Positions 1 to 40,305 of a DNA stretch of 40,305 bases are shown piece by piece (positions within the stretch are counted from its first letter, which is position 1; each line of letters starts with the position of its first letter). The position numbers and the translations under genes are program-made. The DNA comes from Deinococci bacterium (GTDB lineage Bacteria; Deinococcota; Deinococci; Deinococcales; Trueperaceae): assembly GCA_030149325.1 (NCBI GenBank), contig JASBRS010000063.1:1-40305 (forward strand). The letters are read 5' to 3'. The notes beneath the pieces were generated by a model. That model made no database searches. It was not told the DNA's origin and saw only the letters and a program-made list of their open reading frames with translations.

Positions 1-144
1 CGAGGCAAACAACGAGAAGCCGGTACTAGAACCATAGTAACGCCCTAGTACCGACTCCACAGACGTAATGCCAATATCTGCAACCAGCGCCAACGCGATG
101 CCACGAAGTGCAAATACCGCCAGTTCACGTGCAACTCGACAAGG
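1..144. other. Low-GC flank downstream of pilC
   Basis: This edge segment is visibly poorer in G+C than the rest of the window. On the minus strand the pilC frame stays open after the pilC stop for all 48 codons to the window edge, without an obvious start codon or recognisable motif. It could be the terminator region of pilC, the remnant of a transferred gene, or the tail of a gene running off the edge. I cannot decide which. Confidence 0.4.
16..58 (-). terminator. Hairpin downstream of pilC, possible terminator
   Basis: CGGTACTAG (21-29) and CTAGTACCG (45-53) form a perfect 9-bp stem. With G-U pairs the stem extends to about 15 bp (16-30 with 44-58) around a 13-nt loop. Read on the minus strand it is followed by a T-rich stretch (TCGTTGTTTG). 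It begins about 87 nt after the pilC stop, so it may end the pilC transcript. Confidence 0.4.
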
Positions 145-1374
145 CTACTGGCTCAGCTGTCCGATGATCGAGAACATCGGCAGGAACATGCCGGCCACGA
201 TGAAGCCTACGACGATGCCGAGGAACACGATGAGGGCGGGCTCGAGCGCCGCCGTCAGGCTGTCGACGGCCTCGTCGACCTCGCGCTCGTAGAAGCTCGC
301 TACCTTCTGCAGCATGCTGTCGACGGCCCCGGTCTCCTCGCCGATGGACAGCATCGAGCTGACCAGCGGCGGGAACACCAGGGGGTACTTGGCGAGCGTC
401 TGGCTGATCTGCTCGCCTCGCTGGACGGCGTCCTTGGTCTCGGTGAGGATGTCCTCGACGATGATGTTGCCGGCCGTGCCCTTGGTGATCTCGATCGACT
501 CGATGATGTTGACGCCCGAGTGGAGCAGCAGGCCGAAGGTGTTGGAGAAGTTGGCGATCGACGTCTTCTGGACCAGCGGGCCGAAGATGGGCAGGCGCAG
601 CAGCAGCCGGTCGATGACGTGGCGTCCGTTGTTGGTCCGGTAGTAGGCGCCGATTCCGAAGATCAGGGCGATGATGACCCCGAACAGGATGTACCACTGG
701 AAGCGTAGGAAGTTCGAGATGGCGATCAGGATCTGGGTGATCGCCGGCAGCTTGCCGCCGAGCTGGTTGAGGATGCTGGCGAACTGCGGCACGATGCCGG
801 TGAGCAGGAAGTACGACACGCCCAGGGCGATGACCAGCACCACCGTGGGGTAGGTGAGCGCCGTGCGGATCTTGCCGCGCAGCTCCGCCTGCTTCTCCTG
901 GTAGGAGGCGATGCGCTCGAGGATGCCGTCGAGGTTGCCAGAGACCTCGCCCGCACGCACCAGGTAGACGTAGAGGTTGTTGAACAGGCGGGGGAACTTG
1001 GCCAGCGCGTTGGAGAGCGGCTGGCCGGTCTCGACGTCCTCGCGCACCTTGCGCAGGGCGTCCTTGAGCCCCTCCTTGGGCGACTGGCGCTGCAGGATGG
1101 CGAGCGACTGCACCACCGGCAGACCGGCGTTGATGACCGTCGCGAACTGCCGCGAGAAGATGGTGATGTCACGGATGTTGGGTTTGCTACCGAAGTCGAG
1201 CCACTTGGGGAGCTTGAGCTCGGCGTTGAGGCCCGACTTGGGGGCCTTGATCTCGCTGATGAAGTAACCCTTGTCGCGAAGCGCGGACGCCACGTCGCGC
1301 TGCGACGCTGCCTCCATGGTGGCCGCGATGACCTTGCCGGAGCGGTCGCGGGCCTTGTACTCGAATACGGGCAT
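145..1374 (-). CDS. pilC: Type IV pilus inner-membrane platform protein PilC
   Basis: This 409-aa protein matches the usual PilC/GspF length. It starts MPVFEYKARD and then carries two T2SF (GspF) domains, each a soluble helical bundle followed by hydrophobic segments. The repeats are recognisable by IFSRQFATVINAGLPVVQSL in the first half and IANFSNTFGLLLHSGVNIIE in the second. The last membrane segment is at the extreme C-terminus. In the family PilC sits in the inner membrane, couples to the PilB/PilT ATPases and is needed for pilus assembly and, in Deinococcota, DNA uptake. I chose the ATG at 1374 because GGAGGCAGG lies just upstream and the longer open frame has no family similarity. No other pilus genes are in the window. 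Function is assigned from family similarity and confidence is high. Confidence 0.95.
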   Translation of the reverse strand: MPVFEYKARDRSGKVIAATMEAASQRDVASALRDKGYFISEIKAPKSGLNAELKLPKWLDFGSKPNIRDITIFSRQFATVINAGLPVVQSLAILQRQSPKEGLKDALRKVREDVETGQPLSNALAKFPRLFNNLYVYLVRAGEVSGNLDGILERIASYQEKQAELRGKIRTALTYPTVVLVIALGVSYFLLTGIVPQFASILNQLGGKLPAITQILIAISNFLRFQWYILFGVIIALIFGIGAYYRTNNGRHVIDRLLLRLPIFGPLVQKTSIANFSNTFGLLLHSGVNIIESIEITKGTAGNIIVEDILTETKDAVQRGEQISQTLAKYPLVFPPLVSSMLSIGEETGAVDSMLQKVASFYEREVDEAVDSLTAALEPALIVFLGIVVGFIVAGMFLPMFSIIGQLSQ

Positions 1375-1421
1375 CCTGCCTCCTTCGCGTGCCTTCGGGC
1401 GGCGCCCTACGGGTCGCCCGC

Positions 1422-1427
1422 AGTCTA
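1422..1427 (-). promoter_or_regulatory. -10 box TAGACT for pilC
   Basis: TAGACT on the minus strand lies 47 nt before the pilC ATG, giving a leader of roughly 40 nt that contains the GGAGG ribosome-binding site. This gene is therefore leadered, unlike most neighbours. No clear -35 is visible. Confidence 0.5.
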
Positions 1428-1491
1428 CCGAGGGCGGCCCCGGAGCGACTGGCGAATTGCTCACTCTCGGCGTCTTCAACGCAAAGAGCGA

Positions 1492-1527
1492 CGCCCGGGG
1501 GCCGTCCAGCACGGTGGCCCCCGGGCG
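1492..1527. other. Perfect 12-bp inverted repeat between divergent pilC and nth
   Basis: The arms 1492-1503 and 1516-1527 (CGCCCGGGGGCC and its complement) pair perfectly around a 12-nt loop. It lies between the divergent promoters of pilC and nth, so it terminates no annotated gene. On the minus strand it is followed by CGCTCTTTGCGTT, which is weakly terminator-like. It could end a small RNA, insulate the two promoters, or bind a protein. Confidence 0.5.
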
Positions 1528-1571
1528 GTCCGGTGGCCGGGCGCGCGCTGCCGGGCGTCGGCGCTGGGGGC

Positions 1572-1577
1572 TAGGAT
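1572..1577 (+). promoter_or_regulatory. -10 box TAGGAT, leaderless nth
   Basis: TAGGAT ends 6 nt before the nth ATG at 1584 and there is no SD sequence. Transcription should start at or next to the A of the start codon. Confidence 0.7.
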
Positions 1578-1583
1578 GGGCGC

Positions 1584-2243
1584 ATGCCACGCGAGAGCCG
1601 TGCCAAGAAGCGGGAGCGGGCGGCGCGGGTGCTCGCCGGCTTGCGCGAGCTCTACCCCGACGCCCGCACCGAGCTCGACTTCCGCTCGCCGTTCGAGTTG
1701 CTGGTGGCGACGGTGCTCTCCGCCCAGGCGACCGACGTGAGCGTGAACAAGGCCACGCCGGCGCTGTTCGAGCGCTTCCCCGACGCGGCGGCCCTGGCGG
1801 CGGCCGACCCGGAGACCGTCGAGCCCTACATCCAGACCATCGGCCTGTTCCGTTCGAAGGCGAAGAACCTGGTCGCGGCCGCACGCCGCCTGCTGGAGCA
1901 CCACGACGGCGACGTCCCCGACAGCCTGCAGGAGCTCACGGCCCTGCCCGGCGTGGGCCGCAAGACCGCCAACGTGGTGCTCGCCAACGCCTTCGGCGTC
2001 CCCACCATCGCCGTCGACACGCACGTCGGGCGGCTGGCGCGACGCTTCGGCTTCAGCCGGGCGAACGACCCGGACAAGGTCGAGGCCGACCTGCAGAAGC
2101 TGTTCGAGCCCGACGATTGGGTGTACGTCCACCACGGTCTGATCCTGCACGGCCGCCGCGTGTGCAAGGCGCGCAAGCCCGATTGTGGGCGCTGCCCGCT
2201 GTGCCCGGATTGTCCCTCGTGCACCGAGCCTGGGCCGCTGTAG
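1584..2243 (+). CDS. nth: Endonuclease III
   Basis: This 219-aa base-excision repair DNA glycosylase/AP lyase acts on oxidised pyrimidines. The helix-hairpin-helix LPGVGRKTA (121-129) supplies the catalytic Lys127, and VDTHV supplies the catalytic Asp145, with the same spacing as in E. coli Nth. The C-terminus binds a 4Fe-4S cluster through Cys194-X6-Cys201-X2-Cys204-X5-Cys210. Two further cysteines (207 and 213) lie in the same loop. Length and motif order are standard and the enzyme should be active. The start is fixed by the -10 box 6 nt upstream. The next gene, a reductase, has its own promoter. Confidence 0.97.
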   Translation: MPRESRAKKRERAARVLAGLRELYPDARTELDFRSPFELLVATVLSAQATDVSVNKATPALFERFPDAAALAAADPETVEPYIQTIGLFRSKAKNLVAAARRLLEHHDGDVPDSLQELTALPGVGRKTANVVLANAFGVPTIAVDTHVGRLARRFGFSRANDPDKVEADLQKLFEPDDWVYVHHGLILHGRRVCKARKPDCGRCPLCPDCPSCTEPGPL

Positions 2244-2275
2244 GTTGCCCGTCGGCCGGCGCCGACGTCGTCTGC

Positions 2276-2281
2276 TAGGGT
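2276..2281 (+). promoter_or_regulatory. -10 box TAGGGT, leaderless ypdA-like gene
   Basis: TAGGGT ends 7 nt before the ATG at 2289. The in-frame GTG at 2280 overlaps this hexamer and is therefore not the start. Confidence 0.65.
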
Positions 2282-2288
2282 GGGCGCC

Positions 2289-3287
2289 ATGGTCGACCTC
2301 GTCATCGTCGGCGCCGGACCCATCGGTATCGAGGCCGCCATCCTCGCCAAGCGTGCCGGGTTGGACTACCGGTTGGTCGAGAAGGGCTGCATCGTCAACG
2401 CCATCGCCGGCTACCCCACCTACATGACCTTCTTCACCACCTCGGAGCGTCTCGAGGTCGGCGGGCACCCGCTGGTCACCGCCACCGACAAGCCGACCCG
2501 CAAGGAGGCCCTCGACTACTACCGCAAGGTGGTGCAGAACGAGGCGCTGGCCCTGCAGGCCTTCACCGAGGTCACCGCCGTCGAGCGCAGCGCCGAGGGC
2601 TTCGCCGTCCACCTCCGCTCGCACGGTCCCGCGGGCGGCGACAGCGTCGTGCACGCCCGCACCGTGGCGCTGGCCACCGGCTACTTCGACCACCCCAAGC
2701 GCCTGGGCGTCCCGGGCGAGGACCTGCCGAACGTCAGCCACTACTTCACCGAGGCCCACCCCTTCTTCGAGCGCAACGTCACCATCGTCGGCGCCGGCAG
2801 CTCGGCGGCCGACGCCGCGCTCGACCTGTACCGCGGCGGCGCCCGCGTGACGATGCTGCACCGGGGTAGCGACTTCCGCCACAGCCTCAAGTACTGGATC
2901 CGCCCCAACCTCGAGAACCGCGTCAAGGAGGGCTCCATCACCGCCCACTTCGAGACGGTGGTCCGCGAGATCCTCCCCGACCGGGTGGTGGCCGAGCGCC
3001 ACGGCGAGCGCCTCGAGATCCCTACCGATCAGACCTTCCTGCTCACCGGCTACTTCGCGTCCCCCGCCCTGCTGCGTTCGGCCGGCGTCTCCGTCGACGA
3101 CGCCACTCTGGCCGCCCGGCTCGATCCCGACAGCTTCGAGAGCGACGTCCCCGGCCTGTTCGTGATCGGCTCGGCCGGCTTCGGCACGCGCACCAGCGAC
3201 GTCTTCATCGAGAACGGCATCGTGCACGCCCGCAAGGCCATGGCCGCCATCGTCGCGAGGCTCCGCGAAGTCGCCCCGGCCGTCTGA
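2289..3287 (+). CDS. ypdA: YpdA-type FAD/NADPH reductase (putative bacillithiol disulfide reductase)
   Basis: The 332-aa protein has an N-terminal FAD-binding Rossmann motif VIVGAGPIG (6-13), a second dinucleotide motif IVGAGSSAAD near residue 165 for NADPH, and a C-terminal G-T-R-T-S-D-V-F segment. This is the two-dinucleotide thioredoxin-reductase-like layout without a CxxC disulfide pair, as in YpdA/Bdr, which reduces bacillithiol disulfide. The presence of bshA at 37.6-38.8 kb supports a bacillithiol role. One odd point: in S. aureus YpdA the Rossmann loop reads GGGPCG with a proposed functional Cys14, whereas here the equivalent residue is Ile12. The assignment is firm at family level; the substrate is inferred. 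Confidence 0.85.
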   Translation: MVDLVIVGAGPIGIEAAILAKRAGLDYRLVEKGCIVNAIAGYPTYMTFFTTSERLEVGGHPLVTATDKPTRKEALDYYRKVVQNEALALQAFTEVTAVERSAEGFAVHLRSHGPAGGDSVVHARTVALATGYFDHPKRLGVPGEDLPNVSHYFTEAHPFFERNVTIVGAGSSAADAALDLYRGGARVTMLHRGSDFRHSLKYWIRPNLENRVKEGSITAHFETVVREILPDRVVAERHGERLEIPTDQTFLLTGYFASPALLRSAGVSVDDATLAARLDPDSFESDVPGLFVIGSAGFGTRTSDVFIENGIVHARKAMAAIVARLREVAPAV

Positions 3288-3360
3288 CCCTCGTCCTCAC
3301 CGCGCGGCCTGACCGGCGGCTCGCTGCGACGTCCGTCGCCGACGCCGCTGGGAGCGCCCG

Positions 3361-3366
3361 TAGACT
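3361..3366 (+). promoter_or_regulatory. -10 box TAGACT for the 3388-4922 operon
   Basis: TAGACT lies 21 nt before the ATG at 3388. This leaves a short leader of about 15 nt holding the SD GAGGAGG (3372-3378). Confidence 0.55.
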
Positions 3367-3387
3367 GGGACGAGGAGGCACGTGCTC

Positions 3388-3906
3388 ATGAGGAATCGGA
3401 ACCACGTCATCGGCATCGTCCTGATCGTCGCCGGCGTGCTCGTGCTCGTCGGCCGCATGGCGGATCTGGGCGGCTTCGCCTGGCCCTTGCTGGTCCTCCT
3501 TCCGGGGGCCGCGCTGCTGGTGTGGGCGTTCCTGGGCGGGGAGCAGGCGACGGGTCTGGCCATCCCCGGCAGCATCGTCACCACCATCGGGCTCATCCTG
3601 TTCGTGCAGGAGCTCACCGGCTACTACCAGTCGTGGGCCTACGCCTGGGGCCTCATCGTGTCCGGCGTCGGCTTCGGCATCTTCCTCCACGGCGCCCTGA
3701 GCCACGACGAGGACCGGGAACGCGACGGCATGCGCGTCGTCACCGTCGGTCTGGCGCTGTTCGCCGGTTTCGGAGCGTTCTTCGAGTTCTTCGTCTTCGA
3801 CAACTGGGCGGGCAGCTGGGTGGGGCGTTGGCTGCTGCCGATCGCGCTCATCGCCGCGGGCCTGGTGCTGTGGCTGCGGCGCGGTGAGGGCCGGTCGCAG
3901 CCATGA
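3388..3906 (+). CDS. Small polytopic membrane protein, LiaF-TM/DUF5668-like
   Basis: The 172-aa protein consists almost entirely of hydrophobic segments (about five) separated by short loops. It begins MRNRNHVIGIVLIVAGVLVL, resembling the LiaF-type transmembrane domain found in envelope-stress proteins. No catalytic motif is visible. The GAGGAGG SD sits 9 nt before the ATG at 3388 but only 3 nt before the alternative GTG at 3382, so the ATG is preferred. Its TGA overlaps the ATG of the next gene (ATGA), so the two are translationally coupled and probably act together. The family link is by general resemblance only. Confidence 0.75.
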   Translation: MRNRNHVIGIVLIVAGVLVLVGRMADLGGFAWPLLVLLPGAALLVWAFLGGEQATGLAIPGSIVTTIGLILFVQELTGYYQSWAYAWGLIVSGVGFGIFLHGALSHDEDRERDGMRVVTVGLALFAGFGAFFEFFVFDNWAGSWVGRWLLPIALIAAGLVLWLRRGEGRSQP

Positions 3907-4922
3907 AGGCGCGCACCGCACGCCGCGACGCGGTACCGCTCTTGCTGATCGCGGGGGGCCTGTTGTGGTTGCTGGCGGAGACCGGGATCGTCCCCCTGCG
4001 GGTGTGGGGGGCGATCTGGTTCTACGGTCCGCTGCTCCTGGTCGGCGTCGGCCTCGACCTGCTCCGCGTGCGTCGCCCCTGGGCGGTGCCGTACACCGCC
4101 ATCGCCGTCGCCATCGTCGTCCTGGCGGCGCTCGTCGTCCCGCGATCCGGGGCCCTGCAGGAAGCCACCGCCTTCCAGGAGCCCCTGGGCGCGACCCGCA
4201 GCGCCGCTGTCCAGCTGGCGCTCTCGAGCTCGCCGACCCGCGTCTATGCCGTCCAGGACGGTACCAGCCTGATCGATGCGCGCGTCTCCGGGCGGCCGAC
4301 CGCGAGCTTCGACGTTCGAGGTGGCGTCGACAAGACGATCACCGTCCGCGCCACTTCGACGGGCTCATGGTTCGCCGCGCCGTTCGGCTCCCACCGCTGG
4401 GACCTCGGCCTCACGCCCAGCGTGCCGCTCGCGCTCGCGATCGACGGCGGGTCGGGGCCGGCCACCCTCGAGCTGGCCGACCTTCGGATCTCCGAGCTGC
4501 AGCTCGACGGCGGTTCGGGCGGCGTCTCCTTGACCCTTCCCGGGGACGCCGGCGGCTACCGCGCGAGCCTACGAGGCGGGAGCGGGCCCACGCGCGTCGA
4601 CGTGGGCCGCGGCGCTTCGCTCGACCTGACCCTCGACATGGGGTCCGGAAGCACCGACCTGACGCTCCCGAGCGATGTCGATGCGCGCGTGGGCGTGCGC
4701 GGCGGCAGCGGCCCCATCACCATCGATGTGCCGTCCGACGCGAGGGTCCGGTTGAACGTCCTCGACGACGGCTCCGGACCGTTGAGGGTGGCGTCCTTCC
4801 TGGTGCGGCGGAGCGGCTCGGGCGACACCGGGACGTGGGAGTCCGCATCGGCGACGGGAACCCCGGCCGCCATCGTGATCACCGTGACGAGCGCGGGGTC
4901 GGGGCCCATCAGCATCCGCTAG
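3903..4922 (+). CDS. Membrane-anchored protein with Gly-Ser-rich beta-repeat (DUF4097/LiaF-like) domain
   Basis: The 339-aa protein has about three hydrophobic N-terminal segments (residues 10-78) followed by a roughly 260-residue domain predicted to be outside the membrane. From residue 180 on, a short unit recurs every 18-25 residues: a Gly-Gly-Ser-Gly(-Pro) turn followed by an alternating hydrophobic beta-strand (GGSGPATLELA, GGSGGVSLTLP, GGSGPTRVDVG, MGSGSTDLTLP, GGSGPITIDVP, DGSGPLRVASF, AGSGPISIR). This suggests a beta-solenoid or beta-sandwich of the DUF4097/LiaF C-terminal type. Its ATG overlaps the stop of the previous membrane protein. Envelope sensing or adhesion is inference only. 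Confidence 0.75.
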   Translation: MKARTARRDAVPLLLIAGGLLWLLAETGIVPLRVWGAIWFYGPLLLVGVGLDLLRVRRPWAVPYTAIAVAIVVLAALVVPRSGALQEATAFQEPLGATRSAAVQLALSSSPTRVYAVQDGTSLIDARVSGRPTASFDVRGGVDKTITVRATSTGSWFAAPFGSHRWDLGLTPSVPLALAIDGGSGPATLELADLRISELQLDGGSGGVSLTLPGDAGGYRASLRGGSGPTRVDVGRGASLDLTLDMGSGSTDLTLPSDVDARVGVRGGSGPITIDVPSDARVRLNVLDDGSGPLRVASFLVRRSGSGDTGTWESASATGTPAAIVITVTSAGSGPISIR

Positions 4923-4952
4923 GGGCGACGCTCGGCCCGGCAGCGCCGGCGG

Positions 4953-4958
4953 TATGCT
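4953..4958 (+). promoter_or_regulatory. -10 box TATGCT, leaderless M42 peptidase
   Basis: TATGCT ends 7 nt before the ATG at 4966. The upstream in-frame ATG at 4954 is part of the hexamer, so it should not be in the transcript. Confidence 0.65.
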
Positions 4959-4965
4959 GGCCGGC

Positions 4966-6015
4966 ATGGCACTCGACCTGGCCTTCCTCAAGGAGCTGAC
5001 CTCGGCAGCCGGCACGTCCGGCTTCGAGTCCCGACCGGCGGCGGTGTGGCGCGCCCGCGCCGAGGCCGCCGGGGCCGAGGTCGACTCGGACGCCTACGGC
5101 AACGTCTTCGCCACCTTCCGGCCGGGGGGCAGCCCCCGCGTGATGCTGGCCGGGCACATCGACGAGATCGGCCTCCTCGTCAGCTACGTCGACGACGACG
5201 GCTTCCTGTACGTGCGTCCGGTCGGCGGCTGGGACCCGATGCAGCTCGTCGGGCAGCGCGTGCGCGTCCTCGGGCACGGCGGCGACGTGGTGGGTCTGGT
5301 GGGCAAGAAGGCCATCCACCTGATGAGCGTCGACGACCGCCGCAAGGTCCCCAAGATCGACGACCTGTGGGTCGACATCGGCGCCACAGACCGCGAGGAG
5401 GCCGAGCGCTGGGTCCGCGCCGGCGATACCGCCGTCATCGAGCAGCCCTTCGTCGAGCTGCTGAACGGCCGCGTCGCCAGCCGGGCCATCGACGATCGGG
5501 TCGGTGCCTTCATCGCCCTCGAGGCGGCCCGGCGCGCGGGCGGGGAGGCCGAGGTGGTGGCGGTCGCCACCGTCCAGGAGGAGATCGGGGGCGTGGGCGC
5601 ACGCGCCGCGGCGTATCGTCTCCGCCCCGACCTGGCCATCGCCATCGACGTCACCCACGCCATCGACACCCCCGGCCTGGAGAAGAAGATCCACGGCGAG
5701 GTCCCGCTGGGCGGCGGACCGGCCCTGGCCGCCGGCAGCTACGTCCACCGCACCGTGGTGGAGGGCCTGCGCAACGCCGCCGAGGCGGCCGGCATCCCGG
5801 TCAGCACCGAGGTGTCGCCGCGCGAGACGGCGACCGACGCCGACCACATCGCGGCCTCCCGCGCGGGCACGCCGAGCGCGGTGGTGTCGATCCCCAACCG
5901 CTACATGCACTCGCCCAACGAGATGGTGGACCTCACCGACGTGGAACGGACCATCGAGCTGCTGGCGCACTACATCACCGGCCTCGAGCCCGACGCCCGC
6001 TTCCTCCACGACTGA
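4966..6015 (+). CDS. M42 family metallo-aminopeptidase (copy 1)
   Basis: The 349-aa protein has the di-metal aminopeptidase layout of the M42 (TET/glutamyl aminopeptidase) family. Metal ligands and catalytic residues are recognisable: LAGHIDEIG (His64, Asp66), AIDDRVG, VQEEIGGVGA with the Glu-Glu pair, the Asp of IDVTHAIDTP, and the C-terminal His in RYMHSPNEMV. The family degrades peptides in the cytoplasm as large tetrahedral oligomers. A second, divergent copy lies at 18545-19588. It is a single gene with its own leaderless promoter, convergent with the trmL-like gene 9 nt away. The family call is strong; substrate preference cannot be read from the sequence. Confidence 0.92.
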   Translation: MALDLAFLKELTSAAGTSGFESRPAAVWRARAEAAGAEVDSDAYGNVFATFRPGGSPRVMLAGHIDEIGLLVSYVDDDGFLYVRPVGGWDPMQLVGQRVRVLGHGGDVVGLVGKKAIHLMSVDDRRKVPKIDDLWVDIGATDREEAERWVRAGDTAVIEQPFVELLNGRVASRAIDDRVGAFIALEAARRAGGEAEVVAVATVQEEIGGVGARAAAYRLRPDLAIAIDVTHAIDTPGLEKKIHGEVPLGGGPALAAGSYVHRTVVEGLRNAAEAAGIPVSTEVSPRETATDADHIAASRAGTPSAVVSIPNRYMHSPNEMVDLTDVERTIELLAHYITGLEPDARFLHD

Positions 6016-6024
6016 GGCGCCGCG

Positions 6025-6513
6025 CTAGCGGCCGCCGTCGAACCCGCGTGCCGACCAGGCCAGGTAGACGGCGGCCGCCACCGCGGCCGCGACGTTGAGC
6101 GAGCGGGTCCCGGGCACCATCGGCAGGCGCACCGGCAAGGTCTCCGCCACCACCGCATCGGGGAGCCCGCGCGACTCCGAACCGAACAGCAGCACGGCAT
6201 CGTCGTGGCGCGCCAGGGTCCGCCATCCCGGCCCGCCTTCGGCCGCGACGGACGCCGCGCGGGTGGTGAAGCCCGCCACGCGGCCGGCCTCGAAGGAACC
6301 CGCCAGCTCGCTGCGGAACGCCGACCAGCCGGCGTGGACGCGCACGTCGAGCGCCTCCCAGAAGTCCATGCCGGCCCTGCGCAGGGCGCGGTCGTCGAGT
6401 CGGAAGCCCAGCGGGCGGATCAGGTGGAGGGTGCAGCCCGCGGCCTGGCAGGTGCGGCCGATCTGGCCCACGTTGCCGGCGATCTCCGGCTCGAGCAACG
6501 CCACCTGGATCAC
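6025..6513 (-). CDS. trmL: TrmL-like tRNA 2'-O-methyltransferase (SPOUT)
   Basis: The 162-aa protein has the three SPOUT trefoil-knot motifs in order: EPEIAGNVGQIGRTC near the N-terminus, LLFGSESRGLP in the middle and VPGTRSLNVAAAVA near the C-terminus. This arrangement and length match TrmL, which methylates the 2'-hydroxyl of the wobble nucleotide in some leucine tRNAs using SAM. I start at the GTG at 6513, where the conserved VALLEPEIAGN region begins. The longer frame adds an unconserved MRTCQTGG. A CAGACT hexamer ends 6 nt before this GTG. Other small SPOUT methyltransferases are possible alternatives. Confidence 0.88.
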   Translation of the reverse strand: MIQVALLEPEIAGNVGQIGRTCQAAGCTLHLIRPLGFRLDDRALRRAGMDFWEALDVRVHAGWSAFRSELAGSFEAGRVAGFTTRAASVAAEGGPGWRTLARHDDAVLLFGSESRGLPDAVVAETLPVRLPMVPGTRSLNVAAAVAAAVYLAWSARGFDGGR

Positions 6514-6519
6514 GCCGCC

Positions 6520-6525
6520 AGTCTG
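6520..6525 (-). promoter_or_regulatory. Candidate -10 CAGACT for the trmL-like gene
   Basis: CAGACT (a TAGACT variant) ends 6 nt before the GTG start on the minus strand. The non-consensus first base makes it weaker than the others. Confidence 0.4.
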
Positions 6526-6566
6526 ACACGTGCGCAACGGCGCCCCGCCGACGCCCTGCCAGCCGC

Positions 6567-6572
6567 TACACT
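6567..6572 (+). promoter_or_regulatory. -10 box TACACT for the DHH-CBS-CCA gene
   Basis: TACACT lies 12 nt before the ATG at 6585 and 3 nt before an in-frame GTG at 6576. The expected transcription start falls between the two, which favours the ATG with a leader of a few nucleotides. Confidence 0.5.
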
Positions 6573-6584
6573 GACGTGAGCGCG

Positions 6585-9071
6585 ATGCGACTCATCGTCA
6601 CCCACGAGCAGCCGGACTTCGACGCGCTGGCCAGCCTGGCGCTCGCCCGCCTGCTCTTCCCCAACGCCCTGGCCACCGTCCAGGGGTCGTTGAGTCCCGG
6701 CCTGACGAGCTTCCTCCGGCTCTACCGGGACCAGCTCGAGCTGGTCGATCCCAACGCCATCGACCTCGACGCCGTGACCGAGCTGGTGGTGGTGGACACC
6801 GCCGACGCCGGCCGCATCCGCCCCTTCGACAGCCTGGTGGGGAGGGTGCCCATCACCCTCTACGACCACCATCCGGCACCCGCTCGCGCCATCCCCGCGG
6901 CGCGCGGCCTGCGCGAGCCGGTGGGCGCCACCGCCACGCTGCTGACGCGCGAGCTGATGGCCACGGGCATCGACATCCCGGCGCCCATCGCCAGCCTGGC
7001 GCTGCTCGGCATCCACGAGGACACCGGCAACCTCAGCTACGACCTCACGCGCCCCGACGACTACCGGGCGGCCGCGCACCTGCTGGCGAGCGGCGCCAGC
7101 CTGCAACTGGTGCGGCGCTTCACCGTCGACGCCTTCTCGCCCGAGCACCTGGCCTTCCGCCGCACCATGCTGGAGGCGGCGAGACCGGTCGCCGTAGCGG
7201 GACGGCGCGTCAGCGTGGCGGCGTTAGAGGTGCCCGACTACGTGCCCGGGGTGTCGGGGCTGGCCAACGAGCTGCTGGAGCTGCACGGCGCCGACGCCGC
7301 CGTCGTGGCCGTGCGGATGGAGGGCAAGACGCTGGTGTTCGCGCGCGCCACCGAGCGCTTCGACGTGGCGGCCGCCCTGGCCGAAGCGCTCGGCGGAGCG
7401 GGCCACCCCGGAGCCGCCTTCGCCAAGGCCGACATGCCTCCGGCGGACGCGGCCGAGCGCGTTCTGGACGCCCTCGAGCGGCACGCAACCCCCGTCCTCA
7501 CCGCCGCCGAGCTGATGAGCGCGCCGGTCAAGACGGTCCGCGACAGCGCCACCGTGGCCGACGCCCAGCAGCTCCTGCTGCGCTACGGCCACAACGGCAT
7601 GCCGGTGCTGAACGACCGCGGAGCGCTAGTGGGGGTGGTGTCCAGGCGCGACCTGGAGCGGGCGCTGCGCCACGGCCTCGGGCGCAGTCGGGTGTCGGGG
7701 TTCATGAGCCGCAACGTCATCACGGCCGGCCGCAGCACCGTCCTGGCGGAGCTGGAGGAGCTCGTGCTGGGGCACAACATCGGCCGCATCCCCATCCTCG
7801 ACGGCTCGGAGCTCATCGGGATCGTCACCCGCACCGACCTCATCGCCGCACGCCATCACCGCCCCAGCGGCGACGATCCGGCCGCTACCGTCCTCGGCCG
7901 CCTGCCGCCCAGCGCCCAGGAGGCCCTGCGGACGGCCCGCGAGGTGGCGGGGGATGCCTCGCTCTACCTGGTGGGTGGAACCGTGCGCGACGCCCTGCTC
8001 GGCGCCGGCTTCAAGGATCTCGACCTCAGCGTCGAGGGGGGCACCGCCGAGCGCCTCGGCGCCCGCCTGCAGACGCGCCTCGGGGGCACGCTGGCCTGCC
8101 ACGTGCCGTTCGGTACCTGCACGCTGTCGCTCGACGACGGCCTGGTCATCGACCTGGCGACCGCCCGCGAGGAGGTCTACGACCATCCGGGTGCCCTCCC
8201 CAGTGTGACCCCCAGCACGGTGCGCAAGGACCTGTCGCGGCGCGACTTCACGGTGAACGCGCTGGCGTTGCGCTTCCACCCGGAGCCCGCCACGCTCATC
8301 GACCCCTACGGCGGCGCCGACGATCTGCGCGCCAAGCAACTGCGGGTACTCCACCCGCTGTCGTTCATCGAGGACCCCACGCGGGTGCTGCGAGGCGCTC
8401 GCCTGGCGGGCCGGCTGGGCTTCCACTTCGAGCCGGTCACGGCGGGCTGGGCGCGCGACGCCATCGACCCCGCCATCGTGGGGAACGTCAGCCGGGCCCG
8501 GCTCCGGGGGGAGCTCGAGCTCACCCTGGCCGAGCCCAGGGTGGCGCCCGCCCTGCGCTGCCTCGACGGCGTCGGCGGCCTCGACGGGTTGTTCGGCCTG
8601 CACGCCGACGAGGCCGTGCTCGAGGCCGTCGACGAGCAGCGCCGCCACCGCGATGTGCCCGACGAGACCTACCTGCTGGCGCTGTTGCTCGCGACCGACA
8701 CTGCCGACGCCGACGCCCACCTGGAGAGCTTCCACTGGCCGCGCCGCTACGGCCAGGCGCGCGACCGCCTGCGCACCCTGCTCGCCGCCGAGGTGGTCCG
8801 CGACGAGGACCTGGAGGGGCTCGACGAGGCCTCGCGGGTGCTGCTGCGCTGCCTGAGCGATGAGCTCGGAGCCCGCCTGACACGCCTCGAGGAGGCCCCT
8901 CCCCGACGCCGATTGCGCGGCAGGGACGTGTTAGACTTGGGCTTGGCGCCTGGACCGGCCGTGGGACGCGTCCTCGACGAGGTCGCGCGGGCTCGGGCCG
9001 ATCTCAAGGTTCGGACCTTCGAAGACGAGGTCGAGATGGCGAGGCAGCTGGTCAGGGAGCTGCAGCCGTAG
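6585..9071 (+). CDS. DHH phosphoesterase - CBS pair - CCA/poly(A) nucleotidyltransferase fusion
   Basis: The 828-aa protein joins three modules. Residues 1-300 are a DHH/DHHA1 NrnA-like phosphoesterase with THEQPDFDALAS, VVVDTAD and the Asp94-His95-His96 triad. Residues ~305-430 are two CBS motifs (LMSAPVKTVRDSATVADAQ; FMSRNVITAGRSTVLAELEE), which in other proteins bind adenine nucleotides. From ~455 comes a class II nucleotidyltransferase head with YLVGGTVRDALLG and DLDLS carboxylates, then RRDFTVNAL and the RNA-binding body. Such fusions occur in several phyla; the transferase adds A or CCA to RNA 3' ends. CBS control by adenylate charge is inference. Whether it adds CCA or only A cannot be read safely. 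It is followed 21 nt later by the S2P relative, probably co-transcribed. Confidence 0.9.
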   Translation: MRLIVTHEQPDFDALASLALARLLFPNALATVQGSLSPGLTSFLRLYRDQLELVDPNAIDLDAVTELVVVDTADAGRIRPFDSLVGRVPITLYDHHPAPARAIPAARGLREPVGATATLLTRELMATGIDIPAPIASLALLGIHEDTGNLSYDLTRPDDYRAAAHLLASGASLQLVRRFTVDAFSPEHLAFRRTMLEAARPVAVAGRRVSVAALEVPDYVPGVSGLANELLELHGADAAVVAVRMEGKTLVFARATERFDVAAALAEALGGAGHPGAAFAKADMPPADAAERVLDALERHATPVLTAAELMSAPVKTVRDSATVADAQQLLLRYGHNGMPVLNDRGALVGVVSRRDLERALRHGLGRSRVSGFMSRNVITAGRSTVLAELEELVLGHNIGRIPILDGSELIGIVTRTDLIAARHHRPSGDDPAATVLGRLPPSAQEALRTAREVAGDASLYLVGGTVRDALLGAGFKDLDLSVEGGTAERLGARLQTRLGGTLACHVPFGTCTLSLDDGLVIDLATAREEVYDHPGALPSVTPSTVRKDLSRRDFTVNALALRFHPEPATLIDPYGGADDLRAKQLRVLHPLSFIEDPTRVLRGARLAGRLGFHFEPVTAGWARDAIDPAIVGNVSRARLRGELELTLAEPRVAPALRCLDGVGGLDGLFGLHADEAVLEAVDEQRRHRDVPDETYLLALLLATDTADADAHLESFHWPRRYGQARDRLRTLLAAEVVRDEDLEGLDEASRVLLRCLSDELGARLTRLEEAPPRRRLRGRDVLDLGLAPGPAVGRVLDEVARARADLKVRTFEDEVEMARQLVRELQP

Positions 9072-9092
9072 CGGCGCGGTCGGGAGCATCGC

Positions 9093-9725
9093 ATGATCCT
9101 CAGGTACTACAACGACCCCACCGTCCTGATCATCAGCGCCGTGGTCATGATCCTGGCGCTGATGCTGCACAACGTGGTGCAGAGCTTCGTGGCCGCACGC
9201 TTCGGCGATGCGACGCCGCGCTACTCGGGGTTCATGTCGTTCGACCCGCAGCGCCACCTCGATCCGTTCGGGGTGCTGTTCCTGTTCCTGCTGGGCTTCG
9301 GCTGGCCCAACGCGGTCCCGGTGAACAGCCGCAACTACCGCGGACGCGGGCGCCAGGAGGCGTGGGTGTGGCTGTCGGGGATCGGCGCCTACCTGGCCGT
9401 GGGCTTCGTCAGCCTGGCGGTCTCCGTCCTCTTCGTGAGCATGAACCAGCTGCATCTGGCGCTGGCGTTCCAGGCGGCGGCCGCCTACGCCGTCGTGCAC
9501 GCCGTGATCAACCTCTTCCCCGTCCTGCCGCTGGACATGGCGCACGCAGCGCTGGCCTGGGGCAACCCCAGCGTCCGCCGCGTCATCCAGCAGATCGCCG
9601 GCTTCGGCGTGCTCGGCTTCATGGTGTTCTTCTTCGTGCTGAGCATGCTCGGCATCATCTCCGGGCTCGTCCGGGTGTTCATGCAGATCTTCCTGTCCAT
9701 CATCGCGGGCGTCACCGGGCTCTGA
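9093..9725 (+). CDS. Site-2-protease (M50)-like membrane protein lacking the catalytic motif
   Basis: The 210-aa protein has four or five membrane segments and the layout of the short S2P/M50 family: an N-terminal motif helix, the loop SFDPQRHLDPFG and GFGWPNAVPVN, and a C-terminal NLFPVLPLD motif (140-148). Active members have HExxH in the first helix and PLDG near the end. Here the first motif is His26-Asn-Val-Val-Gln30, missing both the catalytic Glu and the second His, and the second reads PLDMAH. Asp148 remains. It should therefore not be a zinc protease in the usual way. A GGGAG SD sits before the ATG, 21 nt after the upstream gene, suggesting an operon. Confidence 0.8.
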   Translation: MILRYYNDPTVLIISAVVMILALMLHNVVQSFVAARFGDATPRYSGFMSFDPQRHLDPFGVLFLFLLGFGWPNAVPVNSRNYRGRGRQEAWVWLSGIGAYLAVGFVSLAVSVLFVSMNQLHLALAFQAAAAYAVVHAVINLFPVLPLDMAHAALAWGNPSVRRVIQQIAGFGVLGFMVFFFVLSMLGIISGLVRVFMQIFLSIIAGVTGL

Positions 9726-9748
9726 CCCAACACCCCAACCAGGCGCAC

Positions 9749-9770
9749 GGGGCGCGCACGCCGGCGCCCC
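9749..9770. terminator. GC hairpin between convergent genes
   Basis: GGGGCGC (9749-9755) pairs with GCGCCCC (9764-9770) around an 8-nt loop, 23 nt after the S2P-like stop and before the convergent kinase gene. There is no T-tract. It may act as a terminator in either direction. Confidence 0.35.
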
Positions 9771-9867
9771 GCCTCCCGCACGCGCCGAGGCGCGGTCGAG
9801 GGCTCGGCACGGGGCGTGACGGCTCGTGGCGAGTCGGTGCGGACGTACGCGTGAAGGGCGTCGAGGT

Positions 9868-11918
<2,051 letters not shown>

Positions 11919-11919
<1 letters not shown>

Positions 11920-12683
11920 CAGGCGACCTCGGCGATCACGAGGGTGATGTTGTCGGGGCCGCCGCGATCGTTGGCCAGCGAGATGAGGTACTCGACACTG
12001 AGCTGCCGGTTCGCGGTGCGGCGCACTTCGGTCAGGATCTCCTCGGGCTTCACCAGGCCGTGGAGCCCATCGGTGGAGATCACGAACACGTCGCCGGGTT
12101 CGACCCCCACCTCGATCACGTCGGGCGCGACCTGCGGGCGCGTGCCGAGGGCGCGCGTGATGAGGTTGCGCCACTCGTGCTGCTCGGCCTCGTCCTCGCT
12201 CATGAGGCCCTTCTCGAGCTGCTCCTCGACCCACGAGTGGTCCTTGGTGAGCTGGTAGATCTTGTTGCCCCGGATCATGTAGGCGCGGGAGTCGCCGACG
12301 TGGCCCACGAACGCGCGGCGGCGCATCACGGCCACGCAGGTCAGCGTCGTGCCCATGCCGCGCCGGCCCTGGTTCTTGATGGCCGCGGCGTAGACCCGCC
12401 GGTTGGCCAGGCGCATCGCCTTCTCGGTGAGCTTGTCGATCCCCACCACCGGGTTGCCCAGGCGGATCTCGTCGACGTAGCGGCTGAACGACTCGTCCAG
12501 GACCTCCATGGCCAGCTTGCTCGCGACCTCGCCGGCAGCCGCCCCGCCCATGCCGTCGGCGACGGCGAGCAACGTCAGCTCCCCGTCCGGCAACGGGAAC
12601 TGCCAGACGCGGTGGTAGTCCTCGTTGAGAGGGCGGACGCGGCCGACGTCCGAACCGTGTCCCACGTTCTGTCCGAGCCGCAC
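11919..12683 (-). CDS. PP2C-family protein serine/threonine phosphatase
   Basis: The 254-aa single-domain protein carries the PP2C metal-binding motifs in order: Glu21-Asp22 in RPLNEDY, VADGMGG with Asp43, HVGDSRAY, ISTDGLHGL and GGPDNIT. It matches the bacterial PrpC/PstP/Stp1 type that dephosphorylates targets of Hanks-type kinases. The start GTG is fixed by TAGACT 6 nt upstream. The downstream kinase starts in its stop codon, so the pair is made from one mRNA in coupled fashion. The usual bacterial order, phosphatase before kinase, is kept. All catalytic residues are present. Confidence 0.94.
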
Positions 12684-12689
12684 GGCGTC

Positions 12690-12695
12690 AGTCTA
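12690..12695 (-). promoter_or_regulatory. -10 box TAGACT, leaderless PP2C-kinase operon
   Basis: TAGACT on the minus strand ends 6 nt before the GTG start of the phosphatase, with no SD. Confidence 0.7.
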
Positions 12696-12757
12696 CCGCG
12701 CGCGCACCAGGGCTCGGACGAACATTCCCACAAGCGCCGACCTGGAGGCCACCGCGC

Positions 12758-13375
12758 TCAGTTCCCCTTCGACCTGGGGCGGCGCACCGTCTCCAGGTAG
12801 GGGTAGTCCTCGAGGAGCTGCCGGTAGTCGCGGAACAGCCGCAGGCCCTCGTCGGGACCGGCCGGGAGCTCGCGGATGCGCAGGTAGGCGGCGGCCCCGC
12901 TCGGGAACACGAAGGTGGGCGTGCCGAACACGTCGCGGGCCGCGGCAGCGTGGTGTTCGTGGGCCAGCACGGTGCGGCACTCGGGGTTGGCGAGGTCGTT
13001 GGCGAAGCGCGGCAGGTGCAGGCCCGAGACTTCGGCGACGTCGTCGATGGTGGCTCGGTTGAGGGGGCGGTGGTCGCGGTGCCGCGCACGCAGGAGGTTG
13101 AGCCGGAACGCGGCGAACGCCTCCTCCCCTTGCTTCCGAGCCGCCTGCGACGCCAGGAACGGCAGCAGGCCCTTGCTCCCCATGTCGTCGTCGTCGTCGA
13201 GGCGCTCGTTCCAGATCTGCCAGCCCTCGCTGGGGTCGCAGTTGTACTGGTAGTAGCTGAAGTGCCGCCACTCGAAGCTCAGGTCGAGCGGCGCGGCCAC
13301 CCACTCGACGACCTCCGCCGCTCTCCAGGAGAAGGGGCAGACGTAGTCGAAGTAGACGGTGACCCGCTCGGACAT
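12758..13375 (-). CDS. DsbA/FrnE-like thioredoxin-fold oxidoreductase with CxxS active site
   Basis: The 205-aa protein has the DsbA-like (2-hydroxychromene-2-carboxylate isomerase/FrnE) fold: VTVYFDYVCPFSW at the N-terminus, a helical insertion, and FGTPTFVF with the cis-proline loop. The active site reads Cys13-Pro-Phe-Ser16, so the second cysteine of CxxC is replaced by Ser. There is no signal peptide, so it is cytoplasmic. FrnE proteins are thiol-disulfide isomerases; a single-cysteine version could form mixed disulfides with a small thiol such as bacillithiol, but that is inference. It is a single gene downstream of the DUF3467 gene and has its own -10. Confidence 0.82.
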   Translation of the reverse strand: MSERVTVYFDYVCPFSWRAAEVVEWVAAPLDLSFEWRHFSYYQYNCDPSEGWQIWNERLDDDDDMGSKGLLPFLASQAARKQGEEAFAAFRLNLLRARHRDHRPLNRATIDDVAEVSGLHLPRFANDLANPECRTVLAHEHHAAAARDVFGTPTFVFPSGAAAYLRIRELPAGPDEGLRLFRDYRQLLEDYPYLETVRRPRSKGN

Positions 13376-13381
13376 GGGGCC

Positions 13382-13387
13382 ATTACA
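13382..13387 (-). promoter_or_regulatory. -10 box TGTAAT, leaderless DsbA-like gene
   Basis: TGTAAT on the minus strand ends 6 nt before the ATG at 13375. The spacing is the same as for the TANNNT promoters although the second base differs. Confidence 0.5.
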
Positions 13388-13503
13388 AACCCCGCCACCC
13401 CGCCGCGAGGTAGCGCCCGTGACAGCCGTCCTGGCCGCGTTCCGGCTCGGCTACCCTGCCGCCGCCGTGGCCGCAGCTCCGCCGTGTGGACGCCGCGCGC
13501 GCC

Positions 13504-13773
13504 TCAGTTGGAGATGTCCGGGTCCCCCCGGGGAGGTTCCGGGATCTCGCCGAAGCGGGCCTCGTAGCGCCGGATGTTGTCCTCCAGGCTGCGGAGCAAC
13601 GCCTTGGCGTGCCGCGGGCTGGTGATGACGCGGGTGGCCACCAAAGGCGACTGCTGCGGGTAGACGAGCGCGAAGTCGAGGATGAACTCGTCGGGGGTAT
13701 GGGCGATGACCGCCAGATTGGCGTAGTGGCCACCCGCCACGTCCTGGGGGATCTCCATCTTGAACTCGGTCAC
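13504..13773 (-). CDS. DUF3467 family protein
   Basis: The 89-aa protein matches the DUF3467 pattern: an N-terminal beta-strand with HYANLAVIAHTPDEFILDF, then LVYPQQSPLVATRVITSPRH, and a C-terminal helix KALLRSLEDNIRRYEARFG. The family is widespread and its function is unknown. The GTG start is set by TAGGCT 6 nt upstream, whose TAG is also the stop codon of the preceding Roadblock gene. It can be transcribed on its own and as the last gene of the Roadblock set. Confidence 0.88.
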   Translation of the reverse strand: MTEFKMEIPQDVAGGHYANLAVIAHTPDEFILDFALVYPQQSPLVATRVITSPRHAKALLRSLEDNIRRYEARFGEIPEPPRGDPDISN

Positions 13774-13779
13774 GCCCTC

Positions 13780-13785
13780 AGCCTA
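13780..13785 (-). promoter_or_regulatory. -10 box TAGGCT overlapping the upstream stop codon
   Basis: TAGGCT on the minus strand ends 6 nt before the DUF3467 GTG. Its first three bases are the TAG stop of the third Roadblock gene. Confidence 0.6.
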
Positions 13786-14211
13786 CCCGGAGGTCGGGCC
13801 TCCGGACCGCGAGGATCCGGCGCCGCTGCCGCTCGCCAGCGCCGTCGCCAGCCCCCCGAGGCGGCGCTTGAGTTGGAAGCGCACGCGCCCCAGGTCGTTC
13901 ACGCTCGCCAGCCCCACCACCGCGACGAACGCGCCGTCGCCGTCGTCCGCGATGGGTGCGAGCAGCACGGGCCCCTGGGCGTACTCGACCAGGGCCTGCT
14001 GCACCGGGCCCTCCCCGAGCAGCCCTCCGAGGGCATGGCTCGAGGCCAGCGCCGTCGGGACCAGCTCCTGCAACGCCGCCAGCTCGTGATCGCCCAGCGC
14101 CAGGCCCTCCACCAGGCTGCCGTCGGCGCCGGCCACCGCCACGCTGGTCACGCCGCGCACGCCCAGCAGGCCGCGAAGCTCCTCTCTCAGGGCGTCGCCG
14201 TCGACGGTCAT
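13783..14211 (-). CDS. Roadblock/LC7 domain protein 3
   Basis: This 142-aa protein has the single alpha/beta Roadblock/LC7 (MglB-like) domain: an N-terminal helix, SVAVAGADGSLVEGL, a central helix, and GPVLLAPIADDGDGAFVAVVG. A Ser/Gly-rich tail follows. The family forms homo- or heterodimers that regulate small Ras-like GTPases such as MglA. Its ATG overlaps the stop of the preceding Roadblock gene (ATGA). It is the least typical of the three. No GTPase gene is in the window. Confidence 0.8.
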   Translation of the reverse strand: MTVDGDALREELRGLLGVRGVTSVAVAGADGSLVEGLALGDHELAALQELVPTALASSHALGGLLGEGPVQQALVEYAQGPVLLAPIADDGDGAFVAVVGLASVNDLGRVRFQLKRRLGGLATALASGSGAGSSRSGGPTSG

Positions 14212-14573
14212 GCGCTCTCGCCCAGCGCGGCTCGCAGGTCGGCGAGGATGCCGCGTGCCGCGCTCAAGGCCGCCTCGCTCTCACCGCCGGCCAGCACCAG
14301 CGCCAGCACGTGTTCCTCGAGGGGGAGGCAACACAGACGATAGCCGTGGGCCGTGACCGTGACGTCCTCGGCCTCGCCGAGCATGAGGCGCTCGGCCGCC
14401 TTGCGGCTGCTCTCGGCCAGGGCGGCCGCCTCGGCCGCCAGGACGTCGGAGCGCACGCCGTGCCCCACCATCTCGACGGGCAGGCCGTCGCGGGTGAGCA
14501 GCAGCGCGACCACCACGCCGTCCCGCTCCGACAGGGGCGCCAGCACCTCGCGCACGTCGGCGGGAGCGCTCAC
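14208..14573 (-). CDS. Roadblock/LC7 domain protein 2
   Basis: This 121-aa middle member has the Roadblock signature VVVALLLTRDGLPVEMVGHG near the N-terminus, the helix LAAEAAALAESSRKAAERL, and two C-terminal strands (VTVTAHGYRLCCLPLEEHVL). It starts with GTG inside a GTGA overlap with gene 1 and ends in an ATGA overlap with gene 3, so its translation depends on its neighbours. The role is presumably the same as that of its paralogues. Only the fold family is certain. Confidence 0.85.
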   Translation of the reverse strand: MSAPADVREVLAPLSERDGVVVALLLTRDGLPVEMVGHGVRSDVLAAEAAALAESSRKAAERLMLGEAEDVTVTAHGYRLCCLPLEEHVLALVLAGGESEAALSAARGILADLRAALGESA

Positions 14574-14932
14574 GTGACCGTTCCCTGGATGCGCTTGCCG
14601 GCATCGCCGGTGAGGAGACGAGCACGACCGAGGTTGCCGTGGCGGTTCATCACCAGCACGCAGAACAGCTCGTCGTCGAGCAGGCGCGCGTACACGATGC
14701 GGCGCTCGCTGGTGACGATCACCTCATTGAGCGAGCCGGCGCCGAGGTGCTCGCTCACCGTGCCCTTGAGACCGGTGATGGCGTTGGTCAGGTCGGCGAC
14801 CACCGCCGCGAGCTCGGTGCTCTCGCGGGGCGACTGCTCGATGACCAGGCCGTCCATGCCGGCGACCGCGGCCGCCAGACTGCCATCGACGCCGTGCACC
14901 AACTGCGCCAGGATCTCCTCTAAGTCCTGCAC
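14570..14932 (-). CDS. Roadblock/LC7 domain protein 1
   Basis: This 120-aa first gene of the set begins MQDLEEILAQLVHGVDGSLA and shows AAAVAGMDGLVIEQ, the typical Roadblock strand-turn-strand, followed by LAAVVADLTNAITGLK and VIVTSERRIVYARLLDDELF. The start GTG follows TAGACT by 7 nt with no SD. It is transcribed divergently from the nucleoside phosphorylase. With its two coupled paralogues it could form heteromeric complexes acting on a GTPase encoded elsewhere (inference). Confidence 0.88.
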   Translation of the reverse strand: MQDLEEILAQLVHGVDGSLAAAVAGMDGLVIEQSPRESTELAAVVADLTNAITGLKGTVSEHLGAGSLNEVIVTSERRIVYARLLDDELFCVLVMNRHGNLGRARLLTGDAGKRIQGTVT

Positions 14933-14939
14933 AGGCGGG

Positions 14940-14945
14940 AGTCTA
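14940..14945 (-). promoter_or_regulatory. -10 box TAGACT, leaderless Roadblock operon
   Basis: TAGACT on the minus strand ends 7 nt before the GTG of Roadblock gene 1. Confidence 0.65.
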
Positions 14946-15029
14946 GCACGTCTCCGGCGCCGCTCCCGTGCGGCCTTTCATAGTCCCTGAGCGCCGGCGA
15001 CAAGGCCCGGAGGCGTGCCGGCGCTCTGG

Positions 15030-15035
15030 TATCGT
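15030..15035 (+). promoter_or_regulatory. -10 box TATCGT, leaderless phosphorylase gene
   Basis: TATCGT ends 6 nt before the ATG at 15042 and excludes the longer frame that opens at 15015. Confidence 0.65.
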
Positions 15036-15041
15036 GGCGTG

Positions 15042-15767
15042 ATGACACCGTTGCACGTTCGCGCCCACCAGGACGACGTCGCTCCGTTCGTCCTGCTCCC
15101 GGGCGACCCGGACCGCGCGCGTCGCATCGCCGAGCGCTTCTTCGACGCACCCCGGCCCATCACCAGCTACCGCCAGCTCCTCGGCTTCAGCGGCAGCTAC
15201 CAGGGGATGCCCGTCACCGTGCAGACCACCGGCATGGGCTGCCCGAGCCTCGCGATCGTGGTCGAAGAGCTCATCCAGCTCGGCGCCCGTACGCTGGTCC
15301 GGGTCGGCACCTGCGGCGCCGTCGCCTCGGGCATCGCCGCCGGCGACCTGGTGGTCGCGGTCTCCGCGGTCCCGCGCGACGGCACCAGCGCCATGTACCT
15401 GGGCGGCGAGCCCTACGCGCCCACCGCCGACTTCACGGTGACGCGCGCGTTGGTCGAGGCCGCCGAGCGGGCGGGCAGGAGCGTGCGCGCCGGCCTCATC
15501 CAGACCGAGGACGCCTTCTACGCCACCACCCCGGACGACGTGCCGAAGCTGGCAGCGCGGGGGGTCCTGGCCGTCGAGATGGAGTCGTCGGCGCTGTTCA
15601 CCCTGGGCGCGCTCCGCGGGGTGCGCACGGGGACCGCGCTGGTCGCCAGCAACGCCATCGGGGACGAGCAGTTCGTCGACCCCGAGGTGCTGGCCCGGGC
15701 CGTCGACGACATGGTCGCGACGGCACTCGAAGCGGGGCTGGCCCTGCACGGCGCCGGCCAGGGCTGA
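15042..15767 (+). CDS. NP-I family purine nucleoside/uridine phosphorylase
   Basis: The 241-aa protein has the nucleoside phosphorylase I motifs: VLLPGDPDRA for phosphate binding, MGCPSLAIVVEELI, LVRVGTCGAV, and VEMESSALF, which holds the ribose-binding Met-Glu. It cleaves a nucleoside with phosphate to base plus ribose-1-phosphate in salvage. The DeoD-type base-binding Ser-Asp-Asn segment is replaced by ASNAIGDEQ, so whether purines or uridine are preferred is open. It is followed by a 126-nt gap before the dehydrogenase gene. Confidence 0.88.
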   Translation: MTPLHVRAHQDDVAPFVLLPGDPDRARRIAERFFDAPRPITSYRQLLGFSGSYQGMPVTVQTTGMGCPSLAIVVEELIQLGARTLVRVGTCGAVASGIAAGDLVVAVSAVPRDGTSAMYLGGEPYAPTADFTVTRALVEAAERAGRSVRAGLIQTEDAFYATTPDDVPKLAARGVLAVEMESSALFTLGALRGVRTGTALVASNAIGDEQFVDPEVLARAVDDMVATALEAGLALHGAGQG

Positions 15768-15839
15768 GCGGTCGCAGCGTGGCGCGCGCCTCCGGGCGCC
15801 CGCCCGAGTGCACGCGCGGCCGCAGGGAGAGACACGACG

Positions 15840-15853
15840 GAACGCGTCCGTTC
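15840..15853. promoter_or_regulatory. Candidate operator GAACG-N4-CGTTC upstream of the beta-oxidation pair
   Basis: GAACG (15840-15844) and CGTTC (15849-15853) form an inverted repeat about 40 nt before the dehydrogenase ATG. The size suits a TetR-type regulator of acyl-CoA genes. The 126-nt gap contains no TA dinucleotide, so no -10 of the common type exists here. A loosely similar palindrome lies upstream of the thiolase. Confidence 0.3.
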
Positions 15854-15893
15854 GGTCCCGCTCGGGGCCGGCGGACGACGGGAAGGGACGAGC

Positions 15894-16736
15894 ATGAAGG
15901 TAGCCGTGATCGGAGCGGGGACGATGGGGAGCGGCATCGCGCAGACCTGCGCGGTCGCCGGTCACGAGGTCGTGATGGCGGACGTCGCGCCGGGTGCGCT
16001 GGAGCGGGCGGACGCCGCCATCGGCTCCAGCCTGGGTCGCCTGGTACGCAAGGAGGTGCTCGCCCAGGCCGACGCCGACGAGGCGCGGAGCCGGATCGAG
16101 ATGCGCGACCGCCTCGAGGGCCTCGAGGACGCCGGGGTCGTGATCGAGGCGGTGTACGAGGCGATCGACGTCAAGCGTGAGGTGTGGCAGCGGCTGACCG
16201 AGGTCACCAGCGAGGGGGCGTTGCTGGCCACCAACACCTCGAGCCTGTCGGTCACCCAGGTGGCCGCCTTCAGCGGCCGGCCGGAGCGCTTCTGTGGGAT
16301 GCACTTCTTCAACCCGGTGCCGATGATGGCGCTGGTCGAGGTGGTGCGGGGCCTCCGCTCCGCCGACGAGACCGTCGAGCAGGCGCGCGCCTTCGCGGAG
16401 GGCATCGGCAAGACGCCGATCGTGTGCGAGGACAAGCCCGGCTTCATCGTCAACCGCCTGCTCATCCCCTACCTCAACGATGCCGTGCACGCGCTCGCGG
16501 AGGGCGTCGCGTCGGCGGAGGACATCGACCGCGCCATGAAGCTCGGCGCCAACATGCCCATCGGGCCCCTGGCGCTCTCCGACCTGGTCGGCCTCGACGT
16601 CGGCCTGGCCGCCACCGAGGCGCTGTTCGCCGAGTTCGGCGATCCCAAGTTCCGGCCCGCGCCGCTGATGCGCCAGATGGTCCGCGCCGGGAAGCTCGGC
16701 CGCAAGAGCGGCGAGGGCTTCTTCCGCTACGATTGA
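15894..16736 (+). CDS. 3-hydroxyacyl-CoA (3-hydroxybutyryl-CoA) dehydrogenase
   Basis: The 280-aa protein has the NAD-binding VAVIGAGTMGSGIAQ at residues 3-17, the catalytic His in GMHFFNPVPMMALVE, and the C-terminal dimerisation domain with DKPGFIVNRLL. This is the stand-alone type (PaaH/Hbd) that oxidises L-3-hydroxyacyl-CoA to 3-ketoacyl-CoA in fatty-acid oxidation or short-chain acyl-CoA metabolism. An SD (GGAAGGGA) precedes the ATG. The next gene, an enoyl-CoA hydratase, starts 38 nt downstream with its own SD, giving two consecutive steps in one operon. Chain-length preference is unknown. Confidence 0.93.
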   Translation: MKVAVIGAGTMGSGIAQTCAVAGHEVVMADVAPGALERADAAIGSSLGRLVRKEVLAQADADEARSRIEMRDRLEGLEDAGVVIEAVYEAIDVKREVWQRLTEVTSEGALLATNTSSLSVTQVAAFSGRPERFCGMHFFNPVPMMALVEVVRGLRSADETVEQARAFAEGIGKTPIVCEDKPGFIVNRLLIPYLNDAVHALAEGVASAEDIDRAMKLGANMPIGPLALSDLVGLDVGLAATEALFAEFGDPKFRPAPLMRQMVRAGKLGRKSGEGFFRYD

Positions 16737-16774
16737 GGAACGGCCACGCGCCCGCCGGGGCGCAGGAGGATCGC

Positions 16775-17578
16775 ATGAGCGACCAGGAACCCTTCGACGA
16801 CATCACCTTCGAACACCTTCACTACGAGGTCGACGACGGCGTCGCCGTGATCACCGTCGACCGCCAGGACGCGCTCAATGCGCTCAACGACGAGGTCCTT
16901 ACCGAGCTCGCCATCGCCTTCGAGATGGCGGAGGCCGACCTCGAGGTGCGCGCGCTTGTCATCACCGGCGCGGGCAGGGCGTTCGTGGCGGGCGCCGACA
17001 TCGCCGCGCTGCAGCGGCTCGGCGACACCTTCGCCGGCCGCGAGGCCTCGCTCGCCGGGCAGGACCTCACCAACACGCTGGCCGCGCTGCCCATCCCCAC
17101 CATCGCCGCCATCAACGGCTTCGCGCTGGGGGGCGGGCTCGAGCTGGCGCTGGCCGCCGATCTGCGGGTGGCCGCCCCCGGCGCCCGCCTGGGGCTGCCG
17201 GAGGTGGGTTTGGGGCTGATCCCGGGCTACGGCGGCACGCAGCGCCTGCCGCGCCTGATCGGTCAGGGGCGCGCGCTCGACCTCATCTTCACCGGCCGCC
17301 ACGTCGACGCCGAGGAGGCGCTCGCCATGGGGCTGGTGAACCGGGTGGTCGACGACGCCCTGGAGGGCGCCAAGGAGCTGGCGCGCCTGACCCTGCGCAA
17401 GGCGCCGATCGCGCTCGGCCTGGCCAAGGAAGCGGTGGTCCGCGGGCTCGACGTCACCCTCAACCAGGGGCTCGAGATCGAGGCCGACCTGTTCGGCATG
17501 GCGGCCACCACCGAGGACATGCAGGAGGGCACGCGCGCGTTCCTGGAGAAGCGCGACCCGGAGTTCAGCGGGCAGTAA
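16775..17578 (+). CDS. Enoyl-CoA hydratase/isomerase (crotonase)
   Basis: The 267-aa crotonase-fold protein carries the oxyanion-hole segments AGRAFVAGADIAAL and GFALGGGLELALAADLR. The two catalytic glutamates are present, in GGGLELA and in LPEVGLGLIPGYGGTQRL, so it should act as a trans-2-enoyl-CoA hydratase. The N-terminus has about 15 extra acidic residues before HYEVDDGVAVITVDR. The start ATG follows AGGAGGA by 4 nt. It is the second gene of the operon with the dehydrogenase. Confidence 0.93.
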   Translation: MSDQEPFDDITFEHLHYEVDDGVAVITVDRQDALNALNDEVLTELAIAFEMAEADLEVRALVITGAGRAFVAGADIAALQRLGDTFAGREASLAGQDLTNTLAALPIPTIAAINGFALGGGLELALAADLRVAAPGARLGLPEVGLGLIPGYGGTQRLPRLIGQGRALDLIFTGRHVDAEEALAMGLVNRVVDDALEGAKELARLTLRKAPIALGLAKEAVVRGLDVTLNQGLEIEADLFGMAATTEDMQEGTRAFLEKRDPEFSGQ

Positions 17579-17595
17579 CCGCGCCGGCGGCGCGG
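17579..17595. terminator. Compact GC hairpin between convergent genes
   Basis: CCGCGCC (17579-17585) pairs perfectly with GGCGCGG (17589-17595) around a 3-nt loop, beginning directly after the hydratase TAA and ending 7 nt before the DUF1028 stop. It has no T-tract and may be a bidirectional terminator. Confidence 0.4.
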
Positions 17596-17602
17596 CTGGG
17601 GG

Positions 17603-18466
17603 TCAGCCGGGGTAGAGGCGCTCGAGGTGCTCGAGCGCCCGCCGGTCGATGCGGTCCCGGTTCCGCAAGCGCTCCTCGAGGTTCTCGACGCCGGCCAGGT
17701 CGCTGAGCGCCCGGGCGGCTGCGTCGTTCCAGCCGTCGGCGGCGCGGTGCCGTCCGGTGCGATCCAGGAGCGCCAGGACGCGTCCGAGGACGTCGCCCTG
17801 CAGCGCCAGCAGGTCGCGCTCGGACGGGCGCTCGAAGTAGAGGCGATGGAGCTCCAGTAGAGCGTCGAGGCGGCCCACCGGCGCGGTGTCGTCGTCCACG
17901 CGCAGGTCGATGTAGCGGTCGTTGAAGCCGCCGTAGCCGCCGCCGTCGCGAACCACCAGCAGCGCCGCCCCCTGCCGCCCGCGTCGGTCGCCGCCGGCCT
18001 CGTCGCCGGCCCGGAGGGCCCGCAGCAGACGCTCGGCGAGCGCGCCCTCGCTCCCGCGGAACGCCTCCGCCATCGCCTGCACCACCTCGGGTCCCGCGAG
18101 CAGGTTGCCCTGCGCGGCGAAGTCGGGGCCGCTCACGCCGCCGGCCCACGGGTGGCAGGCGTCGCCGGTGAAGCTCACGCTCCGCCCCGCAGCGTCCACC
18201 AGGCCGTACTGACGCGTGGCGTGCTGGTCGTCGGTCGCCGCGAACGCCTCGTGGATGAGATCGACCGGGACGCCGGCGCGGAGCGCGGCCAGGGCCCTGG
18301 GCCCGTAGCTGGTGTTGGCGTAGCTCTGCGTCGCCACCGCTCCCACGTCGGCCTCCGCGAAGGGCACCACAGCGCCCACGGCCAGGAACTTCGAGGCAAC
18401 CGCGATCCCCAGATCGCCGGTGTCCGCGCACCGCCCCACGATCGAGAAGGTACTCACGCTTCGCAT
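17603..18466 (-). CDS. DUF1028 family (Ntn-hydrolase-like) protein
   Basis: The 287-aa protein opens with the DUF1028 signature STFSIVGRCADTGDLGIAVA and continues with GAVATQSYANTSYGP, GNLLAGPEVV and GAALLVVRDGGGYGGFNDRY. These blocks typify the family, which has an Ntn-hydrolase-like fold and is often found next to peptidase genes. Here it is divergent from an M42 aminopeptidase. After ~215 there is a helical C-terminal extension. The ATG is used because TAGGCT lies 8 nt upstream; a GTG three codons later is the alternative. Activity is unknown. Confidence 0.88.
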   Translation of the reverse strand: MRSVSTFSIVGRCADTGDLGIAVASKFLAVGAVVPFAEADVGAVATQSYANTSYGPRALAALRAGVPVDLIHEAFAATDDQHATRQYGLVDAAGRSVSFTGDACHPWAGGVSGPDFAAQGNLLAGPEVVQAMAEAFRGSEGALAERLLRALRAGDEAGGDRRGRQGAALLVVRDGGGYGGFNDRYIDLRVDDDTAPVGRLDALLELHRLYFERPSERDLLALQGDVLGRVLALLDRTGRHRAADGWNDAAARALSDLAGVENLEERLRNRDRIDRRALEHLERLYPG

Positions 18467-18474
18467 GGCTGCCA

Positions 18475-18480
18475 AGCCTA
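18475..18480 (-). promoter_or_regulatory. -10 box TAGGCT for the DUF1028 gene
   Basis: TAGGCT on the minus strand ends 8 nt before the ATG, one nucleotide more than usual for this window. Confidence 0.5.
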
Positions 18481-18531
18481 CCACTCGCCTGCGGGCGGCC
18501 GGCGTACGCACGTCGTGGACGCGTCCCGCGG

Positions 18532-18537
18532 TAGACT
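18532..18537 (+). promoter_or_regulatory. -10 box TAGACT, leaderless M42 copy 2
   Basis: TAGACT ends 7 nt before the ATG at 18545. Confidence 0.7.
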
Positions 18538-18544
18538 CGCCGGC

Positions 18545-19588
18545 ATGGACACGCTGCGACAGCTCTCCGAGATGGCCGGCATCCCCGGCCGCGAAGACCA
18601 CGTTCGTCACTTCATCGCCGAGCGCATCGCGCCGTCGGTCGATCGCCTCGAGACCGACGCCCTCGGCAACCTCCACGCCGTCCGGTCGTGCGGACGCGAG
18701 GGCGCCCCGAAGCTGATGATCGCAGCCCACATGGACGAGATCGGCTTCGTGGTGCGGTTCGTCGACGACCGCGGCTTCCTGCGCCTGCAACCGCTGGGCG
18801 GTTTCGATCCCCGGAACCTGTTCGCCCGGCAGGTGACGGTGCACGCCTCGCAGGCCGAGCGCGAGCTCGTCGGCGTGCTCAACCCCGCCGGCAAGCCGGT
18901 CCACCTCTCGACGGCCGAGGAGCGCGGCAAGGTCCCCGCCCTCGACGCCTTCTTCGTCGACCTGGGGCTCGAGGCCGAGCGCGTCAAGGCGATGGTGCGG
19001 GTCGGCGACATGGTCACCCTGCGCCAGCCCTTCGCCGACCTGGGCAGCGTCGTGACGGGCAAGGCGCTCGACGACCGCGCCGGCTGCTGGATCCTGATGG
19101 AGACCCTCGAGCGCCTCGAGGACGCGGCGATGGACGTCCACGCGGTGTTCACGGTGCAGGAGGAGGTGGGGGTGCGCGGCGCGACCACCAGCGCCTTCAA
19201 GGTGGCGCCCGACCTGGCGGTCGCCCTCGACACCACGCTCGCGGTCGACACCCCCGAGAGCCGCGACGACCTGCGCGTGACGCAGCTCGGCAAGGGCACC
19301 GCCATCAAGGTCATGGACAGCATGAGCATCAGCACGCGCTGGCTCGTCGACGCCCTCGTCGAGCTCGCCGAGCGGCGCGCCGTCCCCTACCAGCTCGAGG
19401 TGCTCCCGCTGGGCGGCACCGATGCCGCCGCGATGCAGCGCTCCCGCGAGGGCGCGCCGTCGATCACCATCTCGACGCCGTCGCGCTACGTGCACACGGT
19501 CACGGAGATGGTCGCGAAGGCCGACCTCGAAGCGGCCGTGGCGCTGCTGCGCGCGATGATCGAGGAGGGCGTGACGCCCCCCGCTTGA
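18545..19588 (+). CDS. M42 family metallo-aminopeptidase (copy 2)
   Basis: The 347-aa protein is a second M42 peptidase. Recognisable sites are IAAHMDEIGF, LDDRAG, VQEEVGVRGA with the Glu-Glu pair, the Asp in LDTTLAVDTP, and RYVHTVTEMV with the last metal-binding His. It differs from copy 1 throughout and is not a recent duplicate. Both should be active cytoplasmic peptidases acting on short peptides, with different preferences (inference). It is divergent from the DUF1028 gene across 78 nt containing both promoters. Confidence 0.92.
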   Translation: MDTLRQLSEMAGIPGREDHVRHFIAERIAPSVDRLETDALGNLHAVRSCGREGAPKLMIAAHMDEIGFVVRFVDDRGFLRLQPLGGFDPRNLFARQVTVHASQAERELVGVLNPAGKPVHLSTAEERGKVPALDAFFVDLGLEAERVKAMVRVGDMVTLRQPFADLGSVVTGKALDDRAGCWILMETLERLEDAAMDVHAVFTVQEEVGVRGATTSAFKVAPDLAVALDTTLAVDTPESRDDLRVTQLGKGTAIKVMDSMSISTRWLVDALVELAERRAVPYQLEVLPLGGTDAAAMQRSREGAPSITISTPSRYVHTVTEMVAKADLEAAVALLRAMIEEGVTPPA

Positions 19589-19656
19589 GGCCTCCGCGGG
19601 GCTCCTGCGGCGCGATGCCGACGCGAGGCCGGATACGGCCGCTCAGCCCACGGTGC

Positions 19657-19662
19657 TAGACT
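19657..19662 (+). promoter_or_regulatory. -10 box TAGACT, leaderless phosphoesterase-like gene
   Basis: TAGACT ends 6 nt before the GTG start at 19669. Confidence 0.7.
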
Positions 19663-19668
19663 GACGCC

Positions 19669-20442
19669 GTGATCGTCGGCATCATCAGCGACGTCCACGC
19701 CAACATCATCGCTCTCGAGGCGGTCCTCGAAGAGCTCAAGATGCGCGGCGCGGAGACGGTGATCTGTCTCGGCGACCTGGTCGGCTACGGTCCGGCGCCC
19801 AACGAGACCATCGACCTGGTGCGCCGAGAGAGCGTGCTGTGCACCCTGGGGGCCGCCGACGAGCGCATCGCCTACGATTTCGCCCGCCGCAAGCTACCGC
19901 GGCGCGGTGTCGCCGACGAGATCCTGGAGTGGACGCGCGAGGTCATCGAGCCGCGGCACGTCCACTTCCTGCAGACGCTCCCCGTGCAGCAGCGCATCCA
20001 TACCCCGATCGGGCGCCTGCGCTTCTTCCACGGCAGCCCCGACGATCCCTCGGAGGTCCTCAACCTCGACCTGGACCCCATGACGCTCGCGCGCATGCTC
20101 GAGCGCCACCGCTGCGCCATCCTGGCGAGCGGTTCGACCCACGTGCCCTTCTACCGCAAGCTCGGCAACGGCCTGGTGGTCAACCCCGGGTCGGTGGGGC
20201 TGTCGCTCAACGGCGAGCCGGGGGCCGACTACGCGCTCCTCACCATCAGCGAGGACAAGATCGACGTGCACATGGACAAGGTGGAGTACGACTTCGCCGC
20301 CGTGGCGTTCGACATCGTGGCCTGGGGTCTGCCGTCGATGGTGGCCGAGGCCGTCCAGATGGGCCACCTGCCCGAGCGCATGGAGGCCGACCTGGAGGCG
20401 CCGCCCAAGCGCGACCACAACGAGCGGGCCGACGAGGACTGA
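19669..20442 (+). CDS. YfcE/DUF2437-type metallophosphoesterase relative with incomplete active site
   Basis: The 257-aa protein follows the calcineurin-like phosphoesterase pattern. It keeps ISDVHAN (Asp8, His10), LGDLVGYG (Asp36), FFHGSP (His121) and NPGSVG. Two motifs are broken. The GNHD position reads Gly61-Ala-Ala-Asp64, so the metal-bridging Asn and the catalytic His are lost. The GHTH position reads Gly155-Ser-Thr-His158, so one metal-ligand His is lost. It is therefore probably a poor or inactive phosphatase, perhaps a binding or regulatory protein. It is a single gene, convergent with the thiolase. The fold is certain; the function is not. Confidence 0.82.
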
Positions 20443-20459
20443 GCCCGCCGGCCCGCTCG
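20421..20459. terminator. 10-bp stem hairpin across the phosphoesterase stop codon
   Basis: CGAGCGGGCC (20421-20430) pairs perfectly with GGCCCGCTCG (20450-20459). The 19-nt loop contains the TGA stop of the phosphoesterase-like gene. It sits between convergent genes and may stop transcription from both sides. Confidence 0.45.
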
Positions 20460-20467
20460 CGTCCGGC

Positions 20468-21643
20468 TCAGGGCGTCTCGATGGCGAGCGCCAGGGCCTC
20501 GCCGCCGCCGATACAGATCGACGCCATGCCGCGCGTCCCGCCGCGGCGCCGCAGCGCGCTCAGCAAGGTGACCAGGATGCGGGCGCCGGAGGCGCCGATA
20601 GGGTGGCCGAGCGCAACCGCCCCTCCCAGCACGTTGACGCGCTCCTCGTCGAGGTCGAAGGCCTCCACGGCCGCCATGGGGACGACGCTGAAGGCCTCGT
20701 TGATCTCGTAGGCGTCGACGCTGTCGGGCGTCCAGCCGAGCTCGTCGAAGAGCTTCCTCATGGCCTCGACCGGAGCCACCGTGAACCACTCGGGCTCCAG
20801 CGCATGCCCGCTGTACCCGCGGATCGTGGCCAGCACCGGCATGCCGCGGCGCTGCGCCACCTCGGCGCTGGTCACGACCAGGGCGGCCGCGCCGTCGTTG
20901 ATGGTGGAGGCGTTGGCGGCGGTGACCGTGCCCTCCTTGTCGAACGCGGGACGGAGCCCGGGCACCTTCGCGAAATCGACCATCGCGGGTCCCTCGTCGT
21001 CCCGGACCGTGGTGACGGCGCCCTTGCGGCCCGGCACCTCCACCGGGACGATCTCCTGCGCGAAGGTGCCGTCGGCCATCGCGGCCTGGGCCCGGCGGTA
21101 CGAGCGCATGGCGTAGGCGTCCTGCTGCTCGCGACTGAAGCTGTAGCGGGTAGCGCACAGCTCGGCGCACGAGCCCATGTGCTGGTCGCTGTAGACGTCC
21201 CACAACCCGTCATGGACCATCGAGTCGATGACCTGCTTGTCGCCCATGCGCAGGCCGCCTCGGGCGCCCGGGAGCAGGTAGGGGGCGTTGGTCATCGATT
21301 CCATGCCGCCCGCGACCACGATCTCGGCGTCCCCGGCGACGATCGCCCGGGCCGCCTGGATCACCGCCTCCAGGCCGCTCCCGCACATCTTGTTGAGGGT
21401 GACCGCGGGCGTCCCGTGCCCCAACCCGGCGTAGAGGGCGGCCTGGCGCGCCGGGGCCTGCCCCATGCCGGCGGGCAGGACGTTGCCCATCAGCACCAGG
21501 TCGACGTCGTCGGCCGTGATGCCGGCGCGTTCGACCGCCGCCCGCACCGCCGCGGCCCCGATCTGCGAGGCCTTGAGCGGCGAGAAGGCACCCTGGAACG
21601 CACCCACCGGGGTACGCACGGCGGATGCGAGAACGATGTCCAT
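20468..21643 (-). CDS. Acetyl-CoA C-acyltransferase (thiolase)
   Basis: The 391-aa thiolase has the nucleophilic Cys87 in [16 protein letters not shown], the catalytic His347 in GHPIGASGA and the second Cys377 in CIGGGEA. Length and motifs fit a biosynthetic/degradative thiolase of the AtoB/PhaA/FadA class, which cleaves or forms 3-ketoacyl-CoA. It complements the dehydrogenase and hydratase at 15.9-17.6 kb, though it is a separate unit. The GGGAGGT SD lies just before the ATG, and a TATACT -10 box lies 57 nt upstream. Confidence 0.95.
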
Positions 21644-21699
21644 GCTGACCTCCCTGCCCTGCGCCCGGCCACCAGCGGCCCGGTGCGGGCTCGCCTCCC

Positions 21700-21705
21700 A
21701 GTATA
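21700..21705 (-). promoter_or_regulatory. -10 box TATACT for the thiolase
   Basis: TATACT on the minus strand gives a leader of about 50 nt ending in the SD GGGAGGT. This is one of the few leadered genes. Confidence 0.5.
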
Positions 21706-21725
21706 GGGAGGGCGGCAGGCGCGTC

Positions 21726-21738
21726 CCGAACGCTTCGG
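21726..21738. promoter_or_regulatory. Candidate operator CCGAA-CGC-TTCGG at the thiolase promoter
   Basis: This perfect 5-3-5 inverted repeat lies about 21 nt upstream of the thiolase -10 box, near the -35 position, where a repressor could act. Confidence 0.3.
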
Positions 21739-21769
21739 CGCCGGTGGGGACACCGCACCGCAGAGCGGT

Positions 21770-22624
21770 TCAGCGCCGGAAGGTGACGCTCGCCGTCACG
21801 CCCTGCCAGGTCACGGCGATCGGCCGGTAGAGATCGAAGCTCTCGGGCAGCAGCAACACCACCGCGGCGGGGGCGTCGGGAGCGACCCTCTGTGCCGAAC
21901 CCTGCACGAGCCGCATGCGGTAGGGGTAGCGCAGCTCCAGGCTGTGCTCCCCCTGCGAGACCACGAAGACCGGCTGCCAGGCGCTCTCCGCCAGGGCCGT
22001 CACCACCACCAGCAGCGGCTTGTCGGAACCGGTGCGCTCGAGCGCGCCGTCGATGGTGCGGCTCTGCTGGGGCTCGACCAGCGCCAGCAGGTCGAGGTCG
22101 GTGATCTCGGCCGCCACCACGGTGCGACCGTCGCCGCCGACCGGGAACAGCCGCAGGGCGGGAACGCCGTGACCCAGGTCGTCGACCTCGCTCCGACCGT
22201 CCCCGCCGTTGCCGACGGGGGCGGGGACCGCCAGGGCCAGGCGCGTCCCGTCGGGGAGCACCGCCGTCTCGCCCTCCAGGCGTACTCCCAGCGTGTCGAG
22301 GGCGTCGGCCGGCAGCCACCAGTGGCCGCCTTGCAGCAGCGCCGGCGCCGACAGGCTGAGGTCGCGTTCGGCCCCGCCACCGGGAGGTTTCCAAAGCGCG
22401 TCGGGCGAGCCCTCGAAGACGGTCATCACGCCCCGGTCGGAGCTCCAGGTGAGGCTGCCCTGGCCCGGCGCCAGGATGTCGCCGAGCGCGCGCGCCAGCG
22501 GCGCGCAGGCCACGTACAGCACGCCGGACCGGCGCAGGGCCGGGACCGGATCGGCCGCCGCCAGGCCCAGCAGCACAGCGGCGACGAGGATGAGCGCCAG
22601 GGGCGCGAGCCGAGGGGGGCCCAC
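21770..22624 (-). CDS. Secreted protein with copper-amine-oxidase-N-like (stalk) domain
   Basis: The 284-aa protein has a signal peptide (APLALILVAAVLLGLAAA, ending near residue 25). Next comes a segment resembling the stalk domain of secreted Firmicutes and Deinococcota proteins: YVACAPLARALG, LTWSSDRGVMTVFEG, WLPADALDTLGVRLEGETAV. The C-terminal half has beta-strands and no catalytic motif I recognise. The start GTG is set by TAGGCT 7 nt upstream; longer frames are unlikely. It is divergent from hflX. Function is unknown, probably cell-wall or envelope binding. Domain assignment is moderate. Confidence 0.7.
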   Translation of the reverse strand: MGPPRLAPLALILVAAVLLGLAAADPVPALRRSGVLYVACAPLARALGDILAPGQGSLTWSSDRGVMTVFEGSPDALWKPPGGGAERDLSLSAPALLQGGHWWLPADALDTLGVRLEGETAVLPDGTRLALAVPAPVGNGGDGRSEVDDLGHGVPALRLFPVGGDGRTVVAAEITDLDLLALVEPQQSRTIDGALERTGSDKPLLVVVTALAESAWQPVFVVSQGEHSLELRYPYRMRLVQGSAQRVAPDAPAAVVLLLPESFDLYRPIAVTWQGVTASVTFRR

Positions 22625-22631
22625 GTCGGCG

Positions 22632-22637
22632 AGCCTA
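22632..22637 (-). promoter_or_regulatory. -10 box TAGGCT for the secreted stalk-like protein
   Basis: TAGGCT on the minus strand ends 7 nt before the GTG at 22624. Confidence 0.6.
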
Positions 22638-22710
22638 GCACGCGTGCTCCGCCCCGGATCACGCCGGGGACAGCGTCGCTCGCCGGGCCGGGGCGACCGG
22701 CAGGGTGCGC

Positions 22711-22716
22711 TAGAAT
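22711..22716 (+). promoter_or_regulatory. -10 box TAGAAT of the hflX transcript
   Basis: TAGAAT ends 7 nt before the GTG of a 15-codon frame rather than before hflX. It is the only TANNNT hexamer I find between 22700 and the hflX start. Confidence 0.65.
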
Positions 22717-22723
22717 GGCACCA

Positions 22724-22771
22724 GTGAACCCGGCGACCCTGGTCCCGCGCGCGTTCGGGGTGCTCCCCTGA
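22724..22771 (+). CDS. Leaderless 15-codon upstream ORF (hflX leader peptide)
   Basis: GTG at 22724, 7 nt after TAGAAT, opens a frame encoding MNPATLVPRAFGVLP and ending in TGA at 22769-22771. Its spacing from the -10 box is the same as for true leaderless genes. Its last codons contain GGGG-TGCT-CCCC, able to form a small hairpin. About 170 nt of GC-rich leader separate it from hflX. In Listeria, an hflX homologue induced by ribosome-targeting antibiotics is controlled by leader attenuation, so a regulatory leader peptide is plausible. Translation is inferred, not proven. Confidence 0.5.
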   Translation: MNPATLVPRAFGVLP

Positions 22772-22944
22772 GACCCCGCGCCACGCCGTTGCGGATCCTC
22801 CCCCACAACCCTTGCCGGCCGTGCAGCGGCCGATCCGCGGGTGCTCCATGAGCGCGCCGCGTGCCCTGCACGCTGCTGCCCCCGGCGGCGTCGAGCGCGA
22901 CGCCGGCAACGGACCCTACGAAGGGAGCGACGAAGATCGACAAG
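22772..22944 (+). promoter_or_regulatory. Structured leader RNA of hflX
   Basis: Nested inverted repeats lie in this stretch. GCGGATC (22791-22797) pairs with GATCCGC (22832-22838). Inside it CGGCCG (22816-22821) pairs with CGGCCG (22827-22832), sharing one base, so the two are partly alternative. There is no T-tract. A second frame, ATG 22848 to TAG 22953, overlaps the hflX start out of frame. An SD-like AAGGGAG lies at 22921-22927. Confidence 0.4.
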
Positions 22945-24639
22945 GTGCACGGTAGGCTCTCCGGCCTGAAGGTCGGGCAGGTCAAGCGGCTCGGCAACCT
23001 CTACCGACGGCGGGTCCCCCCTGCCGCTGCCCTCACGCACGATCTGGCGCGCGCCCTGACGGAGCTGAGCGTCGACATCGGGCGCGGCGTCAGCGTGCTG
23101 ATCGACCGCCGTGGGCGCGTGGTCACGGTGGCCGTGGGGGACGCGGCCGACACCCCGCTACCGCCCCCCAGCGGCGAGGCGACCTCGCGGCTGTACGGGC
23201 TGCGGTTGGCGCACGTCCATCTCAAGCCGACGGGCCTCAGCGGCGACGACCTGACCATGCTCTTCCTGCACCGCCTCGACGCCGTCGTCGCGATCGAGGC
23301 GCGCCCCGACGGGCTCCCGGGCCGCGCTCACCTGGCCCAGGTGGCACCGCCCACCAGTCAGGAGGAGGACTGGATCGTCGACGCTCCCATGGAGGTGCGC
23401 GAGCTCGAGCGTCTCGATTTCGGCGAGCGGCTGCGCGCCCTCGAGGAGGAGATGGCCCGAGGGGTGCGCGCCCGCGACGTGTCGCGGAGCAGCGCCGAGC
23501 GCGCCGTGCTGGTGGGCCTGGAGTCGGGCGAGGGCCTCCTCGAGGCGGAGTCGAGGCTGGAGGAGCTGGCCGAGCTGGTGCGCAGCGCCGGCGGCACGGT
23601 GGCCTGGAGCAGCCTGCAGCAGCGCTCGCGCGCCGACACCAAGACGCTGATCGGGCGCGGCAAGTTGAACGAGCTGGTGTCGAAGGCCTACCACGAGGAC
23701 GCCGACCTGCTGGTCTTCGATCGCGAGCTCTCCCCCGCCCAGGCGCGGGAGATCGAGAGCCTCACGCGCCTCAAGGTGCTCGACCGCACCCAGGTGATCC
23801 TCGACATCTTCGCGCAGAACGCGCGCGGCCGTGAGGCCCAGGTGCAGGTGGAACTCGCGCAGCTCCACTACCAGTTGCCGCGCCTCGCCGGCCGCGGACG
23901 GGCCATGAGCCGGCTCGGCGGCGGCATCGGCACCCGCGGACCCGGCGAGACCAAGCTGGAGGTCGATCGGCGCCGTATCCGCGACCGTATCGCGGTGCTG
24001 GAGCGGGCGGTCGATGAGATCAGCCAACGGCGCAGCGAGACGCGCAAGAGCCGGACGGCCGCCAGCACGCCGGTGATCGCCCTGGTGGGCTACACCAACG
24101 CCGGCAAGTCGACGCTCTTCAACGCTCTGGCGAAGTCCGACGCCGTCAGCCGCAACAAGCTCTTCGCCACGCTGCGCCCGACCACGCGCGAGGGTTGGCT
24201 GCCGGGCCTGGGAGAGTACGGCGCCAGGGTGCTCTACACCGACACCGTAGGCTTCATCCGCGACCTGCCGGAGGAGCTGGTGAACGCCTTCCGCGCGACC
24301 CTGGAGGAGCTCAACGACGCCGACCTGCTTCTGCACGTCGTCGACGCGGCCTCCGCCGGCGTGCCGGAGCGCGTGGACGCCGTCCAGCGCATCCTCGACG
24401 CCCTGGGCCTGGAGCCGCCGCGCCGCGTCGTGCTCAACAAGGCCGACGTCGCCGACGCCGAGGTGCTGGCGGGCCTCCAGGAGCGCTACCGGGCCGTCGC
24501 CGTGTCCGCGCGCAGCGGCAGCGGTCTCGACGACCTCAAGGCGGCGCTGGCGGCGGCGCTCCAGGGGCCGCGCCGGACGCCGTCGGGTCCCGAGCACGCC
24601 GGCGCCTTCGACCCGGCCCCGGCGGCACGGAGCGAATGA
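22945..24639 (+). CDS. hflX: Ribosome-associated GTPase HflX
   Basis: About 564 aa. It has an extra N-terminal domain (LSGLKVGQVKRLGNLYRRRV...), then the HflX-specific domain with ERAVLVGLESGEG and RTQVILDIFAQNARGREAQ, a glycine-rich segment GRAMSRLGGGIGTRGPGETK, and a GTPase domain (Walker A GYTNAGKST at 382-390, DTVGF, NKAD). HflX splits stalled or vacant 70S ribosomes, e.g. after heat or antibiotic stress. The start is uncertain. GTG 22945 is the canonical choice nearest the conserved region. GTG 22861 would add 28 unconserved residues. The SD AAGGGAG is best placed for an ATC codon at 22936. The leader carries a short upstream ORF. Confidence 0.93.
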   Translation: MHGRLSGLKVGQVKRLGNLYRRRVPPAAALTHDLARALTELSVDIGRGVSVLIDRRGRVVTVAVGDAADTPLPPPSGEATSRLYGLRLAHVHLKPTGLSGDDLTMLFLHRLDAVVAIEARPDGLPGRAHLAQVAPPTSQEEDWIVDAPMEVRELERLDFGERLRALEEEMARGVRARDVSRSSAERAVLVGLESGEGLLEAESRLEELAELVRSAGGTVAWSSLQQRSRADTKTLIGRGKLNELVSKAYHEDADLLVFDRELSPAQAREIESLTRLKVLDRTQVILDIFAQNARGREAQVQVELAQLHYQLPRLAGRGRAMSRLGGGIGTRGPGETKLEVDRRRIRDRIAVLERAVDEISQRRSETRKSRTAASTPVIALVGYTNAGKSTLFNALAKSDAVSRNKLFATLRPTTREGWLPGLGEYGARVLYTDTVGFIRDLPEELVNAFRATLEELNDADLLLHVVDAASAGVPERVDAVQRILDALGLEPPRRVVLNKADVADAEVLAGLQERYRAVAVSARSGSGLDDLKAALAAALQGPRRTPSGPEHAGAFDPAPAARSE

Positions 24640-24689
24640 GCCGCGAGCGGGCGCGTGGTGCACACGCGCCGCGCGCGCCGGCGGGGCGG

Positions 24690-24695
24690 TAGCAT
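24690..24695 (+). promoter_or_regulatory. -10 box TAGCAT, leaderless ubiD
   Basis: TAGCAT ends 6 nt before the ATG at 24702. Confidence 0.65.
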
Positions 24696-24701
24696 ACCGT
24701 C

Positions 24702-26567
24702 ATGGACGCCGCAGACCTCCGCGACCTCCAGGGCCTGCGCGATCTGCGCGGCTTCCTCGCGTTGCTCGAGCGCCACGGTCAGCTCCGGCGCATCCGCGAG
24801 CCCGTCTCGTCCGTCCTCGAGATCACCGAGATCGCCGACCGCACCGTCAAGGCCGGCGGTCCGGCGCTGCTGTTCGAGAACGTCGACGCTCAGAGCATCC
24901 CGGTCGCCATCAACCTCTTCGGGACCCGCGAGCGCACCGCCTGGGCGCTGGGCGCGCCGTCGCTCGACGCCATCGCGGAACGCATCCGGGGGCTGCTCGA
25001 CGTGCGGCTGGGCGGGGGCCTGGTGGGGCTGATGTCGAACCTCCCGAAGCTGCGGGAGGTGGCCGCCCTGCCCCCCAAGCGGGTACGCCACGCCCCCGTG
25101 CAGCAGGTCGTGTGGCAGGGCGACGAGATCGATCTGGGGCGCCTTCCGGTGCTGACCTGCTGGCCGCAGGACGGCGGTCCGTTCGTGACCCTGCCGCTGG
25201 TGATCACGCGCGACCCCATCGCCGGCGACGTCAACGTGGGGATGTACCGCATGCAAGTGTTCGACGCACGGACCACCGGCATGCACTGGCAGCGCCACAA
25301 GACCGGCGCGCGCCACCTGGAGAGTGCCCGGAAGGCGGGCACGCGGCTGGAGGTGGCGGTGGCGCTGGGGGGCGACCCCGCCCTCACCTACGCTGCCACG
25401 GCACCGCTGCCGCCCATCCCGGGCCTCAACGAGTACTCGCTCACCGGGTTCCTGCGCGGCCGCTCGCTGGAGGTGACGCGCGGCGTGACGGTCGATCTCG
25501 ACGTCCCCGCCCATGCCGAGGTGGTGCTGGAGGGGTACGTCGATCCCGAGGAGGCCTGGCGCACGGAGGGGCCGTTCGGCGACCACACCGGCTTCTACAC
25601 CCTGCAGGACCTCTACCCCGCCTTCCACGTGACGGCGGTGACGCTGCGCTCCGATCCCATCTACCCGGCGACCATCGTGGGCCGCCCACCGATGGAGGAC
25701 GCCTACCTCATCGAGGCGAGCGAGCGCATCTTCCTGGTTCCGGCGCAGCTCATCCTGCCGGAGCTGGTCGACTACCACATGCCGCCCGCCGGCATCGCCC
25801 ACAACCTGGTCAACGTCCGCATCGACAAGCGCTACCCGGGGCAGGCCTACAAGGTGGCCAACGGCCTGCTCGGGCTGGGCCAGATGATGTTCGCGAAGGT
25901 GCTGCTGGTGACCGATGAGGACGTGCCGGTCACCGACGCCCTGGGGTTCTGGCGTACCGTGCTGGCGCACGCCCTGCCGGGGCGCGACGAGCAGTTCGCC
26001 CGCGGCCCCATCGACGTGCTCGACCATTCGAGCCGCTCCTGGAGCTTCGGGACCAAGCTGGTGATCGACGGCACCCGCAAGCACGCCGAGGAGGGCGACG
26101 AGCCGAGCTGGACGCCGAACGCCGAGCGGGGCGCCGCCGAGCTCCCGCACCACGCCGAGATCCGCGACCAGCACCAGGTCGCCGGCGGCTTCTGGTTCAT
26201 CACCACGCGCAAGCAGCGCCCCGGCCAGGGGCGCCACCTGGGCGAGTGGGCGGCCCGCCAGCCGGCCTGCCGAGGTGTGCGCCTGATCGCCGTGGTGGAC
26301 GACGAGACGGATCCGCGCGACTTCGACGACTGCATCTGGACGCTGCTCAACAACATCGACCCCGAGAGGGACGTCCAGGTGGTGCGCGACGCCTCGGGAC
26401 GCGCGCCGGTGTACGTCATGGACGGCACGCCGAAGCTCCCCGAGGAGGGCTTCGAGCGACCGTGGCCGGAGAAGATCCGCATGAGCGCCGACGTCCAGCG
26501 CCGGGTCGACGAGCTGCTGGCGCGCCTGGAGCCGGCCAGCGAGACCGCGGCCGACCGGGTCCCCTGA
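24702..26567 (+). CDS. ubiD: UbiD family prenylated-FMN decarboxylase
   Basis: The 621-aa protein has the UbiD layout. The N-terminal domain includes LLFENVDAQSIPVAINLFGT. The metal/prFMN-binding centre has GDVNVGMYRMQVFDARTTG and the following His. The conserved EGPFGDHTGFY follows, then the C-terminal oligomerisation domain. UbiD enzymes (de)carboxylate aromatic or unsaturated acids using prenylated FMN made by UbiX. In quinone-producing bacteria they act on quinone precursors, here probably menaquinone (inference). The protein is longer than E. coli UbiD (about 500 aa), with a C-terminal extension. No ubiX is in the window. Its stop is 4 nt from that of the convergent ABC permease. Confidence 0.93.
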   Translation: MDAADLRDLQGLRDLRGFLALLERHGQLRRIREPVSSVLEITEIADRTVKAGGPALLFENVDAQSIPVAINLFGTRERTAWALGAPSLDAIAERIRGLLDVRLGGGLVGLMSNLPKLREVAALPPKRVRHAPVQQVVWQGDEIDLGRLPVLTCWPQDGGPFVTLPLVITRDPIAGDVNVGMYRMQVFDARTTGMHWQRHKTGARHLESARKAGTRLEVAVALGGDPALTYAATAPLPPIPGLNEYSLTGFLRGRSLEVTRGVTVDLDVPAHAEVVLEGYVDPEEAWRTEGPFGDHTGFYTLQDLYPAFHVTAVTLRSDPIYPATIVGRPPMEDAYLIEASERIFLVPAQLILPELVDYHMPPAGIAHNLVNVRIDKRYPGQAYKVANGLLGLGQMMFAKVLLVTDEDVPVTDALGFWRTVLAHALPGRDEQFARGPIDVLDHSSRSWSFGTKLVIDGTRKHAEEGDEPSWTPNAERGAAELPHHAEIRDQHQVAGGFWFITTRKQRPGQGRHLGEWAARQPACRGVRLIAVVDDETDPRDFDDCIWTLLNNIDPERDVQVVRDASGRAPVYVMDGTPKLPEEGFERPWPEKIRMSADVQRRVDELLARLEPASETAADRVP

Positions 26568-26571
26568 GGCG

Positions 26572-27423
26572 TCAGCGCCGCGCCAGCAGCGCCGCCACCA
26601 GGAACAGCGCGGCCTGCGTCAACACGATGGTGGAGCCGCTGGGGACGTCGACGAGGTACGACAGCGCCAGCCCCGCGACGGTGCTGACCACGGCGAGCAC
26701 CACGCTGAGCACGCTCATCTGCGTCAGGGTGCGCGCCAGCAGACGGGCGCTGGCGGCCGGGATGACCAGGTAGGCGGCCATCAGGATGATCCCCACCACC
26801 ACCGAACTGACGGCGATGACCAGCGCCGCGCAGGCGAACAGCAGGTACTCCAGCCGGCGCGTGGCCACGCCGTCGGCCCGCGCCAGCTCGTCGTCGAAGG
26901 TGGCGTAGCTCAGCCTCCCCCAGGTCGCGGTCAGGAACGCCACCGCCACCACCGCCACCACCGCGATCACCACCAGGTCCGAGCCGGTGACGCCGAGGAT
27001 CGAGCCGAACAGCAGGTCCATCAGCGACAGCCCCAGGTTGACGTCGGGCGGGATGATCGAGAAGAACAGCACCCCCAGCGCCACCGACACCGCGAAGAAC
27101 ACCCCGATGGCGGTGTCGCTGCTGAGGCGCGTGTTGGCGCGGACCCAGGCGATCGCCAGCGCTGCCAGCAGGCTGAACGGCACCGCGATCCACAGCGGGT
27201 GCCGCAGCAGGCCGATGCCGCTGCCCAGGAGCCCGGTGGCGACGATGACGAAGGCGCCCAGCCCCATGCCCCCGAACGCGGCATGGGCGAGACCGGCGCC
27301 GAGGAACGACAGCCGTCGCTGCACCACGAACACTCCGAGGAGCCCGCTCATGACGGCCACCAGCAGCCCGGCGGCGAGCGCCCGCTGCATGAAGCCGAGG
27401 TGCATGGCCTCGATCAGTCCCAT
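26572..27423 (-). CDS. Metal ABC transporter permease (ZnuB/MntB type, ABC-3 family)
   Basis: The 283-aa protein has eight or nine hydrophobic segments and the ABC-3 family motifs FVVQRRLSFLGAGLAHAAFG near the N-terminus and LLFGSILGV in the middle. It forms the channel for Zn2+, Mn2+ or Fe2+ import across the inner membrane with the ATPase encoded 9 nt upstream. An SD (GAGGGA) precedes the ATG at 27423. The substrate-binding lipoprotein normally belonging to the set is missing from this cluster. The metal cannot be told from the permease alone. Confidence 0.92.
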   Translation of the reverse strand: MGLIEAMHLGFMQRALAAGLLVAVMSGLLGVFVVQRRLSFLGAGLAHAAFGGMGLGAFVIVATGLLGSGIGLLRHPLWIAVPFSLLAALAIAWVRANTRLSSDTAIGVFFAVSVALGVLFFSIIPPDVNLGLSLMDLLFGSILGVTGSDLVVIAVVAVVAVAFLTATWGRLSYATFDDELARADGVATRRLEYLLFACAALVIAVSSVVVGIILMAAYLVIPAASARLLARTLTQMSVLSVVLAVVSTVAGLALSYLVDVPSGSTIVLTQAALFLVAALLARR

Positions 27424-27432
27424 GCAGGTCCC

Positions 27433-28182
27433 TCAGAAGGCCAGGGCATGGTGGTGACCGTGGTGCCCGAAGGCACGCTCCAGGCAGGGCTCGCACAGCA
27501 CTTCGTCGGGCGGACCGAAGCCGTGCACGCGGCGGTTGAGGACCAGCACGCGATCGGCGTGGTAGCGCGCGGCGGCGAGATCGTGGGTGACCATCGCCAC
27601 GCTGGCGCCGGTGTCGCGCTGGTACCCCTCCAACAGGTCGTAGAGGTCGTGCTCGGCGAGGAAGTCGACGCCGGTCGCGGGCTCGTCGAGCAGCACCAGG
27701 CTGGGCCTGCGCACCAGCGCCCGGGCCAGGTAGACGCGCTGGAGCTCCCCGCCCGACAGGCGGGCGAGCTGCCGCAGCTCGAGGTGCTCCGCACCCACCC
27801 GGGCCAGCGCCGCCCGCGCCTGCTCGCGTTCGGCGACGCCGATGCGCGTCGGCCAACTACGGCGCAGCCCGCTGACCACCAGCTCGAGCGCCGTGGCGGG
27901 GAAGCTGCGATCGAAGGTCTTGAGCTGGGGGACGTAGCCGACCCGCTCGGGCGAGGCGCCGGCGACCGTTCCGAACAGCGCGGCGTGCCCCCGCTGCGGC
28001 GTGATCAGCCCCAGCGCCACCTTCACCAGCGTCGACTTGCCGGCGCCGTTGGGCCCGACCACGGCAAGGAAGCATCCGGGCTCGATCTCGAAGCTGACGT
28101 CCTCGAGGATGATCGCCTCGCCGAGCCGCACCAGCACGCGATGCAGGTGCAGCGGCGGGGCCCCGGGCGCGCCCTCGCTCAC
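27433..28182 (-). CDS. Metal ABC transporter ATP-binding protein (ZnuC/MntA type)
   Basis: The 249-aa ATPase has Walker A GPNGAGKST (43-51), the signature LSGGELQRVYLARAL, Walker B LVLLDEPATGVD and the H-loop MVTHD. The C-terminus is unusual: LCEPCLERAFGHHGHHHALAF combines a CxxC pair with six His-rich positions, a likely soft metal-binding tail. It suggests zinc (or manganese) as substrate or signal. The start is GTG at 28182, without an SD but inside a GTGA overlap with a 25-codon leaderless upstream ORF, so its translation is probably coupled. It is the first gene of the transporter operon, with a Fur-like operator upstream. Confidence 0.93.
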   Translation of the reverse strand: MSEGAPGAPPLHLHRVLVRLGEAIILEDVSFEIEPGCFLAVVGPNGAGKSTLVKVALGLITPQRGHAALFGTVAGASPERVGYVPQLKTFDRSFPATALELVVSGLRRSWPTRIGVAEREQARAALARVGAEHLELRQLARLSGGELQRVYLARALVRRPSLVLLDEPATGVDFLAEHDLYDLLEGYQRDTGASVAMVTHDLAAARYHADRVLVLNRRVHGFGPPDEVLCEPCLERAFGHHGHHHALAF

Positions 28183-28256
28183 GCCGCGGCCGTTTGTCCG
28201 GGAAGGCGGGTGACGCCGGCCTGCGCCCGCCGGGAGCCTTGAGAACGCGTTCTCAT
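28179..28256 (-). CDS. Leaderless 25-codon upstream ORF of the metal ABC operon
   Basis: ATG at 28256, 6 nt after TAGAGT, starts a 25-codon frame (MRTRSQGSRRAQAGVTRLPG...TAAA) whose TGA overlaps the GTG start of the ATPase as GTGA. The ATPase start has no SD, so a ribosome that loads on this leaderless frame and terminates is well placed to restart there. The first six codons also contain a 16-bp palindrome resembling a Fur-family operator. The peptide is Arg-rich with no recognised family. It is probably a ribosome-loading cistron rather than a functional peptide (inference). Confidence 0.5.
   Translation of the reverse strand: MRTRSQGSRRAQAGVTRLPGQTAAA
28240..28255. promoter_or_regulatory. 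16-bp palindrome TGAGAACGCGTTCTCA, Fur/Zur-like operator
   Basis: The perfect palindrome TGAGAACGCGTTCTCA resembles Fur-superfamily boxes (TGA-A-A half-sites facing each other) such as actinobacterial Zur sites. It starts one base downstream of the predicted transcription start of the metal ABC operon, where binding would block initiation. Repression by a Zn- or Mn-loaded Fur-family protein is the likely role. No regulator gene is in the window. Confidence 0.6.
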
Positions 28257-28262
28257 TAGAGC

Positions 28263-28268
28263 ACTCTA
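28263..28268 (-). promoter_or_regulatory. -10 box TAGAGT of the metal ABC operon
   Basis: TAGAGT on the minus strand ends 6 nt before the ATG of the 25-codon upstream ORF, placing the transcription start at about 28256, against the palindrome. Confidence 0.6.
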
Positions 28269-28325
28269 CCCGCCGCCCGCCGCGCTGCCAAGAGCGTCGA
28301 CGACACCCGCGCGCCCCGCGACGAA

Positions 28326-28357
28326 GCGGCGGCCCCGGGAACTCCCGAGGCCGCCGC
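28326..28357 (-). terminator. rpmB terminator hairpin
   Basis: GCGGCGGCC (28326-28334) pairs with GGCCGCCGC (28349-28357). After one mismatch CGGG pairs with CCCG around an AACT loop. It begins 20 nt after the rpmB stop on the minus strand. There is only a weak T-stretch (TTCGTC), as usual for very GC-rich terminators. Confidence 0.6.
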
Positions 28358-28377
28358 CACCGACACCGGATCCGGCG

Positions 28378-28623
28378 TCAGAGCTTGTTGGGGTTCACCA
28401 ACAGGGTGGGATCGAGCTGGCGCAGCGCCTTGGCGCTGATCCACACCTTCTGGGGCTTGCCGTCGACCCACAGCGTCTTCTTCTGCAGGTTCGGCTTCAC
28501 TTGACGCTTGTGCACACCGACCTGCTTGAGGCCGACCCCGCCCCGCTTCTTGGGCGAGCCCTTGCGCTTGCTGGTGGTGGTGCTACGCGTTCTCTTGCCT
28601 GTGACTGCGCATACACGCGGCAT
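28378..28623 (-). CDS. rpmB: 50S ribosomal protein L28
   Basis: The 81-aa basic protein begins MPRVCAVTGKRTRS and continues with KQVGVHKRQVKPNLQKKTLWV and VWISAKALRQL, the L28 pattern. L28 is a small protein of the large ribosomal subunit. The zinc-binding CxxC pairs seen in some L28 proteins are absent (only Cys5), so this is the zinc-free form. The ATG at 28623 is preceded by GGAGG at a normal distance; the longer frame is not conserved. The leader contains a GCTCGC/GCGAGC hairpin (28659-28676). Confidence 0.95.
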   Translation of the reverse strand: MPRVCAVTGKRTRSTTTSKRKGSPKKRGGVGLKQVGVHKRQVKPNLQKKTLWVDGKPQKVWISAKALRQLDPTLLVNPNKL

Positions 28624-28699
28624 GGTTGCGTTCCTCCGTCGCGTCGGTTGGGATGCTCGCTCGCCGCCGCGCGAGCGCGCGGCGCAAACCAAACGCTTG

Positions 28700-28705
28700 A
28701 TGGTA
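28700..28705 (-). promoter_or_regulatory. Possible -10 box TACCAT for rpmB
   Basis: TACCAT on the minus strand lies 76 nt before the rpmB ATG. It would give a leader of about 70 nt including the 28659-28676 hairpin. No start codon follows it at leaderless spacing. The evidence is weak. Confidence 0.3.
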
Positions 28706-28759
28706 GCACACCTGCCGCCCGCCACGCCAGCCGAGGGCCGCGCCGGGCCAACGGAAGGG

Positions 28760-28765
28760 TAGGAT
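28760..28765 (+). promoter_or_regulatory. -10 box TAGGAT, leaderless pyrE
   Basis: TAGGAT ends 6 nt before the ATG at 28772. Confidence 0.7.
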
Positions 28766-28771
28766 GCCGGC

Positions 28772-29302
28772 ATGACGCGCGACGACCTCGCCCGCCACAT
28801 CCACCGACGCTCCCTGCTGCACGGGCACTTCGTGCTGCGTTCGGGGGCGACCAGCGACCGCTACTTCGACAAGTACCTCTTCGAGTCCGACCCCACGCTC
28901 CTACGGGCCATCGCCGAGGCCATGGCGCCGCTGGTGCCGTCCGGCATCGACGCCCTCGCGGGGCTCGAGCTCGGCGGCATCCCGCTGGCCGTGATGCTCT
29001 CGCAGGTCACCGGCCTGCCCTGCCGCTTCGTCCGCAAGGCGGCCAAGGAGTACGGCACCCGGCGCCTGGCGGAGGGCGGCGACATCGAGGGCCAGCGGCT
29101 GCTGGTCATCGAGGACGTCATCACCTCGGGCGGCCAGGTGGTCATCTCCAGCCGCGACCTGCGCGCCCTCGGCGCCAGCGTGGACCACGCGCTCTGCGTC
29201 ATCGATCGCGAGGCGGGGGGAGGCGAGGCCCTGGCCGGCATCGGCGTCGACCTGCGCCCCCTGTTCCGCATGAGCGAACTCGAAGCGGCGGCCGCCGGCT
29301 AG
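28772..29302 (+). CDS. pyrE: Orotate phosphoribosyltransferase
   Basis: The 176-aa protein has the PRPP-binding motif LLVIEDVITSGG (110-121) and the PyrE-specific region FVRKAAKEYGTRRLAEG (87-103) with the catalytic lysines. The N-terminus HGHFVLRSGATSDRYFDKYL is typical of the shorter PyrE form of Thermus and archaea. It joins orotate to PRPP to make OMP in pyrimidine synthesis. It stands alone without other pyr genes, with its own leaderless promoter. Confidence 0.96.
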   Translation: MTRDDLARHIHRRSLLHGHFVLRSGATSDRYFDKYLFESDPTLLRAIAEAMAPLVPSGIDALAGLELGGIPLAVMLSQVTGLPCRFVRKAAKEYGTRRLAEGGDIEGQRLLVIEDVITSGGQVVISSRDLRALGASVDHALCVIDREAGGGEALAGIGVDLRPLFRMSELEAAAAG

Positions 29303-29380
29303 TCGCAGCAGCCGCCGGGACGGCGCCGGTCACGGCCGTCCAGCGGTCACGTGGGGCACCCTCCGCGCCGTGCGCCGCGC

Positions 29381-29386
29381 TATCCT
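29381..29386 (+). promoter_or_regulatory. -10 box TATCCT, leaderless HIT gene
   Basis: TATCCT ends 6 nt before the ATG at 29393, so the longer frame from 29351 is not used. Confidence 0.65.
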
Positions 29387-29392
29387 CGGCCC

Positions 29393-29782
29393 ATGGCCGA
29401 ACCGACGCGCCCTCCCGACGACCTCTTCCTGCGCATCGTGCGCCGCGAGATCCCGGCCGACATCGTCTTCCAGGACGACCGGGTGACCGCCTTCCGCGAC
29501 ATCCGTCCGCAGGCGCCCGTCCACATCCTCATCGTCCCCAACCAACGCATCGCCACGGCCGCCGACATCGACGACGCCGACGAGGCGGTCCTCGGGCACA
29601 TGTTCGTGGTGCCCGCGCGCGTGGCCGAGCAGGAGGGGCTGGAGAAGGGCTACCGGCTGCTCGTCAACTGCAAGGAGCACGGGCACCAGGAGGTCTACCA
29701 CCTCCACCTGCACCTGCTCGGCGGACGCCCCCTGGGGCCCATGCTGTGCCGCGGCGGGGGCAGCGGCGGGGGCAGCGACTGA
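29393..29782 (+). CDS. HIT family protein (HinT-like)
   Basis: The 129-aa histidine-triad protein shows [29 protein letters not shown] and the triad His103-Leu-His105-Leu-His107 in [10 protein letters not shown]. HinT-type enzymes hydrolyse adenosine phosphoramidates and related aminoacyl-adenylates in the cytoplasm. After the usual C-terminal end the protein carries GGGSGGGSD, a flexible tail not expected in the family. It is a single gene. Confidence 0.94.
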
Positions 29783-29808
29783 CGCCCCGGCCGACGCCGG
29801 AGGCGTGC

Positions 29809-29814
29809 TAGCGT
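29809..29814 (+). promoter_or_regulatory. -10 box TAGCGT, leaderless Yip1-hydrolase operon
   Basis: TAGCGT ends 6 nt before the ATG at 29821. Confidence 0.65.
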
Positions 29815-29820
29815 CGGGGT

Positions 29821-30432
29821 ATGCAGGGGCTCGAGTACGTCGGACACGCGCTGACGCTCGATCGCCGGGCGTTCGGGTTGCTCGATCACGGCAGCGGGGG
29901 CCTGCGGCTGGCGCTGACGGTGGTGTTCGTCGCCGGGGTGTCGTCGGCGGTGGGCCAGAGCCTGGTGCTGTTCGCCAACCGCGTGGCCCCGCGCCGCTTC
30001 GCCGCCAGCCTGGTGCTGTCCGGCGCCGTGTTCACCGTCGTCTACCTGTTCTGGTCGACCTCGATCTGGCTGATCGCGGGCTACGGCTTCGGGCACCCCC
30101 GCCCCTACCTCAACGCGCTGCGAACGGTGGGGTTGGCCTACAGCCCGCAGCTCTTCGGTTTCCTGGTGCTGACCCCCTACTTCGGGTCCGCGGTGGCGGC
30201 GCTGCTGTCGGTGTGGAACCTTCTCGCCATCGTGGTCGCCACCAGCACGGTCTTCCACATCAGCACCCTGCAGGCGGCCGCCAGCGCCGCCCTGGGCTGG
30301 ATGCTGCTGCAGCTCCTGCAACGCACGATCGGCCGTCCGGTCCTGGCGCTCGGCCGTAGGCTGCGGATCGCGGTCGCCGGCCGGCGGCTGGTGCCCCTGA
30401 CCGAGGCCCTCGAGAACGAGCGGGGCCTGTAG
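29821..30432 (+). CDS. Yip1-like polytopic membrane protein
   Basis: The 203-aa protein has five hydrophobic segments and the pattern of bacterial Yip1-domain proteins (e.g. GLAYSPQLFGFLVLTPYFGS in the middle and a long last helix). No catalytic motif is visible. Its TAG stop is followed after one base by the GTG of the next gene, so the two are likely translated in a coupled way. The function of bacterial Yip1 proteins is unknown. Confidence 0.75.
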   Translation: MQGLEYVGHALTLDRRAFGLLDHGSGGLRLALTVVFVAGVSSAVGQSLVLFANRVAPRRFAASLVLSGAVFTVVYLFWSTSIWLIAGYGFGHPRPYLNALRTVGLAYSPQLFGFLVLTPYFGSAVAALLSVWNLLAIVVATSTVFHISTLQAAASAALGWMLLQLLQRTIGRPVLALGRRLRIAVAGRRLVPLTEALENERGL

Positions 30433-30433
30433 G

Positions 30434-31399
30434 GTGCCGCTGCTCGACCCCTGGATCCTTGCCGGTCTGGCCTTCCTGGCGCTGCTCCTTGCCGGGCTGC
30501 TGTCCCCGCTGGAGGCGTTGGGGTGGTGGGCGGGGTGGTACGGGCGACGACCCGAGGAGGAGGCGGTGGCCCCGCCCTGGTCCGGCGAGGCCCCGCCGCG
30601 CCAGTTCGTGGTGTTCCTGTCGGGCATCCATCGCGTGGCCGGACGGCCCTTCGCCCGTCGGGAGGTAGCGCTGCTCGAGCGTCTGCGCGAGCGGCTCCCC
30701 GACGCCTGCTTCCTGGAGGTCTTCCCCTACTCGGTGACCAACCGGGCGCTGACCGGCCAGCGCACCTTCGCGCGCTTCTGGCGCTGGGCGCTGCGCATGA
30801 AGCTGAGTCCGCGGGCGCTGGCCCATACCGCCGGCATGGTCATCAACCTGCGCAACCTGTGGCAGGTGGCGGTGTCGGCCGACCGCCGCTACGGCCCCAT
30901 CTACAACCACGGCAGCGCCGAGCTCATCACCGAGGCGCTGCTGGCGGCCGGCTACGTCCCGGCGAGCAGCACGCACGTCACCCTGATCGGCTACAGCGGG
31001 GGCGGACAGATCGCGCTCGGGGCCGCCGGCCATCTCGACGACATCCTGGGCACGCCGGTCGACGTCATCGCCCTCGGTGGCGTCATGGCGTCCGACCCCG
31101 CCACCCTGCAGGTGGGTCACCTCTACTACCTGTACGGGGCCCGCGACCGCGTGCATCGGGTGGGCGCCGCCTTCTTCGCGGGTCGCTGGCCGCTGCTGCG
31201 CTACTCGCCGTGGAACCAGGCGCGCGCCCGGGAACGGCTCACGCTGCTGCCGATGGGACCGATGAAGCACGACGGCAACGACGGCTACCTCTCGGCCACC
31301 GCCCTGCTCCCGGACGGCCGCAGCCATCTCGACGTCACGGTGGACGTCATCACCGCCATCCTGCGAGGCGACCCCGCGCCCCAGCGTCTGGCGGCCTGA
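30434..31399 (+). CDS. Membrane-anchored alpha/beta-hydrolase-like protein
   Basis: The 321-aa protein begins with one hydrophobic segment (about 7-30), followed by a soluble domain. VVFLSGIHRVAG is the first strand, LIGYSGGGQIALGAAG has the nucleophile elbow with Ser188, and KHDGNDGYLS near the end may hold the catalytic His and Asp. This is an alpha/beta hydrolase layout, probably anchored to the cytoplasmic membrane with the preceding Yip1 protein. The substrate is unknown; a lipid or ester is possible. The GTG start is one base after the upstream stop and has no separate SD. Confidence 0.75.
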   Translation: MPLLDPWILAGLAFLALLLAGLLSPLEALGWWAGWYGRRPEEEAVAPPWSGEAPPRQFVVFLSGIHRVAGRPFARREVALLERLRERLPDACFLEVFPYSVTNRALTGQRTFARFWRWALRMKLSPRALAHTAGMVINLRNLWQVAVSADRRYGPIYNHGSAELITEALLAAGYVPASSTHVTLIGYSGGGQIALGAAGHLDDILGTPVDVIALGGVMASDPATLQVGHLYYLYGARDRVHRVGAAFFAGRWPLLRYSPWNQARARERLTLLPMGPMKHDGNDGYLSATALLPDGRSHLDVTVDVITAILRGDPAPQRLAA

Positions 31400-31408
31400 C
31401 GCCGCGGC

Positions 31409-32941
31409 TCAGCCGTACTCCCCCCACTCCCTGCGCAGCGTCCCCGCCACCTCCCCCAGCGTGGCGCGTGCCCGGAACGCCTCCAGGACCCGCGGGAAGA
31501 GGTTGGCATCCCCGCGGGCGGCCTCCGACAGAGAGGCCAGGGCGGCGCTGGCCGCGGCCCCGTCGCGCCGCTCCCGGAAGCTCCGCAGCTCGGCCGCACG
31601 CCGGCTCTGGAGCTGCGGGTCGATCTGTTGCACCGGCACCTCGGCGGCGTCGCTGTCGTCGCGGAAGCGATTGACCCCGACCACCACCTGCTCGCCGTCC
31701 TCCACGGCGCGCTGCTGCCGGTAGGCCGACTCCTCGATCTCACGCTGGATGTAGCCCGCCTCGATGGCGGCGACCGCTCCGCCGAGGTCCTCGATGCGGC
31801 CCAACAGGGCCCTCGCCTCGGCCTCCAGGGCATCGGTGAGGTGCTCGACGTAGTAGCTGCCGCCGAGCGGGTCGATGGCGTCCGGAACGCCGGTCTCGTG
31901 GGCCAGGATCTGCTGCGTGCGCAGCGCCAGGCGCGCCGACGAGGGGGTGGGGAGCCCGAGCGCCTCGTCGAGGGCGTTGGTGTGCAGGCTCTGGGTGCCG
32001 CCCAGCACCGCGGCCAGGGCCTGGTAGGCGGTCCGGACCACGTTGTTCTCGGGCTGCTGGGCCGTCAGCGTGCTGCCGCCGGTCTGGGTGTGGAAGCGCA
32101 GCATCCACGACTTCGGGTCTTGCGCTCCGAACTCGTCGCGCATCATCGCCGCCCACATGCGCCGGGCGGCGCGGAACTTCGCGACCTCCTCGAAGAGCCG
32201 GCTGTGGCAGGCGAAGAAGAACGACAGGCGCGGCGCGAAGCCGTCGACCTCGAGGCCAGCGTCGACCGCCGCACGGACGTACGCCCGGGCGTTGGCCAGG
32301 GTGAAGGCGACCTCCTGGGCGGCGCTGGCCCCTGCCTCGCGGATGTGGTAGCCGGAGATGGAGATGGTGTTCCAGCTCGGAAGGTGCTCGGCGCAGTAGG
32401 CGAACAGGTCGGTGACCAGCCGCATGCTGGGGCCGGTCGGGAAGATGTACGTCCCGCGCGCCACGTACTCCTTGAGGATGTCGTTCTGGACGGTCCCGCC
32501 GAGAGCGGCCGGCGACACGCCCTGGTCCTCGGCCACGAGCTGGTAGAGCGCCAGCAGCATCATGGCCGGGGCGTTGATGGTCATCGAGGTGGTGACGCGG
32601 TCGAGCGGGATGCCGCGGAAGAGCGTGCGCATGTCGTCGACGGTGGCGATCGACACGCCGACGCGCCCCACCTCGCCGGCGGCCAGGGGATCGTCGGGGT
32701 CGAGGCCGAGCTGGGTGGGGAGATCGAACGCCACCGACAGCCCCGCCACCCCCTGCTCGAGCAGGAAGCGGTAGCGTTCGTTGGACGCCTCGGCGGTCCC
32801 GAAGCCGGCGTACTGGCGCATGGTCCAGAGCCGGCCCTGGCTGTACATCCGGGGGTAGACGCCGCGCGTGTACGGGTACTCGCCGGGGCGGCCGAGCCTC
32901 TCCAGCAGCCCGTCGGGAGGGCCGTCGTAGATGGGCTTCAT
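31409..32941 (-). CDS. Methylmalonyl-CoA mutase large subunit (catalytic chain without B12 domain)
   Basis: The 510-aa protein covers the TIM-barrel part of acyl-CoA mutases: [18 protein letters not shown] with the active-site Tyr44, [17 protein letters not shown], the conserved [24 protein letters not shown] with the catalytic His, and [24 protein letters not shown]. It ends before the cobalamin-binding domain, so it needs a separate small subunit, which is not nearby. The Tyr and Arg at the substrate pocket favour methylmalonyl-CoA over isobutyryl-CoA (which uses Phe/Gln). It would link propionate metabolism to succinyl-CoA. The ATG is fixed by TATCAT 6 nt upstream. Confidence 0.92.
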
Positions 32942-32947
32942 GCCGTG

Positions 32948-32953
32948 ATGATA
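32948..32953 (-). promoter_or_regulatory. -10 box TATCAT, leaderless mutase
   Basis: TATCAT on the minus strand ends 6 nt before the mutase ATG. It faces away from the nnr promoter 60 nt to the right. Confidence 0.7.
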
Positions 32954-33012
32954 CCGGGTGGTCGGGCGCCTACCGCGGCGCAGGCGAGCCCGGAGGGCCA
33001 ACACCCCGGCAG

Positions 33013-33018
33013 TAGACT
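33013..33018 (+). promoter_or_regulatory. -10 box TAGACT, leaderless nnr
   Basis: TAGACT ends 6 nt before the ATG at 33025. Confidence 0.7.
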
Positions 33019-33024
33019 GGCGCC

Positions 33025-34509
33025 ATGAGGCTCTACACGGCAGCCCAGATGCGCTCCGCCGACGCCGCCGCCGAGGCCGCCGGGATGCCCACGCTGCTGC
33101 TCATGGAGGCCGCCGGCCGCGCCGTAGCGAGCGCTGCAGCGGAGGCCTTCGAGGGCGCCCGGACCGTGCTGGTGCTCTGCGGCAAGGGCAACAACGGCGG
33201 CGACGGCTACGTGGCCGCGCGCTACCTGGCCGCGGCCGGGATGGCGGCGACGGTGCTCGAGCTCGCCCCCCGGCCCGCCGGCGGCGACGCTGCCAGCGCC
33301 CGCGGCGCCCTGCTCGCGCACGGCACGAGCCCCGAGCCGCTCACGCTCGCCGCCCTCCGCGACGCCCTGACGCACGCCGACCTGGTCGTCGACGCGCTGC
33401 TGGGCAGCGGCCTCGATCGCCCGGTCGAAGGCGAGCTGGCCGCCCTCCTGACCGAGGTCGCCGCGAGCGGCCTGCCCGTGCTCGCCGTCGACGTGCCCAG
33501 CGGCGTCGCCTCCGATTCGCCGGTGCCCCCCGGGGTGCACCTCGAGGCCGACCTCACCGTCCAACTGGCGGGCGCCAAGCTCGCCAGCGCCTTCTTCCCG
33601 GCGCGCGCCGCCTTCGGCGAGACGGTGGTGGCCGACATCGGCATCCCCCAAGCGGTGCTGGAGCAGGCCTCGCCGGTGCGTCTGCTCGACGCCGGGACCG
33701 CGGCCGGCTGGCTGCCGGCCCGGGCTCCCGACGCCCACAAGATGAGCGCCGGCACGGTGCTGGTGGTGGCCGGTTCGCCGCGCTACCTCGGGGCCGCCGA
33801 GCTCGCCTGCCGCGGCGCCTACCGCGGGGGCGCCGGGCTGGTGACGCTGGCGGCGGCGGGCCGGGCGCCCAGCGGCTGGCCCGAGGTGGTGCTGGAACCG
33901 CTCGACTGGGACGACCCCGCGCCGCTCGCGGCGCTCGCCGACCTCGAAGCCAAACGGGTCCAGGCTGCGGTGATCGGACCCGGGCTCGACCCCCGCGCCC
34001 TCCCCTGGCTTCCCGAGCTGCTGCGGCGCCTGCCCGGCCCCACCGTGCTGGACGCCGGCGCGCTGGCCACCGACGAGGCCGTGCTGCAAGCGATCCGCGC
34101 CCACGGGCGCTGCGTGCTGACCCCCCACGTGGGGGAGGCCGCACGGCTGCTGGGCCGCACGGCCGAGCAGGTGCTGGCCGAGCCGTTGGCCAGCGCCGCC
34201 GAGCTCGCCCACGCGCTGGGGGCGGTGTGCGTGCTGAAGCTCGCCGGCGCCGTGGTGGCCGCGCCCGACGGCCGGCTGGCGGTGTCGACGCGCGGGCATC
34301 CGGGCATGGCGGTGGGCGGCGCCGGCGACGTTCTGGCCGGTCTGCTGGGCGCCCTCCTGGCCGGGGGCGACCCCTTCGAACGCGCCTGCGCCGCCACCTA
34401 CCTCCACGGCCGGGCCGGCGAGCTCGCCGGCGAGCGGCGGGGCGTCGGACTCATCGCCGATGACGTCGCCAACGCGCTCCCGGCGGCCGCGCTCGAGCTC
34501 GCATGCTAG
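33025..34509 (+). CDS. nnrD: Bifunctional NAD(P)H-hydrate epimerase / ADP-dependent dehydratase
   Basis: The 494-aa fusion has an N-terminal YjeF_N epimerase domain (1-~215: [38 protein letters not shown]) and a C-terminal ribokinase-like dehydratase domain ([52 protein letters not shown]). Together they repair NADH and NADPH damaged by hydration. This fused NnrE-NnrD form is the common bacterial one and both domains look complete. Its TAG stop forms the first half of the thrB -10 hexamer, so the two genes are tightly packed but separately promoted. Confidence 0.95.
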
Positions 34510-34512
34510 ATT
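34507..34512 (+). promoter_or_regulatory. -10 box TAGATT, shared with the nnr stop codon
   Basis: TAGATT ends 7 nt before the thrB ATG at 34520. Its TAG is the stop codon of the nnr gene. Confidence 0.6.
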
Positions 34513-34519
34513 GCTGCCT

Positions 34520-35443
34520 ATGCTTCGCGTCCGCGTCGCCGCCACCAGCGCCAACCTGGGTCCCGGCTTCGACGCCCTGGGCATCGCCCTCGACCTCGAC
34601 CTGACGGTCACCGCTCGCCCCTCGCCGCGCGACAGCTTCCACTACCGCGGCGAAGGCGGCGCCGGCGCCGTCCCCGATACCCCCCACAACCTCGTGCATC
34701 GCGGCTTCCACGCCGTGTACCACGAGCTCGGGCTCGAGCCCCCCACGGTGGCCGTGGAGGCCGACAACCCCATCCCGCTGGCCCGCGGGCTGGGTTCCTC
34801 GTCGGCCGCCCTGGTCGCGGGCGCTGCACTGGCGGACGGCATGGTGGGCGAGCGCCTGGGCCGTCCGGGCGTGTTCCGCCTGGTGGCGCGGCTGGAGGGC
34901 CACCCCGACAACGTCGGGCCCGCCGTGTTCGGGGGCTTCACCGTCGCCGCCGCCGACGAGGACGGCGAGTTCGTCGCCGCCAGCCTGGCGTTGCCGGCCG
35001 GCTGGCGCCTGCTGTTCGGGATCCCGGCGTTCGAGCTCCCCACCGCCAAGGCGCGGGCGGTCCTGCCGTCGAACTACCCGCGCGCCGACGCCGTGCGCAG
35101 CACCGGCCGAGCCGCGCTGTGGGCGGTGGCGGTGGCCGACGACCGCCCGGAGCTGCTGCGGGTGGCCTCCCTCGACCTCCTCCACGAGCCCTACCGCGCG
35201 CCGTTGGTGCCCGGCCTCGAGGCGTGCAGCCACGCCCTGCGCGAGCGCGGCGCCTTCGCCGCCTTCCTGTCGGGAGCGGGACCCACCCTCGGAGTCGTCA
35301 CCGACGCGACCCACGTCGCCGCCTGCCGCGAGGAGCTGGAGGCGTTCGCCGGCCCCGCCGGTCGCGTGCTCGAGCCCGCCGCCGGCCTCGGCTACCGGAC
35401 CGAGCCCCTGCACGATCCGGCGGACGCCGCGAGCACGACCTAG
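34520..35443 (+). CDS. thrB: Homoserine kinase
   Basis: The 307-aa GHMP kinase begins RVRVAATSANLGPGFDALGI (3-22), has the ATP-binding loop PIPLARGLGSSSAALVAG near residue 85-100 and the third motif AFLSGAGPTLG near the C-terminus. It phosphorylates homoserine in threonine synthesis. The start is the ATG following the -10 box; the longer frame from 34460 overlaps nnr and lacks conservation. No thrC or hom is adjacent. Its TAG stop lies within CTAG, which serves as stop for the convergent methyltransferase on the other strand too. Confidence 0.95.
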   Translation: MLRVRVAATSANLGPGFDALGIALDLDLTVTARPSPRDSFHYRGEGGAGAVPDTPHNLVHRGFHAVYHELGLEPPTVAVEADNPIPLARGLGSSSAALVAGAALADGMVGERLGRPGVFRLVARLEGHPDNVGPAVFGGFTVAAADEDGEFVAASLALPAGWRLLFGIPAFELPTAKARAVLPSNYPRADAVRSTGRAALWAVAVADDRPELLRVASLDLLHEPYRAPLVPGLEACSHALRERGAFAAFLSGAGPTLGVVTDATHVAACREELEAFAGPAGRVLEPAAGLGYRTEPLHDPADAASTT

Positions 35444-36561
35444 CGCCAGGCGCGCAGCACCTTGAAGCCGCGCTCGTCGCGGACCGTCTCGAACCTGCGC
35501 CAGCTGGCGAGCTCGCGCTCGTACGGCAGCGCCCGGTTGGCGACGATCAGCGCCGTGCCGCCGGGTCGGAGGCGAGCGTGGGCGGCCGCCAGGAAGGCGC
35601 GCGGCACCTCGAGGCGCACCTGCTTGCCGACGTGGAAGGGCGGGTTGACGAGCGCGACATCGAAGCGGGCGTCCTCGGGCAGGGCCGCATCCACATCGGA
35701 GTGGATCACGGTAGCGTCGGCGCCCGCCAGGTTGCGCTCGGCGCTGCGCACGGCGCCCAGGTCGTCGTCGAGCGCCGTCACCTGGGCGGCGCCGCGATCG
35801 AGCGCGGCGCCCGCCAGCACGCCCGTCCCGCACCCCAGGTCCAGCACAGAGGCTCCGCGCAGGAGCGCCGGCGCCTGGGCGTCGAGGGCGTCGAGCAGCA
35901 CGCCGCTGCCGACGTCCAGGCCCCGCGCCGCGAAGACGCCGGGCAGCGCCCACCATTGCCGGCCGAGCGCCTCGAAGCTCCGCCACGGCGGCGCGCCCGG
36001 CGCCTGCGCCGGCACCGGCCCGGCCAGTCGCACCAGCCGCCAGCCGCGGCTGCGGTGCACCACCTCGACGTGGGCGAAGTGCGCGCCGGCATCCCGTTCG
36101 TAGCGTCGGGCGCCCTGGTCCTTGTGCATCAGAGCGAACGCCGTCCCCGACGGCCGCAACGCCGCTGCGGCGGCGGCCAGCTCGGCGCGCACCCGGTCGT
36201 TGCCGCGGTCGCCGGGCGGGAGCAGCAGCACCACGTCGTGGCCGGCGGGATCGGCGTCCCAGGGCAGGCCGGGCCGCACCCGGACGCGATCCCAGCCGCT
36301 CCAGCGCTCGCGAGCGGCGCGCAGGGCGGCGAACGAGGGCTCGAGCACCTCGACCTCGGCGTCGCCGCCCGCCAGCCCCCCGCCGCCGGCGCTGCCGCTG
36401 ACGTCGGCGACGCGTCCGGTCAGGACGGGCAGGCCGTCGAGCAGCTCGACCAGGCCCGGCGCCGCGGCCGGGTAGCCGCGCACCGCCGGCGAACCCAGCA
36501 GCTCGCCGTGGCCGGGAACGGGCACGACGGCTCGCCGATGGTGGGCAGCCAGGAGGTCCAC
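35440..36561 (-). CDS. RsmC/RlmG-like class I SAM-dependent methyltransferase
   Basis: The 373-aa protein has two related halves, as in RsmC and RlmG: a degenerate N-terminal methyltransferase-like half (LEPSFAALRAARERWSGWDR, DVVLLLPPGDRG) and a catalytic C-terminal half with SAM motif VLDLGCGTGVLAGAAL, DSDVDAAL region and the target-base motif LVNPPFHVGKQ. RsmC methylates guanine N2 in 16S rRNA, and RlmG does so in 23S. The NPPFH motif supports base methylation of RNA. Which rRNA is modified is open. The GTG start follows TAGACT by 7 nt. Confidence 0.88.
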   Translation of the reverse strand: MDLLAAHHRRAVVPVPGHGELLGSPAVRGYPAAAPGLVELLDGLPVLTGRVADVSGSAGGGGLAGGDAEVEVLEPSFAALRAARERWSGWDRVRVRPGLPWDADPAGHDVVLLLPPGDRGNDRVRAELAAAAAALRPSGTAFALMHKDQGARRYERDAGAHFAHVEVVHRSRGWRLVRLAGPVPAQAPGAPPWRSFEALGRQWWALPGVFAARGLDVGSGVLLDALDAQAPALLRGASVLDLGCGTGVLAGAALDRGAAQVTALDDDLGAVRSAERNLAGADATVIHSDVDAALPEDARFDVALVNPPFHVGKQVRLEVPRAFLAAAHARLRPGGTALIVANRALPYERELASWRRFETVRDERGFKVLRAWR

Positions 36562-36568
36562 GGGCCGC

Positions 36569-36574
36569 AGTCTA
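36569..36574 (-). promoter_or_regulatory. -10 box TAGACT, leaderless RsmC-like gene
   Basis: TAGACT on the minus strand ends 7 nt before the GTG at 36561, excluding the longer frame that opens at 36609. Confidence 0.65.
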
Positions 36575-36614
36575 CCCGTCTCCGTCGGCGTCACGACCGA
36601 CGCCGGCACGGTGG

Positions 36615-36620
36615 TACCCT
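36615..36620 (+). promoter_or_regulatory. -10 box TACCCT, leaderless tsaD
   Basis: TACCCT ends 6 nt before the ATG at 36627. Confidence 0.6.
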
Positions 36621-37594
36621 CGGGCCATGGCCATCGTGCTGGGGATCGACACCTCCTGCGACGACACCGGCGTCGGCGTGGTGGAGGGCGGTCGGGTCCT
36701 GGCCAACGAGGTCGAGTCGCAGACCGCCCTGCATGCGCGCTTCGGCGGCGTGGTGCCGGAGCAGGCCAGCCGCGAGCACCTGAGCGTGCTTGACGGCGTG
36801 GTGGAGCGGGCGCTACGAGCCGCCGGCGTGGACCTCGCGGAGATCGGAGCGGTGGCGGCCACGCGCGGGCCCGGTCTGGTGGGTGCGTTGCTGGTCGGGC
36901 TCAGCTACGGCAAGGCGCTGGCCTGGGGCCTGGGCATCCCGTTCGTGCCGGTGCACCACCTCGAGGCGCACATCGCGGCCGCCGTCAGCGGGTCCGGTCA
37001 GACGCCGCCCTTCCTCTGTCTCATCGCCTCCGGCGGGCACACCTCGCTCTTCGTAGTGCGCGACTGGGACGCCATCGAGCAGCTCGGACGCAGCCGCGAC
37101 GACGCCGCCGGCGAGGCCTTCGACAAGGTCGCCCGGCTGCTGGGACTCGGCTATCCAGGGGGGCCGGCGCTGGCGGCGCTGGCGGAGCGCGGTGACGACC
37201 GGGCGGTGCCGCTGCCGGTGCCGATGCGCGGCCAGCAGGGCTTCGACTTCTCCTTCAGCGGCCTCAAGACGGCGGTAGCCGTGACCCTCGAGCGCGAGCC
37301 CGATCTGCGCCCCGAGGACGTGGCGGCGAGCTTCGAGCGCACCGTCGTCGAGAGCCTCGCCGACGTCACCCGCCGGGCTGCGGCGCACACCGGCTTGACG
37401 CGGGTGGTGGTGGCGGGCGGCGTGGCCGCCAACCGCCGCTTGCGCACCGCCATCGCGGCTGCCGGCCTGGAGGCGGCCTTCCCGCCGCCGGCGCTGGCCA
37501 CCGACAACGGCGCCATGGTGGCGCTGGCGGCCGAGCGGCGGCTGGCCGCTGCGGCGGGCCGTCAGGCCGAAGCGCTGGGGACCGACGCGGTGCC

Positions 37595-38754
<1,160 letters not shown>

Positions 38755-38758
<4 letters not shown>

Positions 38759-38814
38759 GCGCAGATCCCCGCGGCCCGGAGACCGGGCCGGACGCTTCTC
38801 GTAGAGGACGGCAC
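38755..38814 (-). CDS. Leaderless 19-codon upstream ORF of bshA
   Basis: GTG at 38814, 5 nt after TAGACT, encodes MPSSTRSVRPGLRAAGICA and stops at a TGA overlapping the bshA GTG (GTGA). Its second half contains the CGGCCCGG-AGA-CCGGGCCG hairpin (38772-38790). A ribosome translating this frame would open the hairpin and end exactly at the bshA start. The penultimate sense codon is Cys, the amino acid consumed later in bacillithiol synthesis, which may be chance. Translation is inferred from promoter spacing and overlap. Confidence 0.5.
38772..38790 (-). promoter_or_regulatory. Perfect 8-bp hairpin before the bshA start
   Basis: CGGCCCGG (38772-38779) and CCGGGCCG (38783-38790) pair fully around a 3-nt loop inside the upstream ORF. 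It would hinder direct ribosome entry at bshA unless the upstream frame is translated. Confidence 0.45.
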
Positions 38815-38819
38815 GGGCC

Positions 38820-38825
38820 AGTCTA
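38820..38825 (-). promoter_or_regulatory. -10 box TAGACT of the bshA transcript
   Basis: TAGACT on the minus strand lies 5 nt before the GTG of the 19-codon upstream ORF and 61 nt before bshA. Confidence 0.6.
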
Positions 38826-38881
38826 TGAGGGTGGCCCGCGGCGCTGGGGTCGCTCGCGCTACCGGGCGCTCGGCACGTGCC

Positions 38882-39427
38882 TCACAGCCGCGCCAGGTAC
38901 ATCTCCTGGGTGATGACGCCGTGCACCGTCTCGCCGTCGGCCACCACCACCAGCTGCTCGTGCGCCAGCACGTGACGCAGCTCGGTCACCGCCACGCTGG
39001 AGGGGACCTTCACCAACTCCTCCCAGGAGGTGATGCTGTCGCGCCGGAGGCCGGTCACGCCGACCGGAACCCCCCGCTGCCGCACGATCACGACGCGGTT
39101 CTCGGCCAGGGTATGGACGACCTCGCCGGCGTCGACCTGCGGCACGGCGGCCGCAGCGCGGCCCGCCGCGCGCGGCACCAGCAGCCCGAAGCTCAGCAGC
39201 GTGGGGCTGGGCAGGCGCAGGCTCGAGCGCACGTAGATCAGCGCCCAGCTGTAGGCCAGCAGGAACGTCACGCCCTCCACCAACCCGGCGGGGTTGAAGG
39301 CGGCGAAGCCCAACCGCCCGCCGCGGCCCAGCAGCAGGAAGACCACGAACGACACCAGCAGCGCGAACGCCAGCGAGGCCAGGGCGCCCCACCAGGCGGC
39401 GCTCCTGAGCTGTCCGGGGCGCCTCAT
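38882..39427 (-). CDS. Membrane protein with C-terminal CBS domain pair
   Basis: The ~181-aa protein has two hydrophobic segments (about 12-33 and 43-65) and a cytoplasmic C-terminal region from ~90 reading like a CBS pair: NRVVIVRQRGVPVGVTGLRRD and LAHEQLVVVADGETVHGVITQE. CBS domains usually bind adenine nucleotides and control the attached or partner protein. The start is uncertain. ATG 39427 gives a normal membrane-protein N-terminus 31 nt after the upstream stop. ATG 39496 would add 23 Gly/Ala/Arg-rich residues and overlap the upstream gene by 38 nt. It is probably in an operon with the nucleotidyltransferase. Confidence 0.75.
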   Translation of the reverse strand: MRRPGQLRSAAWWGALASLAFALLVSFVVFLLLGRGGRLGFAAFNPAGLVEGVTFLLAYSWALIYVRSSLRLPSPTLLSFGLLVPRAAGRAAAAVPQVDAGEVVHTLAENRVVIVRQRGVPVGVTGLRRDSITSWEELVKVPSSVAVTELRHVLAHEQLVVVADGETVHGVITQEMYLARL

Positions 39428-39458
39428 GCCGCCCGCCTGCCCCGCCGCCCCACCGCCG

Positions 39459-40250
39459 TCACGCGCCGACCCTCGGCGTCCCTGGGCGGCTTTCATCGAG
39501 GACCCCCGGAAGGTGCGAGGCCCGGTCGACGTCGGCGGCGAGGGCTGCGTCGTCGGTGACCAGGGCGCGGGCGTCGATGCCCGAGAGCCGTCGCAGGCGG
39601 CGTTCGACCTGCGGGATGCTCGCCCGCCCCATCAGCAGCGCGACCAGCACGTCGAAGCCGAACAGCGCGGCCAGCGCCAGCGGGTTCTTGCGCGCCCGGA
39701 AGGCGCGATCGATGAAGGGGAGCAAGCGCGGAACGGCGGCCGCGTCGAGCAGCACGGCGTTGCCTCCGGTCAAGCGCCCCTCGCGCAGCCGGGCGTAGGT
39801 GCGACGCTGGTGCGGGAACTGCGCCGTCGCTGCAGCTTCGGTGACCGCCGGGTACACCAGCTCGGCCGCCGGCGCCGCACGCAGGTAGGCGCTGAGGCCC
39901 TCGGAGGTGATCCAGGGGATGTCGGCCGTGAGCACCAGCAGGCGGCCGGCCGGGGCGTGCGCCAGGGCGGCGCCCAACCCGAGCGCCAGCGAGTCGACCA
40001 GGCGCGTTCCGGCCGGCACGTGGACGTCGTACAGACCCCGCAACCGGACGTTGACCGGACCGACGTAGACGATGCCGCCCACCTCCGGACAGCCCCGCAG
40101 GGCGGCGAGCACGTAGGCGCCCATCGGCGTCCCGTCCAGCGGGACCAGCGCCTTCGCTTCGACGCCGGCCTCGCTCGCCATGCGATCGGTCGGCTCGCCA
40201 CCGCCCAGGACCACGGCCGTGATCCTGCCGACCGGTTCGGTGCTCTCCAT
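39459..40250 (-). CDS. MobA/GlmU-like NTP transferase domain protein
   Basis: The 263-aa protein has a nucleotidyltransferase (GT-A-like) N-terminal domain: TAVVLGGGEPTDRMASEAGV (the nucleotide loop, in modified form), AKALVPLDGTPMGAYVL, and LLVLTADIPWIT with the metal-binding Asp. The C-terminal part (GGNAVLLDAAAVPRLLPFID, ASIPQVERRLRRLSGID) resembles MobA-like proteins of unknown substrate in Deinococcota and Actinobacteria. The expected LAGGxGxRM loop has a six-residue insertion. The reaction is not known. The ATG is set by TAGAAT 6 nt upstream. Confidence 0.82.
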   Translation of the reverse strand: MESTEPVGRITAVVLGGGEPTDRMASEAGVEAKALVPLDGTPMGAYVLAALRGCPEVGGIVYVGPVNVRLRGLYDVHVPAGTRLVDSLALGLGAALAHAPAGRLLVLTADIPWITSEGLSAYLRAAPAAELVYPAVTEAAATAQFPHQRRTYARLREGRLTGGNAVLLDAAAVPRLLPFIDRAFRARKNPLALAALFGFDVLVALLMGRASIPQVERRLRRLSGIDARALVTDDAALAADVDRASHLPGVLDESRPGTPRVGA

Positions 40251-40256
40251 GCACGG

Positions 40257-40262
40257 ATTCTA
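40257..40262 (-). promoter_or_regulatory. -10 box TAGAAT, leaderless nucleotidyltransferase-CBS operon
   Basis: TAGAAT on the minus strand ends 6 nt before the ATG at 40250. Nothing else is visible in the last 43 bases of the window. Confidence 0.65.
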
Positions 40263-40305
40263 CAGCGCGCACGCGGACCTCCTCGGGAAGGCGGACGGCC
40301 GTGGG

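Follow-up and report, generated by a model that had tools for sequence, protein, structure and literature searches.

The locus described here raised the question of how a metal-uptake operon is started when its first gene has no Shine–Dalgarno (SD) sequence and is preceded by a 25-codon reading frame that opens on a perfect palindrome. We propose that this element serves as the regulated start of a znuCB operon and that it most likely represents what is left of a collapsed znuA gene.

Promoter, mini-frame and palindrome upstream of znuC

In the window, which is the whole stretch of 40,305 nucleotides that was analysed, a znuC/mntA-type ABC ATPase of 249 amino acids is encoded on the minus strand (27433..28182). 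The next gene of the operon encodes an ABC-3 family permease of the znuB type with 283 amino acids (26572..27423, minus strand), and the pair corresponds to a transporter of the znuABC type. On the other side lies rpmB for ribosomal protein L28 (28378..28623, minus strand), which ancestrally precedes znuA or znuC. The interval between rpmB and znuC contained a single match to the promoter consensus, consisting of a -35 box TTGGCA (28286..28291, minus strand) and, after 17 bp, a -10 box TAGAGT (28263..28268, minus strand), and shuffling gave 0.0 ± 0.1 such matches. Six nucleotides after the -10 box, an ATG at 28256-28254 opens the 25-codon mini-frame MRTRSQGSRRAQAGVTRLPGQTAAA (28179..28256, minus strand), a predicted ribosome-loading mini-cistron and putative znuA remnant. 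Its stop codon TGA (28181-28179) overlaps the GTG start of the ATPase gene (28182-28180), and the junction reads GTGA (28179..28182, minus strand). No purine-rich SD was found before this GTG, which is the sole canonical start in the ATPase open frame 5' of the conserved part. The first-pass annotation had read the promoter spacing, the frame, the overlap and the SD-less start in the same way, and its coordinates were right. The perfect 16-bp palindrome that it placed from +2 of the predicted transcript was confirmed as TGAGAACGCGTTCTCA (28240..28255); it starts at base 2 of the ATG, covers bases 2-17 of the mini-frame, within codons 1-6, and is a putative operator for a Fur-family (Zur-like) repressor.

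A leaderless-type promoter had also been proposed, which agrees with the -10-adjacent TAGAGT and with the genome as a whole. In a sample of 1.45 Mb (48% of the genome), for which a codon-usage gene caller gave 1333 genes, TANNNT was located 5–7 nt before 171 of the called starts, compared to approximately 4 at each of the other distances. The same peak before gene starts was detected in a second genome, G013. Based on the promoter spacing and this genome-wide pattern, the mini-frame transcript would have its 5' end at the ATG.

Between rpmB and the promoter we observed an inverted repeat with 15-nt arms that are 93% complementary (28326..28357). It is a possible end of the rpmB transcript, although it has no T run, and a terminator scan of the rpmB-znuC interval found no terminator. 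Elsewhere in the window, ten bases inside rpmB (ACGCGTTCTC, 28585-28594) match one half of the box exactly, probably by chance, and a protein of 683 amino acids combines a protein kinase domain with NHL repeats (9868-11919, minus strand).

The local picture by itself proves little, since palindromes are common and a frame of this kind arises easily. The 1.45 Mb sample contained 178 perfect 16-bp palindromes, or about 5 per 40 kb of this 72% GC DNA, and the chance that a frame started by the operator reaches the GTGA junction is about 0.24 (24 codons open, 0.72, multiplied by 1/3 for the frame). This value favours the main rival to our reading, in which the box and promoter drive znuC, the 25-codon frame is incidental and znuC starts by itself at its SD-less GTG. 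An incidental frame is expected from the composition of the site, since RTG results when an operator with TGA as its first bases directly follows a start-site purine, and the frame then stays open at 72% GC. We consider this explanation less likely than the remnant. The recurrence of the arrangement had been put forward as an argument against chance; this argument is weaker than stated for the TGA overlap, which is built into any NTGA start, and it is the box that recurs, at znu genes.

The palindrome as the first codons of znuA

With up to two mismatches allowed, the palindrome was found at only two sites in the whole 3.04-Mb assembly, and both are at znu genes. The second site forms codons 1-6 of a gene for a znuA/troA-like substrate-binding protein (MRTRSRYGG...), the start of which resembles a signal peptide by eye. 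This gene is located behind TTGACA-17-TAGATT and is divergent from a Fur-family regulator gene on contig C94. A search with the box pattern in 39 genomes of the family gave 19 sites, and 12 of these belong to a znuA or znuC gene; a scan of public genomes for the exact palindrome gave 19 scattered matches. A box could be recognised in 21 znuA genes of the family. In 18 of them it forms codons 1-6 in frame, and a TANNNT box was present 6-9 nt 5' of the start in 17 of these 18. A palindromic site at the promoters of uptake genes thus recurs in the relatives. As there are only two sites in the genome, both at znu genes, and the position in znuA is the same across the family, the recurrence of the palindrome at znu genes is not due to chance.

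The codons themselves point in the same direction. The znuA start encoded by the box reads MRTxSx, and in this genome AGA accounts for 0.5% of the Arg codons and TCT for 0.7% of the Ser codons. Since both are very rare, codons 2 and 5 look as if they are held by the DNA site and not by the needs of the protein. The claim that one 16-bp element is both operator and coding sequence was therefore upheld on a wider basis than the single locus. That a single element serves as putative repressor site and as coding sequence throughout the family is the strongest result of our analysis; it provides a natural case in which a repressor site and a translation start share the same 16 bases, family-wide and despite very rare codons. 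Operators inside leaderless starts were looked for in the available literature, and none was found there. The first-pass annotation had missed that an operator in codons 1-6 is typical of znuA in this family, and that the mini-frame stands at a site from which znuA was lost. For the reading in which the frame is incidental, the rare codons are unfavourable, as they show that the start and the box are normally translated in znuA. In its favour, the box is located in a short leader, 5' of the start and outside the coding frame, in three family znuA genes (G003, G016 and G021), with 2-3 mismatches.

The cognate regulator is probably encoded next to znuA. The protein encoded divergently from znuA on C94 scored above the Pfam FUR cut-off, no NCBIfam model, including any Zur model, reached its cut-off, and solved Fur-family proteins, Zur-like ones included, matched it alike. 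From this linkage and the conservation of the box, repression by a Fur-family protein with Zn or Mn appears probable. The NCBIfam models for Zn and Mn transport systems scored alike on the transporter, all below cut-off. In the alignment with the solved zinc-binding relative 2ov1, a His of the latter falls on the third metal-ligand position of the binding protein; we take this His to be a ligand, which would favour zinc as the substrate. The Fur-family gene on C94 has its own ATG 6 nt after TACCAT, and an imperfect palindrome CGAGAGCGTACTCTCG 5' of it (L010:1575-1590) may be a second, autoregulatory box.

Loss of znuA and a probable origin of the mini-frame

The usual order in the relatives is rpmB-znuA-znuCB, with an RTGA overlap between znuA and znuC. 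We found rpmB-znuA-znuC in 12 family genomes and rpmB directly before znuC in 8, including the present one (G000). A tree of znuC alone left this genome unplaced, and the tree of znuC and znuB together resolved the placement: the 8 genomes without znuA at the site formed one clade (support 99/98), the sister clade of which keeps znuA there. A single loss or move of znuA is thus sufficient. All 8 sister-clade genomes in which the junction could be measured have an RTGA overlap between the znuA stop and the znuC start, often extended to RTGAGC, as is the case here.

Most of the 8 genomes have a znuA gene elsewhere. These relocated genes, represented by six rows, also formed one clade (94/98), apart from those of G019 and G029, which are of a second type. 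The moved gene adjoins a Fur-family gene in this genome and in G033. The second type (L178/L177) groups with the in-place znuA of other genera, and the Fur-family gene in its vicinity is not the one above but a more distant member. In the complete, single-contig genome G007, znuC is present, and neither a znuA match at E < 1e-25 nor a box at znuC was found. No box was seen at znuC in the g8 genomes, or in the closest relative by znuC identity (G033), which speaks against our reading; the comparison includes one genome of this genus. G004 has retained the box-start at this site, where it reads in frame into znuC and extends the N-terminus of the ATPase.

The mini-frame has the promoter, box and start of a znuA gene at its left end and the ancestral RTGA junction with znuC at its right end, and it is therefore best read as a znuA remnant. 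Beyond the box, it shows a weak similarity to the genome's own znuA, the significance of which varied with the control (p 0.004 with codon shuffling, 0.016 with base shuffling and 0.07 compared to other gene starts). As this similarity is at most suggestive, the descent of the frame is deduced from its position and its two ends, and not from the intervening sequence. An origin by loss of znuA is supported by the gene order and the tree, and physical descent of the frame from znuA appears probable on the same grounds.

According to the remnant model, znuA in this family has a -10 box right before its start codon, so that the mRNA 5' end would be at or a few bases from that codon, and the putative box of a Fur-family (Zur-like) repressor at about +2 to +17 of the transcript, where it encodes codons 1-6. 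In the ancestor of the clade with this genome, znuA would have left the rpmB-znuA-znuCB site, with a working copy elsewhere, and the znuA-type promoter, box and start would have been retained with the RTGA znuC junction and joined as a 25-codon frame. In the presence of metal the repressor would occupy the box and block transcription. In its absence, a leaderless mRNA would be made, and the ribosome would initiate at the ATG of the mini-frame, read 25 codons, terminate at the TGA and restart at the overlapping SD-less GTG of znuC. Translation of the mini-frame is a prediction from sequence; restart at the GTGA is suggested by the overlap, the absent SD and the enrichment of coupled mini-frames described below.

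The same ends could have been acquired by a different route, if znuC took a copy of the promoter and operator of the relocated znuA. The box is indeed one mismatch from the genome's own znuA box, and the next ten bases match (GCTCCCGGCG). However, the boxed znuA of the sister clade occupies exactly this position between rpmB and znuC, the RTGA junction is ancestral, a box is also present at the G004 site and retention takes fewer steps, which makes such a capture improbable. A functional leader peptide or attenuator, in which the peptide or a 5' hairpin would sense metal or control translation, was tried and rejected as very improbable. The box can form a 6-bp hairpin from mRNA base 2 (-5.9 kcal/mol for the 30-nt start), but this fold was no more stable than those of shuffled sequences (z 0.41) and was absent from the sister znuA mRNAs of G037 and G030. 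The peptide contains no Cys or His, and nothing in it is conserved past the box.

This lack of conservation past the box also agrees with an incidental frame, whereas the missing SD of znuC and the in-frame start in G004 do not. Returning to the remnant model, it suggests a possible origin of leaderless mini-cistrons, in which an operon loses a gene and retains the promoter, operator and start of that gene together with the coupled junction. More tentatively, selection in this family might have favoured ribosome-loading mini-frames as a general means of positioning repressor boxes at about +1 to +17 of leaderless transcripts while leaving the main protein unconstrained. The box would then be a portable cassette, seen as codons 1-6 of znuA, as the znuC fusion of G004 and as the standalone mini-cistron here.

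Coupled mini-frames in the genome and in known systems

The first-pass annotation had suggested that the leaderless mini-cistron is a general device of this lineage, and the enrichment check was positive. We counted intergenic frames of 10-40 codons that start 5-7 nt after TANNNT and end on a gene start. The 1.45 Mb sample contained 18 such coupled mini-frames compared to 4.3 expected from the other spacings (Poisson p 8e-7), and 0.8 Mb of G013 contained 10 compared to 2.1 (p 6.5e-5). Coupled leaderless small ORFs are thus overrepresented in both genomes. Part of the excess could be explained by promoters simply being near genes, which is addressed by the share of mini-frames that overlap the next start (50% at the 5-7 nt spacing compared to 24%, Fisher p 0.002). 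A smaller first sample of 0.82 Mb gave a Fisher p of 0.056, and more of the genome was added after that result; the p values given here for this genome thus come after an enlargement of the sample, and the independent replication is provided by G013. The approximately fourfold enrichment at the leaderless spacing in two genomes also argues against an incidental frame upstream of znuC. In several of the candidates a purine run resembling an SD precedes the main start, which means that coupling is not needed by all of them. One of the 18 candidates precedes a proC-like gene (C85). A proC mini-frame shared by this genome and G013 was considered and dropped, the G013 gene having no match to the G000 protein.

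The arrangement had been said to repeat at bshA (38758-37595). The frame there is real: it has 19 codons (38814-38757, minus strand), opens as TAGACT-5-GTG and ends with a GTGA overlap onto bshA. No such box is present at bshA, so that this locus supports the mini-cistron idea and not the operator idea. The bshA arrangement recurs with unrelated peptides in G012 (21 codons), G001 (13) and G017 (9), and in G003, G008 and G009 the bshA start itself is at, or a few bases from, the -10 spacing.

The general device is real but of an already known kind. In mycobacteria, coupled leaderless RTGA small ORFs have been described and are overrepresented (Shell et al. 2015, PMC4633059). Like the frames reported here, they have a leaderless RTG and a TGA overlapping the next RTG, occur above expectation and are conserved as an arrangement and not as a peptide. 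In our case the start is deduced from promoter spacing and not mapped, the first codons consist of the putative repressor box, the frame is apparently a gene remnant, and the phylum is a different one. In Deinococcus-Thermus, genes with a -10 box right before the start codon have been described as leaderless and as a common expression pattern, which agrees with our findings (Zhong et al. 2025, PMC12340547); in the text searched, neither small cistrons upstream of genes nor operators are mentioned.

Leaderless, Zur-controlled zinc-uptake genes are known from the Zur regulon of Corynebacterium glutamicum (PMC2823685), and our locus would likewise combine zinc-uptake genes, leaderless transcripts and a Fur-family repressor. 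The C. glutamicum motif is a 21-bp 10-1-10 repeat over the core promoter (PMC2823685), whereas the repeat described here is 16 bp long, has an even centre, is located past the -10 box and inside codons 1-6, and does not have the one-base centre that defines the actinobacterial 10-1-10 motif (PMC2823685). Similarly to znuABC/mntABC operons, the present system combines an ATPase with an ABC-3 permease and a substrate-binding protein, and a gene of the Fur family is found in the vicinity. In contrast to these operons, the gene for the binding protein is located on another contig beside the regulator, and the mini-frame stands in its old place.
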